Below are positions 1 to 64,000 of a stretch of 64,000 nucleotides of DNA, piece by piece; the first letter of the stretch is position 1; the number at the start of each line of letters is the position of its first letter. The notes under the pieces were generated by a model. It was not told the DNA's origin. It saw only the letters and a list, made by a program, of their open reading frames with translations, and made no database searches. Source of the stretch: Flavobacteriales bacterium (GTDB taxonomy: Bacteria > Bacteroidota > Bacteroidia > Flavobacteriales > Flavobacteriaceae); contig JAMONV010000004.1 of NCBI GenBank assembly GCA_027066365.1, forward strand, positions 88,319 through 152,318. Reading direction: 5' to 3'. A program made the position numbers and the translations under genes.

Positions 1-885
1 CGTGACGCCAATATGATTTTATATTTCGAATTTATTTTGATGACGGCATTTCTGACGATGAACGCCGCCGATTATAAATTGCAGTTATTGAAATACGGGC
101 ATTATTTTTCGCCGGAGGGTATAACCGGAAGTTTTCCGGTGAGTCGCTTTCTGGTAGATGTTTTGCCGCAGGATCCGTCCTCGTTGGTATGGATAGAGCG
201 AAGCATGTGGTGGTTGCATATTGTGGGCATTTTGGTGTTTTTGAATTACCTGTATATTTCGAAACATTATCATATTTTATTGGCATTTCCCAATACGTAT
301 TACGCCAAATTACCGCCTTTGGGTAAATCAGATGTGTTGGAAAGTGTTAAACGTGAAGTGGAATTGATGTTGGATCCCAATGCCGACCCTTATGCATCAC
401 CGGAAGGAGAAGAGACGGCGGAGCCGGAACGTTTCGGTGCCAAGGACATTTTCGACTTGAAATGGATCAATATATTAAATGCATATACATGCACCGAATG
501 CGGACGTTGTTCGGATGTTTGTCCGGCCAATAGCACCGGGAAAAAATTATCGCCGCGCAAAATCATGATGGACGTACGCGACCGCGTTGAGGAAGTGGGT
601 CGTAATATCGATATCAATGGCGGTGTTTTCAAAGACGACGGAAAATCTTTGTTCGATTATATTACGAAGGAAGAGATTTGGGCCTGCACGACTTGCAATG
701 CATGTGTCGAGGAATGTCCGGTGGAAAACGATCCTTTGGATGTAATTATCCAACTTCGCCAATATTTGGTGATGGAAAAAAGTGCTGCGCCGGCGGAATT
801 GAACATGATGTTTACGAATGTGGAAAATAACGGAGCACCTTGGCAATATAGTCAAGCGGACAGATTAAATTGGGCGAACGAATAA
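1..885 (+). CDS. Membrane-bound 4Fe-4S (HdrC-like) protein, 5' end missing
   Basis: The frame is open from base 1, so the true start lies upstream and the ATG at 13 is internal. The visible 290 residues hold two hydrophobic stretches (about residues 1-17 and 62-82), then a soluble C-terminal half with two 4Fe-4S motifs, CTECGRCSDVCP (about 160) and CTTCNACVEECP (about 226). This is the layout of heterodisulfide-reductase-C-like iron-sulphur proteins that pass electrons at the inner membrane. It is followed after 13 bp by a HAD gene and then by a CCG-domain protein (1389-2171), the usual HdrB-like partner, so the three probably form one operon. The electron donor and acceptor cannot be told from the sequence. 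Confidence 0.8.
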   Translation, partial: RDANMILYFEFILMTAFLTMNAADYKLQLLKYGHYFSPEGITGSFPVSRFLVDVLPQDPSSLVWIERSMWWLHIVGILVFLNYLYISKHYHILLAFPNTYYAKLPPLGKSDVLESVKREVELMLDPNADPYASPEGEETAEPERFGAKDIFDLKWINILNAYTCTECGRCSDVCPANSTGKKLSPRKIMMDVRDRVEEVGRNIDINGGVFKDDGKSLFDYITKEEIWACTTCNACVEECPVENDPLDVIIQLRQYLVMEKSAAPAELNMMFTNVENNGAPWQYSQADRLNWANE

Positions 886-898
886 ATAAGAGGGAAAT

Positions 899-1372
899 AT
901 GCTAAAACGAATTAGGAAATTCGGCAGAAAGATTATTTATCGCTATAAAAAACGTTATGAATTGAATGATGTGGTGGATGCGTCGGGTAAGCATTTGAGT
1001 CCTGTTTTACCGAAGGAAATCATGAATTTTTTGATCGACATTGACGGAACCATTTGCGATGACGTCCCTAACGAAGAACCGGAACGCATGAAAACGGTGG
1101 AACCTTATCCGGATGCATTGGAAACGATAAACAAATGGTATGATCAAGGGCACATTATTACCTTTTTTACGGCACGCACGGAAGCACACCGGAAAATAAC
1201 AGAAGATTGGTTGAAGAAACATGGATTTAAATATCACGGAATCATTTTCGGAAAACCGCGTGGCGGAAATTATCATATTATCGATAACCATATTGTTAGG
1301 GCGACGAGATATAAAGGAAAATTCACCGAATTGGTGGAAAAAGAGGTGAAAATTAAAGTGTTTAAAGAATAA
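899..1372 (+). CDS. HAD-superfamily phosphatase-like protein
   Basis: 157 residues. The HAD nucleophile motif is clear as IDIDGTICDD (D47 and D49), followed by FFTARTE (motif II threonine region) and a C-terminal DNHIVRATRYKGK block. A basic N-terminal extension of about 40 residues precedes the catalytic core. Small HAD proteins of this type are common in Bacteroidota and are often mislabelled phosphoheptose isomerase; the substrate is unknown. It sits between two iron-sulphur genes with gaps of 13 and 16 bp, so it is probably cotranscribed with them, though a role in electron transfer is not implied. Confidence 0.75.
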   Translation: MLKRIRKFGRKIIYRYKKRYELNDVVDASGKHLSPVLPKEIMNFLIDIDGTICDDVPNEEPERMKTVEPYPDALETINKWYDQGHIITFFTARTEAHRKITEDWLKKHGFKYHGIIFGKPRGGNYHIIDNHIVRATRYKGKFTELVEKEVKIKVFKE

Positions 1373-1388
1373 AAAAAAATCGAGAACA

Positions 1389-2171
1389 ATGGCGGAAATT
1401 CAAGTCAAAACCATGGCCGAATGGGCGACGGAAGGAAGAACACCGGAATATTTATATTGGGTGGGATGTATGGGCAGTTATGACGACCGCGCCAAGAAAA
1501 TTACGCGTAGCTTTGTCCGTTTACTTAATGAAGCGGGTGTGGAATTCGGGGTGTTGGGAGAGGAAGAAACCTGCTCGGGTGATCCGGCAAAGCGAGCCGG
1601 AAACGAATTTTTGTTTCAGATGCAAGCCAAGATGAATATCGAAACGATGAATGCTTACGGTGTAAAGAAAATTATTACCACTTGTCCGCATTGCTACAAT
1701 ACTTTCAAAAACGAATATCCGGAGTTGGGCGGAAAATATGAAGTGGTGCATCATTCGGAATTACTTGAACGGCTTTTGGCAGACGGAAAAATCAAACGTG
1801 AAAAAAATCCGTTTGCTTCAAAAGCAATAACTTACCACGATCCTTGTTATTTGGGACGCGCCAACGGGCAATTCGATGCGCCGCGTAATACTTTAAAATC
1901 GGTGGGAATTGAGATTCGGGAAATGAAACATAACCGCGAAAATGCCGTTTGTTGCGGGGCCGGCGGGGCACAAATGTTTAAGGAAGCCGAAAACCAACGA
2001 GAAGAAATTTTTGTTTATCGAACACGCGAAGCGCTTGAAACCGAACCGGATGTTATCGTAACGGCATGTGCCTTTTGCAATACCATGATATCAGACGGAG
2101 TGAAGCATTTTAATAAGGAACACGAAATTAAAGTTTTGGATTTGGCTGAGATTTTGACTGAAGGAAAATAA
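1389..2171 (+). CDS. CCG-domain (HdrB-like) iron-sulphur protein
   Basis: 260 residues with two cysteine-rich CCG domains. The first contains WVGCMGSYD, ETCSGDP and TTCPHCYNTF; the second contains YHDPCYLGR, VCCGAGG and TACAFCNTM. Such domains bind the noncubane 4Fe-4S cluster of heterodisulfide reductase B and relatives (LutA, GlpC, succinate dehydrogenase E). Together with the HdrC-like protein ending at 885 it probably forms a membrane-associated redox pair. No signal peptide is seen, so it is cytoplasmic. The quinone or thiol substrate is unknown. Confidence 0.85.
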   Translation: MAEIQVKTMAEWATEGRTPEYLYWVGCMGSYDDRAKKITRSFVRLLNEAGVEFGVLGEEETCSGDPAKRAGNEFLFQMQAKMNIETMNAYGVKKIITTCPHCYNTFKNEYPELGGKYEVVHHSELLERLLADGKIKREKNPFASKAITYHDPCYLGRANGQFDAPRNTLKSVGIEIREMKHNRENAVCCGAGGAQMFKEAENQREEIFVYRTREALETEPDVIVTACAFCNTMISDGVKHFNKEHEIKVLDLAEILTEGK

Positions 2172-2398
2172 TTCACATCTTAATTTTTCCCGGAAATAGT
2201 GAAGAAAAAAGCCGGGAGCTGTTTTTATCAAACCGCATAATTGCGAAATTATTGTCTTTACAAACCAAAAGTGATACTATGGTAATATCCCCAAAAGTGT
2301 GTAAAGTGGCTACCGTAAAAGCGATAGGCAGGCAACGAAACGAGTGATTGTTGAGAGGTTTTTTTTGTTAAACTTCATGGAAATAATATAATCTTGGC

Positions 2399-2647
2399 TT
2401 ATTTTTTAAAAAAAATAGAATGTAAAAAATAATAAAGCATCAAAACTAAAGCCATTAGATAAAATGAATATTTTAATAGTTTTTTTCTGTAGGATTTTAT
2501 TTTTTTCTTTTTTTTTTCGCCATCAGGTAAATTATTATTTTCTATAGTTTCAATTTTTTTGTTAATTTTTATATTTAATAGAAATCCTCCTACAAGGTAA
2601 ACTAACACAGTAAATAATGCTAAAAAAAACTCTTTATTTTCATCCAT
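2399..2647 (-). CDS. Small two-helix membrane protein, candidate immunity protein
   Basis: 82 residues: hydrophobic helix at about 7-25, a lysine-rich middle (KKKKKIKSYRKK), and a second helix at about 59-79. No recognised family. It starts 11 bp after the stop of the RHS C-terminal module on the same strand and shares that module's very AT-rich composition, which contrasts with the GC-richer RHS core upstream. That position is the standard place for an immunity gene in polymorphic toxin loci, and a membrane immunity protein would fit a membrane-active toxin. Function is inferred from position only. Confidence 0.55.
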   Translation of the reverse strand: MDENKEFFLALFTVLVYLVGGFLLNIKINKKIETIENNNLPDGEKKKKKIKSYRKKLLKYSFYLMALVLMLYYFLHSIFFKK

Positions 2648-2658
2648 ATCTTTATTTT

Positions 2659-3393
2659 TTAATCATCGGTTAAATAATCCTTAAAATCATCAATCATATT
2701 AATTATTTGTGATGTTTTTTCTATTTCTTCCTGAATTTCAGACTGTTGATTGTTTATTTCTTTTAGTTTATCTTCGTCTTTAATTCCAGACTTCATTTTT
2801 TCTAAATTTCCATATTGTTTAGTCAAATCCAAAAGCTTATTTTGATTTTCTTTCAAATTATTATCCAAAATATTCATAATCTTTTTTTGGTCATTTTCAT
2901 CCATCATATTATATATTAATTTTGCTAATGGCTTTCCGGAAGTAGCCCATGTATATGAACCTTCCATAGCAAGAACTGCTTCTGCTCCAATGCCTACATT
3001 AGCGGATGCTCCGGTTTGATCTAATTTATAAGTCTCTACATTTATGGTTCTATGTATGGAACCCGAATATTTTAAGCCAGGAGTTATTGATCCAACATAT
3101 GAAAATCCCCAACCTTTCACATCATCTATACTTGCCGTAGGATAGAAAGTGCCTCCAACACTTGCAGAAGCACCAATAGCCAATCCGGCACCACCGCTCA
3201 CTGAACCGAATACTCCAATATCATTATTTTTAAAGTCCAAATAAATGCCGGATGAACCGGAAATGGTCAAAAGTAATGAACCTCTCACACCTCCATTCAA
3301 TAAAAGAACTTCCAACCCTTCCAATTCCCTTGCATCAATCACCCTGTTCTCACTGTAATTATACACGCCGTTATACGGATACTTCTCCGCCAA
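2659..3393 (-). CDS. RHS C-terminal variable module (candidate toxin), frameshifted from its core
   Basis: The frame begins with AEKYPYNGVYNYSENRVIDA, the standard end of the Bacteroidota RHS core (normally ...SVDPLAEKYPYN...), so this is not an independent gene but the continuation of the RHS protein encoded at 3339-6134. The two frames are separated by one missing C at 3395-3396: GAC-CTT-TGG is read where GAC-CCT-TTG would restore the frame. After the DARELEGLE boundary come about 120 glycine/serine-rich residues of beta character and then a charged coiled coil of about 85 residues. No known toxin motif is recognised. Base composition is clearly more AT-rich than the core, as expected for a swapped tip module. 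Confidence 0.65.
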   Translation of the reverse strand: MAEKYPYNGVYNYSENRVIDARELEGLEVLLLNGGVRGSLLLTISGSSGIYLDFKNNDIGVFGSVSGGAGLAIGASASVGGTFYPTASIDDVKGWGFSYVGSITPGLKYSGSIHRTINVETYKLDQTGASANVGIGAEAVLAMEGSYTWATSGKPLAKLIYNMMDENDQKKIMNILDNNLKENQNKLLDLTKQYGNLEKMKSGIKDEDKLKEINNQQSEIQEEIEKTSQIINMIDDFKDYLTDD

Positions 3394-6134
3394 AGGTCCA
3401 CACTCATAAACCGCCCGATGGCGTAATTATAATTGCGGTATTTAAAGCTGTCCCAATTTAAATCCAAGTCCGTTTGGCGCTCTTGTTCTTGATACCAATA
3501 CTTATACCGCCCCGCCACCACTTGGGGTGTAAAGATTTTGTCTTCTTCGGCTTCGGTGTATTGGATTTCGTGTTTTTCTTCGTTGTAGCCGCGGTGCAGG
3601 AGGCCGAAGGGGTAGTAGTGGCGTTCTTGTAAAATTACGGCTTGTCCGTTGTCGCGGGTGAGGCTCATACGGAGGTTGCCCAAGTGGTCGCGTATGTTGG
3701 TTACGTAGGCGAACTTGGGCGGGTCGCCGCTTGTGATGCCTTCGGGATATACTGCGCTTACGTAACCTTCGGCGGTGGGGATGAACATGAGCTTCCAATC
3801 GTATTGCACCTCACCAATATAATCAAATTCGTATTGATATCCAAACAGGTAGGCGGTGCCTTTTTTGCCGGTGGGAGTTTCCACGTATTTATACCATTTG
3901 TTGCCGAGGGCGTCGTAGGTGAAGGAAATTTCTCCGTTATTAAATCTTACCTGTGTAGGCAGGTTCATGTGGTTGTAGCGGATTTCGGTGATGCCCTTGT
4001 TGTTGTCCGTAATCATATTACCGTCGGTATCGTAGGTGTAGTCGTTGAGGCTGTGGTTGGGGTCGTCTTTGAATCCGAACTCGTTGGCGGTGTGGTCGCG
4101 TACGCCGAGGAGGCGGTTGGGGTTGGCGGGGTCGTATTTGTATTGCAAGTTGTCGATGTCAATGGTTTGGTTTTGCAGTTCGAACAATCCCCATCGTTCC
4201 ACGTCCTGTATGTTGCCTTGCTTGTCGTAGGAGAGGGCCACGTCGTAGGATCCTTGAAGGTTGCGGTTTTCGTTGGTGAACTCGGCGCTTGTGAGGCGGT
4301 TCAATTTGTCGTATTGATAGTCGTATCGCCGGGTTTGGTTGTCGGACGCGCTCCACCAACGTTGGGCGGAGATGTTACCGTTATACAGGGGTGTTTGTCC
4401 GTTGTCGTAGAGCAGTTCGAGTTCGAACATTTGGCTTTGCTGACGGGTAAGCCATCCGCGGATATTGTATTGGAAAGAGACGGATTGGAGGTTGTTGTCG
4501 ATATTTTTTTGGCGGATTTTACCGAGTTCGTCGTAGGAGAATTCGGCCAGTATGGTTTCCACATGATTTTCCACCCTGTGGCGGTGGCGTAGCAGACGTC
4601 CTTGAGGGGTGTATTCCAAGTCTTCTACGGTTACGATTTCGTTCAGTTCCGGTGTCATTCGGTGGCAGGTTTTGGTTTGAAGGATTTTTCCTTCAAAGTC
4701 GGTGGCGTGATGTTGTTTGTGGTATAGGTTGCCCCGGTGTTTTTCCGTTCCTATTACGGCTGCGGTGGGGTCGTCTTTGTAGAAGGTGAGTTCGGTGTAA
4801 TGATCGGTACTATATGCGGATTTCAAAATCCTTACCCATTGCCCGGTGGTTAGGCCTTTGAGATTTCCGTTTGCTCCGGTGCGGACGGGTTGGTTAAGGA
4901 TTTGGGCGGGGATTTGGTTTTGCGGCCAAAAGCGGTAATCGTCATAATAGGTTATAGTCAAAATATAATAATCCTTATCGGGGAAAGATTCGGAGGTATA
5001 ATAGAAATCAATATTTTTTTCTTGCATGGGGTCCGATACGGGGGCTTCCGATATCTCATGGTTGTTGATCGTGCGCTGGATTTCCATTCGGGTTCGGGCG
5101 TTTACCGTGGCGGGTTTGAACACGGTCATAATGGGGCGGTTGAGTCCGTCGTATTTGGTGATCAACCAGCCTTCGTTGGAGGTATTGGTAAAAGGTGATT
5201 TCACCGGCCCTGTGGCGCGCAGGCGGTCTAATTTGTCATAGGCCATATATTGCCAACGTATGCCGGGTAGTTTTTTGGCCACGAGTCGGTTACGGCTGTC
5301 ATACACATATTGGTAGCAGAGGTTATCCAGCACGCTTTGGGTTATGTTGCCTTCGGCTGCCAAGGGCGGGATGACATAAGTGAGGTTTCCGTATCGGTCA
5401 TATACGTAGTAGGTATCCACGTTACCCTGTGCGGTGGTTTGTCGTTTGAGGACGATTCGCCCGTCTTTGTCTTTGAATTCGATGGAGTTTCCGGTTCCGC
5501 CCAAGTTGTTGTTTTCGTCGGCGGTGACGAATTTGTAGAGGCTTTGCGGGGGGTAATATCCGCGGTCGATGAGGGTGGGGATGTATCGGTCGGTGGCGGC
5601 GTTGTATGTTTGGCTGACGTCGAACATTCGGACTTCGTTGGCGGTATTGGTGTCGTACCGGTATTTGATTTCGTGTCCGTTGCCCAAGGCCCAGGTGTCG
5701 CCGGGTGCGGCTTGGAGGAGCGGTCGGTTCAGGGGTGAATTTTCCAAGAGGGTTTCGGTATAGCAGACGGAAGTTCCGAAACGGTTTTGGTAGTAATTTT
5801 GAGTTTGGATTCCGGCATTCGGCACAAAATCCAATCCGGGTGTGGGGTCGGGATAGGGGAGGAATTTTTTGGTTTCGCGGCCGTATGCATCATATTCGTG
5901 ATGCAGGACGATGTTGTGTCCCGAGGCGCTCATGCTTTGTTGGATTTCCTGTTCGGGGCGTCCCAAGCCGTCGTAGTATTTGACGGTAACGAAGGCTTGG
6001 TTTACGGATGGCGAAGCAATGGGTTGCGTGGTGGGGACGCGATAGATTTTTTCCTTGATCCAGTTGTGGTCGGGGGATTGGGCGTGCAGGAAAATCGAAA
6101 GAAAAACAAACGAAATGATAGCTGTGGTTTTCAT
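3339..6134 (-). CDS. Secreted RHS/YD-repeat protein with RHS core, C-terminus broken by frameshift
   Basis: 931 residues as read. A Sec signal peptide (MKTTAIISFVFLSIFLHAQ) is followed by a DUF6443-like N-terminal region (TVKYYDGLGRPEQ) and many YD repeats (YDxxGRL/NxxxxxYDxxG pattern, residues about 75-800). The RHS core appears near the end as RDHLGNLRMSL, ERHYYPFGLL, then YRNYNYAIGRFMSVD. The frame then runs into 15 unrelated residues because of a one-base deletion at 3395-3396. Restoring it gives a protein of about 1158 residues ending at 2659. RHS shells encapsulate and present a C-terminal toxin. It lies 22 bp downstream of a T9SS-sorted protein and appears to be the third gene of a four-gene transcription unit. 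Confidence 0.85.
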   Translation of the reverse strand: MKTTAIISFVFLSIFLHAQSPDHNWIKEKIYRVPTTQPIASPSVNQAFVTVKYYDGLGRPEQEIQQSMSASGHNIVLHHEYDAYGRETKKFLPYPDPTPGLDFVPNAGIQTQNYYQNRFGTSVCYTETLLENSPLNRPLLQAAPGDTWALGNGHEIKYRYDTNTANEVRMFDVSQTYNAATDRYIPTLIDRGYYPPQSLYKFVTADENNNLGGTGNSIEFKDKDGRIVLKRQTTAQGNVDTYYVYDRYGNLTYVIPPLAAEGNITQSVLDNLCYQYVYDSRNRLVAKKLPGIRWQYMAYDKLDRLRATGPVKSPFTNTSNEGWLITKYDGLNRPIMTVFKPATVNARTRMEIQRTINNHEISEAPVSDPMQEKNIDFYYTSESFPDKDYYILTITYYDDYRFWPQNQIPAQILNQPVRTGANGNLKGLTTGQWVRILKSAYSTDHYTELTFYKDDPTAAVIGTEKHRGNLYHKQHHATDFEGKILQTKTCHRMTPELNEIVTVEDLEYTPQGRLLRHRHRVENHVETILAEFSYDELGKIRQKNIDNNLQSVSFQYNIRGWLTRQQSQMFELELLYDNGQTPLYNGNISAQRWWSASDNQTRRYDYQYDKLNRLTSAEFTNENRNLQGSYDVALSYDKQGNIQDVERWGLFELQNQTIDIDNLQYKYDPANPNRLLGVRDHTANEFGFKDDPNHSLNDYTYDTDGNMITDNNKGITEIRYNHMNLPTQVRFNNGEISFTYDALGNKWYKYVETPTGKKGTAYLFGYQYEFDYIGEVQYDWKLMFIPTAEGYVSAVYPEGITSGDPPKFAYVTNIRDHLGNLRMSLTRDNGQAVILQERHYYPFGLLHRGYNEEKHEIQYTEAEEDKIFTPQVVAGRYKYWYQEQERQTDLDLNWDSFKYRNYNYAIGRFMSVDLWRRSIRITACIITVRTG

Positions 6135-6156
6135 ACTCGTTTATTCTGTGATTATG

Positions 6157-7728
6157 TTAGTTTTTGATGATTTTAATGCTGTTTTCCATGTCGTCGGCAG
6201 TGACTTTTACGATGTAGATTCCGGGCCGGAGTCCTGTCGTTTTCAGGGGGATGATGCGTTGGCGCCGGATGTTGAATTCATCCAAAATATGTCCGTCCAA
6301 ATCGCTCAGGATGAGGTGTCCTTTTTGGTATTTTCGTCCGATGACGATGCGTGTGTAATCTCCCGCCGGGTTGGGTACGGCTTCCAAGGGCAGGGGTTTG
6401 CGCAGCGGTTTTTCCGGGTCGGCAATTTTCATAATCAGGAAGTCGGCATCGGCCGTAGGGCTGTTCCACGGTTTGGTGGTGCCCGTCAGGACGTATCCGC
6501 CGTCGCGTAGGGCTATTATGCGTTGCAACACATCCTTGCCCGGCGTTCCGAAGAACTTTTCCCAACGTTTTTTTCCCTCGGCACCGGTTTTGAGGAGCCA
6601 AAAGTCGTCGTTACCTTTACCGCCGGGTGTTTTGATTTTTTTCAACGGGCTGCCGGTTCGTGTGGCATATCCGCCCAGAATGAGGCTTCCGTCGTCGTTG
6701 ACCAGGATGTCTTGTAATATGTCTTTGTGCGAGCGGTCGAAAGTCTTTTTCCAAAGCAGGTTTCCCCGTTCATCCCATTTGACCAATGCCATGTCGGTTT
6801 GGGATTTGCCTTGGTTTTCTTTGGTTACAAACCCTCCGGCGAGTATTCGGCCGTCTTTGGATACGGCCAAGGCGTAGAGTTCATCGTTTCCTTCGCCTCC
6901 GAATTGCCGTTGCCACAGTATGTTGCCTCCGGGTGACAGTGCGATGATCCACCAATCGTTGGCGCCTTGGGTATCATACGTTTTGTTGTCTCCGGCCTGT
7001 GAATTGGAATAACCGGCAAGGATGATTTGTCCGCCGGGCAGTTCCACCAATCCGGTGAGTATATCGGCCTGCTTGCCACCCAGGGTTTTTTCCCATTGTA
7101 GCCGGTAATTCGCATCTAATTTGATGATCCAATAATCGGCATTGCCGTAGGAGGGGCTGTGTTTGAGTATAACGCCGGGCATACGTGCCAGGCTGTCGGC
7201 ACTTTGAATGCTGTCGGAATAGCTTACGGCACCAATCAGGTATCCGCCGTCGCGAGTGCGTAGCACCTTGACGGGATAATCGTTGGCTGCGCCGCCCAAT
7301 ACGAGTTGCTTGGTTTCCTTGCCGGTGATGTCTATTTGTATGAGCCAAATGTCGTCTTGGCCGATGTGCGGCACTTTTTTGTATTTTCCTTGTCCGCTAC
7401 TGCTGGATGCCGCCAGCATATAGCCGCCGTCTTGTGTGTTGGCAATGCAGCGGAAGATGTCATTTCCTTTGCCGCCCCATACGCGCGTCCATTCTTTGCG
7501 GCCGTCTTCGTCGATTTTGGTTACAAAGGCATCGAACATGCCCAAATGTTCCGGCACGTCACCCGAAGCGGAAAAACTGCCGCCCACCATCAGGAATCCG
7601 TAGTCCAGGGTATATAATCCGTCGTAGAGGTATTCGGCGTGTTTGCCGCCCGTTTGGGTTTGCCATATTTTTTGCTGGGCGGGGAGCGGGGTCGTCATTA
7701 GCAAGAGAATCCAAAATATTTTTTTCAT
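6157..7728 (-). CDS. Secreted beta-propeller-like repeat protein with T9SS type A sorting tail
   Basis: 523 residues. Signal peptide MKKIFWILLLMTTPLPAQ, then about seven repeats of roughly 55 residues built on a GGxGND or GGKQAD motif followed by DGGYxLxG, which is the pattern of secreted propeller proteins of Bacteroidota. The last 75 residues (from AVPNPAGDYTRI to the end SIKIIKN) are a type A T9SS C-terminal domain, so it should be exported by the type IX system and attached to or released from the cell surface. It lies between two YD-repeat genes with gaps of 18 and 22 bp. It may help to present or secrete the RHS product; that is inference. Confidence 0.85.
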   Translation of the reverse strand: MKKIFWILLLMTTPLPAQQKIWQTQTGGKHAEYLYDGLYTLDYGFLMVGGSFSASGDVPEHLGMFDAFVTKIDEDGRKEWTRVWGGKGNDIFRCIANTQDGGYMLAASSSSGQGKYKKVPHIGQDDIWLIQIDITGKETKQLVLGGAANDYPVKVLRTRDGGYLIGAVSYSDSIQSADSLARMPGVILKHSPSYGNADYWIIKLDANYRLQWEKTLGGKQADILTGLVELPGGQIILAGYSNSQAGDNKTYDTQGANDWWIIALSPGGNILWQRQFGGEGNDELYALAVSKDGRILAGGFVTKENQGKSQTDMALVKWDERGNLLWKKTFDRSHKDILQDILVNDDGSLILGGYATRTGSPLKKIKTPGGKGNDDFWLLKTGAEGKKRWEKFFGTPGKDVLQRIIALRDGGYVLTGTTKPWNSPTADADFLIMKIADPEKPLRKPLPLEAVPNPAGDYTRIVIGRKYQKGHLILSDLDGHILDEFNIRRQRIIPLKTTGLRPGIYIVKVTADDMENSIKIIKN

Positions 7729-7746
7729 AGCGAGATTTTTACGGAT

Positions 7747-10597
7747 TTATTGGTCTTTGTAATGATATTCGTATTCTTTGATGATGTTTCCGTTGCTGTC
7801 TTTGATGAATTTGAGGCGGTTGAAGGCGTCGTATTCGTAGTAGAAAATGTCTCCTTTTTCATCTACCGAAATGCTCAATCCTACCAAGGGTTTATGAACA
7901 TATAGTTCAATCGATAGTCCCTTATGGTTTGTTATGAGGATGTCGCGTAATTGTAAAAGTAAGTTTAACACCTCGTTGTTTGAAACGGTTTCCCAATTTA
8001 AACGGTTTATTTGATTTATAATTCCGGCGGGTAATTGTTCGTAGGAAATTCCTTTAATTTTTGCAACGGGCAAGCTTTGTTTATATCCCCATATATATAC
8101 CAAAGGAGTGCCGTTTCCCAATTTCATTTCAAGAGGATTGCCTTTAGCGTCGTACCGGGTAAATCTTGCTCTGACTTCCAAGGGATTATTTCCTTTGGAA
8201 AGTTCGATTCGTTCTGGAACTACAATTTGATTGAATGGTAAGTAAGGAGGAGAAATGTTTTGAAAAAAGTTTTTCTTTGTGGAAAGCAACCTATTGTCCA
8301 CAAATGTTTTGCTGACTATTGGGGTACTAATTTTATGTTGACGTAACATTACACAAATTGGGTCGTTTTCATTGCCCGGTGTCCTGCAATAATTAATGTT
8401 ATTAGGCGAATGAATATATTCCGTTTCGGTTATGCGGGTTGTGGGATCGTGTAGTATTTCTTTTTCGATTCTCGACGGCAAACCGGCCGAACCGTTATCA
8501 TAATAATAACGTTCTATGGTTTCGATATTACCATTTGAAAAATATTCAACTGTACGCTTTTCTTTAATATTAAACCAGTATGAACCTGTAGAATATATTC
8601 CTATTTCTTTATGAAATGATACAGGATCATTTGCGCAACTTCTCGCTCTGATTTTTTGTCTGTGTAAGTAATTATATGTAACATGTGATTTTAACGTATC
8701 TAAAAAATAAGAATATGATTTTTTTTGAAGTATATTTAAGTTAGAATCGAAAACCCGCTCTTGCAATAAGGTGCCGGCATTCCAATCGTTATTTGTAGAA
8801 GTTCTTGTTCCAAATTCAAACAATGGAAAAATATTACGCTTTATAAACCTTTTTTCCACGCCTCCTTGTTCAAAATGATCTCCTCCGTAACTTATGGTTA
8901 CATATTCGTAATTTTGTCTATCGATGGTATATTTGGTATCCGTTAGTCCTGAAAGATATACATCTGTGTAAGCCACGTCAACGGAACAAACAGTGCCGGG
9001 ACAAGTCAAATACTGCACACTTGTGTTTTCAAGTAGTAAAGGTATGGGCCTTACCAAATTAATGGATTGAGACCGGTTAATATTTGGCAAGTCGGTATAA
9101 TAGTATCGTTTTACACGTGGCGAGGTGTCGGAAGAATTTTTATAAGTATAAATACGCTTGATGCGTAGCGGTACCTTTTCATATTCAAATTCATCGATGC
9201 CGCCGGTGGGATAAATGATTTTCCGAAGCGCACCTTTCACCGCATAATTAAAATCACTGCTGCGATCAACAATCCTGTCGGGAAAAAAATTTTCCAACCC
9301 CGGAATTAAACCGTTGTTATCTAATTTCCCGTTGTAATATCCGTAAACATCAACGGCGTAAAATCCATGGGTTGGTATCGGGAATCCTTGCATGTCATAA
9401 TACTCGAAACGGTAGGCATTGTCGCCGAAATTAACTTCCGTTAGAAATCTGTTGTCATAATATGAAAACGTGATTTCTTTAACCAATGTCCCTTGAAAAT
9501 TATAAACTTTCATTAAGCTCAGTTTCCCGGCATTGTTATAAATAAATCTTATGCTATCACCGCGAGAGGACGTAATTCTTTTGACTCTTAGATAGAAATC
9601 TTGTTCTACTTCAATATTTTCTCTGGGTATAAACCGATTCCATATTACTCGCTTCAATTGGTATTCACAAACATCGGATGATGGATTTATTCCGACTTTT
9701 TCTTTTATTTCCGAACGTGAAAAGCCTTCAATACTATTATAAACTTGATGAAGCTGAGGATTTACAATGACAGTATCGTAATCAAAAATTAAAAAATTTC
9801 CTTTAGTGTCTCTAACTTCTCTCAAGTAAAATTCTCGAGGATATATGCGAAATCCTATAATTTTATAATTTCCAAAGCCAGTATAACCGGTACCTCCAAA
9901 TGTAAATTTTGTCCCGATTTCATCGAATAAAGTAATTTCTCCAATCGTATCATTCAAATTATTGTAATTAATTTTTAAAGTTCTATTTTGCTTCACTAAC
10001 CGTGCTTGAAAATTTTCATCCAGAAAAAAATTTCCCGTAAAGCCGAACGATTTACACCTGAATAGATCCACTTCGGAATCATTTCCTACCAGCGTTATAT
10101 TCCTCACGATTTCTTCGTAAGTTGCCGAATCGGAAATAGCGGAATGATACCAATTCGCATCATAATGTATGGCTTGACCCGGAGTTAATTCATCCGGCAT
10201 ATCATTTAACTCTCTTACAATCAGTCCTCCCGCTTCCAATTGCCAATTATACCCTGTTAGGCCGGAAGGCTGACCTACTTTTATTCCGTTTCCTTGGTAA
10301 GTCAAAGTAATAGGCAATGTTATTTCACCTATGCTTAACGTAAATAAATTTATACCCGGCATAATCAAACCCGAAGATTCATTGACGGGAACATCCGTAT
10401 GTTTTGTAAATTCAAATGCGATGGGGTTAGGAGGCGTATGATTGGGTAAAAAATCTTCAAATGATGAAATTCCGTTCCCTCCGCCACCCGGCGGAACATC
10501 CCTCGATGATGTATTCTGATTGGAACCGGTATTTTGAGCTTTTGATGAAAAAACAACGAATAAGCTAAAAGGCCAAAATACGTACTAACTTTATCAT
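7747..10597 (-). CDS. Secreted YD-repeat protein, frame broken inside the signal peptide
   Basis: The uninterrupted frame starts at an internal ATG (10368, 873 residues), but the same frame continues upstream through a proline-rich linker to ..FSSKAQN, a typical signal peptide end. A start ATG lies at 10597 (MIKLVRILAF...) one frame away. Removing one T from TTTT at 10567-10570 joins both parts into a protein of about 949 residues. The N-terminal region (INLFTLSIGEITLPITLTY, then GLTGYNWQLEAGG) matches the RHS-like proteins of Bacteroidota with a SpvB-like beginning. YD-type repeats follow, ending YEYDAFNRLKFIKDSNG. No RHS core or toxin tip is seen. It is probably the first gene of the RHS transcription unit. 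Confidence 0.75.
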
Positions 10598-10667
10598 TTT
10601 TTTTACAAAAATAACTATTTTTATGTATATTTTGACTTGAACAACACATTGAATTTTCAACAAAATT

Positions 10668-10855
10668 TTAATATTTTGTGTTTATATCCCTGCTTTTGTC
10701 AAAAAATTTAACGTCTGGGGAATTAATGAATTCCCTGTCTTCTTCCAATTTTAACAAATCAAAAAGCTAACCAATAGCTTAGCAACCGATTGTATTTCGG
10801 GCAAATTCTGCACTTTTTCCACCAAACCAACAAAAAGTGCTTTATCGACAGGCAT
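10668..10855 (-). pseudogene. Small frameshifted gene, unknown function
   Basis: An ATG at 10855 opens a 34-codon frame (MPVDKALFVGLVEKVQ...) that ends at a TAA inside AGCTTTTTGATTTGTTAA. With one more T in the T5 run (plus-strand A5 at 10761-10765) the frame continues naturally as FFDLLKLEEDREF..INSPDVKFFDKS to a stop at 10668, giving 62 residues with good amphipathic character. This is the same kind of homopolymer slip seen in the neighbouring RHS genes. No family is recognised. It could also be a chance reading; the fit of both halves is the only argument. Bases 10598-10667 and 10856-10907 hold nothing else I can name. Confidence 0.4.
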
Positions 10856-10907
10856 TTATAAAGAAAAATAAATAAAAAACCGCGGTTATTTTGTTAAAAT
10901 CGGAGCA

Positions 10908-11681
10908 TTACTCCCGCTTGTCTTCTTCCTTCGTATTTTCCTTTTGACTGCGTATTTTGGTGTATTCCAAAACGTATTCACTAAAATAACGCCATTTGGC
11001 CTTATCGGCGGGATATTTTTTGATGAACTCCTTACAATCTCCGAATAATTTGACATAATCTTTTTTGAAATCTTTCTTTCTAATGTAATAGATTTTATCT
11101 CCTTTTTTTACATAATAAGATTTTTCAAGGCCTCCCGCCACGGTCATCATCCCGAATTGAACGCTGGCGGTTTTATGGGCGTGCGGATCACCGTACACTT
11201 CCAAATAACGGTCAAATCCGGGATTTAGCAATTGAACCAAATAATATTTCGGGGACTTTTTGTTTTTTAACGATATCTTCAAACCGCGCAGCAATACCGC
11301 CCCATTTTTCAGCATACTGTATTGGGTATCTTTTCGTTGGATTTTATAATAATTGGTTACAAGATCCAAAGTTTTCATCGCTTTATCAAAACCATGCGGA
11401 TAAGCATACATTTCTTTTATTTTACTAGCGGGAAACTCCAATACCTTGCCGGATTTTTTTTCCTTTAAAAATACGGTTTGAATAATCAATCCTTTTCTTT
11501 TCAATTTCTTTAAAGTTCCTTCCACCTTCGTGCCGTCGTTTAATATTAATAATACCGGCTTTTTCCTCGAGAAGGTTACGTAATTGCTTTGAAACAAATC
11601 TTTTCCCGCTCCCGTCATTTTCTGAGCCGATGCACTGTAATACAGCAAAAATAAAATGGAAGTAATAAATAATTTTTTCAT
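10908..11681 (-). CDS. Secreted protein of unknown function
   Basis: 257 residues from the ATG at 11681, chosen over an upstream TTG at 11696 because MKKLFITSILFLLYYSASAQ is a complete Sec signal peptide and GGAAAAAA lies at the right distance. After the signal, residues about 30-75 resemble a small SH3/Lsm-like barrel (PVLLILNDGTKVEGTLKKL). The rest is lysine-rich, with no recognised domain, and the tail is highly charged (KENTKEEDKRE). Proteins with this barrel-like start are common secreted unknowns in Flavobacteriia. Probably monocistronic. Confidence 0.6.
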   Translation of the reverse strand: MKKLFITSILFLLYYSASAQKMTGAGKDLFQSNYVTFSRKKPVLLILNDGTKVEGTLKKLKRKGLIIQTVFLKEKKSGKVLEFPASKIKEMYAYPHGFDKAMKTLDLVTNYYKIQRKDTQYSMLKNGAVLLRGLKISLKNKKSPKYYLVQLLNPGFDRYLEVYGDPHAHKTASVQFGMMTVAGGLEKSYYVKKGDKIYYIRKKDFKKDYVKLFGDCKEFIKKYPADKAKWRYFSEYVLEYTKIRSQKENTKEEDKRE

Positions 11682-12114
11682 ATAATTTTTTTCCAAAAAT
11701 AAAAAAAATTTATTTTAGTCACACTTTAAAACTTTACTTTAATCCCGGTTTAATATTTTCGCTAAAGAATTTTTTCGCAATATCTATTACCAACCCCAAA
11801 TAACAGGGGGCAAAAAACACTTTTTTTTGAGTTCTTTTTTAATTTTTTTTGAATTAGTTTAAAATTGGTGGCTTGCACGGTGATTTTGGCAATAAATTTT
11901 TTTCCCGGCTTGTTTGTCGTGTATTTTCCCCGAATATGCAAAAATTTTCTCCGTCCTTTCTTTTCCGGGCAAGCTTGCAAAAAATCAACGTTTTACTTCG
12001 TATTTTCAGTAGAAGAAAGAGTTTTTAATGAAGTCCTCATCATCTATAATGAACATAAAAAAAAAGAGCTGTCCGTAAACCTTCAGACAGCTCTTTTTTG
12101 GGAATAGGCGCATT
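11682..12114. other. Intergenic region, mostly featureless
   Basis: AT-rich spacer of about 430 bp between a secreted unknown (start 11681) and the 3' end of the M16 protease gene. Apart from the hairpin at 12061-12098 nothing was recognised. A 72-codon minus-strand frame at 11762-11980 looks spurious (lysine-rich, no signal, no family). Confidence 0.5.
12061..12098 (-). terminator. Rho-independent terminator of the M16 protease gene
   Basis: Perfect inverted repeat AAGAGCTGTC / GACAGCTCTT with a 12-base loop, 17 bp beyond the stop of the protease gene. On the minus strand the stem is followed by a run of T; the T run on the plus side means it may work in both directions. Confidence 0.85.
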
Positions 12115-15012
12115 TTATTTCTTCTCTTTATATCCTTCAGGAAACTGGATGGCCAATACGCGGTTTTTCGGCTTGGCTAAATATTTTTTTGCAACTTCCT
12201 GAATATCTGATGTTTTCATTCTTTTTACTTCGGTTTCATATTCAAATATACGGCCGGGATCCAGGTTCAAATAATCCGTATCGGACAAATAATCCGTCCA
12301 AAAGCTATTGGTTTGTTTGTCTTCTTCAAACTTCACCAGCCAGCTTTTTTTGATTTTATCCAAATCTTCTTGCGTAGGGCCGTTATCGATAATTTTTTGC
12401 AGTTCTTCCATGGAATGAGCGGCCAATGTACGCGCATTATCCGGTCCGCAGGGAAAGGTAATACTGAAACCGAAAGTTTCGTGTGGTAATTTATTCATTC
12501 TTCCGCTTGCACGAATTCCGTAAACGCCGCTCTCCGCCTCACGAATGCGTTCAATCAATTTATTGGTCATGATTTCACCTAAGGCTTTCAAATACATCTT
12601 TTCGCGCGGTGAATATTTCGTGGAGCCGTAGTAGTTGATAATCACCATACTTTTGGGATCTTTTCCGGCATGGAAAATAAATTCATTGATACCTTTACGT
12701 TTATAATCCGGATAAGTTTTAAACTTGGACGGCAATTTTGAGGAAGGCAACGAAGCGATATACGTTTTGATATAATTTTCCAATTGAGCTTCGTCGAAGT
12801 TTCCTACGATATAATAAAAGAATCCTCCGGCACCGTCAAACAGCTCGCGGAATTTGTCATATGCCAGTGAATAATCCTGAATGTCGGCGATTTCTTTGGT
12901 GGGCAATGGAGGAATATAACGCGGATCTTTTCCGTTTAAATATTCATTGTAGGCCATGATAAATTTCATTTGCGGCGAATTGGCAAAATTCATCATGAAA
13001 AGAACATTGCGATTAAACCAACTTCCGAAGGCTTTTTCGTCTTTATTCGGTTTTGTAAAATACAGATATTGCAATTGCATCCAAGTTTCCAAATCCTTCG
13101 GGCGTGTTTCTCCTTGAAATCCTTGGCTCGTATTATCGACAAAGAAATGAATATCGGCTTTTTTTCCGGTCAAAACTTTCTTCAATTCGCTATTGCTCAA
13201 TCCGTTAACTCCGGTTTCGGGCACGCCTCGAATGGCCAAAACCGTTTTCTTCAATTCTTCATTCGAAAAAACGGAATTGCCACCGAATTTAAAAGCCAAA
13301 ATCCGCACTTCGTCTTCTTTGAAATCGGTTTTTTTTGCGGTGACTATGGCGCCGTTATCCAAATAATAGGTTTTGGTTCCCAAAGCTTCGTTTGTTTCGG
13401 TGCGAATGATTTTTCCCGGCTGTGGTTTTGCCTTCATTAAGGCCAAAGCGGCTTTTTCTTCTTTTTGTTGCGCTACTTTCTCGGCATCAATACGGTCGAT
13501 TATTTGTTTGACTTCCGTTTCTTTTACGGGCGGGTTGTCCGCTTCGCCTTTGCCCGTGATAATCACCACCCGATTGTCGTCATGGATAAATTCTTTGGAT
13601 AGCGCATTGACATCGCTTAGTTTGATTTGAGGCAGGAAATATTTATACATATCATATTCCCATTGCACGGAAGGAATGGGTTCGCCTTTGGTAAAATGAT
13701 TGATATATTGCCAGACTAAATTTCTCGATTCGGTGGTATTACGGTTATTGTATGCTTCCTCAACATTGGCAAGCATTTGTTTTTTGGCGCGCTCCAATTC
13801 CTGTTGTGTAAAGCCGAATTCCTTAATTTTCTTATGTTCACGCAAAATGGTTTCCAGAGCTTGTGTTAATTGATCCGTATTCTGTGTCAGGGCTGTAGTG
13901 GAAAAGACTTCTTTCGTTACTCCGATAAACAAACCGTGATCCACAAATGCAAAGGAAAACGGTGGGTTGTCGCTTTCTTTAATTTCGTCCAATCGGTTTT
14001 GCAACATGGTGGAAAACAAGCGTGTTTTGAGATAATTCACGTAATCCTCCACCGTTTCGTCTTTCTTATAATCGTCCCTGTCCTTATAAATCACCTGAAC
14101 TGTATTTATGTTAGCTTCGGGATCGGCGGCGGTGGCGATTAAAGTTTCCTTATGATTGGGCACAGGGTAATATGGGCGCTTGCGCGGATTTTCCGCAGCG
14201 GGAATATCGGAGAACATTTTTTTGATTTTTCGCTCCACTTCGTCCGGATCGATATCGCCCACAACGAAAATCGCTTCCAAATCGGGGCGATACCAATCTT
14301 TATGAAAGCGTTTCAGAGCGGAATAGGGGAAAGTTTCCAAAATTTCTTTTTTTCCGATAGGCAATCGTTTGGCATATTTCGAATCTTTTAAAGCCACGGG
14401 GAGCCATTTTTGCATCATTCGCTTCGAAGCTCCCAATCGCATACGCAATTCTTCCAACACCACGCCGCGTTCTTTGTCGATTTCTTCGGGGGTGAGATTG
14501 GCAAAATAGGCCCAGTCGTGAATCACCAAAAGACCTTTATCCAAATTTTCCGGTTTGTCCAAGGGAATAGGCAGCATATAAACGGTTCGGTCGAATGAAG
14601 TGAATGCGTTTAAATCGGCACCGAACCGGACACCCATTTTTTGAAGAAAATCCACCAATTCGTTCTTGGGAAAATGCTTCAATCCGTTGAAATTCATATG
14701 TTCCATAAAATGTGCCAAACCTTGCTGATCGTCATCTTCCAAAATCGATCCCACTTTCAATGCCAAACGTAATTCCACTTTGTTTGCGGGCTTTTTATTT
14801 TTCCTAATGTAATAGGTCATGCCGTTTGGTAATTTCCCGATTTTCACTTGATCGTCTACGGGAATATAATCCTTCCCTGGACGCTGAACCGGAGACTTCG
14901 TTTCCTGAACGGTTTCTGTCGTTTCTACAACGGTTTTCCGTTTCGATTTACATTGGGTCATAAACATTGCAATTGATAGCATTAAAAAAGAATAAGCGAA
15001 TAATTTTTTCAT
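12115..15012 (-). CDS. M16 family zinc metalloprotease (pitrilysin-like), two-domain
   Basis: 965 residues. N-terminal export signal with Cys21 (MFMTQCKSK), likely a lipoprotein although the lipobox is not ideal. The inverted zinc motif HxxEH is H101-FM-E104-H105, with the distal zinc ligand E181 in ERGVVLEE, 76 residues further, as in pitrilysins. Residues about 50-480 form the active half and 560-960 the inactive M16C half, so the whole clamshell is on one chain. It probably degrades peptides in the periplasm or at the outer membrane. A strong terminator follows and a 65-bp gap separates it from the permease gene upstream. Confidence 0.92.
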   Translation of the reverse strand: MKKLFAYSFLMLSIAMFMTQCKSKRKTVVETTETVQETKSPVQRPGKDYIPVDDQVKIGKLPNGMTYYIRKNKKPANKVELRLALKVGSILEDDDQQGLAHFMEHMNFNGLKHFPKNELVDFLQKMGVRFGADLNAFTSFDRTVYMLPIPLDKPENLDKGLLVIHDWAYFANLTPEEIDKERGVVLEELRMRLGASKRMMQKWLPVALKDSKYAKRLPIGKKEILETFPYSALKRFHKDWYRPDLEAIFVVGDIDPDEVERKIKKMFSDIPAAENPRKRPYYPVPNHKETLIATAADPEANINTVQVIYKDRDDYKKDETVEDYVNYLKTRLFSTMLQNRLDEIKESDNPPFSFAFVDHGLFIGVTKEVFSTTALTQNTDQLTQALETILREHKKIKEFGFTQQELERAKKQMLANVEEAYNNRNTTESRNLVWQYINHFTKGEPIPSVQWEYDMYKYFLPQIKLSDVNALSKEFIHDDNRVVIITGKGEADNPPVKETEVKQIIDRIDAEKVAQQKEEKAALALMKAKPQPGKIIRTETNEALGTKTYYLDNGAIVTAKKTDFKEDEVRILAFKFGGNSVFSNEELKKTVLAIRGVPETGVNGLSNSELKKVLTGKKADIHFFVDNTSQGFQGETRPKDLETWMQLQYLYFTKPNKDEKAFGSWFNRNVLFMMNFANSPQMKFIMAYNEYLNGKDPRYIPPLPTKEIADIQDYSLAYDKFRELFDGAGGFFYYIVGNFDEAQLENYIKTYIASLPSSKLPSKFKTYPDYKRKGINEFIFHAGKDPKSMVIINYYGSTKYSPREKMYLKALGEIMTNKLIERIREAESGVYGIRASGRMNKLPHETFGFSITFPCGPDNARTLAAHSMEELQKIIDNGPTQEDLDKIKKSWLVKFEEDKQTNSFWTDYLSDTDYLNLDPGRIFEYETEVKRMKTSDIQEVAKKYLAKPKNRVLAIQFPEGYKEKK

Positions 15013-15076
15013 ATATCGAATTTTTAAAAATTTTCACTGTGAAATATAACGATTTTTTGCAAAACATATTTCCCGG

Positions 15077-16309
15077 TTAATCCCATTTAATTGCTCTCAC
15101 GGGACTGATACGGGTAATTATCGCCACAGGCAACAACATTAAGATCAAAACGGATACCAAAACCAACAAATTCAATTCCAACCAATGCGTCCATGTTAAA
15201 AAAAGCGGGGCGATTTTTACGTAATAAATTTCGGGGTTTAATCGAATAAATCCGAAGCGATTTTGTAAATAAACGATAGCCAAGCCCAAAATATTCCCGA
15301 AAAACAGCCCGGAAACAATCAAATAGGCTGCTTTTAAGAGGAAAATCTTGCGCAGCGAATTGTCTTGGGCGCCCAAGGTTTTCATAATACCTATGAATCG
15401 TGTTCGTTCCATAATCATTACCAGCACCACCGTAGCCATGTTTAATGCCGAGACAAAAATTAAAATGACAATAATAATTATGATATTAAAATCAAACATA
15501 TCCAACCAATCGAATAAATAAGGATTGAGATCCTTCAAACTCATGGCGATTAATTCGGGATCCAACGCTTCGTTTAAGCGGTCGACCGTATTTTGCACTT
15601 GATTGAAATCCGGGGTCATTATTTCAAAACCACCGGTCAATGTATCGTTCCAGCCGTAAAGTTTTCGAACCCGGCGCAAATCGCCGATAACATAATTCCT
15701 GTCGTAATCTTCAAATCCCGTCTCATAAATTCCCGCCACAAAAAAGCGCCTCACCAGCGGATGCGAAGCATTTCGGCGAATAAAATAAGCCAAAACCTTA
15801 TCACCGGTTTTCAGCTTCAGCCGGTTAGCCAGCCATTGAGAAATCAGGATGCTGTCCGCTGATTTGCCTCGCCCGAAAGCGGGGATTTTCCCGGTTTTCA
15901 AATAAGGTTTAAACAATCTCCAGTCATAAGCCGAATCAACTCCTTTTAAAATAATACCTTCAAAATCATCACCCTTTTTCAACAAACCTCCTATGGTGGC
16001 GAAAGGAGCAATATGCCGAACCCCTTCCACATACCAGTTTTTATATCCGTTACCGGGAATGCGAACCGGTTCCAAGGTTAATTGCGAATGATTGTTATTG
16101 TATGGCAAAATCAATGCGTGCCCCGAAAATGCCGCTACCTTTTCCTTAATTTTACGTTGCAAACCTTTCCCCGCCGCCACCGATAGCAACATCACCAAAA
16201 TACTCAACGCGATGGAACCTATGGCAATTTTTACAATCGGGCCGGAAAGCTTATCTTTGTTTCCGTGAGCTTTAATCAATCGTTTGGCAATGAAAAATTC
16301 GTATTGCAA
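15077..16309 (-). CDS. FtsX/LolE-type ABC transporter permease
   Basis: Start taken at the TTG at 16309 (product starting MQYEFFIAKRLIK), because family members begin with this FIAxRL block; the frame extends further upstream to 16456 but only through sequence belonging to the divergent gene. About 410 residues: one membrane helix near the start (IVKIAIGSIALSILVMLLS), a periplasmic MacB-like domain of about 200 residues, then three helices in the C-terminal third (FNIIIIIVILIFVSALNMAT and two more). This is the layout of lipoprotein-releasing permeases (LolC/E). No ATPase gene is adjacent. The 5' end overlaps the 5' end of the divergent NamZ-type gene. Confidence 0.85.
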   Translation of the reverse strand: MQYEFFIAKRLIKAHGNKDKLSGPIVKIAIGSIALSILVMLLSVAAGKGLQRKIKEKVAAFSGHALILPYNNNHSQLTLEPVRIPGNGYKNWYVEGVRHIAPFATIGGLLKKGDDFEGIILKGVDSAYDWRLFKPYLKTGKIPAFGRGKSADSILISQWLANRLKLKTGDKVLAYFIRRNASHPLVRRFFVAGIYETGFEDYDRNYVIGDLRRVRKLYGWNDTLTGGFEIMTPDFNQVQNTVDRLNEALDPELIAMSLKDLNPYLFDWLDMFDFNIIIIIVILIFVSALNMATVVLVMIMERTRFIGIMKTLGAQDNSLRKIFLLKAAYLIVSGLFFGNILGLAIVYLQNRFGFIRLNPEIYYVKIAPLFLTWTHWLELNLLVLVSVLILMLLPVAIITRISPVRAIKWD

Positions 16310-17525
16310 GGTGTCCGTTTTTCCGTTTCTCAAAATTACGATTTTCTTGTGGATTGTTTCCTTCATTTTCCATGCATGCAGTAGTACGAAAAAACAATCG
16401 GCGAAATCTGGCCGGCCATTCATCGAAGCACGGGATACGGTGATCCTTCCGGGCATTTTTCAAACCGAAAAATATTTCCCGCTTTTGCGGAATAAGTCCG
16501 TCGCCATTGTTGCCAATCAAACTTCGCGCAACGATACGGTTCACTTGGTGGATTTATTGCTGAAAAACGGCTTTGAGGTGGTGAAAGTTTTTGCCCCCGA
16601 ACACGGTTTTCGCGGACGCCACGATGCCGGCGAAAAAGTGGAAAACGTGCGCGATCCGAAAACCGGCCTGCCGATAATTTCCCTCTACGGCAAACACAAG
16701 AAACCCACCCCTGCTGACCTAAAAGACGTGGAAGTTATTCTGTTTGACATTCAAGACGTTGGCGTGCGGTTCTATACTTATCTTTCCACCTTGCATTACG
16801 TTATGGAAGCCGCCGCCGAAAACCATATTCCCGTTATCGTCCTTGATCGCCCCAATCCTCACATCGCCGAAGTGGACGGTCCTGTAATGAAACCCGAGTA
16901 TTATTCGTTTGTGGGCATGCACCCCGTTCCTATCCTCTATGGGATGACCATCGGCGAATATGCCCGCATGATCAACGGCGAAGGCTGGCTCAAAAACCGA
17001 ATCCGGGCGGATTTGACCGTTATTCCCGTTAAAAACTATACACGCCGAAGCACCTACGTTTTGCCCGTTAAACCATCGCCCAATTTACCCAACCGTCAAG
17101 CGGTTATGTTGTATCCGTCGCTTTGCTTGTTCGAACCCACGGATATCAGTATAGGCCGCGGCACCGATTGGCCTTTTCAACTTTACGGTTCGCCCGAACT
17201 CTGTCCGTCGGATTTCAGTTTTACGCCCCGGCCCGATGCCGGCGCCAAATATCCCAAACATCAAGGTGAAAAATGTTGCGGGAACGACCTGAGAAATATC
17301 CAACCGCCACACGGAATTTATTTGGGTTGGATTATAGAAGCCTATGCCAAATATAAAAACAAAGAAAAATTTTTCCGCAAAGGATTTGAACGTATCGCCG
17401 GAACAGTCGAACTACGCAAACAAATTCAAGCCGGATTATCCGCCGGCGAAATCAAAAAAACCTGGCAAAAAGACTTGCAACAATTCATGAAAATCAGGGA
17501 AAAATATTTGATTTACGAAGAATAA
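16290..17525 (+). CDS. DUF1343 / NamZ-type exo-beta-N-acetylmuramidase, lipoprotein
   Basis: 411 residues from the ATG at 16290 (a TTG at 16284 is also possible). The N-terminus ends in a lipobox (SFIFHACSS), so it is probably lipid-anchored. The mature part carries the DUF1343 signature blocks: VAIVANQTS, APEHGFRG, LYGKHKKPT, LFDIQDVGVRFYTY, VLDRPNPH, GRGTDWPF. Tannerella NamZ, the founding member (family GH171), releases MurNAc from the non-reducing end of peptidoglycan fragments, so a wall-recycling role in the periplasm is likely. It is 12 bp upstream of aroQ on the same strand. Its first codons overlap the divergent permease gene by about 20 bp. Confidence 0.88.
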   Translation: MKNSYCKVSVFPFLKITIFLWIVSFIFHACSSTKKQSAKSGRPFIEARDTVILPGIFQTEKYFPLLRNKSVAIVANQTSRNDTVHLVDLLLKNGFEVVKVFAPEHGFRGRHDAGEKVENVRDPKTGLPIISLYGKHKKPTPADLKDVEVILFDIQDVGVRFYTYLSTLHYVMEAAAENHIPVIVLDRPNPHIAEVDGPVMKPEYYSFVGMHPVPILYGMTIGEYARMINGEGWLKNRIRADLTVIPVKNYTRRSTYVLPVKPSPNLPNRQAVMLYPSLCLFEPTDISIGRGTDWPFQLYGSPELCPSDFSFTPRPDAGAKYPKHQGEKCCGNDLRNIQPPHGIYLGWIIEAYAKYKNKEKFFRKGFERIAGTVELRKQIQAGLSAGEIKKTWQKDLQQFMKIREKYLIYEE

Positions 17526-17537
17526 AAAAATCTTCCC

Positions 17538-17972
17538 ATGCAAAAAAAAATCCTTATCATCAACGGTCCCAACCTTAATTGGCTCGGCAAAAGAAATCCC
17601 GGAATCTACGGCAGCGAAACCTTTGACCGGATCCTTGAATGTTTACGGCAAACCTTTCGTGACATTCGCATCGATTATTTTCAATCGAATCACGAAGGCG
17701 ATCTCATAGACCGTCTGCAAGAAGCGGAATTCCAAAATTATACAGGCATTGTTTTTAATCCGGCGGCCTACACACACACTTCCATTGCCTTGCGCGACAC
17801 GGTGGAAGCCATGGATACACCCGTTGCCGAAGTACATATTTCGAACATATATAAGCGGGAAAAATTCCGTCGGATTTCTTACCTCGCAGACGTTGCGGTT
17901 TTTTCCGTTATCGGACAAGGAACAGGCGGCTACAAAATAGCCATTGAAAAATTACTTCAAAGCCAATATTAA
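17538..17972 (+). CDS. aroQ: Type II 3-dehydroquinate dehydratase
   Basis: 144 residues, the usual family length. It dehydrates 3-dehydroquinate to 3-dehydroshikimate in the shikimate pathway, as a cytoplasmic dodecamer. Visible signatures: LIINGPNLNWLGKR at the start, catalytic Tyr24 in GIYGS, Asn74 and the NPAAYTHTS block, and catalytic His100 in EVHISN. It follows the muramidase gene by 12 bp, so the two may share a transcript, though their functions are unrelated. Confidence 0.95.
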   Translation: MQKKILIINGPNLNWLGKRNPGIYGSETFDRILECLRQTFRDIRIDYFQSNHEGDLIDRLQEAEFQNYTGIVFNPAAYTHTSIALRDTVEAMDTPVAEVHISNIYKREKFRRISYLADVAVFSVIGQGTGGYKIAIEKLLQSQY

Positions 17973-18011
17973 TTCTCCTCCTATTGCTTACTCATGCCTT
18001 CGCCCGGTTGA

Positions 18012-18674
18012 TCAAATCTCTTCTTCGTTATATTCACCTTTAAGCTTCAAATAAACCAAGGTTTGTGAGAATAAGATCAACGGATATGCTACAAAAATAC
18101 CCGCAAAAAACGCCACTATGCCAGCAAGCATTATAACGGCGGCCAAAATAATAAATAAAATCAATTGCAGAACGTGAGGTTGTGTTAACTTCCAGCTATG
18201 TTCGATGGCTTCTATGAAATTATCACCGTCCAAAATAAAGTATGCTACAAACATCAAGCGAATAGCCAAATAAAGTAGGGCAACCAAAAAAAGCAAGAAT
18301 AACATCTTTCCCATCGAAGAGGCAAAACCGAAAATGGATAACGACAAAACACCCAATACGGCAGCAGATAGCATAAGCGAATATAAAACATAATTAAGGA
18401 TCACCCCGATCGTAACATATTCCGAAAAAATGCCTTCAAAAGATAATTTCTGCCCCCTGAAAACAGCCAAAGAATAACCGATTAAAAATAAAGCCAGAAT
18501 AAAATTCAATACATTAACCGTTAATTGAGCAAGCATACCTTTGTGACCGGTTAGTGGGATTAGAAACATAATAACGATAAAAACCGCACCGGTAACCAAA
18601 ATGTGTTTCAAAAAATCTTCTTTTAATTTTTCCCAGGCTTCCCGGATAATGTCAATTGCATAAATTTTTTTCAT
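18012..18674 (-). CDS. Multi-pass membrane protein of unknown function
   Basis: 220 residues from the ATG at 18674 (the longer frame to 18764 has no sensible N-terminus and would nearly reach the divergent gene). An amphipathic first 22 residues (MKKIYAIDIIREAWEKLKED) is followed by about five or six membrane helices. A soluble segment, DGDNFIEAIEHSWKLTQPH at about 165, resembles the cytoplasmic loop seen in DUF975/DUF4013-like membrane proteins. No catalytic residues are apparent. Inner membrane; role unknown. Confidence 0.65.
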   Translation of the reverse strand: MKKIYAIDIIREAWEKLKEDFLKHILVTGAVFIVIMFLIPLTGHKGMLAQLTVNVLNFILALFLIGYSLAVFRGQKLSFEGIFSEYVTIGVILNYVLYSLMLSAAVLGVLSLSIFGFASSMGKMLFLLFLVALLYLAIRLMFVAYFILDGDNFIEAIEHSWKLTQPHVLQLILFIILAAVIMLAGIVAFFAGIFVAYPLILFSQTLVYLKLKGEYNEEEI

Positions 18675-18776
18675 AATCTGAAATTTTTTGTTTATTGAAA
18701 GATATAATTCTTTTTCGAATTTTACATGCAAAATTAAAAAGCACACGCATTCGTTTGGTTTCATTAATTTTGTATC

Positions 18777-19715
18777 ATGTTAGAAGCTAAAAAATCAACC
18801 GTTCAACCCGTTTTACTCCCCGTTTTGCAAGAAAAACAAGTGCAATTGTTCGTCAAACGGGAAGATTTATTACACCCCCATATTTCCGGTAATAAATATA
18901 GAAAATTATTTTACAATTTGATTGAAGCCCGCAAGCTTGGCCACGACACGTTGCTTACTTTTGGCGGTGCATTCTCCAATCACATTGCCGCAACGGCAGC
19001 GGCAGGAAAAGAATTCGGCTTTAAAACCATAGGTGTTATTCGTGGAGAAGAATTCTCCGAAAAACCGGAACTAATCCGCCTGAATCCCACGTTAAGCTTC
19101 GCCCAAAACCAAGGAATGCAATTGTTTTTTGTTCCCAGAAAAACCTATCGACAACGCAATACGAAACCATTTCAAACGCAATTAAAACAAAAATTCGGAC
19201 GATTCTATCCGATTCCCCAAGGAGGCACCAATCTTTTAGGCGTCAAAGGCGCTAAGGAAATTCTTCAAAATACGGACATCAACTATCATTTTATTACCGT
19301 TGCCGTGGGAACCGGCGGAACCATGGCGGGATTAATTGAAGCAAGCCGTATCGGGCAAACCGTTCTCGGATTTCCCGCACTCAAAGAAAATTTTCTGCAT
19401 CACGAAATTAAAAAGTTTACCCCCAAACAAAATGGGCAACTCATTCGTGATTATCATTTCGGAGGCTTTGCCAAAATCAACCGGGAACTGATCGATTTTA
19501 TCAATGTATTTTATGAACAAACACACATCCCCCTCGACCCGGTTTACACCGGAAAAATGCTTTACGGCGTTTTGGACATGATAAACAAAAATTATTTTCG
19601 TCCCGGAACCCGTATTTTGGCTGTCCACACGGGCGGACTCCAAGGAAACGACGGCATGAATTTCCGGTTAAAAAAGAAAAACCTTCCGCCGCTTCAAATT
19701 CCTTCTTTCTATTGA
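18777..19715 (+). CDS. PLP-dependent ACC deaminase / D-cysteine desulfhydrase family protein
   Basis: 312 residues of a fold-type II PLP enzyme. The PLP lysine is expected at K40 in SGNKYRKL; the substrate loop reads TFGGAFSNH, and the phosphate-binding glycine loop is VAVGTGGTMAG. Family members deaminate 1-aminocyclopropane-1-carboxylate or break down D-cysteine; the sequence alone does not decide. The chain is a little shorter than proteobacterial AcdS (about 338). The 3' end overlaps the convergent TPR gene by 7 bp. Confidence 0.85.
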   Translation: MLEAKKSTVQPVLLPVLQEKQVQLFVKREDLLHPHISGNKYRKLFYNLIEARKLGHDTLLTFGGAFSNHIAATAAAGKEFGFKTIGVIRGEEFSEKPELIRLNPTLSFAQNQGMQLFFVPRKTYRQRNTKPFQTQLKQKFGRFYPIPQGGTNLLGVKGAKEILQNTDINYHFITVAVGTGGTMAGLIEASRIGQTVLGFPALKENFLHHEIKKFTPKQNGQLIRDYHFGGFAKINRELIDFINVFYEQTHIPLDPVYTGKMLYGVLDMINKNYFRPGTRILAVHTGGLQGNDGMNFRLKKKNLPPLQIPSFY

Positions 19716-20464
19716 TTCGGCTTGGATTTTTCTTCGTTTTTATTCGCCGTTCCCTTCTTCTTCGATTGCAATTTCGCTTTCATTAATTTTACCGCCTCTT
19801 TATTTTGTTTGGCCCCCGAAAAATCGGGATAAACTTTCAATGCTTCGTCGAAATATTTCATGGCTAAGTCCAAATTATGCAAGTCATACGTCACCAATCC
19901 TAATAAATTGTAATATGCCGCCTTCAAAGGAACCTGTTCAAATTGATTGTTTGTTGTCGGGAAACGAACGACCAGGTCCGCCGGAAATTTTTGATCCTTA
20001 AACGAGATTAAGGTTGTGTAAGCCTCTTCGATACGTTTTAACAAATATTGATTCCATGCCAGACGATAACCCACAGCGGCATTTCCGGGCATTAATTCGA
20101 ATAACTTTTCCAAACTCGCAATCGCTTTCTTTTGATCTCCCAATTTCTCATAAGCCGTTGCTTGCATTTCCAAATAACGCTTATTTTCGGGCTGTGTGCT
20201 CAATAATTCGTCGATTAACGGTAAAAGCGAAATATATTCTCCCGTTCTGAAATACAATTCCGCCAAAGTGTCCTTGTATGTAGAATGCTCCCCTTCCAGT
20301 GCAATCAAATGAAATAGAGCCGTTTTATATGCTCCTATGTCATTGTATGAAGCCGCTTCTTTCAAAATTTTTTTCTCCAATTCGATCATTTTATCCTTGG
20401 TCATCTTTTGGGACCAAAGCGTTGAAAAACCTAATACCAAAAAAACGAAAATCACTTTTTTCAT
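19709..20464 (-). CDS. Secreted TPR protein
   Basis: 251 residues from the ATG at 20464, which gives a clean signal peptide (MKKVIFVFLVLGFSTLWSQ). The body is made of tetratricopeptide repeats, the clearest being YLEMQATAYEKLGDQKKAIA and AYYNLLGLVTYDLHNLDLAM. It ends in a Lys/Glu/Asn-rich tail. Probably a periplasmic scaffold protein; partner unknown. It is convergent with the PLP enzyme gene, whose stop codon lies inside this gene's last codons. Confidence 0.75.
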   Translation of the reverse strand: MKKVIFVFLVLGFSTLWSQKMTKDKMIELEKKILKEAASYNDIGAYKTALFHLIALEGEHSTYKDTLAELYFRTGEYISLLPLIDELLSTQPENKRYLEMQATAYEKLGDQKKAIASLEKLFELMPGNAAVGYRLAWNQYLLKRIEEAYTTLISFKDQKFPADLVVRFPTTNNQFEQVPLKAAYYNLLGLVTYDLHNLDLAMKYFDEALKVYPDFSGAKQNKEAVKLMKAKLQSKKKGTANKNEEKSKPNQ

Positions 20465-20645
20465 AGCTAATAATTTTATTTTGTCCCAAAGATAACTATT
20501 TATCGGTAGATAAACTGCCGGTTTCCGCGATTTCTTCGAATAACGAACAGTGAATGAAATTTTGATTAAAAACAAAAGGAATTATTTCAAAACAGTTATT
20601 TGAAATAGGTATATCAGTTGGTTTCATTATGGAATTTTTACCGAT

Positions 20646-20676
20646 TTTGATATTTTAATTAAAAAACTTATTTTTA
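20646..20676 (+). promoter_or_regulatory. Possible promoter of the acyl-CoA dehydrogenase gene
   Basis: TTTG at 20646-20649 and TATTTTTA at 20669-20676, spaced by 19 bp, approximate the Bacteroidota primary-sigma promoter (TTTG / TAnnTTTG), the last base of the second element differing. The predicted start is about 20 bp before the ATG. Confidence 0.4.
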
Positions 20677-20702
20677 TCCCCCGGTAATAAAAATCAAAAT
20701 TT

Positions 20703-21854
20703 ATGGACTTTACACTAAGCGAAGAACATATCATGATACGTGACGCCGCTCGAGATTTTGCCCGGGCGGAACTACTTCCCGATGTAATCGAACGCGATAT
20801 TCATGCCAAATTTCCCGCTCGCCAAATAAAATTGATGGGCGAGATGGGCTTTATGGGCATGATGGTTTCGCCCGAATACGGCGGTAGCGGAATGGATACG
20901 CTGGCATACGTTTTAGCTATGGAAGAAATCGCCAAAGTGGATGCGTCCGCCGCCGTGATTATGAGTGTGAACAATTCTTTGGTTACATGGGGATTGGAAA
21001 AATTCGGCGCCGAAGAACAAAAACAAAAATATCTTGTGCCTCTTGCAACCGGTGAAAAATTGGGCGCTTTCGCATTGAGTGAACCCGAAGCCGGAAGTGA
21101 TGCCACCCACCAAAGGACAACCGCTATCGATAAAGGTGATTATTATTTGCTCAATGGCGTTAAAAATTGGATTACCAATGCCGGCCATGCCGATATTTTC
21201 CTCGTGATCGCCCAAACCCATCCCGAAAAAGGACACCACGGTATTAATGCTTTTATTGTGGAAAAAGGATGGGAAGGATTCGAAATAGGTCCCAAGGAAG
21301 ATAAAATGGGAATACGAAGTTCCGATACTCATTCATTGATTTTTCAAGATGTAAAAGTACCTAAAGAAAACCGCATCGGAGAAGACGGTTTCGGATTTAA
21401 GTTTGCCATGAAAACCCTCGCCGGAGGACGTATCGGAATTGCCGCACAAGCACTGGGTATTGCACAAGGTTCCTTTGAGCGGGCGCTTCAATATGCCAAA
21501 GAACGCGAAGCCTTCGGTAAACCCATTATTCACCACCAAGCCATTGCCTTCAAACTGGCCGATATGAAAACCCGCATTGATGCCGCTCGCCATTTGGTAT
21601 GGAAAGCCGCTTGGGACAAAGATCAAGGCAATGACTACAACCTCAGCAGTGCCATGGCTAAATATTATGCCGCCGAAACGGCCATGTGGGTAACCACCGA
21701 AGCCGTGCAAATCCACGGAGGTTACGGTTATGTGCGCGAATACCATGTAGAACGCATGATGCGTGACGCTAAAATTACACAGATATATGAAGGAACCTCC
21801 GAAATACAACAAATCGTCATAGCTCGCGCAATAGCCAAAGAAAAAATTCGATAA
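20703..21854 (+). CDS. Acyl-CoA dehydrogenase
   Basis: 383 residues, full length. FAD-dependent alpha,beta-dehydrogenation of an acyl-CoA, feeding electrons to ETF. The three domains are visible: helical N-terminus, the beta-domain FAD block GAFALSEPEAGSDAT and WITNAGHAD, and the C-terminal helical domain with QIHGGYGYVREY. The catalytic base is E363 in QIYEGTSEIQ, the position used by short/medium-chain enzymes, not isovaleryl type. No neighbouring beta-oxidation genes. Chain-length preference is unknown. Confidence 0.93.
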   Translation: MDFTLSEEHIMIRDAARDFARAELLPDVIERDIHAKFPARQIKLMGEMGFMGMMVSPEYGGSGMDTLAYVLAMEEIAKVDASAAVIMSVNNSLVTWGLEKFGAEEQKQKYLVPLATGEKLGAFALSEPEAGSDATHQRTTAIDKGDYYLLNGVKNWITNAGHADIFLVIAQTHPEKGHHGINAFIVEKGWEGFEIGPKEDKMGIRSSDTHSLIFQDVKVPKENRIGEDGFGFKFAMKTLAGGRIGIAAQALGIAQGSFERALQYAKEREAFGKPIIHHQAIAFKLADMKTRIDAARHLVWKAAWDKDQGNDYNLSSAMAKYYAAETAMWVTTEAVQIHGGYGYVREYHVERMMRDAKITQIYEGTSEIQQIVIARAIAKEKIR

Positions 21855-22059
21855 CCTTTGTCTTGCGGTGCGCTTGTAAGCCGGGGTTTCCGCTAAACCG
21901 TTTAATCGTGTAGCGAAGCCCCGTCCCGCCCGTGAATTTCCTTGAAGTGTGAAGAACGAAACCGGAAAATCCGGTGCGGGATGGAATCGTTAAACCGTTG
22001 AACCGATTAATGACTTCGCCGCACTTTAACCTTTTTTCTTTTTCCTTCGAACGTTTATA

Positions 22060-23421
22060 TCAATATTCTTCCTCTACGGGTTTTAATTCGAATTCTTCCA
22101 AGAACTTGGTAGTGTAATCACCCGAACGAAAACGCGGATCCTCCATTAATTGGCGGTGAAAAGGAATTGTGGTTTTTACGCCTTCAATCACAAATTCATC
22201 CAATGCCCGTTTCATTTTGGCTATAGCTTCTTCCCGTGTTTGAGCCGTCACGATTAGCTTGGCGATCATCGAGTCATAATAAGGCGAAATCGTATAACCG
22301 GCATAGGCATGCGTATCAATCCTGACGCCATGTCCGCCCGGTGCATGAAACGAAGTGATCTTTCCCGGCGAAGGACGAAAGTCGTTAAAAGGATCTTCGG
22401 CATTGATACGGCATTCGATGGAATGCAATTTGGGGTAATAGTTTTTTCCGGTGATAGGGATTCCGGCTGCCACCTTGATTTGTTCGCGTATCAAATCGTA
22501 ATCAATCACTTGTTCGGTAATGGGGTGTTCCACTTGAATACGCGTGTTCATTTCCATAAAGTAGAAATTTCGGTCCGCATCCACCAAAAATTCCACTGTT
22601 CCCACTCCTTCGTAATTGATGGCTTCAGCCGCTTTAACGGCCGCTTGCCCCATATGTTCGCGCAATTCTTCGGTCATAAAAGGCGACGGCGTTTCTTCTA
22701 GCAATTTTTGATGGCGTCGTTGAATGGAACAATCCCGTTCGGATAAATGTGCCGCTTTCCCGAATTGATCGCCGATAATTTGAATTTCGATATGCCGGGG
22801 ATTCACAATTAGTTTTTCCATATACATTCCGTCGTTCCCGAATGCCGCTTTAGCTTCTTGACGGGCTGTTTCCCAAGCTTTTTTCAGTTCTTTTTTCGAC
22901 CAAATAGCGCGCATTCCTTTTCCGCCTCCTCCGGCAGTTGCTTTCAGCATTACGGGATAGCCGATTTCATCGGCTAATTTCTCGGCTTCTTCATAAGATT
23001 CAAGAATACCGTCGGAGCCGGGAACCACGGGAACGCCAGCGGCTTTCATCGTGGCTTTTGCCGTAGCCTTATCTCCCATTTTATCTATCATCTCAGGCAG
23101 GGGGCCGATAAATTTGATGCCGTGATCCAAACAAATTTTGGCAAATTTGGAGTTTTCGGCCAAAAAACCGTATCCAGGGTGTATGGCATCGGCGTTGGTA
23201 ATTTCTGCTGCGGCAATGATATGCGGTATGTTTAAATATGATTCGTTGCTCGGTGCCGGCCCGATACAAACCGCTTCATCAGCAAAACGCACGTGTAGGT
23301 CGTTGGCATCGGCTTTGGAATATACCGCTACGGTTTTGATGCCCATTTCCTTGGCGGTGCGAATGATACGCAAAGCAATCTCACCGCGATTGGCTATGAG
23401 TATTTTCTTAAACATAGGCAT
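22060..23421 (-). CDS. accC: Biotin carboxylase subunit of acetyl-CoA carboxylase
   Basis: 453 residues with the ATP-grasp layout: N-terminal [19 protein letters not shown], glycine-rich ATP loop [29 protein letters not shown], and the metal/catalytic block [26 protein letters not shown]. It carboxylates biotin on AccB using ATP and bicarbonate, the first half of malonyl-CoA synthesis. The gene follows accB by 6 bp and is clearly in one operon with it. Confidence 0.97.
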
Positions 23422-23427
23422 TACAAA

Positions 23428-23910
23428 TTACATGGGTTCTACCAAGAACAAAGGTTGATCATATTCCACCGGCGTAGCATCTTCCACTAAAACTTTGACG
23501 ATTTTTCCGCTTACTTCCGATTCAATTTCATTAAACAATTTCATTGCTTCAATCAAACATACCGTATCACCCGGTTTTACAATATCGCCCACTTCAACAA
23601 ACGGTGGTTTATCCGGTGCCGGACGACGATAAAATGTGCCGATGATTGGTGCTTTTATTTCCACGTATTTGGAAGTATCTTGCTTGGCTTCTTGCTTAGG
23701 TTCGGTGGATGGGGCTTGCGCTTGAACCGGTTGAGGAGCCGCCACAGGCGGAACAACAGCAGCGGGTAATTCGGATTGTGCTACCGTTGTTATTTTTACA
23801 TCAGGCGTATTTTTTATGATTATTTTGAATTCTCCTGTCTCTAACTTTACTTCGCTAACGCCCGATTTGGAAACGAATTTTATCAAATTTTGAATTTCTT
23901 TCAAGTCCAT
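23428..23910 (-). CDS. accB: Biotin carboxyl carrier protein of acetyl-CoA carboxylase
   Basis: 160 residues. The first 35 residues fold onto the carboxylase, then a Pro/Ala/Gln-rich linker (about 48-75), and the biotinyl domain with the biotin-accepting K124 in LIEAMKLFNEIES. Start MDLKEIQNLIKFV is typical. In many Bacteroidota and other bacteria fabH lies between rpmF and accB; here only a 317-bp spacer is present. Confidence 0.96.
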   Translation of the reverse strand: MDLKEIQNLIKFVSKSGVSEVKLETGEFKIIIKNTPDVKITTVAQSELPAAVVPPVAAPQPVQAQAPSTEPKQEAKQDTSKYVEIKAPIIGTFYRRPAPDKPPFVEVGDIVKPGDTVCLIEAMKLFNEIESEVSGKIVKVLVEDATPVEYDQPLFLVEPM

Positions 23911-24227
23911 ATATCCTGTTTTTTGGGTGTTTCAACTGGCAAGGTAAAAAAAAAATCGCAATTTAAATATGAGAAACGGCTTATTGATTGCGGTATAATG
24001 TATTGAAAATATCCGGTTATGATTTGTTCCGTCCGTATCTTTTTGATTTCCACCTTTCGAATGATTTGTCGTTTTTTCGCAATGTGTAGCGAACCAACAA
24101 ATATCTTCACCCTAAACCGCAATGGGTTTCTCGGGATAAATGCATTATAAAACAAAAAAGTTCAAATATAAAAATTCTTGCTCCGTGTAGTTACGGAACA
24201 AAACCGGGTATTGCCGCTTTGTTTTTA
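23911..24227. other. Intergenic region between rpmF and accB
   Basis: 317 bp, AT-rich, no gene. It probably carries the 5' leader and promoter of accBC, but I could not fix a convincing TTTG / TAnnTTTG pair. An 84-codon minus-strand frame here is basic, without family features, and overlaps accB, so it is not called. Confidence 0.5.
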
Positions 24228-24422
24228 TTACTCCTGTCCTGCTTCGGGATCGTAGAGCACTTTACCGCGGTAATACAATTTGCCTTCATGCCAATGTGCA
24301 CGGTGATACAAATGTGCTTCACCGGTTGTAGCGTCTATGGCGATTTGAGGTAACCGCAATTTGTAATGGGTTCTGCGCTTATTTCTGCGCGCCCTGGATT
24401 GTCGTTTCTTAGGATGTGCCAT
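24228..24422 (-). CDS. rpmF: 50S ribosomal protein L32
   Basis: 64 residues, normal length. Typical start [17 protein letters not shown] and a C-terminal [18 protein letters not shown] block. The zinc-binding cysteines of C+ type L32 are absent, so this is the cysteine-free form. It follows the DUF177 gene by 2 bp, the conserved yceD-rpmF pair. Confidence 0.97.
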
Positions 24423-24424
24423 CG

Positions 24425-24925
24425 TTATATATTTTTATCGTTATCCAATAGTTTTTTTAATGCTTCCCATCGCGGGTCGATGAAAGTTTTATCATCGTTT
24501 TCCGGCTCTTGACGATTCGTATCCGGTGAAACATGCTTCATCGGAATACTCAATACGACCATTTCATAAATCGCTTGCGCTAAATTGTAAAACGGAGTTT
24601 GATACGGCAAAATAATCAATTCGTCGTTGTCATCATTATATTCCTCGCCGAATTTCAATACAAATGACAACTCACCGTCCACCTGTTGCATATAAGGCAA
24701 GCCGGTTAAATCGTCGGGTAATTCCACTTGCCCCGTTGAACGCAAATGAAAATTGATCAGATGGCCTCTTTTCTCCGCCACTACATTAACGTCAATTTCG
24801 GCGTTGTCGAATTCGTCATAATCGAACCGGTCAAAGAACGATTGATCCAAATGGTATTGAAACCGGTGCACTCCGTCTTCCAATGCACTCAATTTAACGT
24901 CGTATGTGCGATCCGGCTTTTTCAT
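24425..24925 (-). CDS. YceD/DUF177 family protein
   Basis: 166 residues. Bacterial relatives always sit before rpmF and are linked to 23S rRNA maturation; in Bacteroidota the family is called DUF177. The central block [20 protein letters not shown] matches the family core except that the two metal-like cysteines often seen there are missing. An acidic stretch (DDNDDE) follows. Cytoplasmic. Coupled to rpmF with a 2-bp gap. Confidence 0.88.
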
Positions 24926-25002
24926 TTATCTCTTCCGGTCTCTTTTCGAGCATGCAAAGTTACAAATTTTCCCTGAAAAAATTGTCGAGCAGAACTCCTT
25001 TT

Positions 25003-26514
25003 TCAAACATTCATTTCCAATAGTTCCTCCAACACTTTTCTGTTATCGAGCAAGCGGGGAACTTTGTGTTGGCCGCCTAATTTTCCTTTCTTTTTGAGCC
25101 AGTCGTAAAACAGCCCGGGGCGGGCCAGATTTAATTTGAGCGGTTTCAAGGAAATATTGCCGTGACGTTTGGTATCATAGTCGGAATTGATTTGTCGCAA
25201 AAATGCATCCAAATCGGCGGCGAAACTTTCGGGATCGGAAGGATTTTGCACGAATTCAATCATCCATTCGTGATAGCCCGGTCCGTTGGCATCGGGAAAA
25301 ACCGGAGCCACGGTATAATCTATGATTTCAACTCCATGTTTGGCGGCCGCCTTCGCTAAAGCTTTTTCGGCATTGTCTTGTATGACTTCTTCGCCTACTA
25401 TGTTCAAATAATATTTGGTGCGTCCGGTCAATTGAAAACGGTAGGGACGCATGGAAGTAAAACGAATGGTGTCGCCGATAATATATCGCCACAATCCGGA
25501 TGAGGAACTGATCACCATGGCATAATTTGCACCGGTTTTCACTTCGGCTAAAGGAATTACTTCCGTGGAATTCAATTCGCGGAAATGTTCCATAGGAATG
25601 AATTCATAAAAAATATCATAATCAATCGTGAGGGCAAAATCCGGATTATCCTTTCTGTCCTGCAAGCCGAAGAAGCCTTCGGAAGCGTTATAAATATTCA
25701 TGTATCGCAAAGGCTTGCCTATCAGGCGCTCGAATTGCTTCTTGTAGGGTTCAAAGCGAATACCTCCGTGAAAAAATACTTCCAAGCGCGGCCATAATTC
25801 CAATAAATTTTTCTTGCCCGTGAAATCCAAAATTTGCTTCAATAAAATCAAATACCACGAAGGAATTCCCAAAAAACCTCGAATATCCTGTTGCGAAGCT
25901 ATCCGAACGATTTTATCCAATTTTTCTTCCCATGCGGGAATGAGCGCGGTTTCTTCGTCGGGAATGGAGCGCATTTCAGCCCAAAACGGCAACAAATCAA
26001 TCATAATTCCCGACAAATCGCCTACAATACTGCCTTGAGTCGTAGTTTGAACCGAGCCTCCCAATTTAATGACCTTTCCACTGAGTAATTTGCTATCGGG
26101 ATAATTTTGCAAATAAAGCATCAGCATGTCTTTCCCGCCCCGGAAATGACAATTTTCCAAGATTTCAGGGGTAACGGGAATATATTTATTTCTTGAAGAG
26201 GTGGTCCCGCTCGACTTGGCAAAATAGTGCACACTTCCGGGCCAAAGCACGTTTTCCTCGCCTTCCATCATCCGCTCGATATAAGATTGTAAACCCGCAT
26301 AGTCGGTCAACGGAACGATTCGGCGAAAATCTTCATAAGATTCGACTTGTGTTAATCCCGATTGCCGGCCGTAAACGGTTTGTTTTCCTCTTTCCAATAA
26401 ATATTGAAATTGCTTATGTTGCAAAACCAACGGATCGCGTTCATATTTTTTCCATTCATTCTGACGTTTTATCAAAAACAATCCGGCCAAACCATTCAAT
26501 ACGGGACTAAACAT
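25003..26514 (-). CDS. GH3-type acyl-adenylate-forming protein
   Basis: 503 residues. Matches the GH3 auxin-responsive family: the adenylate-site block YFAKSSGTTSSRNKYIPVT at about 97, the FHGGIRFEPYKKQF region, IYNASEGFFGLQ and SGLWRYIIGDTIRFT. Plant GH3 enzymes join amino acids to acyl acids such as indole-acetate; bacterial relatives have unknown acyl and amine substrates. No signal peptide. It is divergent from the DUF2797 gene with only 36 bp between the starts, so both promoters must lie in or overlap the coding ends. Confidence 0.88.
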   Translation of the reverse strand: MFSPVLNGLAGLFLIKRQNEWKKYERDPLVLQHKQFQYLLERGKQTVYGRQSGLTQVESYEDFRRIVPLTDYAGLQSYIERMMEGEENVLWPGSVHYFAKSSGTTSSRNKYIPVTPEILENCHFRGGKDMLMLYLQNYPDSKLLSGKVIKLGGSVQTTTQGSIVGDLSGIMIDLLPFWAEMRSIPDEETALIPAWEEKLDKIVRIASQQDIRGFLGIPSWYLILLKQILDFTGKKNLLELWPRLEVFFHGGIRFEPYKKQFERLIGKPLRYMNIYNASEGFFGLQDRKDNPDFALTIDYDIFYEFIPMEHFRELNSTEVIPLAEVKTGANYAMVISSSSGLWRYIIGDTIRFTSMRPYRFQLTGRTKYYLNIVGEEVIQDNAEKALAKAAAKHGVEIIDYTVAPVFPDANGPGYHEWMIEFVQNPSDPESFAADLDAFLRQINSDYDTKRHGNISLKPLKLNLARPGLFYDWLKKKGKLGGQHKVPRLLDNRKVLEELLEMNV

Positions 26515-26550
26515 TTTCTTATCTTTACCGCATAAAAGTAGGGAATTTTT

Positions 26551-27342
26551 ATGAAAATCGAAACCGTGTTAAAAAAAATGGATAGTGAACCTGTCCAACC
26601 CGTTCGCTATTTCCTTGATTTGGGAGACGATTTCTTTATTCTCAATTCTGCAATAGGACACAAGATATTAATTCGTCACACGGGTTATCAGTGTAAAGCC
26701 TGCGGATCCGACGAACCGGTTTACCGGATGGGATTTTGCCGCAAGTGTTTTTTTGAACATCCCGCTGCCGGCGACTGGATTCTTCATCCCGAAAAAAGTA
26801 CCGCCCATCTGGGCATCGCCGATCGTGATTTGGTATTCGAACAAAAAATGCAACTCCAACCGCACTTGGTTTATTTGGCCAAAACCTCCGGCGTAAAAGT
26901 CGGCGTAACGCGCAAGAGCCAAATGCCTACCCGTTGGATCGACCAGGGCGCCGAAGAAGCGCTCCCTTTCTTGGAAGTTCCCAACCGTTATTCGGCCGGA
27001 AAAGCGGAAGTAGCGCTCAAAGCTCATCTTGCCGACAAAACCTCCTGGCGCGAAATGTTAACCCCCAAGTCTCTAAAAATTAATCTCTACGAAGTATTGG
27101 AAAAAATTCAACCGCTGATTCCGGCTGAACTCAAAGACTATCTTATAGAAGACCCGGATCTCTTCCGCTTCGAATATCCCGTGGAAAATTATCCCGAACG
27201 CTTGCATCAAATCAAATTGAATATGAACCGGTTTGAAGGGCGGCTAACCGGCATCAGAGGACAATACCTGATTTTTGAAAACGGCGGAGTTCTGAATGTT
27301 CGTAATCATGAAGGATATATGGTTGAATGGGAAATTTTATAA
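26551..27342 (+). CDS. DUF2797 family protein
   Basis: 263 residues. An N-terminal zinc-ribbon-like CKACGSDEP...FCRKCF (about residues 50-72) is followed by the conserved core LAKTSGVKVGVTRKSQMPTR and QGAEEALPFLEVPNRYSAG. The core resembles a nuclease-like GIY-YIG fold (KVGVTR in place of the usual YVGxT); I cannot confirm catalysis. Function unknown. Cytoplasmic. Confidence 0.82.
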   Translation: MKIETVLKKMDSEPVQPVRYFLDLGDDFFILNSAIGHKILIRHTGYQCKACGSDEPVYRMGFCRKCFFEHPAAGDWILHPEKSTAHLGIADRDLVFEQKMQLQPHLVYLAKTSGVKVGVTRKSQMPTRWIDQGAEEALPFLEVPNRYSAGKAEVALKAHLADKTSWREMLTPKSLKINLYEVLEKIQPLIPAELKDYLIEDPDLFRFEYPVENYPERLHQIKLNMNRFEGRLTGIRGQYLIFENGGVLNVRNHEGYMVEWEIL

Positions 27343-27478
27343 TATGCAAGACATTTTAAAAAAGCACGGTTTTTTTTATTTCATCCACTTATGTATTTAA
27401 AATGTATTATGGAATTTTAAGCCCGGTATAAAATCTAAAAAATAAAATGTATTTTTGTCAAAATCCAAGATCCGGACT

Positions 27479-29284
27479 ATGGCCGTAATCGATCACATAC
27501 GAAATTTTTCCATTATTGCGCATATTGACCACGGCAAAAGCACTTTGGCCGACCGCCTGCTGGAAATGACCGGTGCCGTATCCGATCGTGATATGAAAGC
27601 GCAAGTGCTGGACGACATGGAACTGGAAAGAGAGCGCGGAATCACCATCAAAAGTCACGCCGTTCAAATGGACTATGAATTCGAAGGAAAAAAATACAAA
27701 CTCAATTTGATTGATACTCCCGGGCATGTGGATTTTTCCTACGAAGTTTCCCGGGCCATTGCCGCTTGTGAAGGCGCATTGCTCGTGGTGGACGCTTCGC
27801 AAAGCATTCAGGCGCAAACCATTTCCAATCTCTATTTGGCCTTGGAACACGACTTGGAAATCATTCCCATTGTCAATAAAGTGGATTTGCCCGGCGCCAA
27901 ACCCGAAGAAGTAACCGACGATATAGTGGAATTAATCGGTTGTGATTATGAAGATGTCATTTGGGCTAGTGCCAAAACGGGCGAAGGAGTGGACAAAATC
28001 CTGGAAGCCATCGTTAAACGTATCCCGCCCCCGCAAGGCGATCCCCATGCTCCCTTGCAAGCCCTGATTTTCGATTCGGTGTATAACCCCTATCGCGGCA
28101 TTGAAGTGTATTTCCGTGTGTTTAACGGAAAAATCCGTAAAGGACAACATGTAAAATTTATGGCAACGGGTATCGAATACGATGCCGAAGAAGTGGGTTT
28201 CCTCAAGCTCAAACAACAGCCTGCTCTTGAAATCGGAACCGGCGACGTGGGATATCTGATCTCCGGAATTAAAGACGCTCGCGAAGTGAAAGTGGGCGAC
28301 ACCATTACCGATGCCCGAAACCCCACGTCCAAACCCATTGAAGGCTTTGAAGAAGTCAAACCTATGGTATTTGCCGGTCTTTATCCGGTGGACACGGACG
28401 ATTACGAAGATTTGCGAACGGCTTTGGAAAAATTACAGCTCAACGACGCCAGCTTAACCTTCGAACCCGAATCTTCGGCGGCATTGGGTTTCGGATTTCG
28501 TGCAGGATTCCTAGGCATGTTGCACATGGAAATTATCCAAGAACGATTGGAACGGGAATTTGATATGAATGTAATCATTACCGTGCCCAACGTCCCCTAT
28601 CGTGCCTACACAAGAAAAGACCCCGAACGTGCCGTCGAAATTCACAATCCCTCCGACTTGCCCGATCCGGGGGTGCTGGACCGCGTGGAAGAACCCTACA
28701 TACGCGCTACCATCATTACCAAAGCCGAATTTGTGGGCAACGTAATGAAACTCGCCATGGACAAACGCGGCGAAATAAAAAACCAGGTTTATTTGACACC
28801 CGAACGGGTGGAACTGACCTTTGACATGCCGCTGGCCGAAATAGTCTTTGATTTCTACGACAAACTGAAAACCGTTTCACGCGGCTATGCCTCCTTCGAT
28901 TATCACCAAATCGGATTTCGACCCTCCAAGCTCGTTAAAGTTGATATTTTGTTGAACGGCCAACCCGTGGACGCTTTGTCTGCCCTAGTGCACAAAGACC
29001 GGGCCTATGAAATCGGACGGAGAATGGTAAGCAAATTGCGAGAACTTATTCCCCGGCAGCAATTCGACGTGCCCATTCAGGCCGCCATCGGATCCCGCAT
29101 TATCGCACGCGAAACCGTAAAAGCATTGCGTAAGGACGTCACCGCCAAATGCTACGGAGGCGATATATCCCGTAAACGAAAACTTTTGGAAAAACAAAAG
29201 AAAGGAAAAAAACGCATGCGCCAAGTGGGGAAAGTGCAAATACCTCAATCCGCTTTCATGGCCGTTTTAAAGCTGAAAGATTGA
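27479..29284 (+). CDS. lepA: Elongation factor 4 (ribosomal back-translocase GTPase)
   Basis: 601 residues from the ATG at 27479; a TTG at 27455 would add eight residues with no family support. GTPase motifs: [16 protein letters not shown] (P-loop), [10 protein letters not shown] (switch I), [20 protein letters not shown]. Domains II, III, V and the LepA-specific C-terminal domain ([20 protein letters not shown]) are complete. LepA rescues or remodels stalled ribosomes and is also linked to subunit assembly. Confidence 0.97.
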
Positions 29285-29308
29285 TTTTTAAACAATCTTG
29301 ACAAAGCA

Positions 29309-29339
29309 TTTGGAATTTACGGATATTTGTTTAACTTTG
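29309..29339 (+). promoter_or_regulatory. Housekeeping-type promoter upstream of the nos genes
   Basis: TTTG at 29309-29312 and TAACTTTG at 29332-29339 with a 19-bp spacer, an exact match to the Bacteroidota primary-sigma consensus TTTG / TAnnTTTG. Transcription would begin near 29346, giving a leader of about 115 bases that contains the FNR-type operator. Confidence 0.6.
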
Positions 29340-29387
29340 CAAGGAGTGAAGGGGTGAAAACCGCCTTAAAAAAAGCATAATCAAAAC

Positions 29388-29399
29388 TGACATATGTCA
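29388..29399. promoter_or_regulatory. CRP/FNR-family operator upstream of the nos genes
   Basis: Perfect 12-bp palindrome TGACATATGTCA, the TGAC-N4-GTCA core recognised by many CRP/FNR/DNR-type regulators. Its centre (29393.5) lies about 43 bp before the start site predicted from the element at 29423-29430, the position used for class II activation. A near-identical operator lies before the cytochrome c gene at 55698. The regulator gene is not in this window. Confidence 0.7.
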
Positions 29400-29422
29400 T
29401 ATTTACGCGAAGGATATCTTTT

Positions 29423-29430
29423 TATATTTA
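29423..29430 (+). promoter_or_regulatory. Likely -7 element of the operator-dependent nos promoter
   Basis: TATATTTA, one base off TAnnTTTG, and no good TTTG at the -33 position: a weak core promoter consistent with dependence on an activator bound at 29388-29399. Predicted start near 29437, 25 bases before the ATG. Confidence 0.45.
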
Positions 29431-29461
29431 CGACAACATTAAAGCTAAATACTATATTATT

Positions 29462-31681
29462 ATGAAACACTTGAAATGGTTAGCCCTCACAGTTGTGGGC
29501 GTGGCTGTTTTCCTGTTGGGAACACCACGATTGCAAGCCCAGAAGACGGTGGATGGCGTTATGAAAGAACGCGGTCTGACCGAGAAAGACAAGCTCGCCG
29601 CGGTTAAAACCTTCATGCCGCGTGGAGGTCGCGACGAGTATTTTGGTATCGTAGGAACGGGTAACTCCGGAACCATGATCGTTTACGGCGTTCCCTCCAT
29701 GCGTATTTATAAATATGTGGGTGTGTTCTCACCCGAACCTTGGCAAGGTTATGGATATGACGACGAATCGCAATTGTTGTTGAAAAAATCCTCCTTGGAT
29801 AACCGCATTCCTTGGTACGGTGACATGCGATTCCCCGCATTTTCCGAAACCAACGGAAAATATGACGGTAAATATGCATTCTTTACCGACGGTGCCAACG
29901 CACGTATTGCACTTTTGGGTTTGGATGACTTTGAAACCAAACAGGTTTTGTCCAACCCTATCATGAACAACCTCTTCCCTCAAGCAGTGGTAACGCCCAA
30001 TACCGAATACGTAATCCAAACGGGTCAATATCCGCATCCTTGGGATAACCGCGTTACCGATATGGCTCAGGCCAAAAACGCATTGACTTTCTGGAATGTT
30101 CACCGTATCGAAAAAGAAGGTGAACATAAAGGACGTATCATCAAAGAAAAATCCTTTGCAGTAGAATTTCCCGCCTATCAATTGGATTACAACGATGTCG
30201 GAAAAGGCGATACCGACGGATTATTCTTCGGATTGGCATTCAAAGACGGCAAATCTTATGTATATGTGATTGACTACAAAAAAGCCGTTGCCGCCGCCAA
30301 AAAACAATTCAACGACTTTGACTATGTACCTTTCGACCAAATCAAAGGAGCGGTAAGCTTTATCGAACTGCCCGCCAAGGCCAATACCGTAAAAGCCAGC
30401 CCCGACGGAAAATATATCGTAGTGGCTGCCGATAACGTTTTGGTATTGGACGGTGCCAAAGTAAAATCCAATTTGGGCAAAAACTATAAAGCAGCCGATG
30501 TAACCCACAAATCCATAGCTATCGGAAAAGGCGTGGTGGACGTAACTTTCGATTACCGCAAAAACATTGCTTACGCATCGGCACACGACGACAGCAAAAT
30601 CGTTCGTTTCGATTTTGATAAAGGAGTGAAAAAAGATGAAATAAAATTGGACTTCAAACCTTCCTACTTGACCACTCCGCAAGGTTTGTCCGGCGAACCT
30701 CATTCCAATTATTTGATTGCCGTTGACAAGGAAGCATACTTGAAAAATCTTCCGAAAACGGGTCCCGTTCGTCCGAGCATTCAACATTTGATCGATATTT
30801 CCGCCGACGACGAAATGGTCGACCTCTACACCATGACATTGCCGCAAGCTAATGTTTACGGCAACGTATTGATTTTACGTACCACCATTAAGCCGATTAT
30901 TCGTTATCCTACCGGAACCAACTCCCGTACGGGTGAACCTTCACCTTTCCGTGCATTCGCCGGTCAGGAAAAAGTGGAACGTAAAGGAAACCGCGTACAC
31001 GTGTTCGGAACATTGATTCGTTCTCACATCACACCCGAAATCGTGGAAGTGAATGAAGGTGACATTGTAACCTTCCATTTGACCAACCTCGAACGAGCCG
31101 AAGACGAAACTCACGGTTTCACTATCGATACATACGGTAAACACGGTTCATTTGAACCCGGTAAAACCGCTTCCTTGACGTTTGTAGCGGATCGTCCGGG
31201 CGTATTTCCTTATTACTGTACAGAATTCTGTTCGGCACTCCACCTGGAAATGGAAGGTATTCTGTTGGTTCGTCCTAAGAATAAAAAAGTGGATTTGGGT
31301 AGTAAATTCAGCACTTTGCAAACCGGAACCGGTGGCAAAGAAGCTTTGACCAAAGAAGATTTGGCCAAGTATAAGAAAGACTACGAAGAAAAAATCAAAG
31401 TTATTAAACAAACTGCCGATGTTATCAACGGTGTGGTTAAATACTTGAAAGAAAACCACTATGAAAAATATCCTTATGTAAAAGCTTTGGTTGAAGATGC
31501 CGTAGACCAGCTGAATAAAGGAAAATTTGCCGAAGAAAATTATAAGAAATACGCTAAAGAAGGCAAGTGGAAAGATGCTTTCCTCTGGGCGGAACAATAT
31601 TGGCAATATCAAGTGAAAGCGGCCGACGTAGGTCTTCGTGCTAAGAAATTGTTAGACGAAAAATTAGGTAAAGAAGAATAA
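29462..31681 (+). CDS. NosZ paralogue with CuA site but no CuZ ligands
   Basis: 739 residues with a Sec signal peptide (cleavage after about Gln27). It is NosZ-related over its whole length: an N-terminal RGLTEKDKLAAV block shared with its neighbour, a seven-bladed propeller (about 70-480) and a cupredoxin domain (about 505-605). The CuA ligands are complete: H551 (ETHGF), C586, C590, H594 and M597 (YYCTEFCSALHLEM). All seven CuZ histidines are replaced, judged by gap-poor alignment to the next gene: R123, F124, F172, N308, D360, Y402, Y466. A helical, lysine-rich extension of about 130 residues follows the cupredoxin domain. It therefore cannot reduce N2O alone; probably a CuA electron-transfer subunit for the product of 31688-34132, 6 bp downstream. 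Confidence 0.85.
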   Translation: MKHLKWLALTVVGVAVFLLGTPRLQAQKTVDGVMKERGLTEKDKLAAVKTFMPRGGRDEYFGIVGTGNSGTMIVYGVPSMRIYKYVGVFSPEPWQGYGYDDESQLLLKKSSLDNRIPWYGDMRFPAFSETNGKYDGKYAFFTDGANARIALLGLDDFETKQVLSNPIMNNLFPQAVVTPNTEYVIQTGQYPHPWDNRVTDMAQAKNALTFWNVHRIEKEGEHKGRIIKEKSFAVEFPAYQLDYNDVGKGDTDGLFFGLAFKDGKSYVYVIDYKKAVAAAKKQFNDFDYVPFDQIKGAVSFIELPAKANTVKASPDGKYIVVAADNVLVLDGAKVKSNLGKNYKAADVTHKSIAIGKGVVDVTFDYRKNIAYASAHDDSKIVRFDFDKGVKKDEIKLDFKPSYLTTPQGLSGEPHSNYLIAVDKEAYLKNLPKTGPVRPSIQHLIDISADDEMVDLYTMTLPQANVYGNVLILRTTIKPIIRYPTGTNSRTGEPSPFRAFAGQEKVERKGNRVHVFGTLIRSHITPEIVEVNEGDIVTFHLTNLERAEDETHGFTIDTYGKHGSFEPGKTASLTFVADRPGVFPYYCTEFCSALHLEMEGILLVRPKNKKVDLGSKFSTLQTGTGGKEALTKEDLAKYKKDYEEKIKVIKQTADVINGVVKYLKENHYEKYPYVKALVEDAVDQLNKGKFAEENYKKYAKEGKWKDAFLWAEQYWQYQVKAADVGLRAKKLLDEKLGKEE

Positions 31682-31687
31682 TCCAAA

Positions 31688-34132
31688 ATGAAAATCATTA
31701 TGAGAAACAAACATAAAATCTGGTTCCGTATTCTTCCGGTAACCATAAGCCTTTTGGCTCTTGCTTTCTTCGGCACTAGCTGTGAAAAAGGCAAGAAAGC
31801 CGAAGGCGGAAAAGAACAAACCAGCGCGGTGGGTGCTCCCCGCGGTAAAGAATCTTTCCAAGACGTGGTGAAACGTCGCGGGTTGACTGAAGACGACGTT
31901 TTGGCAGCCGTCCAAACCTATACACCCGATAACCTGAAAGACGAAGGTGTCGCTGCCAACTCGGGAGGTCAGGAAGGTAACTTGCCTACCTATGTTTTCC
32001 CTTCCATGCGTTTGGTGAAGTATACACCCATTAACACCCGCCAACCCTATGCAGGTTTCGGATTTTCGGAAGAAACCTATAAATTATTGAAAGACGGTTT
32101 TATTGATGGAGCCGAAATATTGTGGGGTGATACCCACCATCCCGGATTCTCCGAAACCGACGGTGTTTATAACGGTAAATGGTTAGCAATTAACGATAAA
32201 GCCAATCCACGTGTTTATATTGTAGATTTGCGCGATTGGTATGTCAAACAAATCGTTCAAAACCCCATTTTCCGTTCCGATCACGGTGGTTGCTTCTTTA
32301 CACCCAATTCCGAATATATCATGGAAGCCTGCCAATATCCGGCGCCGTTTGACCGTAAATTCCACGAATTGACCGAAGAAAATTTCAAGAAATATTGGCG
32401 AGGCGGTTTGACCTACTGGAAATTCGATAATGAAACCGGTAAGGTGGATTTGTCCAAATCCTTCACTTTTGAATTCCCGCCTTATACACAAGACCTTTCG
32501 GATGCCGGTAAGGCGATGTCGTATGGATGGGGCTTCACCAACTCCTTCTGTTCGGAAATGTATTTCGGTGGTATTGAAGCCGGACGTCCTCCGTTTGAAG
32601 CCGGATGTTCTTCTCGTGACGTGGACTACCTGCACGTGACCAACTGGAAAAAAGCCGAAGAACTCTTCAAAGCCGGTAAAATCGGTAAGAAAGTTATCAA
32701 CGGAATGCACGTAATTACCATTCCCGAAGCCGTTAAATACGGATTGCTCTACTTGATTCCCGAGCCCAAGTCGCCTCATGGTGTGGATGTGAGTCCTTGC
32801 GGTCAATACATCATTGTTGCCGGTAAATTGGATTCGCACGCTTGGGTGTATGACTTCAAGAAAATCCAAAAAGCCATCGAAGAAAAGAACTTTGAAGGCA
32901 AAGACGAATTCGGTATTCCCATTATTGCTTTGAAAGCCGCTTTGCATAAATCTGTAGAAGTGGGGCTCGGTCCTCTGCATAACCAATTCGATAGCCGGGA
33001 CGGCGTGGTTTATACTTCCATTTATGTGGATTCCCGTGTAACCAAATGGGATTATAAGAGTGACGACCCGGAAGGTAAAAAATCGGTTTTGGCGTATGTT
33101 CCTTCTCACTATAACATTGGTCACTTGGTATCATATCACGGTGATACTAAGAAACCGCGCGGTAAATACTTAATCGCACTTAACAAACTATCTATTGACC
33201 GTTTCAACCCGGTGGGTCCTTTGCATCCTCAAAACCATCAGTTGATTGATATCGCATCGGATCAACCGCGTATTATTTATGACATGCCTTTGCCTATGGG
33301 TGAACCGCACTATACGGCTATGATCGGTCGTGATGTATATGAAGCCAATACATTGGATGTTTATCCGGTTGGAACCGACATTACAACCATGAGCAAATCG
33401 CCGTATGCCGTGGGTGAAGGTGAAGAAAAGGTCGAAAATAAAGGCAATACGGTTGAAGTATTCGGTTATATTAAAGACGGAAAAGTAGTTCCCGGAGATA
33501 TTAACGTAAAACAAGGACAAGATGTAATCATTCACTTAACCAACTTGGGACAAACCCCGTTTGATCATTACGTATACGAAATAGCATCCTACGACAAGAT
33601 GTATCCTTATGCGCCGGGTGAAACGGCAACATTGAAATTCAATGCCGAAAAGGCGGGTGTATATCCGATCTTGTTGGATGCACAAAACAGCCCGAGCAAA
33701 CGACAATTAGCCGGTTACTTGACGGTGAGCTTCGATCAAGCGGCCGAAGCCAAGCGAGTTCAAGCTTATGCTGACCGTATCAAGTGGGACCAAAAAGTTC
33801 AAGCCTTCAAACCTTCGTCCATCGAGCTTAAGAACATGCTTCCGGGTGAGATTGAATTCTTGAACTACGGATGTAATGCTTGTCACAAGTTCGGTGAAGA
33901 CTTCAACGGTCCTGACCTGCTCATGGTTCACAAACGCCGTAGTAAAGAATGGTTGAAGGATTGGATTCTCCACACCAAAAAACATTACAACGATCCCGAT
34001 ATCAAAGCTTTGGCTCAGAAATTCAAACTCTATATGCCTGATCAACATGTAGATCCGAAAGATGTGGATAAGCTTATCGAATACATGAAAGCTAAGTCCG
34101 AGCAATACGTAAAAGAACAATCCGGAAAATAA
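31688..34132 (+). CDS. nosZ: Nitrous-oxide reductase catalytic subunit: CuZ site, no CuA, cytochrome c tail
   Basis: 814 residues. Lipoprotein signal with Cys32 (FFGTSCEK). The propeller keeps all seven CuZ histidines: H150 and H151 (GDTHHPG), H199 (SDHGG), H364 (KSPHG), H431 (GPLHNQ), H479 (IGHLV), H541 (GEPHY). Sec-type export fits clade II NosZ. The cupredoxin domain (about 585-682) aligns without gap to that of the upstream paralogue across the ligand loop, yet C, C, H and M are replaced by L663, N667, K671 and L674. A monohaem cytochrome c domain follows (C729-NA-C732-H733, probable axial M783). It reduces N2O to N2 in the periplasm, presumably only with an external CuA donor. A strong terminator follows. 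Confidence 0.9.
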   Translation: MKIIMRNKHKIWFRILPVTISLLALAFFGTSCEKGKKAEGGKEQTSAVGAPRGKESFQDVVKRRGLTEDDVLAAVQTYTPDNLKDEGVAANSGGQEGNLPTYVFPSMRLVKYTPINTRQPYAGFGFSEETYKLLKDGFIDGAEILWGDTHHPGFSETDGVYNGKWLAINDKANPRVYIVDLRDWYVKQIVQNPIFRSDHGGCFFTPNSEYIMEACQYPAPFDRKFHELTEENFKKYWRGGLTYWKFDNETGKVDLSKSFTFEFPPYTQDLSDAGKAMSYGWGFTNSFCSEMYFGGIEAGRPPFEAGCSSRDVDYLHVTNWKKAEELFKAGKIGKKVINGMHVITIPEAVKYGLLYLIPEPKSPHGVDVSPCGQYIIVAGKLDSHAWVYDFKKIQKAIEEKNFEGKDEFGIPIIALKAALHKSVEVGLGPLHNQFDSRDGVVYTSIYVDSRVTKWDYKSDDPEGKKSVLAYVPSHYNIGHLVSYHGDTKKPRGKYLIALNKLSIDRFNPVGPLHPQNHQLIDIASDQPRIIYDMPLPMGEPHYTAMIGRDVYEANTLDVYPVGTDITTMSKSPYAVGEGEEKVENKGNTVEVFGYIKDGKVVPGDINVKQGQDVIIHLTNLGQTPFDHYVYEIASYDKMYPYAPGETATLKFNAEKAGVYPILLDAQNSPSKRQLAGYLTVSFDQAAEAKRVQAYADRIKWDQKVQAFKPSSIELKNMLPGEIEFLNYGCNACHKFGEDFNGPDLLMVHKRRSKEWLKDWILHTKKHYNDPDIKALAQKFKLYMPDQHVDPKDVDKLIEYMKAKSEQYVKEQSGK

Positions 34133-34152
34133 GCCCGGAGTAGAATGAACGA

Positions 34153-34183
34153 AAAACCGCTCCGACCCGGAGCGGTTTTTTTT
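34153..34183 (+). terminator. Strong terminator after the nosZ pair
   Basis: AACCGCTCCG / CGGAGCGGTT stem with a 3-base loop and eight following T. It begins 21 bp after the nosZ stop and separates the two reductase genes from the assembly genes, so the reductase pair can be made in excess. Confidence 0.9.
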
Positions 34184-34385
34184 GTAAAAGACATATTGCA
34201 AAGGGGTATAATGTATCGGAAATTACACGATATTTGGTAAAAAGGTGCGGTTGTAAAGGAAAATAAATGCGATAAAGCAGTTTATTAAAAAAAAATTTTG
34301 ATTGGGCTTATTTTCGTATCTTTAAGGACCGATTAATCATTGATATTTATCAGAAAATAAATCATATTTGTAAAAAAATTTTAGT

Positions 34386-35285
34386 ATGAAAAATCAAAAT
34401 AAAGTATTTGGAATTCTGTATCGTATTTTGGCTCTTATCGGGCTGGGTTTGATTATTGCGACTTATTTTGTTCCCGAATGGTGGGTGGCATTGCAAAGTC
34501 ACCAATACCCCAAGTCGATGTATCCGAAGGGAATTCGGATTGAATTTCGTTACAATGGCGTTTATAACGGTTGCCAAGGCGTTCGTGAGCGTGAAGAGCT
34601 GGCTATGGATGCCGGTGCGGATTGTTTGATCGAGATGAATAAGATCAACCATTTTATCGGTATGTATCCTATCGTTCAAGGGGTAAACGATTGGTTGGAG
34701 GTTTCGGAGAATAGATTTACGTTTGAAGATACGCCTACGTTGGAAAAAATGCTCAAATTGAATCCCGGTATCATGAAAAAAGTGGATGACCATACGTTGG
34801 AATTAACCAACGATACCATTATGAAGATTCATGCGCCATATCCGCTGTACGCTGCCGATCGCATTCCCGATGCAAAAATTCCTGGCGCATTGAAGACCTT
34901 GGATAAAATTATGCGCATTTCTCATTATTTCTTTGTTCTTTTTGCCATTTTAGGGTTGGCGTTTATTTTCGTTGGCAAAAGAAAGCTGACTTGGGCGGCA
35001 GTTTTAGCGGCATTAGCTCCGATATATTTTCTGGCTATTTACATTTATTACCTTTGGTGGTATGGTCACCATTTGGGTTTGCACGGAGGCGGTGCGTTTA
35101 GTGGTATCAAACCCTTTATGCCAACGGTTTTGGGAGAAGGAAAAGTGGCGCAGTTTACCACCGAATCTTATCCCGATATAGGGTTTTATTTGGGTATTGC
35201 AGGAATGATATTAATGTTTATTGCCATTGCATTCAAAACCAAATATGTCGGAAGTTCCCGCAATGAATCGGGTTTTAACAATTAA
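34386..35285 (+). CDS. Membrane protein in the NosB position of the nos cluster
   Basis: 299 residues: helix 1 at about 7-28, a periplasmic domain of about 150 residues, then helices at 180-197, 203-226 and 264-283. Possible metal-binding or quinone-site residues: MNKINHFIGM (84-93), WWYGHHLGLHGGG (224-236), and C63/C80. Clade II nos clusters such as that of Wolinella have a four-helix protein of unknown role, NosB, between nosZ and nosD; position and topology agree, but I cannot confirm homology by eye. It precedes nosD by 1 bp. A role in copper supply or electron transfer is inference. Confidence 0.65.
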   Translation: MKNQNKVFGILYRILALIGLGLIIATYFVPEWWVALQSHQYPKSMYPKGIRIEFRYNGVYNGCQGVREREELAMDAGADCLIEMNKINHFIGMYPIVQGVNDWLEVSENRFTFEDTPTLEKMLKLNPGIMKKVDDHTLELTNDTIMKIHAPYPLYAADRIPDAKIPGALKTLDKIMRISHYFFVLFAILGLAFIFVGKRKLTWAAVLAALAPIYFLAIYIYYLWWYGHHLGLHGGGAFSGIKPFMPTVLGEGKVAQFTTESYPDIGFYLGIAGMILMFIAIAFKTKYVGSSRNESGFNN

Positions 35286-35286
35286 A

Positions 35287-36606
35287 ATGAAAAAGGTTTT
35301 TACATACCTTATATTATTATTTGTATTGCGCATATCCGCCCAGGTGGGCGGATATGCGCCGGGATTAAAAGATAGTGTTCCGGGCGCACCGGAAGGTGCG
35401 CCCCGGATGGCTATCCAGCCATTGCTCGATAGTTTGAAACCGGGTGATACATTGAAATTGAAGCCCGGCTTTTATGAAGGGCCGGGGTTTATAACCGTCC
35501 CCAACGTGGTTATTGACGGCCAAGGTCATGCGACGGTTTCGGGTATGCATAAGCGTTCGGTTTTGTATATTAAAGCCGAAAATGTAACCGTTAAAAATTT
35601 GCATTTGATTGATTCGGGCAATTCGCCCGACAAAATCGATTGCGGGGTGAAAGTGGTGAAATCAAACGGCTTTAAGGTCATAAACAATCGTATGGAAAAT
35701 ACATTATTCGGTGTGGATGTATATTGGTCGGAAGGTGGGGTAATTTGGCATAATGATATAACATCCATAGCTAAAAACACGAAAGGGATGAAGGGCGATG
35801 CCATTCGTTTGTGGTGGTCCAAGCATAATATGGTAAAAGAAAATTACTGGCATCAGGTGCGGGATATGGTGGTTTGGTATTCGGAAGATAATGACTTTAT
35901 CGGAAATTATGGAGATGGGAATCGGTATAGCATTCATTTCATGTACTCCCATAACAACCGGATTTCGTTTAATTATTTTATTAATTCGTCGGTAGGTGTT
36001 TTCTTGATGTATAGCGAAGAGACCATTATGAACAATAATGTTATAGAAAATTCGCAAGGTGTAACGGGCATGTGCTTGGGAATGAAAGAAACTTCGTCCA
36101 ATCAGATTTTGGATAACCGTTTTTTATATTCCGCGCGGGGGATTTATATTGATGTTTCTCCGTTTGTTCCTTGGAAGAAAAATACGATTACGGGAAATGA
36201 AATTGCCTTTTGCGGCACGGGTATAGAGTTTTTGAAAGATCAGGAGGGTAATTTGTTCAGTGACAACCTTTTTCATGATAATTTACAACAGATTTATATC
36301 CAAGGAGGCGGCACCGCCAACCGTAACAAATGGATTCACAACTATTGGGACGATTATGAAGGATTTGATAAAGACGGTGATAATATAGGTGATTTTCCAT
36401 ATCGATTATACGAGTATCACGCGCGTTTGTGGCGCTTCAATGAGAACGTGAAGTTTTTCTACGGCTCGCCTATTTTGTCCTTGTTGGATTATTTGGAGAA
36501 ATTGGCACCGTTCTCAAAACCGCAATTTGTTTTGAAGGACAAAAAGCCGATTTTCAACATGGAAAAATATATGAAGGAGAATAAGAAATTTGAAAAATTA
36601 TATTGA
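35287..36606 (+). CDS. nosD: NosD, periplasmic beta-helix protein for CuZ assembly
   Basis: 439 residues from the ATG at 35287, which gives a signal peptide (MKKVFTYLILLFVLRISAQ). The body is a right-handed parallel beta-helix of PbH1/NosD repeats (NRMENTLFGVDVYWSEGGV, NNVIENSQGVTGMCLGM, NTITGNEIAFCGTGIEFL). A methionine/histidine-rich turn (YSIHFMYSHNN) matches NosD proteins. NosD takes Cu(I) delivered by NosL through the NosFY ABC transporter and is needed to build CuZ. It starts 1 bp after the previous gene and overlaps the region of the next start. Confidence 0.92.
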   Translation: MKKVFTYLILLFVLRISAQVGGYAPGLKDSVPGAPEGAPRMAIQPLLDSLKPGDTLKLKPGFYEGPGFITVPNVVIDGQGHATVSGMHKRSVLYIKAENVTVKNLHLIDSGNSPDKIDCGVKVVKSNGFKVINNRMENTLFGVDVYWSEGGVIWHNDITSIAKNTKGMKGDAIRLWWSKHNMVKENYWHQVRDMVVWYSEDNDFIGNYGDGNRYSIHFMYSHNNRISFNYFINSSVGVFLMYSEETIMNNNVIENSQGVTGMCLGMKETSSNQILDNRFLYSARGIYIDVSPFVPWKKNTITGNEIAFCGTGIEFLKDQEGNLFSDNLFHDNLQQIYIQGGGTANRNKWIHNYWDDYEGFDKDGDNIGDFPYRLYEYHARLWRFNENVKFFYGSPILSLLDYLEKLAPFSKPQFVLKDKKPIFNMEKYMKENKKFEKLY

Positions 36607-36607
36607 T

Positions 36608-37423
36608 ATGTCCACCGGAAAACAACAATTGAACAGGCGTCAATTCCTGAAGGCATCGGCAGCGGCGGTGATTACGTTGTCGGCGGTAGGGAGCTTGGCG
36701 TTTTGGTTAAAAGACAAATCGGACGTAAAGGATAAGGGATTTTTGCGTCCGCCGGGAGCCATTCCCGAGGAAGATTTTCTATTTGCCTGTATTAAATGCG
36801 GGTTGTGCGTTCAGATTTGCCCGGTTCATGCCGTGAAGTTAGCCGATTGGGATACGGGTTTGTCCTACGGCACACCGTATATCGATCCCAACGTTCAAGC
36901 TTGTGATTTTTCATGTGATTCGATACAATGCGCGGAGACTTGTCCCACGTCGGCATTGCATTTTCCGGTGTTTCGCAGTGCCGGCGAAAAGGCGGTGGAA
37001 GAATTATATAAGCAATATCCCAATCGCAAATTACCGCCGAATGTAAATCCGTTTGTGGTGCAAATTCATGCCATGAAACGTGCCTACAAATTAGGGGTGG
37101 CTAAGGTAAATGTGCAACAATGTTTGGCATACCACGGTCAAGGTTATAAAGGTCCTTTAACCAAGCATAGAGCGAAGATGCGTCCTCCCGGAAAAGGCGA
37201 CCGGATTTATACGGATGAAATCACCGTAGACAGGAAAATATGCGACCTTTGCGTGGTATATTGTCCGTTGCAAGAGGACGCCATTGTATTGAAAGACCAA
37301 GGCGGAGGAAAATTCCTACCCGAAGTTTTGGACGGATGTGTAGGATGCGGTGTATGTCAAATGGTATGCCCTACGGAACCTAAAGCAATTGTGATAGAAC
37401 CGGAAGAAAACCCTAAAGTTTGA
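36608..37423 (+). CDS. nosG: NosG (NapG-like) periplasmic 4Fe-4S ferredoxin, Tat substrate
   Basis: 271 residues from the ATG at 36608, preferred over a TTG at 36590 because the twin-arginine signal NRRQFLKASAAAVITL (R10, R11) then starts cleanly. Four cysteine clusters: CIKCGLCVQICP, CDFSCDSIQCAETCP, CDLCVVYCP and CVGCGVCQMVCP, as in NapG/MauM ferredoxins. In clade II nos systems NosG and NosH are thought to take electrons from menaquinol and pass them to the periplasmic side, replacing NosR. It is followed by nosH after 4 bp. Confidence 0.9.
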   Translation: MSTGKQQLNRRQFLKASAAAVITLSAVGSLAFWLKDKSDVKDKGFLRPPGAIPEEDFLFACIKCGLCVQICPVHAVKLADWDTGLSYGTPYIDPNVQACDFSCDSIQCAETCPTSALHFPVFRSAGEKAVEELYKQYPNRKLPPNVNPFVVQIHAMKRAYKLGVAKVNVQQCLAYHGQGYKGPLTKHRAKMRPPGKGDRIYTDEITVDRKICDLCVVYCPLQEDAIVLKDQGGGKFLPEVLDGCVGCGVCQMVCPTEPKAIVIEPEENPKV

Positions 37424-37427
37424 AATT

Positions 37428-38387
37428 ATGGCATTCATATATGATTTTTTACACGGAGATAAAAGGCGTAAACCCTTGCCTGCCAAGAAAAAAGACGAGC
37501 TTCCCCACGTGCGTCTGGGAATGACCTATAAAGAATGGCACGATCAAGCCAAAGGAAGACATACCTGGCGAAACCGCCGCTGGGCCTTTTTGATTTTTAT
37601 CAATTTGTTATTTGTTGTTTCTTTTACGTTTGATTTGGGATTATTGGAAGGTTCATTGAGCGGGTCGCGTTTGCTGGGATTGTATTTGATGGATCCTTTT
37701 AACTCGACACAGGAATTGGCCATAGGCGCCACCAAAGGATATATTCCGCATTTGACCACCAATTTCTGGACGGGATTTATAACGATTCTCGTATTTTATT
37801 GGCTGGTGGGAGGCCGTGCCTTTTGTTCTTGGGTTTGTCCCTACCATTTCTTTGCGGAATGGGGTGAAAAATTTCATGATTATTGGATAAAAAAACGCAA
37901 AATCAAAGAAAAAACTTACGATATTACCGTAAAATATGTTTTTTGGATAGGTTTTATTTTACTGGCGTTATTGACGGGAGAATTGGTATTTGAGAATTTA
38001 AATCCGGTGGGTATATTGTCCCGTTCGATTATATACGGACCCGGTTTGGCGTTGATTTGGGTTGTCGCCTTGCTGGCTTACGAAGTGATAGGAGTAAAAC
38101 GTTTTTGGTGCCGTTATGTCTGCCCCATAGGCGTAACTTATAGCTTTATCGGTGAATTGTCGCCGATCAATATAAAATTTGAACTGGATAAATGCGGGCA
38201 TTGTCGAGATTGCCAAGATGTATGCTTGGTGCCGCACGAGCTTTGGTTTGTTAAGAAAGGAGCGGCCACACGCGAAGTGCATTATACGGGAGGCGATTGT
38301 ACCAAATGCGGATTGTGTATCGATGCATGTCCCGGCGGTTCATTGAGCTATGGAATTCGCGATTCCGATCTTATATTTAAAAGCTAA
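37428..38387 (+). CDS. nosH: NosH (NapH-like) membrane ferredoxin, quinol dehydrogenase
   Basis: 319 residues. Four or five membrane helices (about 48-65, 112-130, 165-183, 197-215) carry the family's CSWVCPYHFF and CRYVCPIGVTY motifs, and two cytoplasmic 4Fe-4S sites end the protein: CGHCRDCQDVC and CTKCGLCIDACPGGS. NapH/NosH proteins oxidise quinol in the inner membrane together with NapG/NosG. The stop codon overlaps the start of nosF by one base. Confidence 0.9.
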   Translation: MAFIYDFLHGDKRRKPLPAKKKDELPHVRLGMTYKEWHDQAKGRHTWRNRRWAFLIFINLLFVVSFTFDLGLLEGSLSGSRLLGLYLMDPFNSTQELAIGATKGYIPHLTTNFWTGFITILVFYWLVGGRAFCSWVCPYHFFAEWGEKFHDYWIKKRKIKEKTYDITVKYVFWIGFILLALLTGELVFENLNPVGILSRSIIYGPGLALIWVVALLAYEVIGVKRFWCRYVCPIGVTYSFIGELSPINIKFELDKCGHCRDCQDVCLVPHELWFVKKGAATREVHYTGGDCTKCGLCIDACPGGSLSYGIRDSDLIFKS

Positions 38388-39073
38388 TGGAAAAGAAAAC
38401 CTTGATAGAGATTAAAAGTTTGGTCAAGCGCTTCGGAAATGTCCGGGTAATTGATGATTTGACCTTGAATTTTTATGCCGGCGAACGTGTGGCGCTTATC
38501 GGACAAAACGGAGCCGGAAAAACCACGCTAATCAGGAGTATTTTGGGTTTATACACTTATGAAGGCTATTTGCGAGTGCTAGGCTCGGAACCACGAAAAC
38601 ACCGGCAAAAAATCCTTATGGAAGTGGGTTTTGTTCCGCAATTACCACCACCGTTACGAATGACTGTGACAGAAATACTCGATTTCTTTTCCCGGATTTT
38701 CAATATCGATAGACAAATTTTTATCGATTTGGCCAACCGGTTGAATTTGGATATTGAAAAACATATCAACAAACCGTTCCTGAAGCTTTCGGGAGGAATG
38801 AAGCAAAAACTTTTGGTTTCTTTGGCCTTGGGACATCAGCCGCAAATTCTTTTAATGGACGAACCTTCGGCAAATTTGGACCCGGAAGCACGAAAAGTAT
38901 TTTTCGCCATGCTGAAGGAATATCGTCCGGATTCATTGATGATTTTGAGTAGTCACCGAACCGACGAAATCAAAGGTTTGATTAATCGAGTGGTGGAGAT
39001 GGATTTGGGAAAAGTTATTTTGGATGAACCTTTTGCCACTATTGAAGAAAATCTCGAATCTAAAAAACCGTAA
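38387..39073 (+). CDS. nosF: NosF, ABC transporter ATPase
   Basis: 228 residues. Walker A GQNGAGKTTL, Q-loop FVPQLPP, signature LSGGMKQKL, Walker B ILLMDEPSANLDPEA, switch His in LSSHRTDE. NosF powers the NosY permease and works with NosL and NosD in maturation of the CuZ site. Its start is coupled to nosH (TAATG). Confidence 0.93.
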   Translation: MEKKTLIEIKSLVKRFGNVRVIDDLTLNFYAGERVALIGQNGAGKTTLIRSILGLYTYEGYLRVLGSEPRKHRQKILMEVGFVPQLPPPLRMTVTEILDFFSRIFNIDRQIFIDLANRLNLDIEKHINKPFLKLSGGMKQKLLVSLALGHQPQILLMDEPSANLDPEARKVFFAMLKEYRPDSLMILSSHRTDEIKGLINRVVEMDLGKVILDEPFATIEENLESKKP

Positions 39074-39077
39074 AACC

Positions 39078-39617
39078 ATGAGAAAGTTTTTATTGGTATT
39101 GTTCGTTGTTCTTTTGGGGTTAATTTCATGTTCGCATGAAGTGGATTTCAGTCCGCGCAAGCCGAATTATGACCGGGATGTGTGTTTTGTTTGTAAAATG
39201 GGGTTGGACAATCCCAAGTATAATGTTCAGGCAATCAATGAACACGGCGATGTGCGTTGGTATGACGATATCGGATGTTTGGCGGAAGATATTCGTGATA
39301 TGGATTTTAACAAATGGAAGGGTCGAAAATATAAAATTTGGATTGGTGATGCCGAAACGGGTGATTGGATTGATGCCGAAAAGGCTTATTACCGCTTTGG
39401 CGACGAAACCCCCATGGGTTATGGTTACGGAGCTTTAAAAGATAAATCCGAAGCAAAACCCGGAGATACATTATATGATTTTGAAACCGTTTTGAAACGC
39501 ATTGCCGAAGGGAAAACCAAGCGCGAAGAATTTATAAAAAAGAAAAAAATGAACGTTAGCGGCGGTGAAATGAAATGCGGAAAAGGTAAATGCGGAGCGG
39601 GAAAATGCGGTGGTTAA
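39078..39617 (+). CDS. nosL: NosL-type copper chaperone lipoprotein with Cys-Gly tail
   Basis: 179 residues from the ATG at 39078, which follows the nosF stop by 4 bp and begins a lipoprotein signal (LLGLISC, Cys18). The NosL copper motif is CFVCKMGL (C36, C39, M41), with ETPMGYGYGA at about 110 as in the family. NosL passes Cu(I) to NosD. Unusual: the last 15 residues are MKCGKGKCGAGKCGG, three KCG units with a period of five. The same type of tail ends the cytochrome at 55228-55698. Such KCG repeats can bind copper and resemble EGKCG motifs of bufferin-type peptides. Confidence 0.88.
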   Translation: MRKFLLVLFVVLLGLISCSHEVDFSPRKPNYDRDVCFVCKMGLDNPKYNVQAINEHGDVRWYDDIGCLAEDIRDMDFNKWKGRKYKIWIGDAETGDWIDAEKAYYRFGDETPMGYGYGALKDKSEAKPGDTLYDFETVLKRIAEGKTKREEFIKKKKMNVSGGEMKCGKGKCGAGKCGG

Positions 39618-39659
39618 ACATATCTATGATTTAAATATGATTAAAAAAGAAAGGGGAAA

Positions 39660-40502
39660 ATGAATAAAATTCGGAATAAAAATTTGTGGGAAATATACCG
39701 TATTGATATCAAACAGAATTTGCGAAGCAAGTCATTTTGGTTATATACCGTTTTTTTTGCTTTGTTTGTAGCGGTAATGTTTATGACCGGAATCACCGAG
39801 TCGCAAGTGATAGGATTCGTGGGATTAAGCCGTTTATTGGTGACATTTACACAAGTGAGCATGGTCATTTTGCCGATATACGTATTGATTTCCACGGTTC
39901 GGTCTTTGGTAGGCGACAAAGAGAACGGGGTTTTGGAATATACCTTGGCACTTCCCCTTTCTTTTTCCACTTATTTTTGGGGGAAATTTTTGAGCCGCTT
40001 TACGGTGATTTACCTTCCGGTATTATTTGCTATGGTAATGGCGGTGGTTTGGGGAATATTCAAAAGCTTGGAAATTCCTTGGGATTTGTTTTTTCTTTAC
40101 GTCTTTCTGCTGGCCTCGATGATTTTCTTTTTCCTCGGCTTAAGTATGTATCTCTCGGCCAAAAGTCGCACACAAGAAAACGCTTTGGGAATTTCTTTTA
40201 TGATATGGATTTTTTTGGTGGCATTCATGGATATTTTGCTGATAGGAATTATGTTGCGCTGGCGTGTTAACCCCGAAGCGATTATTGGGGTGGCACTGTT
40301 GAATCCGTTGCAAGTTTTCCGCACCGGAAGCTTGATTTTATTCGACCCGAAACTGACGGTGATGGGACCGGTATCCTATTATATTCTGGACACTGTAAGC
40401 CGGGAAACCTTTATTGCTTTTTCTTTGCTTTATCCGGTAATTTTAGGATTGATTTTCGCTATTCTGGGTAATCGCTATTTTAACCGACATGACGTGGTTT
40501 AG
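39660..40502 (+). CDS. nosY: NosY, ABC transporter permease
   Basis: 280 residues with six membrane helices (for example about 25-42, 56-78, 109-130, 137-160, 172-195, 256-274) and the family block VRSLVGDKENGVLEYTLALP near 78-97. It is the membrane partner of NosF. In this cluster the order is nosF-nosL-nosY, so nosL sits between the two ABC genes. The 3' end overlaps the next gene by 14 bp. Confidence 0.9.
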   Translation: MNKIRNKNLWEIYRIDIKQNLRSKSFWLYTVFFALFVAVMFMTGITESQVIGFVGLSRLLVTFTQVSMVILPIYVLISTVRSLVGDKENGVLEYTLALPLSFSTYFWGKFLSRFTVIYLPVLFAMVMAVVWGIFKSLEIPWDLFFLYVFLLASMIFFFLGLSMYLSAKSRTQENALGISFMIWIFLVAFMDILLIGIMLRWRVNPEAIIGVALLNPLQVFRTGSLILFDPKLTVMGPVSYYILDTVSRETFIAFSLLYPVILGLIFAILGNRYFNRHDVV

Positions 40503-41421
40503 AAGTACGGTTCGCTTGGTTCTTATTTTTTCTCTACTACTGATTTTATTATTTTCGGCTTCGGTGTCATGTGCCGGAGAAAAAGAGGATGCCGGGTTTT
40601 ATGACACCACCAACCTGAAAAAGGTTGCCAATTTTTTGTCCGAAAAAGAGCGAAAAGCCATTATCGAGGCGGATAACGGATTGAAAACCGTTAAAGGATT
40701 CAAAGCTTGGCCGCAAGACGGCGACGATTTCCGAAACGAAATCATGGATACGATTTTCTGGGAAGACGTATCGGTGCGCAATGCCGATTTTCGAGGTGTT
40801 ACCATGCGTTCGTCGGATTGTTCCCATTCCGATTTTTCCGGATCCGATTTTCGCGCATCGGATATACGCTGGACAGAATTCGATTATTCTTTCTTGCAAA
40901 ATTGCCGCTTCGATCAAGCTAAAATGTTTCATGTGAAAGTGAATTTCGCCGATTTGAGCGGTTCGTCATTCCAAGGAACCAATATGTTCGGGATGGAAGG
41001 CGAGGGAACCCGGTTTTTGAAATGCGATATGCGAAATGCATTGATGAAAGACGTGGAATTTATCAATGCCGATTTTACGCATACCAACGGATTGAAAGCC
41101 CGGTTGATTCGTGCCGTATTGAAAAAAAGTGTTTTGGATTCCACGAATTTCGCTTATGCCGATTTCACCGGCGCGCAATTGGACGGCGCTTCCTTTAAAG
41201 GAGCCACACTCCGCCATGCCGACTTAAGCGGTGCTCAATGTTACCAAACCGATTTTAGCGGTGCCGACCTCAAAGACGTCAATTTCTTTAAAACTTATTT
41301 GAACGAAACAAATTTCAAAGGTGCTAAAAACATTCCGCCCGAATTGAAACCCCTCATCAACGAAAAAGGTCTTGCTACGGGCATGATTCAGGATTTGAAA
41401 TACAATAAACGAAAACATTGA
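40489..41421 (+). CDS. Exported pentapeptide-repeat protein in the nos operon
   Basis: 310 residues. The N-terminus is an export signal with a possible lipobox (ASVSCAGEK). From about residue 88 the chain is built of A(D/N)(L/F)xx pentapeptide repeats (for example NADFRGVTMRSSDCS, DGASFKGATLRHADLSG), predicted to form a quadrilateral beta-helix. It overlaps nosY by 14 bp and its TGA overlaps the next ATG, so it is translationally coupled on both sides. Pentapeptide proteins are not a known part of nos systems; the tight coupling suggests a scaffold or chaperone role for the reductase or NosD, as inference. Confidence 0.75.
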   Translation: MTWFRSTVRLVLIFSLLLILLFSASVSCAGEKEDAGFYDTTNLKKVANFLSEKERKAIIEADNGLKTVKGFKAWPQDGDDFRNEIMDTIFWEDVSVRNADFRGVTMRSSDCSHSDFSGSDFRASDIRWTEFDYSFLQNCRFDQAKMFHVKVNFADLSGSSFQGTNMFGMEGEGTRFLKCDMRNALMKDVEFINADFTHTNGLKARLIRAVLKKSVLDSTNFAYADFTGAQLDGASFKGATLRHADLSGAQCYQTDFSGADLKDVNFFKTYLNETNFKGAKNIPPELKPLINEKGLATGMIQDLKYNKRKH

Positions 41422-42008
41422 TGAAACATCTACCGGCTTTAATTATATTATTGCTGTTTACATCGCTTTCCCTGCCCGTTAAAAGAAAAGTATGGAAACT
41501 GGATACGGGAAAAAGTGAAGTGTATTGGCATTGCGACAAACATTGGGGCTATACGCATTTTAAGGACGGTCAATTATATATGGATGATGCGGGAAAACTT
41601 GCCGGGCGCTTCGATTTTGACATGCAATTGTTTGAAGTGAAAGATTTGGATGCCAAACAATACGGAACCGCCAAAGTCATTCTGGAAAATACCCTGAAAA
41701 ACGAATTTTTTGAAATTGAAAAATATCCCGATGTCTATTTCATACTGGAAGATGCTTGGCCGTTAAATGACTCTCTGTTTTTGTTTCAAGGCGATTTGAC
41801 CATGCACGGCAATACGGTTTGCATCCAATTCCCGGGAAAAATTTTTCGCCGGGGCGATACCCTCAAATGGGAAAGTAAAAAATTTATCATCGACCGCACC
41901 GATTGGGGCATTTATCGTCTTTCGCCTTCACATCCTTACCCCGACGACGAACACGGATGGACCGTTACCGATACGGTTGAAATAAAAATTAACTTGTCGT
42001 TTTTTTAG
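41421..42008 (+). CDS. YceI-family periplasmic protein
   Basis: 195 residues from the ATG at 41421, overlapping the previous stop as ATGA. Signal peptide (MKHLPALIILLLFTSLSL), then YceI features: WKLDTGKSEVYW, AGRFDFDMQLF, LKNEFFEIEKYPDVYF, GDLTMHGNT. YceI proteins are lipocalin-like barrels that bind polyisoprenoids or amphiphiles. As last gene of the nos transcription unit it may bind a lipid or quinone-like ligand in that context; no direct evidence. A bidirectional terminator follows. Confidence 0.85.
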   Translation: MKHLPALIILLLFTSLSLPVKRKVWKLDTGKSEVYWHCDKHWGYTHFKDGQLYMDDAGKLAGRFDFDMQLFEVKDLDAKQYGTAKVILENTLKNEFFEIEKYPDVYFILEDAWPLNDSLFLFQGDLTMHGNTVCIQFPGKIFRRGDTLKWESKKFIIDRTDWGIYRLSPSHPYPDDEHGWTVTDTVEIKINLSFF

Positions 42009-42010
42009 CC

Positions 42011-42049
42011 ATAAAAAAGCCGCCCTGTATTAACAAGGACGGCATTAAT
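42011..42049. terminator. Bidirectional terminator between yceI and the repeat protein
   Basis: Stem GCCG-C-CCT / AGG-A-CGGC (42019-42043) flanked by A6 on the left and an AT-rich tail on the right. On the minus strand it is followed by T6, so it serves the convergent gene at 42071-43744 best, and the nos operon end as well. Confidence 0.75.
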
Positions 42050-42070
42050 TTTCAGAAAACCCTAAAATTT

Positions 42071-43744
42071 CTAGTTTCCGCTCTTTTTAATCAAGCCGGT
42101 CAAAATGCCGGCAATTTTTTTTGCGTTTTGAATATCGCGTGCTGCAAATATCATGTCTTTTCTATAAGGTTGAATCTTTCCGTTTTTATAATATTTTATG
42201 ATTTTAGCCGATTGTTTGGTGCTTACCGTCACTTCGACCGTTTTTCCGGAAATTTTAATTTTAACCGAATTCGGATTCAGATCATTTAATCCGATTTCAT
42301 AAATATATTCGGTGCTTGATTTGGATGTTCCGGTAACTTTTTTTAGTCTAATTATGTTATCTTCGTCAAATTCAAGGATTTGTTCAATGGTTTTGCTCTC
42401 ATTTTCCACATTTCCCGTATTTTTGACGAGCAAATTTTTCAGGGATGAAACCGTTAGTTCTTCAAAATCATATTTTTTCTTATTCTTACTTGCACATTTT
42501 TTTATGGCATTCTTGAACATACGAGTAAACACTATGGCATCTTCAGCCTGATTGACATAGATGAACATTTTTGAACGGTAAGCTTGGGTTTTGCCGTTTT
42601 CAATATGGGCAATAAATTTATTTTCAGCCTTAACGGGTAACAAAATATATATTGATGTGCCGTTAGCGACATACCGGATGTTTTTGTTATAAAGATCTTG
42701 TAATTCAACCCGGTAAATATGTTCATAGGTTTTGCCTTTTTTGGTTTCGGTGAGTTTGTATTCCAGCAAGCAATTTCCATTTAAATGCTGTTCTAATGTT
42801 CGGTCTTTCAATTGAACGGTTCGGTTGTTTTCATTGAATTTTTCGATAAGCTCGTTAATAGAATTGGATTCGGGCAAAAGATTATCTATTTTTTTTTCGG
42901 CGTCTTTAATCAAATCATCCAACACTTTGCGAAAATCACGTGCCAATTCCACATCATCGGTCGCAATGAAAATACTTTTTACATAACCTGCCGGATTTCC
43001 GTCTTTCAATGTTCGAATTAATTTATCACCAGAGGAAGTTTCCACTTTTAAACCGAAAATATTATCCTTAACAACAAATTTAATCCGTCGCGGGTGCAAG
43101 GTGGCCAAATGAAAGTGATATTCCTTCGAACCGCTTGATTTTTTTGCTTTTATTTCTTGTTTAAAGATTAAACTACCGGGGAAGTGATCTTCATCCCATG
43201 CCTGAGTGAAGGTTTTATTTTCTCTTTGTATTTCCGTTGCGTGATTTTTTAACCAATCGATTCTCTCTGCATAGCCGTTTAATTGAATGCGTGATGCAGC
43301 CGACTTTTTGGCCGGTTCTATCAAGGCTTTGATTTTTTTTGCCAATTCCCGCGCATTGTTGATGTCCGTAGCGTAAATTTTCAATTGATAAACATACTTC
43401 GGCGATCCGTTATCATAGATTTTTTTAATAACCCTTTGTTTGGCTTCGGCCATCGGTTCCAAGACAATTACGCTTCCTTTGGTTCGCGGAAGTAAAGTAT
43501 GCTTATCAATATCGGCGATATTGAAAAGATATTCGGTTGTTTTGGATTTCCCTTTGCTATCCGTCTCCGTTATTCTGAGTAGTAAAACACCTTGGTCCAA
43601 TGGCTCCAATGTTTGTGTGATTTCTTTTTTTTCGGCATTGACCGTTTGAAGTGCTCCGGCAAAATCATCCAATAAAGTTTGAAAATTTTGCGAATATACC
43701 ACCGGCGTGATAAAAATCAGTAGTAATAAACTCAGTTGTTTCAT
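42071..43744 (-). CDS. Secreted protein made of four divergent tandem repeats, unknown function
   Basis: 557 residues with a signal peptide (MKQLSLLLLIFITPVVYSQ). By eye the mature chain is four copies of a unit of about 130 residues (about 21-147, 158-288, 293-418, 428-555). Each copy has a central Y-x-(F/Y)-x-(I/V/L) strand pair followed by Asp/Leu-rich turn, then KxIxxxxxGxxxxY, then (I/F)xAxDxxxAxxxxxxxxxLI as a final helix. Shared cores include KTTEYLFNIADID, KEYHFHLATLHP, YEHIYRVELQDL and TEYIYEIGLNDL. No known family recognised. Likely periplasmic or surface-associated. Confidence 0.7.
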   Translation of the reverse strand: MKQLSLLLLIFITPVVYSQNFQTLLDDFAGALQTVNAEKKEITQTLEPLDQGVLLLRITETDSKGKSKTTEYLFNIADIDKHTLLPRTKGSVIVLEPMAEAKQRVIKKIYDNGSPKYVYQLKIYATDINNARELAKKIKALIEPAKKSAASRIQLNGYAERIDWLKNHATEIQRENKTFTQAWDEDHFPGSLIFKQEIKAKKSSGSKEYHFHLATLHPRRIKFVVKDNIFGLKVETSSGDKLIRTLKDGNPAGYVKSIFIATDDVELARDFRKVLDDLIKDAEKKIDNLLPESNSINELIEKFNENNRTVQLKDRTLEQHLNGNCLLEYKLTETKKGKTYEHIYRVELQDLYNKNIRYVANGTSIYILLPVKAENKFIAHIENGKTQAYRSKMFIYVNQAEDAIVFTRMFKNAIKKCASKNKKKYDFEELTVSSLKNLLVKNTGNVENESKTIEQILEFDEDNIIRLKKVTGTSKSSTEYIYEIGLNDLNPNSVKIKISGKTVEVTVSTKQSAKIIKYYKNGKIQPYRKDMIFAARDIQNAKKIAGILTGLIKKSGN

Positions 43745-43810
43745 AGGATTGATTGGTCTTTATTATGCAGTTAAAGTTATAACTTTTAGTCGATTTTTAA
43801 AAGAATGAAA

Positions 43811-43844
43811 AAAAACCGCCTGCAAAAGCGAGACGGTTTTTTTT
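43811..43844 (-). terminator. Terminator of the outer-membrane barrel gene
   Basis: Stem AAACCG-C-CT / AG-A-CGGTTT with a 9-base loop and A/T runs on both sides, 16 bp beyond the stop of the gene at 43860-44525. Confidence 0.8.
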
Positions 43845-43859
43845 ATAAGTCATGATTCA

Positions 43860-44525
43860 TTAGAAGCGCATTCCCACCATAAGGAAAAATCCTCTGTTTT
43901 TGACTATGTGTTTGAAATTCTCTCCTTTCGGGATAACCGAAATATTGGCAAGGCCCAAATCGTATCCGATACCTACTTCAAAATTATTAAACGTTAAACC
44001 GCCTCCTATCTCCATTCCGAAATCAAAGGGTTTAAATAGATTTTTTTCTTCATCGTTCCCGAATAAATGAGTTACGGTATTGGTGCTGGTTTCATTATCG
44101 TCCTTATATTTTTCCACTAATTTACCGCTTAATCCGAAACCCAAATATACTCCTCCGCGTCCGAACAATTTCATTCCGTCGGAAATTTCATAAGCATATT
44201 TATAAGTGACGGGAAAGTATAGATAACTCAATTTTGCTTTTGTTACGGATTTTTCACTATCATCAATAACTTTAAATCCTCTTTGCACATAGCCTAAACC
44301 TATTTCAAACGAGCTATTGTCATCAATAGTGGCATCGTAGTAGAAGGTAAGCATAGGACCGGCAAGTGATCGATAAGTTTCCTTGTCCGAATCACCACTG
44401 AATTCACCTGAGTATTTAACCTCGTTTTTTTGATTGGCAAAATTCAAACCGAGTCTTAGGCCGAATTGTGCGAATCCCGTTTGTCCGGTGAGTAATACAG
44501 CTAACAGAATAATTGGTTTTTTCAT
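43860..44525 (-). CDS. Outer-membrane beta-barrel protein (porin-like)
   Basis: 221 residues. Signal peptide MKKPIILLAVLLTGQTGFAQ, then alternating amphipathic strands (FGLRLGLNFANQ, FEIGLGYVQRGF, GVYLGFGLSGK, FGMEIGGGLTFNNFEVGIGYD) and a C-terminal strand ending MVGMRF, with terminal Phe, as expected for BAM-inserted barrels of about eight strands. Related to the small outer-membrane barrel proteins common in Bacteroidota (PorT-like domain family); ligand unknown. Monocistronic with its own terminator. Confidence 0.8.
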   Translation of the reverse strand: MKKPIILLAVLLTGQTGFAQFGLRLGLNFANQKNEVKYSGEFSGDSDKETYRSLAGPMLTFYYDATIDDNSSFEIGLGYVQRGFKVIDDSEKSVTKAKLSYLYFPVTYKYAYEISDGMKLFGRGGVYLGFGLSGKLVEKYKDDNETSTNTVTHLFGNDEEKNLFKPFDFGMEIGGGLTFNNFEVGIGYDLGLANISVIPKGENFKHIVKNRGFFLMVGMRF

Positions 44526-44901
44526 AATATTAATTTTTAAGGGTTAATGTTTTCCGGTGTTTCTGTAATTTCGGCTCAAATGTAGGACGATTTAATTTAA
44601 ATAAACATAACGTAATGAAAATTTGCTTTTTTTTGATGAAAATCAAACTTAAATAATTCTATTCGCCATTATCGGTTGTTTTTCAGAGTAATTTTCAACC
44701 AAATATTTCGATTTTCTTTTTCTTACTTTATAAGAAATAGGGGCTAAGAGATATTAGAAAAAAAACAACATGATATTTGATTTGTAAAAAATAATTTATA
44801 AAATAAGGTTGATTTTTAAAAAATAATCATCGTATCATAAAAATTTGGTTGAATAATTTTATTTTTTTAAATTTGAACCGGAAATTAAAAATGCAATCAA
44901 T
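44526..44901. other. Divergent intergenic region (barrel gene / aconitase)
   Basis: 376 bp, very AT-rich, no gene. It holds the promoter given at 44844-44875 for aconitase. TTGATGAAAATCAA at 44633-44646 matches the E. coli FNR box TTGAT-N4-ATCAA exactly, but no well-placed promoter was found beside it. Confidence 0.55.
44844..44875 (+). promoter_or_regulatory. Promoter of the aconitase gene
   Basis: TTTG at 44844-44847 and TAAATTTG at 44868-44875 with a 20-bp spacer, an exact match to the Bacteroidota consensus. Start predicted near 44882, a leader of about 20 bases. Confidence 0.7.
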
Positions 44902-47169
44902 ATGGTGCAGAATCTGGATATGATCAAAAAAGTATATGCTTCTATACCCGAGCGTGTAGATGCGGCGAAAAAAATTCTCGGTCGTCCCATGACGCTTTCC
45001 GAGAAAATTTTATACAGCCATTTATGGGAAGGAATGCCCTCTCGTGCCTATGAACGCGCCAGGGATTATGTGAAGTTCAAAGTGGATCGCGTTGCTATGC
45101 AAGACGCCACCGCTCAAATGGCGCTTTTGCAATTTATGCTTGCCGGCAAAGACAAAGTGGCCGTGCCCACCACCGTTCATTTGGATCATCTGATCCAAGC
45201 TTACATGGGCGCCGATAAAGATTTGCAAGAAGCCATTAACCGAAACAATGAAGTATATAACTTTCTGGAATCGGCATCGAAGCGATACGGTATCGGTTTT
45301 TGGAAACCAGGTGCGGGAATTATTCATCAAGTAGTGCTTGAAAATTATGCTTTCCCGGGCGGGATGATGATCGGAACCGACTCGCATACACCCAACGCCG
45401 GCGGGCTCGGCATGATTGCCATTGGTGTGGGCGGTGCCGATGCGGTGGACGCTATGGCCGGAATGCCATGGGAGCTGAAATGGCCTAAATTAATCGGTGT
45501 GAAGCTTACCGGAAAACTCAGCGGTTGGTCGGCACCTAAGGATGTGATTTTGAAAGTAGCCGGAATCCTTACCGTTAAAGGTGGCACGGGAGCCATTATA
45601 GAATATTTCGGGGAAGGTGCAAAAAGTATTTCCGCAACGGGTAAAGGAACCATTTGTAATATGGGTGCCGAAGTGGGGGCTACCACTTCCAATTTCGCAT
45701 ACGACGAAGCCATGGAACGATACTTGCGTGCCACCGGGCGCAACGAAGTGGCCGATGCCGCCAATGCCATTAAAGAATACCTGCAAGCGGATCCGGAAGT
45801 GTATGAAAATCCCAAAAAATACTACGACCAAGTCATTGAAATCAATTTGGACGAATTGGAACCTCACCTCAACGGTCCTTTTACGCCCGACTTGGACACG
45901 CCCGTTTCGGAAATGAAAAAACGAGCACGCGAAAACGATTGGCCTTTAAATCTCGAGTGGGGGCTTATCGGTTCGTGTACCAATTCATCCTATGAAGATT
46001 TGTCACGTGCCGCTTCCGTAGCCAAGCAAGCTTTGGAAAAAGGTATCAAACCGAAAGCCGAAATCGGTATTAATCCGGGATCGGAACAAGTGCGTTATAC
46101 CGCCGAACGGGACGGATTCTTGGATATTTTCGAAAAATTAGGCGCTAAAATTTTCACTAATGCTTGCGGACCTTGTATCGGACAATGGCGACGGGACGAT
46201 GTGGCCGATCAGCACAGAAATTCCATTGTTCATTCCTTTAACCGTAACTTCGTGAAACGTAACGACGGCAATCCCAATACGCATGCCTTTGTCGCATCGC
46301 CCGAAATGGTTATGGCACTGGCCATCGCCGGAAGACTGGATTTTGATCCGCGCACCGATACTTTAATCAATGAAAAAGGCGAAGAAGTTCGTTTGGAAGA
46401 TCCATCCGGTTGGGAATTGCCTCCGAAAGGCTTTGAAGTGGACGAGCCGGGCTTTATCCCGCCCTGCGATGATTGTCAAGATACGGAAATTATCGTTAGG
46501 CCCGATAGTGAACGTTTGCAATTACTCACTCCTTTCCCGGCATGGAACGGAGACAACATTTATGATGCACCGCTTTTGATCAAAGTCAAGGGTAAATGCA
46601 CTACCGACCATATTTCACCTGCCGGACCTTGGTTGAAATACAGGGGACATTTAGACCATATCTCCGATAACCTTCTTTCCGGTGGTGTGAATGCTTTCAC
46701 GGGCAAAACGGGTGAAACTAAAAATCCCTTAACAGGAAAATACGAACAGGTTTCCAAAGTGGCGCGTGACCTGAAAGAAGCCAAATTGCAAAGCGTGATT
46801 GTAGGTGACCATAACTACGGCGAGGGTTCCTCGCGCGAGCATGCCGCTATGGAACCGCGTCATTTGGGTGTGATTGCCGTCATTGTGAAGTCTTTTGCCC
46901 GCATACATGAAACCAACTTGAAAAAACAAGGGTTGTTGGCGCTGACTTTTGCCAATGAAAACGATTACGAGAAAATTCGTGAAGACGATCGTTTCAACTT
47001 CGTCGATTTGAATGAATTTGCACCCGGTAAACCTTTGACCGTTGAAATTATTCATTCCGGTAAAACCGTGGACATTATCCAAGTAAATCATACCTATAAC
47101 GAAGAACAAATCGAATGGTTCAAGGCCGGAAGCGCGTTGAACTATTTGCGCAAACTTCAATCGATGTAA
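44902..47169 (+). CDS. acn: Aconitate hydratase (mitochondrial-type)
   Basis: 755 residues, the length and motif order of mitochondrial-type aconitase, not of AcnB. The three 4Fe-4S cysteines are visible: one in [12 protein letters not shown] and two in [11 protein letters not shown]. Other active-site blocks are [14 protein letters not shown], and in the swivelling domain [15 protein letters not shown]. Interconverts citrate and isocitrate in the TCA cycle. Preceded by a consensus promoter and followed by a strong terminator, so it is a single-gene unit. Confidence 0.95.
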
Positions 47170-47199
47170 CCGGATATTTGGTGTGGTAACAAAAAAAAG

Positions 47200-47227
47200 G
47201 ACCGCCGGACAGCGGCGGTCTTTTTTT
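47200..47227 (+). terminator. Terminator of the aconitase gene
   Basis: Perfect 8-bp stem GACCGCCG / CGGCGGTC with a 5-base loop followed by seven T, 31 bp after the stop. Confidence 0.93.
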
Positions 47228-47379
47228 GTTCAATCCGAAGAAGGAGATAGCTTTATTTCGGTCGGAATGAAACTTGTTCCGCCAGTGCGTGCGATAAGTA
47301 TTGGGATATCGTTTCCCGACCCGCCTAAAAAAAAACCTGCCGGGATGGCAATTAATTGTCACGGTTATATGAGAAAACC

Positions 47380-48348
47380 TTATTCCTGAGGGTTTTCGTT
47401 GAGCAACCGGTTGATTTTTTGCATATCAGGTGTGATGATAACTTCGATGCGGCGGTTTTGTGCCCGGTGTGCGGGAGTGTCGTTGGGAACGACGGGATGA
47501 TATTTGCTACGTCCGGCGGCAATCAGACGCTTGGGATCGATATTTTTGTTTTTTAGAATTTCCCGTACAACGGTTGTTGCCCGCTTGACGGAAAGATCCC
47601 AATTATCTTCGATGAATTGATTGCCATGGTAGGGAACGTTGTCGGTGTGTCCTTCAATCATAATTTCCAAATCGGGGTTATCGGCCAGTATGCGCGCGAT
47701 TTTGCGGATGGCGTTCAGGCCGTTGCTTCGCAATTTCCAACTTCCCGAATCGAAGAGCAATTTGTTTTGCATGGAAATGTGAATTTTGCCGTCTTTCATT
47801 GTGACCGAGAGACCTTGTTGTTTGAATTCGTTCAGTGAAGCGGAAAGACTTTCTTTCACTTTGTTGAGTAAGACGTCTTTTTCATGGATGAGTGCTTCCA
47901 AGCGGTTAATTCGGGCGGATCGAGCTTCCAGTTGGGTGCGTAGTTTTTCCAATGTTTGTTTTTCTTCGGTTAGTCGTTTTTCTTTGGCTTCCAATTCCCG
48001 TATTAATTCCCGGGTTTTAATGGATTGTGCTTCCAATGCCGCCGAACTTTTTTGGGTTAGGGCGTCGTAGGAAGCTTGGAGGTTTTTGTATGCTTTTTCG
48101 GTGGAATTGTAGAGTGCCTGCAGGGTTTGATGTTCCTTTTTTAGGTTTTCCAATTCGGTTTTGCAGCGTTTATAATGGGTTCCGAATTGAAGCGAAGCGT
48201 TTTTCAGACTGTCGTTTTCTTCTTGCAAATCCATCAGATTGGCATGTTCGGTGTTGTATCGTTCTTGCAGTTCGTCGAATTTTTTCTTGCTTACGCATGA
48301 ATGGAGAAGAAAAATCATTACTAACAGACTCGACCATGTTTTTTTCAT
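47380..48348 (-). CDS. OmpA-family peptidoglycan-binding lipoprotein with coiled coil
   Basis: 322 residues. Lipoprotein signal (IFLLHSC, Cys18), a long coiled coil (about 22-175, rich in Glu, Leu and Lys), then an OmpA C-terminal domain (about 185-310) with NPDLEIMIEGHTDNVPY, NWDLSVKRATTVVREI and AAGRSKYHPV. The domain binds diaminopimelate of the cell wall and so links the outer membrane to it. The coiled coil may span the periplasm or form oligomers. No partner is adjacent. Confidence 0.88.
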   Translation of the reverse strand: MKKTWSSLLVMIFLLHSCVSKKKFDELQERYNTEHANLMDLQEENDSLKNASLQFGTHYKRCKTELENLKKEHQTLQALYNSTEKAYKNLQASYDALTQKSSAALEAQSIKTRELIRELEAKEKRLTEEKQTLEKLRTQLEARSARINRLEALIHEKDVLLNKVKESLSASLNEFKQQGLSVTMKDGKIHISMQNKLLFDSGSWKLRSNGLNAIRKIARILADNPDLEIMIEGHTDNVPYHGNQFIEDNWDLSVKRATTVVREILKNKNIDPKRLIAAGRSKYHPVVPNDTPAHRAQNRRIEVIITPDMQKINRLLNENPQE

Positions 48349-48355
48349 AACCTTT

Positions 48356-49210
48356 TTATTTTATAAATATTACGCTTAAAATTCCCGTTGCGATGGCCAA
48401 TTTTATAGTCATATAGGCCGGTTTATAATTTTTTTTCCGGTAAAAAACATAAACGGCACTCATGAGGAAAACGTAGAAAAGTAAATAATATTGGACAAAC
48501 CGGAAGGGTGTTTGTTTCAGTATAAATAGAATCGAGGGTATGAGTAATGTAAACAATCCCGTTAAAAGGCGTTTGTAGGCCTTTTCGTTCAGTTTTGTTA
48601 ATGCCGTTTGGATGTTTCCCGCCACATCACCTTTGATGGTTAAATGGTTTTTGATAAATTCTTTAATTAATAAGGTGAGGAAGAATAACCACCCGCCTGA
48701 AATAATTAATGTATCCGCTTTTTTGAAGAAGAGCATTAGTCCGAAAAACGGGTAAAGGATTAGGAGACTAACGCTGATTTCATGAATGAAAGCTTTTTTT
48801 TGCCATTTGTGGGAATAGAGCCAGATAAGTAGTAAATATACGCTGAAAAATAAGACGGCTTTTAATGAAATCATGGATGCCGAAATCACGCTCAAGGCAT
48901 TGAGAATGAAATACAAGTAGAGCTTATTTCCCGTTGACACATTACTTTCCAAAACGGTTAAGTGAGGTCGATTAATCAGGTCGCGTTTGCGGTTATAGAA
49001 ATTATTGATGATGTATCCGGCCGCAATGGCAAACGAGGTAGCTAGAAGCATGTAAATAAATCTTTGTTGCCATAGAATTTCTTTGAAAGAACGACCGGGT
49101 TCGAATAAAAATTTGGCCGTGAGCAATTGTGCTATCAACAGTGCCGTAACATTTTGAAAACGGACACTGGAAAGCAGAGCCGCCAGTTTAATTTGAATAG
49201 AAGATGACAT
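48356..49210 (-). CDS. UbiA-family prenyltransferase with altered Asp motifs
   Basis: 284 residues from the ATG at 49210, which overlaps the stop of the upstream kinase gene by one base; the longer frame is only shadow sequence. About eight membrane helices. The first substrate motif reads NNFYNRKRDLINRP; relatives in Flavobacteriia normally have NNFYD, so one magnesium-binding Asp is Asn here, and the second motif reads KNHLTIKGD where KDLENIKGD is usual. The family (geranylgeranylglyceryl-phosphate or similar prenyl transfer) travels with mevalonate genes in Flavobacteriia, as here. Activity is uncertain because of the substitutions. Confidence 0.75.
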   Translation of the reverse strand: MSSSIQIKLAALLSSVRFQNVTALLIAQLLTAKFLFEPGRSFKEILWQQRFIYMLLATSFAIAAGYIINNFYNRKRDLINRPHLTVLESNVSTGNKLYLYFILNALSVISASMISLKAVLFFSVYLLLIWLYSHKWQKKAFIHEISVSLLILYPFFGLMLFFKKADTLIISGGWLFFLTLLIKEFIKNHLTIKGDVAGNIQTALTKLNEKAYKRLLTGLFTLLIPSILFILKQTPFRFVQYYLLFYVFLMSAVYVFYRKKNYKPAYMTIKLAIATGILSVIFIK

Positions 49211-50154
49211 TAAAATCTGTAAATCACTTCCAGTTTGTAATCTTTGAGCTCTTGTTTGGTTTTTTCGAAGTCTTCCGTGAAGCCTAAAATATAACCTCCG
49301 CCGCCCGAACCGCATAGTTTCAAATAATATTTGTCGGACTTCAGACCTTTTTGCCAAACCTCTAGCAAGTTAGTGGGAATCATAGGGGTAAAATGACGGT
49401 AGACCACTTGTGAGAGTTGTTTCACGTTGCCGATAAGGTTTTTGAAATCGCCTTTGAGGAAATCTTGCACACAGACATTTGTGTGTTTGATGAATTCTTC
49501 CTTCAATACTTTTCTAAAGCCTTCGTCTTTGAGTTTTTCCATAAAAATTTGCACCATGGGTCCTGTTTCGCCGGTTTTACCGGAATCGATAAGAAATATG
49601 GCACCTTTTCCTTGCGGGTTTTCTTTGGGGGGTATTCCGGTGGGTTCCAAATCGTTTTTGGAATGGATTAAAATAGGCACGCTTAAATAGCTGTTGAGTG
49701 GGTCTAGTCCGGAACTTTTTCCGTGAAAGAAGTCTTCCATGGCGGCAAAGACGGATTTCAGGTGCAAGAGTTTTTCGCGTGTGAGGTTTTCGAGCACCGA
49801 AATTTTATTTTTGGCATAGCGTTCATATACGGCTGCTACGATTGCGCCGGAGCTGCCGACGCCGTATCCTTCGGGTATATTGGAATCGAAATATAGCCCT
49901 TCGTCTAGGTCTTTTTTAAATTCTTTAAAATCGAGCTGTATTAAGTCGGGTTGTTCCCCGGCGCGTTGCCGGAGGAAATGGTAAAATTTTCTGAGGCTTT
50001 CATTAGACTTTATGACTTTCGGATTGTCAAGTTTACCTTTTTTCAATCCTCCTTTGTAGGTATCGTAGGGGATTGCCAGGCCTTTGGAGTTTTCGATGAT
50101 GCCGTATTCACCGAAGAGAAGAATTTTGGCGTAGTACATAGGGCCTTTTTTCAT
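49210..50154 (-). CDS. GHMP kinase, probable mevalonate kinase
   Basis: 314 residues from the ATG at 50154 (MKKGPMYYAKILLFGEYG); a more upstream ATG at 50172 adds six residues not seen in relatives. GHMP motif 1 is FGEYGII, motif 2 is GYGVGSSGAIVAAVY, the catalytic Asp lies in FFHGKSSGLDPLNSYL and motif 3 is LCGSGGGGYILGF. It phosphorylates mevalonate with ATP in isoprenoid synthesis. It is coupled to the prenyltransferase gene (TAATG) and lies close to diphosphomevalonate decarboxylase. Confidence 0.85.
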   Translation of the reverse strand: MKKGPMYYAKILLFGEYGIIENSKGLAIPYDTYKGGLKKGKLDNPKVIKSNESLRKFYHFLRQRAGEQPDLIQLDFKEFKKDLDEGLYFDSNIPEGYGVGSSGAIVAAVYERYAKNKISVLENLTREKLLHLKSVFAAMEDFFHGKSSGLDPLNSYLSVPILIHSKNDLEPTGIPPKENPQGKGAIFLIDSGKTGETGPMVQIFMEKLKDEGFRKVLKEEFIKHTNVCVQDFLKGDFKNLIGNVKQLSQVVYRHFTPMIPTNLLEVWQKGLKSDKYYLKLCGSGGGGYILGFTEDFEKTKQELKDYKLEVIYRF

Positions 50155-50185
50155 AACCGGAAATTTATGCAAGCAAGTTAGTAAA

Positions 50186-50219
50186 AAAATAAAAAATCCC
50201 GCCTAAGTAAAGACGGGAT
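50186..50219 (-). terminator. Terminator of the lipoprotein gene
   Basis: ATCCCG / CGGGAT stem (50196-50201 and 50214-50219) with a 12-base loop; on the minus strand the stem runs into T6. It lies 23 bp after the stop of the gene at 50242-51063. Confidence 0.75.
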
Positions 50220-50241
50220 GGAAATGTCCATGGTATTTTTG

Positions 50242-51063
50242 TTAGTTGCAATTGTCGTAGGTAACCTCCATGGTATTGGTGGCATTTCCGCGATCATCGG
50301 TCGATTCGAATGAAGTCGGGAAATTTTTATTGTTGTATGTGATTGTAGTGAGTTCAATATCGGTGGACGGATTGGTCCCGTATATATGTTTTTCGTAACG
50401 TGTTACGTTATTGACACGGGTTTGGGGGTAGGTTTGTGTGGATACATTATCAAAAGCTCGTTTGCCGTCATCATATTCAAACATGTATTCTTCTTTTAGG
50501 GTGTTCATGTCGGCCGTGTCATAAAGTTTGATATTGGTTACATTATCACCGGTATAGGTGAGCACTTCGGTTTCGTCGGTGGGGTTGGCACCGTTGTTCC
50601 ATAAGTCATAATCCTGAATTCTAATTTGTGTTACTTTGTCATTGTTGTAGGAATAACTGATGGTCCATGCTAAAGAGGAATTACCGTTTTGAAGCAAAAC
50701 GAGTTCCCGTTGGGTGGTTTTATCGTTTTGTATGGTGTAATTTACTTTGGCTACGACTTGCCCTTGGATGAGTATATCGATTCTGCTTAACAAGCCTTTG
50801 GTTTCGTCTTGATAAATATAATTGTATCTGTATGAAGTTCCATCGGAAAAATTTCTTACTTTATGGTCAATCAGGTTTTTTCTGTAAAAATATGTAGTCG
50901 ATTCGTTTTTATTAGGATCGGCATGATCGGTGTAGTTAAGTGACTTGGGTAAGCATTCGTAAGTTTGTTCTTCTTCGTTGTTTTTTTCGTCGTCTTTGTT
51001 TTTCTTGTTGCAACCGGCGGTCAAAACGGATGTAATAATAATCAGGTAGAATAACTTTTTCAT
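50242..51063 (-). CDS. Lipoprotein of unknown function with YD-like strands
   Basis: 273 residues. Lipoprotein signal SVLTAGC (Cys18) followed by an acidic/lysine linker. The mature part is a series of short strands of the type YxYxxDxxxxI with many Tyr, Asn and Asp (for example SYSYNNDKVTQIRI, LTYTGDNVTNIKLYD), like a short YD-repeat or DUF4595-type sheet. No catalytic motif. Probably on the cell surface or periplasmic face of the outer membrane. It lies between two mevalonate genes but has its own terminator. Confidence 0.65.
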   Translation of the reverse strand: MKKLFYLIIITSVLTAGCNKKNKDDEKNNEEEQTYECLPKSLNYTDHADPNKNESTTYFYRKNLIDHKVRNFSDGTSYRYNYIYQDETKGLLSRIDILIQGQVVAKVNYTIQNDKTTQRELVLLQNGNSSLAWTISYSYNNDKVTQIRIQDYDLWNNGANPTDETEVLTYTGDNVTNIKLYDTADMNTLKEEYMFEYDDGKRAFDNVSTQTYPQTRVNNVTRYEKHIYGTNPSTDIELTTITYNNKNFPTSFESTDDRGNATNTMEVTYDNCN

Positions 51064-51109
51064 GGGATAAAATTTTCGGTTTTAGTTGCTACAAATATAG
51101 TGAATTTTA

Positions 51110-52198
51110 TTATAAGATTTCGTCTTTGATGATTTTTATTTCGGGAAATTGTTTGGCGAATGCAATGGCGTTTTGCAGGTCTTTTTGTGGAAAAATCAAG
51201 TGGAGATTGGCGCCGGCATCCAGTGTAAAATAGAGTTTTGCATGGGTTTGTTTACGGAAATTCCATAGTTTCAAAATCATATCGAGCGTTTCGGGTTTCA
51301 TGAGGATATAGGCGGGATGTGAGCTCATCATTAGGGCGTGCAGGGTAAGGGCTTCTTCTTCGATGATTTGTCCGAAGGTTTCCGTATCGCCTTGTTGTAA
51401 GGCTATACTCAATTTATCCAATTGTTTTTTCACCGATTGTATGCGTCCGGGTTTGAACGGGTGATTATCAATCAATGCATGTCCGCGGGTGCTGGAGACG
51501 GTTTTGGTAGCCGTATCCAAGAGGAAAATCCAATCGTGCATTTGATGAAAATCCGGGTGAAGGGGGAAAGGAAAATCGATGGCATAAAGGTCGTTTGAGC
51601 CGGGGATGGATTCGTGTTTTCCCCATATTTGAATGCCGGATGCTGTGCTTCGGGCGGCACTTCCGGAACCGAGTCGTGCCAGGAATGAGGTTTTATAAGC
51701 AAGAAAATCACGGTTGATGCCGGGGAACAGGTATTGTTCCAGTTGTATGATTATTTTGGCCAATGCGGCAAATCCGCTGGCGGATGAAGCGATTCCGCTG
51801 GAGTGGGGGAAGGTGTTTTTGCTGCGAAAAGTCCATTCAAAGTGATTTAAATAAGGTGCATATGGTTCTATACGCTTAAAGAAAATTTGGATTTTTTTTT
51901 CGAATTGTTTGTTGCGTTTTCCTTCGAAATAAAATTTGAAGGTGATTTTTTCGGAACCGGAATTGGAGCGGACGGCTTCGGCTTGTGTGACGGTTTTGCT
52001 TCGGCTCAAGGTAAAACTAAGTGAAGCGTTCATAGGAATTTGAAGTCCTTTTTTTCCCCAATATTTGATCAAAGCGATGTTGGATGGTGCTTCGGTTTTG
52101 GCACTCCAATTGCCGGGTATTGAATCGAGTGTACGATGAATTTGGAAATCTTCTTCGGTAAAATGAGCTGGCATGAGCAATTTTATTAATGCGTTCAA
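51110..52198 (-). CDS. mvaD: Diphosphomevalonate decarboxylase
   Basis: 362 residues. Converts diphosphomevalonate to isopentenyl diphosphate with ATP. Motifs: SNIALIKYWGKK near residue 40, substrate loop NASLSFTLSRSKT, and the ATP loop HSSGIASSASGFAALAK. The start at 52198 lies 2 bp after the stop of the ZIP gene; a second ATG at 52174 (MPAHFTEEDF) is also possible. With the kinase and prenyltransferase nearby this marks the mevalonate route, normal for Flavobacteriia. Confidence 0.92.
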   Translation of the reverse strand: MNALIKLLMPAHFTEEDFQIHRTLDSIPGNWSAKTEAPSNIALIKYWGKKGLQIPMNASLSFTLSRSKTVTQAEAVRSNSGSEKITFKFYFEGKRNKQFEKKIQIFFKRIEPYAPYLNHFEWTFRSKNTFPHSSGIASSASGFAALAKIIIQLEQYLFPGINRDFLAYKTSFLARLGSGSAARSTASGIQIWGKHESIPGSNDLYAIDFPFPLHPDFHQMHDWIFLLDTATKTVSSTRGHALIDNHPFKPGRIQSVKKQLDKLSIALQQGDTETFGQIIEEEALTLHALMMSSHPAYILMKPETLDMILKLWNFRKQTHAKLYFTLDAGANLHLIFPQKDLQNAIAFAKQFPEIKIIKDEIL

Positions 52199-52200
52199 AT

Positions 52201-52875
52201 TTACATGAAATATGCCAATGTGAAAGCCAGTATAACGGTGGCGAATTTTTTTAGCCGGAATTGGTGTGATCGGTCGCTTTCAAATAAAATGGTTGTGCTG
52301 ACATGGGTTAATACACCCGTCACAAATGCCGAAACCAACGGGGTGTTTTGCTTAAGCGCTTCAAAATGTTCTCCCGCCCATGTGCCCAATGGCGACATCA
52401 ATGAGAAGGCTATTAGAATTAGAAGGGTTTTGGTGAGGTTTCCGCTTTGCATGACAAAAGCGGTTAATACCATGGCTATGGGAAGTTTATGGATCAATAT
52501 GGCGTGTAAATAGGCATGCGAATGCAATTGATGGACGGGGAGTCCTTCGGTGAATGCATGGAGGAAAAGACCGGTTATGAGTCCGGTGCGAAGCGATTGG
52601 AATTGCCCTTGTTCGTGCCCGTGTTCTAGCCCGTGTGAGAAAAAATCCAAAGTGAGCTGAAAAATCAGCCCTGTCAACAGAAACAAGCCGGTTGTTTTAA
52701 TGCCGAAGGTTTGATTTCGGTAGATTTCCGGTAGCAAGTGAAAGACAATGACGGCGAAGAGATAAGCGCCGCTGAAGGTTAGCAGGAATTTGTGAAAACG
52801 GTTGTTGTTTTTCAGCAGGAATGTGAGTGCGCCACCGGCCAGTACGCTTGCCGTGAGGAGTAAATAGTCTGTCAT
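52201..52875 (-). CDS. ZIP-family divalent metal transporter
   Basis: 224 residues, seven or eight membrane helices. Metal-binding residues of the ZIP fold are visible: FHLLPEIYR in helix 2, a His-rich loop HGLEHGHEQG, LHAFTEGLP (helix 4 signature HxxxEG) and HKLPIAMVL (helix 5). It should import Zn or Fe. It overlaps the upstream TPR gene by 4 bp (ATGA) and is 2 bp before mvaD, so the three may be cotranscribed. Confidence 0.88.
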   Translation of the reverse strand: MTDYLLLTASVLAGGALTFLLKNNNRFHKFLLTFSGAYLFAVIVFHLLPEIYRNQTFGIKTTGLFLLTGLIFQLTLDFFSHGLEHGHEQGQFQSLRTGLITGLFLHAFTEGLPVHQLHSHAYLHAILIHKLPIAMVLTAFVMQSGNLTKTLLILIAFSLMSPLGTWAGEHFEALKQNTPLVSAFVTGVLTHVSTTILFESDRSHQFRLKKFATVILAFTLAYFM

Positions 52876-54671
52876 AGTTCGGGTGTTTTAAGTTTTTCGT
52901 AGTATTCGGCAGCTTGATCATGTCTGAATCCTTGCGGATAATCCAACAAAATACGTTTGAAATAATCACGTGCTTTGGAGTAGTCCTTCAAATAATCGGC
53001 AAAGATAGTACCCAAGTGATATAAGGCTTCTTCACGCAGGGTTTTTTCGGTGGGATATGTCAAAATTTCATTCCAATAATTGACGGCAAGTTGATATTGT
53101 GCCGTTTTTTCAGCGGCTACGGCTTGCAGGTATAAAATATCGTCATAGATTTTTTGATTTTTGAAAACGGATTTCAGACTGTCGGCTTGACGGATAAGTT
53201 TTCGGTAATTTCGAGCGAAAAATTCAAAGTAAAGTTTCGAGAAAGCTTTTAGTCCTGCTTGGATGGTATCACCCGGTTTACGGTTGGAGATGATAATAAA
53301 GTCCAATAGTAATGCATCGTTGGCGATATTTCGGTCGGCGGCTTTTTTAAGGGTTTTGAGGGTGCGGTGTGCCCAGTCGAAGTCGCCTTCGAGGAAGGAA
53401 GCCAGTCCTGTTTTGTAAACGGCCCGGTATCCGGTTTCGGTGTAGGGATTTTCTTCTTTAAGAAGCGTGAATTGAATGGCGGCGCGGTCAAATTGTTTTT
53501 GAAGCAATAAAATATCGCCTTGCATTTCTTTCCACCGGGCAATGTATTTTCCGGCGGAAGTGGTTCGAATCAATGAATCGAGAAATTGATAGGCTTTAGG
53601 GTATTGTTTAAGTTGCAAGAAAGTTTCGGCGATTTCACGGTTGATTTGTTGGCGTAATTGAAGGTTTTGGATTGTAGTGGCGCGTTTTTTCCATTGGGGT
53701 ATCAATTCGTTTAGTTTTTGCGGGTTGTTTCGGTTTAATTCTCTTTCGATACGTGTTTCCAGGACCTTGATTCGTTCACCGGTTTCGGATTGGTTGTTTT
53801 GTGCTTCTTGTTTCAAAAAATCCAATATTTGGCGGGCGGTTAGGTAATTCCGGTTATCGAAGGCTTCTTGAGCCAGATAAAATAAATCGTTTTTTCCGGT
53901 TTTGCCGCGTAAATAAAGTCCTTTGGCTTGGATGAAAGCCTGTTTAAAATTATTTTCTCTGACATATAGCCATTGCAAAAGTTTCAAATAAACCGGCTGC
54001 GGATTGTTGGTAATTTTTCGAATGAGAACGGTTTTTAATTGCCGGTTGTAGCGATTGGCCGGATTGGTCGTAATATATTTGCTTAGGTTGGCGGTAACAT
54101 ATCGAAAATAGAACGGTTTGCTTTCGGCCGCTTGAATGAAGGTTTCCATCATGGGTTGGAGTTGACCTTGTTCTGCGTATATTTCGGCCATGTCCAAGTA
54201 AGCAATTCCGGGATTAAGGGTTACATATCGGGATAATATATCCAAGGCTTGATTGTAGTAGCCGTAATTTTTGAATTTTCGTGCCACGGGTAAAAAGTCG
54301 GCGCGGCGGGTTTGAAGTAATTGATCGAGTTGCTTTAAAGTTTTGCGGGCACTTAGACTATCTCCGTCACGTATGGAGGCATGATAGGCGTCGACCAGAA
54401 AGACGGCATTTTTATATCTATCATAAGCTTCGGTGGCAAAACGCCGGGCTTTATTGAAATCTCCTTTGTAAAAATAAATTTTCAGAATGGCTTGATAGAC
54501 ATCATAGCGAAAGTTGCGTTTTTGATACCATTGCATAAAAATCGGATAAGCTTTTTCATATTCTCCGTCTTTTAGGTAAGATTTAGCCAAGGTCAGATTT
54601 TGGGCCGTAACGAATTGTAGCCCCGCAATCCATCCGATAAGTAAAGAGTATATGAGAAATTTTCTGTTCAT
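52872..54671 (-). CDS. Periplasmic TPR-repeat protein
   Basis: 599 residues from the ATG at 54671 (MNRKFLIYSLLIGWIAG...), which gives a complete signal peptide ending near VTAQ. The whole mature chain is tetratricopeptide or related helix pairs; clear units are AKSYLKDGEYEKAYPIFMQW, FLQLKQYPKAYQFLDSL and the last, SKARDYFKRILLDYPQGFRH. Superficially like TPR parts of the T9SS or gliding machinery (SprE/PorW type), but this is only similarity of layout. Coupled to the ZIP gene. Confidence 0.75.
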   Translation of the reverse strand: MNRKFLIYSLLIGWIAGLQFVTAQNLTLAKSYLKDGEYEKAYPIFMQWYQKRNFRYDVYQAILKIYFYKGDFNKARRFATEAYDRYKNAVFLVDAYHASIRDGDSLSARKTLKQLDQLLQTRRADFLPVARKFKNYGYYNQALDILSRYVTLNPGIAYLDMAEIYAEQGQLQPMMETFIQAAESKPFYFRYVTANLSKYITTNPANRYNRQLKTVLIRKITNNPQPVYLKLLQWLYVRENNFKQAFIQAKGLYLRGKTGKNDLFYLAQEAFDNRNYLTARQILDFLKQEAQNNQSETGERIKVLETRIERELNRNNPQKLNELIPQWKKRATTIQNLQLRQQINREIAETFLQLKQYPKAYQFLDSLIRTTSAGKYIARWKEMQGDILLLQKQFDRAAIQFTLLKEENPYTETGYRAVYKTGLASFLEGDFDWAHRTLKTLKKAADRNIANDALLLDFIIISNRKPGDTIQAGLKAFSKLYFEFFARNYRKLIRQADSLKSVFKNQKIYDDILYLQAVAAEKTAQYQLAVNYWNEILTYPTEKTLREEALYHLGTIFADYLKDYSKARDYFKRILLDYPQGFRHDQAAEYYEKLKTPEL

Positions 54672-54742
54672 TTGATTGGTAATCAATAAGTTGTGAGTTT
54701 TGGCATACGCTTTGTTTTTATTCCGTTGAAATCCAAAAAAAC

Positions 54743-54895
54743 ATGATTATGAATTCGCAAGAAAGATACAAAATCCTGAAAGAAAAAGCCAAATCTTTAT
54801 TACATAAAGGAAGTTTAAATGATTATTTACGAGTATTGCGTGAACTGGCCGGTCTGGAACAACAGATGGAAGTTGCTCCGGTGCATTGGAATTAA
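54743..54895 (+). CDS. Small conserved-type protein of 50 residues
   Basis: An ATG at 54743 opens a 50-codon frame to the TAA at 54893-54895 (start MIMNSQERYKILKEK, then LLHKGSLNDYLRVLRELAGL, end VAPVHWN). A helix pair with heptad-like leucines and no low-complexity bias argues for a real gene. I recall similar 45-60-residue proteins with the ERYxxLKEKA...YLRxLxEL pattern in other Flavobacteriia; function is unknown. It is divergent from the TPR gene. Confidence 0.6.
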   Translation: MIMNSQERYKILKEKAKSLLHKGSLNDYLRVLRELAGLEQQMEVAPVHWN

Positions 54896-55227
54896 TCGTG
54901 TTTCCGACATTTGTTCTTTGCGTTTTCCATGTAGAGTCTAGCATATTTTGTTCGGTCAGGTTGCCATGTGTGCAATTTATTTTCAAGCGTGTTGGTGATT
55001 TATGTTTTTCTAAATTGTCTATGCGGTTTTTAAACTATCTTTGGATAAGGTTAGTTTTATATCGATAAAATTTCAAGAATATTTTTTGAATATTAAAGTT
55101 TGCTAAAGTTCCGGTGAAAATTTCAATCCCCCGGCAATCAAGATTTGACTTATTGATTGGTTTTTTTTATCTATGATTGCGTGGATAAATTATTAATAAT
55201 CAATGGTATAATTGGATTTTTCCCGGG
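54896..55227. other. Intergenic region, no gene seen
   Basis: About 330 bp between the small gene and the cytochrome 3' end. A weak hairpin (CAATCA / TGATTG near 55135-55160) followed by eight T on the plus strand could end transcription of the small gene. Otherwise nothing recognised. Confidence 0.45.
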
Positions 55228-55698
55228 TTATTTCGAACCGCCGCATTTTCCGTTTCCGCATTTGTTTTTACCTTGTTTTCCTTTGGGTAAGGGGAGTTCA
55301 TAGATAGCTTCGGCGATTTTTTGCAATTCACTGTCGGGATAGTTTAAAGCTGGCATGACATTCCAGCGTTTAACGGCTCCGGGCATAAGTGCTTTGGCGG
55401 CAGAGGGAGTTTTTACCCATTCGGTGATTTTTCCGATAAATGTTTTTTTATCGGGATAAGCTTGTATATAATGTTTTTTGACGCCGAGCATGGGTGGCGC
55501 AAGCATTTGATCATGCGCCTTTTCGCCGGGTTTTTCCGTATGGCAGACATAGCAACGTTGTTTAAGAAGTGTTTTACCGTCAGATGCGAGTTGCGGTTGG
55601 GAATTTTCCTTGATGGCAACCGTGGATTGATTTGAAGAATGTGTGGTGCATGAAACTCCCATTAATCCGGTTACTAGAAAGAAAAGTATTTTTTTCAT
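55228..55698 (-). CDS. Monohaem c-type cytochrome lipoprotein with Cys-Gly tail
   Basis: 156 residues. Lipoprotein signal (LMGVSC, Cys17). Class I cytochrome c: haem motif C49-YV-C52-H53, GKTLLKQRCYVCH as first helix, axial Met probably M105 or M115 (RWNVMPALNY). The protein ends KNKCGNGKCGGSK (C147, C152), the same tail type as NosL in this window. An FNR-type operator nearly identical to that of the nos genes precedes it. It is a good candidate for the electron donor to the N2O reductase or a sensor in the same regulon; nosC-type cytochromes are otherwise missing from the nos cluster. Confidence 0.85.
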   Translation of the reverse strand: MKKILFFLVTGLMGVSCTTHSSNQSTVAIKENSQPQLASDGKTLLKQRCYVCHTEKPGEKAHDQMLAPPMLGVKKHYIQAYPDKKTFIGKITEWVKTPSAAKALMPGAVKRWNVMPALNYPDSELQKIAEAIYELPLPKGKQGKNKCGNGKCGGSK

Positions 55699-55723
55699 TA
55701 TAGTGGGATTATCTTATTCTGAA

Positions 55724-55766
55724 CAAAGATTGCATATAATACGGTTAATTATTATGACAATTGTCA
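55724..55766 (-). promoter_or_regulatory. CRP/FNR-type operator and -7 element of the cytochrome gene
   Basis: Perfect palindrome TGACAATTGTCA at 55755-55766, sharing TGAC-N4-GTCA with the nos operator. On the minus strand a -7-like AATCTTTG lies at 55724-55731, so the operator centre is about 43 bp before the predicted start, the same distance as at nos. The predicted leader is about 20 bases. Confidence 0.7.
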
Positions 55767-55802
55767 ATAAACATTTTTTTAGACGTTGGTTTTAAGAATG
55801 GT

Positions 55803-57498
55803 CTATCTTATTAATGAGAAATGACCTTTAAAAATCGAATGGCCGGAGGATAGTCTGACTTTAAACCAATAATCGTCCGCCGGTAATTTTCGTCCTGAAA
55901 AGTCTCTTCCGTCCCAAGCTTCGATATTGGCCCGAAGTTTTGCCACTAAAGCTCCATATTTGTTATAGACCGGTATAACCGGGTTATCTTGCATTAAGCG
56001 ATTGTGTTTAATCGTCCGATAGTCTTTAATTCCGTCATTATTGGGGGAAAAATATTTGGGGAATTCCAGTTCATACTTGATTGTGATGTGGAAGAAAGAT
56101 TCGTCATAACAATTTATCGAATGGGAAGTGTTCGCTTCATAAATGTATAACGTCATTGAATAGAAAATGGAGTCGCCGGGGAAATAGGCTGTGCCTTGAC
56201 CCATTGTTGCGAAATAATAATTGCCCGTATTCAAATCGGGGAGTACGTAATAATTAATGGTATCCATATCCGGTAAAATATCCACTTGGGGTGTTGGCGT
56301 TACGGTTACATGGAAAGAAGTGGTATCGGCACAATATCCGTTTGTGTTAACAATGTATTCGTTTGCCTTATTGTATCATAGGGCTTTAAAAAGACCGGAT
56401 TTCCATTTTGCAGAATAACATATTGTCCGTTTTGGATGAAAGGTAAAACATATTCGTCACAAACATCCGCATCGGGCAAAGTATCCACGGGAATTTCTTC
56501 TTTGCCGTTGTAACTAATGTACCAGCCGTCGTTGTTTTTAAGAGAATTTCGTGCATTTTCAGCCCGACAATATTTACTGTAACCGCCGCCTAATGGAACG
56601 TTTGAATGATGTGGTTGACTTTGCCATCCGATAAGCAATGCATCGTAATTTTGGGTTGAAAGAGTTAAACATTCCGTAAGCGGAAGTCAATGAATGTATA
56701 TCCCATGAATCTAAATTTTGATCGAAATTGCATGCCCTGGCAAACATAAAAACCATATATCTTACATTCCCGGTATTCCAGTTTCCGGTGGGTTGATTAA
56801 AATTGCGGGCAAAAGCAAATATCATTCTCATATTCCATACATGAGAAACATCCCAAGTATTTATAGGTTGATTAAAATCATAGGCATTTTCAAACATACC
56901 TTCCATTCGTTCGGCCAAAGATACGTCCCATTGATCCAAAGGTTGATGAAGATGATGACATCCAAGAAATGTATTCACAAAATTAGTTACGTGTGAAACA
57001 TCCCAATGATTAATGTTTTCGTTAAATACTTTACAATAAGCGAAAGCTTCATGCATGCTGGTTACCAAGGATAAATCCGGTGTGCCGGTTGCATAAAAAT
57101 GCATATTTTCACATCCGTAAAAGGATATCCAAAAACTTCTGAATTGAATGTCGCTCCATTGGTCAACGGAGAGTATTTTTTTGCATCGGAAGGGTTTTCG
57201 TCATTATAGAAGTAAAATCTTGGAAAAATTCCTCTAATTCTTATAATATAAACTCCGGGTGTTCCGAAATCGTGTGTTATTTCACCGGTGATATGAAGAT
57301 CGTCAAAAACCCCGTCGTTATCCCAATCCACATCATAATCGTAAGAATAAACTTCATTATAAGGATTGGTTTGGGTCGTATAAGCGTGGATGGTTATGCA
57401 GGAATTAATACCCCCGGATTATCCGTTTTCCAGGTGGTTATTTGTCCTTGAGTGGAAATCATTTTTAAAAATAACAGTCCGAAGAAAAGATATTTCAT
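55803..57498 (-). pseudogene. BspA/DUF285-type surface protein with T9SS type B tail, four frameshifts
   Basis: A start at 57498 (MKYLFFGLLFLKMISTQGQ, a signal peptide) begins a protein whose parts lie in successive frames: a PKD-like region (YDVDWDNDGVFDD), DUF285 repeats (MFENAYDFNQPINTWDVSHV and others), NYDALLIGWQSQ, and a gliding-motility-type C-terminal domain (FPKYFSPNNDGIKDYR ... YWFKVRLSSG). Frame changes: G5 at 57411-57415 (one G missing), A7 at 57176-57182 (one A missing), near 56659-56665, and near 56371-56377. Correcting them gives about 565 residues. As read the gene is dead, unless the indels are sequencing errors. Confidence 0.8.
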
Positions 57499-57884
57499 AG
57501 AAATTTAATTTAAAATATTAGTGTAATTAAATTTTTAAATGTATGGATTTGATCGGAAAACAATAGCCTGTAATTTCATTGAAATTCTGGCAATTTTCAT
57601 TAAAGTAGAGGAAGAATTAAATATTTACGGCTGAAAATACGGAATGGTTTTCGGCAGTTGAAAAGGACGGAGGAAGAATGGGATGCATCGAAGGTAAAAA
57701 ATCAATAGGCAGGAAGTTGCGTCCGTTGGCTATGCCGGATGATTTCATTTTACCACCCGGAAGCACATTATTTGCACTTGTTTTTTGGCAGGAATTGGTA
57801 ATTTAAAAGAATCCGGTTTTTTTGATTATGGGAAAATGTCTAAATTTAGCGTTGTGAAAAGAACCTGATTCAAACACTTAAGCT
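57499..57884. other. Intergenic region upstream of apt
   Basis: 386 bp between two divergent genes. A 42-codon frame at 57678-57806 is not supported by any family. TAAATTTA at 57841-57848 could be the -7 element for apt, but its TTTG partner (57821-57824) is only 16 bp away, closer than usual. Confidence 0.4.
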
Positions 57885-58400
57885 ATGACCGATATTTTGG
57901 AACAATACATCCGGGATGTTCAGGATTTTCCGAAGCCCGGGATTGTTTTTAAGGATATTACGCCGCTTTTGGCAGAACCGGAAATTTTTCGACTGGCTTT
58001 GGATGAATTGCTGCGCTTGGTGCCGGACCGTATCGATAAAGTGGTGGGTATTGAATCCCGCGGATTTATTTACGGTTCGCTTTTGGCCGAACATTTGCAT
58101 GCGGGTTTTGTTCCGATTCGCAAGCTGGGCAAATTACCATATAAAACTTTCAGTCAAACATACGATTTGGAATACGGAACCGATACACTCACCATGCATA
58201 TCGACGCCATCGGGCCGGGAGAAAAAGTGTTGATTCATGACGACGTGTTGGCTACGGGCGGAACCGCTCTTGCCGCCGCCAAATTGGTGGAACAAGCGGG
58301 TGGTGAAGTCGTCATGTTGAATTTTCTTTTGGAATTAAGTTTTCTGAAAGGTCGCGAAAAATTGAAAAATTATAACGTTACATCATTAATTCAATACTAA
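57885..58400 (+). CDS. apt: Adenine phosphoribosyltransferase
   Basis: 171 residues, full length. Salvages adenine to AMP with PRPP. Typical start block DVQDFPKPGIVFKDITPLL, IESRGFIYGSLLAEHL, and the PRPP motif KVLIHDDVLATGGTALAA. Followed after 11 bp by the deoxynucleoside kinase gene, making a small nucleotide-salvage operon. Confidence 0.96.
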   Translation: MTDILEQYIRDVQDFPKPGIVFKDITPLLAEPEIFRLALDELLRLVPDRIDKVVGIESRGFIYGSLLAEHLHAGFVPIRKLGKLPYKTFSQTYDLEYGTDTLTMHIDAIGPGEKVLIHDDVLATGGTALAAAKLVEQAGGEVVMLNFLLELSFLKGREKLKNYNVTSLIQY

Positions 58401-58411
58401 AAATAAGCCTT

Positions 58412-59029
58412 ATGCATATTGCCATTGCCGGAAATATCGGTGCGGGAAAAACCACTTTGACCACACTATTGGCCAAGCATTTCAAAATGGAGCCGCACTA
58501 TGAATCGGTGGATACCAATCCCTATTTGGAAGATTTTTACAATGATATGAAGCGTTGGTCGTTTCATCTGCAGGTATATTTCCTCAACAGCCGTTTTCGT
58601 CAAATTTTGGAAATAAGGAATTCGGGAAAAGACATTATTCAGGACAGAACCATTTATGAGGACCGGTTTATCTTTGCGGCAAACCTGCATGCCATGGGTT
58701 TGATGTCGGACAGGGATTTTACCAACTACACTTCTTTGTTCGATTTAATGGAATTATTAGTCACGCCGCCCGATCTTCTGATTTATTTGCGTGCTTCCAT
58801 TCCTACTTTGGTTAAGCAAATTCATACGCGTGGACGGGAATACGAAAAATCCATCAATATCGAATATTTAAGCAAGCTTAATGAACGTTATGAAGATTGG
58901 ATACGGAATTATGATAAAGGTAAGTTGTTGATAATCAATGTGGATAATTTGGATTTCGTGAACAATCCCGAAGATTTGGGAACGGTTATAGAACGTGTTG
59001 ATGCACAAATTCACGGTTTATTTTCATGA
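58412..59029 (+). CDS. Deoxynucleoside kinase
   Basis: 205 residues of the dCK/dGK family. P-loop GNIGAGKTTL, then ESVDTNPYLEDFY, the ERS-like catalytic site as IIQDRTIYEDRFIFA (D and R in DRTIYEDR), and the lid RGREYEKSINIEYL. Phosphorylates deoxynucleosides (substrate base not predictable) using ATP. Overlaps the next gene by 4 bp (ATGA). Confidence 0.92.
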   Translation: MHIAIAGNIGAGKTTLTTLLAKHFKMEPHYESVDTNPYLEDFYNDMKRWSFHLQVYFLNSRFRQILEIRNSGKDIIQDRTIYEDRFIFAANLHAMGLMSDRDFTNYTSLFDLMELLVTPPDLLIYLRASIPTLVKQIHTRGREYEKSINIEYLSKLNERYEDWIRNYDKGKLLIINVDNLDFVNNPEDLGTVIERVDAQIHGLFS

Positions 59030-59238
59030 AAAAATTTTTATTGATCAATCTGTTGATTGAAGGAGTCATTTTCGCCTACGGGGCGTGGTTGCATTATGTC
59101 AGGCACGATAGCCGGTATCATTTTTATTTCGGATTATTTACGTTTCTGTTCTTTTTGGTAACCATGCCGGTTTTCCTCTGGTGGCGTTATAAGGATAAGG
59201 ATTTGAGCGCATGGCAATTTCGCAAGCCCGAGAAATAG
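59026..59238 (+). CDS. Small two-helix membrane protein
   Basis: 70 residues: helix at about 4-22, a short Tyr/His-rich loop (HYVRHDSRYHFYFG), helix at about 33-53, basic tail. No family recognised. It is translationally coupled to the kinase gene by an ATGA overlap, which argues that it is real. Confidence 0.6.
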   Translation: MKKFLLINLLIEGVIFAYGAWLHYVRHDSRYHFYFGLFTFLFFLVTMPVFLWWRYKDKDLSAWQFRKPEK

Positions 59239-59327
59239 AAATTTTCGATTGTAAAATCAAATTTTACTTTCCACGCTATTAAACATAAACCGGTATTTTG
59301 CTTTCTAGGCGTAATGAAGAGGAGGCG

Positions 59328-61100
59328 CTATTGAGTATCGGGTGTAATAATAATAAATTCCGAGCGTCGGTTTTTGGATCGGATAACGTCGGGACATTTC
59401 CGGCAGTCTTTTATTTTACATGGTACGGCCGGTTCTTTTTCACCTACACCTTCTGCGGTGATACGTGAAGGATCAATACCGTTTTCCACGATGTAATTGC
59501 GAGTGGCTTTTGCTCTTGCTTGCGATAATTTTAAGTTGTATTGGTCGCTTCCGATACAATCCGTATGGGCTTTGATATGAATTTTGATATCGGGATATTT
59601 TTGTAAAACCGTAATAACTTTTTCCAGTTCAAGGGCGGCTCTGACGGTAATTTCCGCACTTTTATATTTGAAATAAATCGGATTTAACCGAATTAATTTA
59701 CCTAAATCGGTTCCTTGTTTCATATATTCTTTCTTTGGAATTCCGACTTTGATGGAATCCCGGCGTGCTACGATGGCTTCTTTGGCACTTCCTTTTTTGA
59801 TATAATCGGATTTGGTGAATGCGTAGATATCGTCCATGCCTTTTCCTCCGTCGCGATTTGAGGCGAAATAACCGATGTTGGTTTCAGGGTCGATATAAAT
59901 GGAGAAATCATCTTTTCCGGTGTTGATCGGCGGACCTAAGTTAAGCACATCGCCAAAACTGCCGTCTTCTTTGATTTCGGAAACAAAGATATCCAACCCG
60001 CCGTAGCCGATTTGTCCGTCGGAGGCGAAGTATAACTTGTAATCACTGCTGACGAAAGGGAATGATTCGCGTTCCGATGTGTTGATTTTAGGGCCTAAGT
60101 TTTGCGGGTAGCTATAAGAATTATCATCATAGATTTCCACATACCATAAATCCGATTCGCCATAAGTTCCGGGCATATCCGAAGCAAAATAGAGTCGTTT
60201 GCCGTCAGGGCTTAAAGCCGGGTGGGAATAAGTGAAATTGTCACTGCAAAAAGGCAATTTTTCGATGGTTTTCCACTTGCCGTTGATCAATTCCGCACGA
60301 AAGATTTTCAGCTTATTGACATCGTTTTCATCCACATTGAGCTTGTTATTGAAATAATCGGTGCGTGAATAATACATGGTTTTTCCGTCTTTAGAAAAAG
60401 TGACGGATGCTTCGAAGTAATTGGAGTTAATATCGCCTGCAATGGGTTTGGGGTAGCTGAATTCCGTGGGGGTTTTCATTTTACTGACGAAAAGATCCGA
60501 AAAAGGTTTTCCGTTCCATAAATAATCTTTGTAACCTTTGGGTTTATGTCCGTTTGAAGTGAAAATAAGCGATTTGTTTTGATAAATTACCGGGGAAAAT
60601 TCCGAATTGGGCGTGTTGATTTTATCCAAGGATTCCACTTCGTAGCTACTGTATTCCAATTGGATATCGTTGTCATAGATAATATCCGCTTTTTTTTGTA
60701 ATTGACGAAGGCGGATATTGTCGTTGATCATTTCGTAATATTGCTTGATGAATTTATTTCCTTGCTCGGCATGTCCGGTGGCTTTCAAGGATTGTCCGTA
60801 TCGGAAATAATATTCGGGTTCTATTTGGATACCTTCTTCAAAAAGCAGTTTATACCATTTGACTGCATTTTCGTATTCGGCGGTTTTAAAATAAGAATCT
60901 CCCAGTCGTTTATATAATTCGGCACTACGAAGCCCACGTTTATAAAGTTTCAAGTATATGTCGCGGGCTTTGAGGTATTCGTAACCTTCGTAAAGTTGGT
61001 TGGCTTTACGTAGCTCTTCTTTTCCTTGTGCATATATATTTTGCAGGCTAAAGTTTATTGTTAAAAAGATTAATATGAACCGAAACAGCGTTTTTTTCAT
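59328..61100 (-). CDS. OmpA-family protein with TPR and PD40 repeats, T9SS/adhesin-associated
   Basis: 590 residues from the ATG at 61100 (MKKTLFRFILIFLTINFSLQ, signal peptide); the longer frame overlaps the upstream gene. N-terminal TPR-like helices (about 28-130), a PD40/WD40-like propeller (HPALSPDGKRLYFASDMPG, YFASNRDGGKGMDDIYAF), then an OmpA domain (about 460-585: IKIHIKAHTDCIGSDQYNLK, GVGEKEP). Such proteins follow PorP/SprF genes in Bacteroidota and are thought to hold the T9SS cargo complex to peptidoglycan (PorE-like). Here the order is adhesin, sprF, ompA with almost no gaps. Confidence 0.88.
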   Translation of the reverse strand: MKKTLFRFILIFLTINFSLQNIYAQGKEELRKANQLYEGYEYLKARDIYLKLYKRGLRSAELYKRLGDSYFKTAEYENAVKWYKLLFEEGIQIEPEYYFRYGQSLKATGHAEQGNKFIKQYYEMINDNIRLRQLQKKADIIYDNDIQLEYSSYEVESLDKINTPNSEFSPVIYQNKSLIFTSNGHKPKGYKDYLWNGKPFSDLFVSKMKTPTEFSYPKPIAGDINSNYFEASVTFSKDGKTMYYSRTDYFNNKLNVDENDVNKLKIFRAELINGKWKTIEKLPFCSDNFTYSHPALSPDGKRLYFASDMPGTYGESDLWYVEIYDDNSYSYPQNLGPKINTSERESFPFVSSDYKLYFASDGQIGYGGLDIFVSEIKEDGSFGDVLNLGPPINTGKDDFSIYIDPETNIGYFASNRDGGKGMDDIYAFTKSDYIKKGSAKEAIVARRDSIKVGIPKKEYMKQGTDLGKLIRLNPIYFKYKSAEITVRAALELEKVITVLQKYPDIKIHIKAHTDCIGSDQYNLKLSQARAKATRNYIVENGIDPSRITAEGVGEKEPAVPCKIKDCRKCPDVIRSKNRRSEFIIITPDTQ

Positions 61101-61110
61101 AGACGAAAAA

Positions 61111-62028
61111 TTAGAAAAATCGCGGTGACTGGAAGCGTATGTTTCCTTGTCGTGTTTCAAAACTGTATTTGAAGAAAATTTCATGCGATCCGTAGTTGTA
61201 TTTTCTGATGGGATGAGTGTCTAAATCGAAAGCATAGCCTATACGGAATTTATCGGCAATGGTTGCGCCGAGCATAAAGGAAAAAGCGGCATTAAGTCTA
61301 TATGATAGCCCGGCTGAAAATTTGTCGTGAAAACGCATATAAAAACCCAATTCGGCGGCAAAGGGTAATGATTGTCCGTAGCGCAACAATAATGAAGGTT
61401 GAAGATAAACATTATAGCTCAAGGGGAAATTTGCGCCACCGTTCAAATAGACTAGGGGAGAGTAAACGGTGGTATAATTGCTGCTGCTTCCGACACGTTT
61501 TTCCGGGGTAATGTTAGGAGATGAAAGACCTATAAACCACTTGTCCGTGAATAAAGTAACTCCCGCTCCGGCATTGAAATAAGTGATTTTTTTGGCTTCT
61601 TCAAGGTAGGTTTCGCCCGGGTCTTTGATTCTAATTTTGGAGGGATCATAGCTTAAATATCTGATTCCTCCGTTTAAGCCCAAACTCATGTATAATTCGC
61701 CGGAGAGGTTAAACATATATGAATAGTATCCAGCGGCGTTGGTTAAGCTTTGCGGCCCGTTGGAATCGTAGAAAACATTCGCCCCGAAAGCCGATTTTTC
61801 CAACGGATATTCGAAGGAGAGCATTTCGGTGGTAGGTGCACCTGTGAATTGCAACCATTGCGAGCGATGCCAAACGAAAATACTTCCCTTTCCTTCGACT
61901 CCCGTGTTAGCCGGATTAATAAACATAGGGTTTTTGGCGTATAATGTTTGTAAGGGTTCATATTGACCATGCAAATAGAATGCCAAAAACAGAATAAATG
62001 TTGCTATGTAAAATCTTCGTGTTACCAT
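61111..62028 (-). CDS. PorP/SprF-family T9SS outer-membrane protein
   Basis: 305 residues. Signal peptide, then the family start YEPLQTLYAKNPMFINPANT and HRSQWLQFTGAPTTEMLS, followed by amphipathic barrel strands. It ends YSFETRQGNIRFQSPRFF. PorP/SprF proteins help a specific T9SS type B cargo to be exported and anchored; the cargo gene is the one overlapping it at 62022. Nine bp separate its stop from the OmpA gene start. Confidence 0.92.
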   Translation of the reverse strand: MVTRRFYIATFILFLAFYLHGQYEPLQTLYAKNPMFINPANTGVEGKGSIFVWHRSQWLQFTGAPTTEMLSFEYPLEKSAFGANVFYDSNGPQSLTNAAGYYSYMFNLSGELYMSLGLNGGIRYLSYDPSKIRIKDPGETYLEEAKKITYFNAGAGVTLFTDKWFIGLSSPNITPEKRVGSSSNYTTVYSPLVYLNGGANFPLSYNVYLQPSLLLRYGQSLPFAAELGFYMRFHDKFSAGLSYRLNAAFSFMLGATIADKFRIGYAFDLDTHPIRKYNYGSHEIFFKYSFETRQGNIRFQSPRFF

Positions 62029-64000
62029 ACCAAATAAATATAACCGGTTTGCGTGTGTTTTTTATTGTCGTTATCGTAGTATTCCAAAATGTAGTAATAT
62101 GTTCCAGCCGGGAGTGTTTTCCCGTTTTTGTCGATTCCCTCGAAGCGGGTGTTGACATTGTCATAATCGGTTCCCGTCCAAATTTCATTTTGCCATCTGT
62201 TATAGATGCTAACGGATATGCCGTGGAAATATTGGATATAATCCAAGTGCAGATAATCGTTTTGCCCGTTACCGTTGGGTGATACGGCATTGTAGACGAT
62301 GATACCGTCTACGGAATTGGGGTCGGTATCGAGGTAGTCCGGTGTACCGTCGTGATCGCTGTCACGTGCATCGGAAGGATCGCCGTCGCCGTTATCATCG
62401 GGGTGTTCATCGGCGGTAGGGATGCCGTCGTTATCATCGTCGTTATCCAAGTAATTGGGAATGGTATCGCCGTCGGTATCGTCGTTGGTGGGGTCTCCGT
62501 CTTGGGGGTAGTTATGTGGCAGGGCTACATCTTCGTTGACGGTATGGATTCCGTCGCCGTCGTCGTCTGTATCGTGATAGTCGGGATTTCCGTCGCCGTC
62601 GGTATCTTGTGCGTCACCGGGATTTCCGTCGCCGTTAAGGTCGGGGTTTTCGGCGGCGGTAGGGACGTGGTCGTTGTCGTCATCCGAGTCTTGAGAATCT
62701 TGGGTTCCGTCGCCGTCCCAATCGAGGATGGTATAGTTGATTACGCCGCTGTCGGGCGAAGTTTCCAAGCTGTCCACCAATCCGTTCGTTCCTACGGGTC
62801 CGTCGACTCTTCCGTCGCCGTTGGCGTCGGTTCCGTTGTGTCCGGCTTCGTATTCGTCGAAGATTCCGTCGCCGTCGCTGTCCAAATCGAGGAAGTCTGG
62901 TGTTCCGTCGCCGTCGGTATCGTAGCCGGGTTCGATTTGACCGTTGTTATCACCGACAGAGGCGTCGTTGTCGTTGTCATCGAGGTACACGGGAACGCCG
63001 TCGCCGTCGGCATCGGTTTGCGGATTGGTTCCGCCGGTTTCATCCGTATCGGGAATACCGTCGTTATCGTCGTCTAAGTCGTTTTCATCGTAAATTCCGT
63101 CGCCGTCGCTATCCACGCTGTGGTCGTGGTCGTCCAAGTAGTCGGGGATGCCGTCGCCATCGCTGTCCACGGCATCTGACGGATTTCCGTCGCCATTAGG
63201 ATCGGGATGTTCGTCGGCGGTAAGAATTCCGTCATTGTCGTCGTCGGTATCGAGGTAGTTAGGTGTTCCGTCGCCGTCGGTATCGTCGTTGGTGGGGTCT
63301 CCGTCTTGGGGGTAGTTATGCGGCAGGGCTACATCTTCGTTGACGGTATGGATTCCGTCGCCGTCGTCGTCTGTATCGTGATAGTCGGGATTTCCGTCGC
63401 CGTCGGTATCTTGGGCGTCACCGGGATTTCCGTCGCCGTTGGGGTCGGGGTTTTCGGCGGCGGTAGGGACGTGGTCGTTGTCGTCATCCGAGTCTTGAGA
63501 ATCTTGGGTTCCGTCGCCGTCCCAATCGAGGATGGTATAGTTGATTACGCCGCTGTCGGGCGAAGTTTCCAAGCTGTCCACCAATCCGTTCGTTCCTACG
63601 GGTCCGTCGACTCTTCCGTCGCCGTTGGCGTCGGTTCCGTTGTGTCCGGCTTCGTATTCGTCGAAGATTCCGTCGCCGTCGCTGTCCAAGTCGATTCTGT
63701 CCGGTGTTCCGTCTCCGTCGGTATCACCGGTTTCTTCCATATCGGGAATACCGTCATTGTCATCATCGATATCTTGATAATCCGGAATTCCGTCGTTATC
63801 GGAGTCGGTATTGTTATCCACATCATCCAGATAATCCGGGATTCCGTCAAAATCGGTGTCCCATGCGTCGGCGGGATCGCCGTCGCCATTGGGATCGGGA
63901 TGTTCGTCGGCGGTAAGAATTCCGTCATTGTCGTCGTCGGTATCGAGGTAGTTAGGTGTTCCGTCGCCGTCGGTATCGTCGTTGGTGGGGTCTCCGTCTT
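62022..64000 (-). CDS. Giant thrombospondin-type-3 repeat adhesin with T9SS type B tail, 5' end beyond the window
   Basis: The frame is open to base 64000; the ATG at 63821 is internal. Visible are about 660 residues, nearly all calcium-binding TSP3-type repeats, DxDxDGxPDxxDxDDDNDG, with Asp every second residue. The last 90 residues are a gliding-motility-associated C-terminal domain (IIVYNAVSPNGNGQNDYLHL, then SIYNRWQNEIW, LPAGTYYYILEYYDN), the type B T9SS signal. A large secreted, calcium-stabilised surface fibre is expected, exported with the adjacent PorP/SprF. It overlaps sprF by 7 bp. Confidence 0.9.
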   Translation of the reverse strand, partial: DGDPTNDDTDGDGTPNYLDTDDDNDGILTADEHPDPNGDGDPADAWDTDFDGIPDYLDDVDNNTDSDNDGIPDYQDIDDDNDGIPDMEETGDTDGDGTPDRIDLDSDGDGIFDEYEAGHNGTDANGDGRVDGPVGTNGLVDSLETSPDSGVINYTILDWDGDGTQDSQDSDDDNDHVPTAAENPDPNGDGNPGDAQDTDGDGNPDYHDTDDDGDGIHTVNEDVALPHNYPQDGDPTNDDTDGDGTPNYLDTDDDNDGILTADEHPDPNGDGNPSDAVDSDGDGIPDYLDDHDHSVDSDGDGIYDENDLDDDNDGIPDTDETGGTNPQTDADGDGVPVYLDDNDNDASVGDNNGQIEPGYDTDGDGTPDFLDLDSDGDGIFDEYEAGHNGTDANGDGRVDGPVGTNGLVDSLETSPDSGVINYTILDWDGDGTQDSQDSDDDNDHVPTAAENPDLNGDGNPGDAQDTDGDGNPDYHDTDDDGDGIHTVNEDVALPHNYPQDGDPTNDDTDGDTIPNYLDNDDDNDGIPTADEHPDDNGDGDPSDARDSDHDGTPDYLDTDPNSVDGIIVYNAVSPNGNGQNDYLHLDYIQYFHGISVSIYNRWQNEIWTGTDYDNVNTRFEGIDKNGKTLPAGTYYYILEYYDNDNKKHTQTGYIYLVW
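62478..62888. repeat. Long direct repeat, copy 1 (inside the adhesin gene)
   Basis: About 410 bp that recur at 63281-63691 with only about four mismatches counted by eye (for example at 62518 and in the GTTAAGG/GTTGGGG positions near 62637). The copies encode near-identical blocks of the TSP3 region. Start-to-start distance is 803 bp. Confidence 0.85.
63281..63691. repeat. Long direct repeat, copy 2 (inside the adhesin gene)
   Basis: Second copy of the block at 62478-62888. A third copy begins at 63975 and runs off the window; the 100 bp before copies 2 and 3 (63190-63280 and 63888-63974) are also almost identical, so the true repeat array continues upstream. Confidence 0.85.

Follow-up and report, generated by a model that had tools for sequence, protein, structure and literature searches.

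Reciprocal loss of copper sites in two adjoining NosZ paralogues of Bacteroidota and a predicted two-chain nitrous-oxide reductase

Two adjoining open reading frames, here termed A and B, encode paralogues of the nitrous-oxide reductase NosZ that have lost opposite copper sites. Judging from their sequences, the two proteins probably form a single nitrous-oxide reductase, a predicted head-to-tail A:B complex. It is likely that, after one duplication, a symmetric homodimer with two sites became an A:B machine with one site, which is conserved across dozens of Bacteroidota and allied genomes.

Nitrous oxide is a greenhouse gas that is destroyed by nitrous-oxide reductase. CuA is the electron-entry copper site of this enzyme and CuZ its catalytic copper site. 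Its two chains are arranged head to tail, CuA of one lying opposite CuZ of the other. NosZ is described, in the sections available of PMC11573801, as a homodimer in which every chain has both copper sites.

A and B are on the + strand of a 64,000-nt stretch of DNA (the window, i.e. the whole stretch that was analysed) with a spacing of six bases between them, and both frames are open at the coordinates below. The features of the pair are:

29462..31681, + strand: protein A, NosZ paralogue of 739 aa; CuA ligands intact, all seven CuZ histidines replaced
29828..30859, + strand: former CuZ positions in the propeller of A (R123, F124, F172, N308, D360, Y402, Y466), by alignment
31112..31252, + strand: CuA ligands of A (H551, C586, C590, H594, M597), by alignment and motif
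31277..31678, + strand: C-terminal helical tail of A (about residues 606–739), also found in intact clade II kin but not in B
31688..34132, + strand: protein B, NosZ paralogue of 814 aa; CuZ histidines intact, CuA lost, C-terminal cytochrome c
31781..31783, + strand: C32 of B, tentatively a lipoprotein cysteine; invariant in 25 aligned B rows
32135..33310, + strand: CuZ histidines of B (H150, H151, H199, H364, H431, H479, H541), by alignment
33569..33709, + strand: dead CuA positions of B (Y628, L663, N667, K671, L674), by alignment
33863..34093, + strand: cytochrome c domain of B with haem motif CNACH at residues 729–733 (PF00034, 26.2 bits)

Both proteins match solved NosZ at the sequence level. 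With the clade II NosZ model TIGR04246 (cut-off 625 bits), B scores above the cut-off (643 bits) and A below it (396.5 bits). Neither protein reaches the cut-off of the clade I model TIGR04244 (625 bits; A 221.6, B 239.7 bits) or that of the clade III lactonase-type L-NosZ model NF052460 (700 bits; A 77.4, B 89 bits). No RR was found on inspection of the first 60 residues of A and B; by this absence alone, both would be classed as lacking a twin-arginine signal, as in Sec-exported clade II NosZ. A-type proteins have been deposited under names such as “cytochrome C”, “hypothetical protein” or “nitrous-oxide reductase”. AF2 models of A and B were made from 25-row alignments; that of A has a pLDDT of 65.7 and an rmsd of about 15 Å to NosZ over the two domains, with a CuA loop too poor to judge.

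Alignment with intact NosZ places a different residue in A opposite each CuZ histidine of B: H150 corresponds to R123, H151 to F124, H199 to F172, H364 to N308, H431 to D360, H479 to Y402 and H541 to Y466. The seven histidines align with P. stutzeri H129, H130, H178, H326, H382, H433 and H494 (counted by hand in the alignment), which are the positions named in the titles of PDB mutant entries. Because all seven are replaced, A is not expected to hold CuZ.

The same alignment shows the reverse at CuA, where H551 of A corresponds to Y628 of B, C586 to L663, C590 to N667, H594 to K671 and M597 to L674. The only cysteines of A are C586 and C590. A motif search of B for C-x3-C-x3-H-x2-M yielded no hit and there is no cysteine between B residues 371 and 729, thus no CuA motif is present elsewhere in the B cupredoxin domain. 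Neither A nor B carries both ligand sets in one chain; CuZ histidines and CuA ligands are complete only in the pair.

A first-pass annotation of this DNA had listed the retained and lost ligands, and the alignment with intact NosZ, together with the motif and cysteine positions, shows that list to be right at every residue. The change at the H551 position (Y628 in B) is a fifth CuA loss, beyond those listed. Ligands displaced to other positions had been set beforehand as a finding that would tell against the split, and none was detected for CuZ or CuA by alignment and motif. Several alignments, plus the motif and cysteine positions, rule out alignment error as the source of the apparent losses.

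Genomes, one per GTDB species, were scanned with A as the query and the best 80 of 478 related stretches were kept; L032–L038 were left out of the counts as they are repeats of L042–L046, L105 and L111. The 80 kept loci show an A-type protein in 73 and an intact NosZ in seven. Of the 73 A proteins, 71 are followed by B; L088 and L108 are the two exceptions, with A at the end of the contig. Where a locus holds both (67/67), A is directly 5′ of B on the same strand. The first-pass annotation had proposed a search for paired nosZ genes with the same reciprocal loss, and such pairs are present in dozens of genomes. Record titles of these loci, i.e. the depositors' labels, name Flavobacteriales, Bacteroidales, Saprospiraceae, Melioribacteraceae, Chlorobiota and Cloacimonetes; the two bins labelled Chlorobiota, L044 and L046, are members of the same genus as the window. 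Almost all of the evidence for the source organisms here is environmental DNA assemblies, and nearly all of the sources are draft metagenome bins.

The ligand pattern is maintained in these relatives. All 75 A rows (scan loci, window and L039) have five of five CuA side-chain ligands, with no CuZ histidine in 62 and one in 13. All seven histidines are present in 68 of 73 B rows; four of the others are cut by a contig end and one has an N gap. No CuA ligand is found in any of the 67 B rows that are ungapped at this site.

Protein searches gave a similar result. Among the best 120 proteins listed in the search with A, none has more than one of the seven CuZ histidines, and five of five CuA ligands are present in 118 (P0023 is gapped there and P0068 scores 4). 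Among the best 120 listed in the search with B, all have seven of seven CuZ histidines, while 117 have no CuA ligand and three keep one. This pattern in both sets of listed proteins indicates that the reciprocal ligand loss is not due to chance.

Three of the former ligand positions of A are themselves nearly fixed: in the 120 listed relatives there is an R at the first in 117, a D at the fifth in 120 and a Y at the seventh in 120. Over the hub (R123, F124, F172, D360, Y466) the listed relatives read R, aromatic, aromatic, x, D, x, Y, which is nearly fixed. These residues perhaps form a salt bridge and an aromatic plug that fill the empty hub.

The host genome (2.03 Mb, 64 contigs) is 98.99% complete. 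A profile search of the whole genome detected no further NosZ, matches to NosZ models being confined to A and B. A complete separate nosZ in the same genome had been named in the first-pass annotation as something to look for and as evidence against the proposal; at this level of completeness it was sought and not found. A complete nosZ of another kind hidden elsewhere in the genome is likewise ruled out, the L-NosZ model matching only stretches inside A and B, below its cut-off. There is no match in the host genome to the cytochrome cd1 nitrite reductase NirS, and the model for the copper nitrite reductase NirK matches only the CuA stretch of A, below cut-off. Such a profile would be in keeping with N2O reduction by a non-denitrifier.

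In the genus of the host (nine genomes including the host), A and B are on one contig in eight, and G006 has no NosZ match. The other genera of the family (28 genomes) display an ordinary NosZ of >900 bits in 15 and the pair in none, while the pair is present in G037, a genome of another family of the order. An evenly drawn sample of the phylum (395 genomes) yielded no pair except in the genome on which it was centred. A class sample drawn in the same way around a Melioribacteraceae bin (197 genomes, overlapping the phylum sample) has the pair in its centre genome only. The pair is thus a minority trait among the genomes sampled.

Further nosZ genes were searched for in the genomes of 50 of the 74 A-bearing loci, plus eight more separately; 16 were left out (cut short, genome repeats, and L118). 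All 50 pair-bearing genomes searched whole have A and B, and 48 have no other kind of NosZ. The remaining two (G460 and G465) have the pair plus an ordinary NosZ of about 940 bits on another contig, either by true coexistence or by bin contamination.

Each of three bins (G456, G457 and G458) has B-type genes in two copies together with at least one A gene or piece of A, from recent duplication or mixed strains. In G421 an ordinary NosZ is present as two overlapping open frames (C144:4139-5957; model positions 1–350 and 345–578). This is probably a frameshift or an assembly error and not another split.

The two domains have diverged in a crossed manner. Relative to the seven intact NosZ of the scan, which are 73.5% identical among themselves in the propeller and 73.9% in the cupredoxin, A has an identity of 39.8% in the propeller and 71.5% in the cupredoxin, and B 56.9% and 31.3%, respectively. 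Of 43 cupredoxin positions invariant in these kin and Thermomicrobium, 28 are kept only in A, one only in B, 12 in both and two in neither. The propeller has 176 such positions: B alone keeps 83 and A alone 23, the two share 50, and 20 are lost from both. That A alone retains these 23 argues against mere decay of its propeller, which may serve some purpose of its own.

Substitution rates were compared in 13 close sequences (78 pairs, of which 47–70 were usable depending on the domain, and 53–65 for the propellers and cupredoxins). The median dN/dS is 0.076 for the silent propeller of A, 0.028 for the A cupredoxin, 0.060 for the B propeller and 0.072 for the silent cupredoxin of B; these values are rough, dS being near saturation at 1.2–1.5. 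Both silent domains are maintained under purifying selection. Evolutionary distances among A proteins follow those among B proteins (58 pairs, correlation 0.888, with none of 1000 shuffles as high), a result that shared inheritance of one gene cluster also predicts.

A tree of 75 sequences was constructed with the ligand columns removed. The 25 A rows form one clade (SH-aLRT 100, stem 1.17), as do the 25 B rows together with L099, a B with an N gap (SH-aLRT 100, stem 0.72). A, B and the seven intact NosZ (from Pseudomonadota, Myxococcota and one other bacterium) make up a 58-row group with support of 98, apart from ordinary Bacteroidota NosZ and from clade I. A and B descend from within the clade II lineage: with the seven intact kin and Thermomicrobium they group at SH-aLRT 99, apart from clade I. 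When the tree is left free, both clades branch from among the intact kin, at weakly supported nodes. In an AU test on a smaller set, a joint A+B clade was not rejected (p = 0.829) and the tree that holds A and B together scored higher.

Both copper sites are complete in all 120 listed proteins nearest to the intact type, some of which are named Dechloromonas, Sulfuricella and Propionivibrio. The seven intact kin have the C-terminal tail of A, and their nosZ is followed by two cytochrome c open reading frames, each with one or two haem motifs, ahead of orf3 and nosD. As they share the tail and carry separate cytochrome c genes, it is likely that B lost the tail and gained its fused cytochrome after the duplication. 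We infer as the simplest history one duplication of an intact gene, after which A would have kept CuA and the tail, and B would have kept CuZ, lost the tail and gained the cytochrome domain.

Duplication followed by division of labour had already been suggested in the first-pass annotation. The single A clade, the single B clade and the joint clade that was not rejected support it well, as do the reciprocal loss in every row that can be judged (bar single retained residues), the crossed divergence of the two domains and the fixed adjacency of A and B.

The fused cytochrome, which like the helical tail of A and the wide occurrence of the pair goes beyond the first-pass annotation, is a regular feature of B: 51 of 63 full-length rows have one haem motif and 12 have two. 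B is about 900 aa long in some loci, e.g. L056 and L060. Of 53 loci with sufficient sequence, 28 have a small open reading frame with a haem motif just 3′ of B (e.g. L064, L068 and L070). The pair seems to be accompanied by a second cytochrome c, encoded by a small open reading frame of its own 3′ of B or added to B in the form of another haem motif. Neither form is seen in the window or its genus, apart from a short haem open reading frame in L111 that may be due to chance. At the N-terminal end, a loose lipobox pattern is found in 50 of 63 full-length B open reading frames, from which C32 is tentatively taken as a lipoprotein cysteine.

Nos accessory genes (nosD, ferredoxin, ABC and weak NosL-like open reading frames) lie 3′ of the pair:

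34386..35285, + strand: orf3, a hydrophobic, membrane-protein-like open reading frame with no Pfam match
35221..36606, + strand: nosD (TIGR04247, 360 bits, over cut-off)
36590..38387, + strand: two NapG/NapH-type ferredoxin genes (profile matches), which we take to be nosG- and nosH-like
38387..40502, + strand: ABC ATPase, weak NosL-like open reading frame (NosL model 14.4 bits, cut-off 24) and ABC-2 permease (profile matches); presumably nosF, nosL and nosY, by position and family

An orf3 match follows B in 58 of the 74 pair or A loci; the 16 with no match are mostly short of sequence after B. The orf3 sequence is related to that of an open reading frame between nosZ and nosD in Thermomicrobium (phmmer E-value = 3.1e-18, against four sequences). 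Its place between the nosZ genes and nosD is kept in the pair loci, the seven intact kin and Thermomicrobium. A pentapeptide-repeat open reading frame and a weakly YceI-like one follow the nos genes on the same strand (window 40489–42008).

In the proposed complex, A and B would pair head to tail, with CuA of A set against CuZ of B and the other interface empty, giving one working site per dimer and not two. Electrons would pass from the haem of B to CuA of A and on to CuZ of B, where N2O would be reduced. The metal-free propeller of A and the metal-free cupredoxin of B would persist as the dimer scaffold. A would probably be specialised for CuA and scaffold, and B for CuZ, scaffold and a fused haem inlet. 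The first-pass annotation proposed an obligate heteromer with a single working CuA-CuZ pair, and the predicted A:B complex would be such a heteromer.

In a rival arrangement, B would be a homodimer whose CuZ is fed by its own fused cytochrome c with no CuA, while A would form homodimers apart from B and act as a copper electron carrier, the two making only transient contact. The haem motifs of B (single in 51 full-length rows of 63, double in 12) together with the complete CuA site of A are compatible with such a scheme. A mere carrier, however, would not need the whole A propeller, which is under purifying selection (median dN/dS 0.076). B also keeps its metal-free cupredoxin (0.072) in the two-domain arrangement of NosZ, and A and B adjoin in every locus that holds both. 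Separate homodimers are therefore considered unlikely.

The remodelled propeller of A could instead have gained a new function, binding or catalytic, at the hub that once carried CuZ, which would make A more than a CuA carrier and scaffold; this might be read from the three nearly fixed ligand positions (R 117, D 120 and Y 120 of 120 listed) and the 23 kin-invariant positions that survive only in A. The fixed residues may equally fill an empty hub, however, and A is tied to B and to the nos genes by place and co-occurrence, so that there is only a slim chance of this. It can hardly be credited that A, B or both are artefacts of assembly or duplicates in decay. The draft state of nearly all source bins would leave room for it, but the frames are open, dN/dS is far below 1 in all domains and the same reciprocal pattern is seen in many separate assemblies; the open frames and dN/dS values rule out a decaying pseudogene for A and for B. 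Counted against the A:B reading itself is the ordinary NosZ that is also present in two of the 50 other pair genomes.

If the A:B reading is correct, this would be a NosZ enzyme that works with one active site per dimer, not two. The two metal sites, being on different chains, could be separately expressed, loaded and mutated, and the CuA-to-CuZ step across the interface would be directly testable. There is also a consequence for surveys of N2O sinks, in that B scores above the NosZ model cut-off though it has no CuA alone, and A falls below it, thus gene counts and annotations can mislead.

The first-pass annotation knew of no described NosZ of this kind, and no description of a split NosZ was found in open-licence PMC full text either (a body of literature without preprints or subscription papers). 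The pair appears to be a real, conserved and, as far as the literature searched extends, undescribed two-chain variant of clade II NosZ, with a predicted complex and activity. It does not correspond to the known double nosZ: 15 MAGs with two copies are given in the available part of PMC11409646, and in none of them do the copies lie within 45 genes.

Within the literature searched, the nearest precedent is the CuA-only nosZ-like protein of DPANN archaea, a NosZ relative with CuA and no CuZ (PMC10936187, as far as its text was available). It is 56–617 aa in length, lies between Cox2 and NosZ in the tree of that paper, adjoins a protein with five conserved histidines in two MAGs and gave no significant N2O consumption on complementation (same source and extent). 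Unlike A and B, it is given no reciprocally complete seven-histidine partner and no nos genes in the available text of PMC10936187.

The clade III L-NosZ (NF052460) displays a distant likeness to A and B in propeller and CuA stretches, with scores far below cut-off. The cNosZ of Wolinella succinogenes is a cytochrome-fused clade II NosZ with a C-terminal cytochrome c as in B. In B, however, the preceding cupredoxin is without any CuA ligand, and the proposed CuA donor is the partner chain A.

The nearest intact kin by tree are the clade II, Sec-dependent NosZ of the Dechloromonas/Sulfuricella type (TIGR04246). These have the same two-domain layout, a helical tail as in A, and the downstream order orf3–nosD of the pair loci. 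Their cytochromes c are encoded by separate genes (7/7 loci), whereas in the pair a cytochrome is fused to B. Both of their copper sites are in one chain (120/120 listed), in contrast to the pair, where the two sites are on two paralogous chains.
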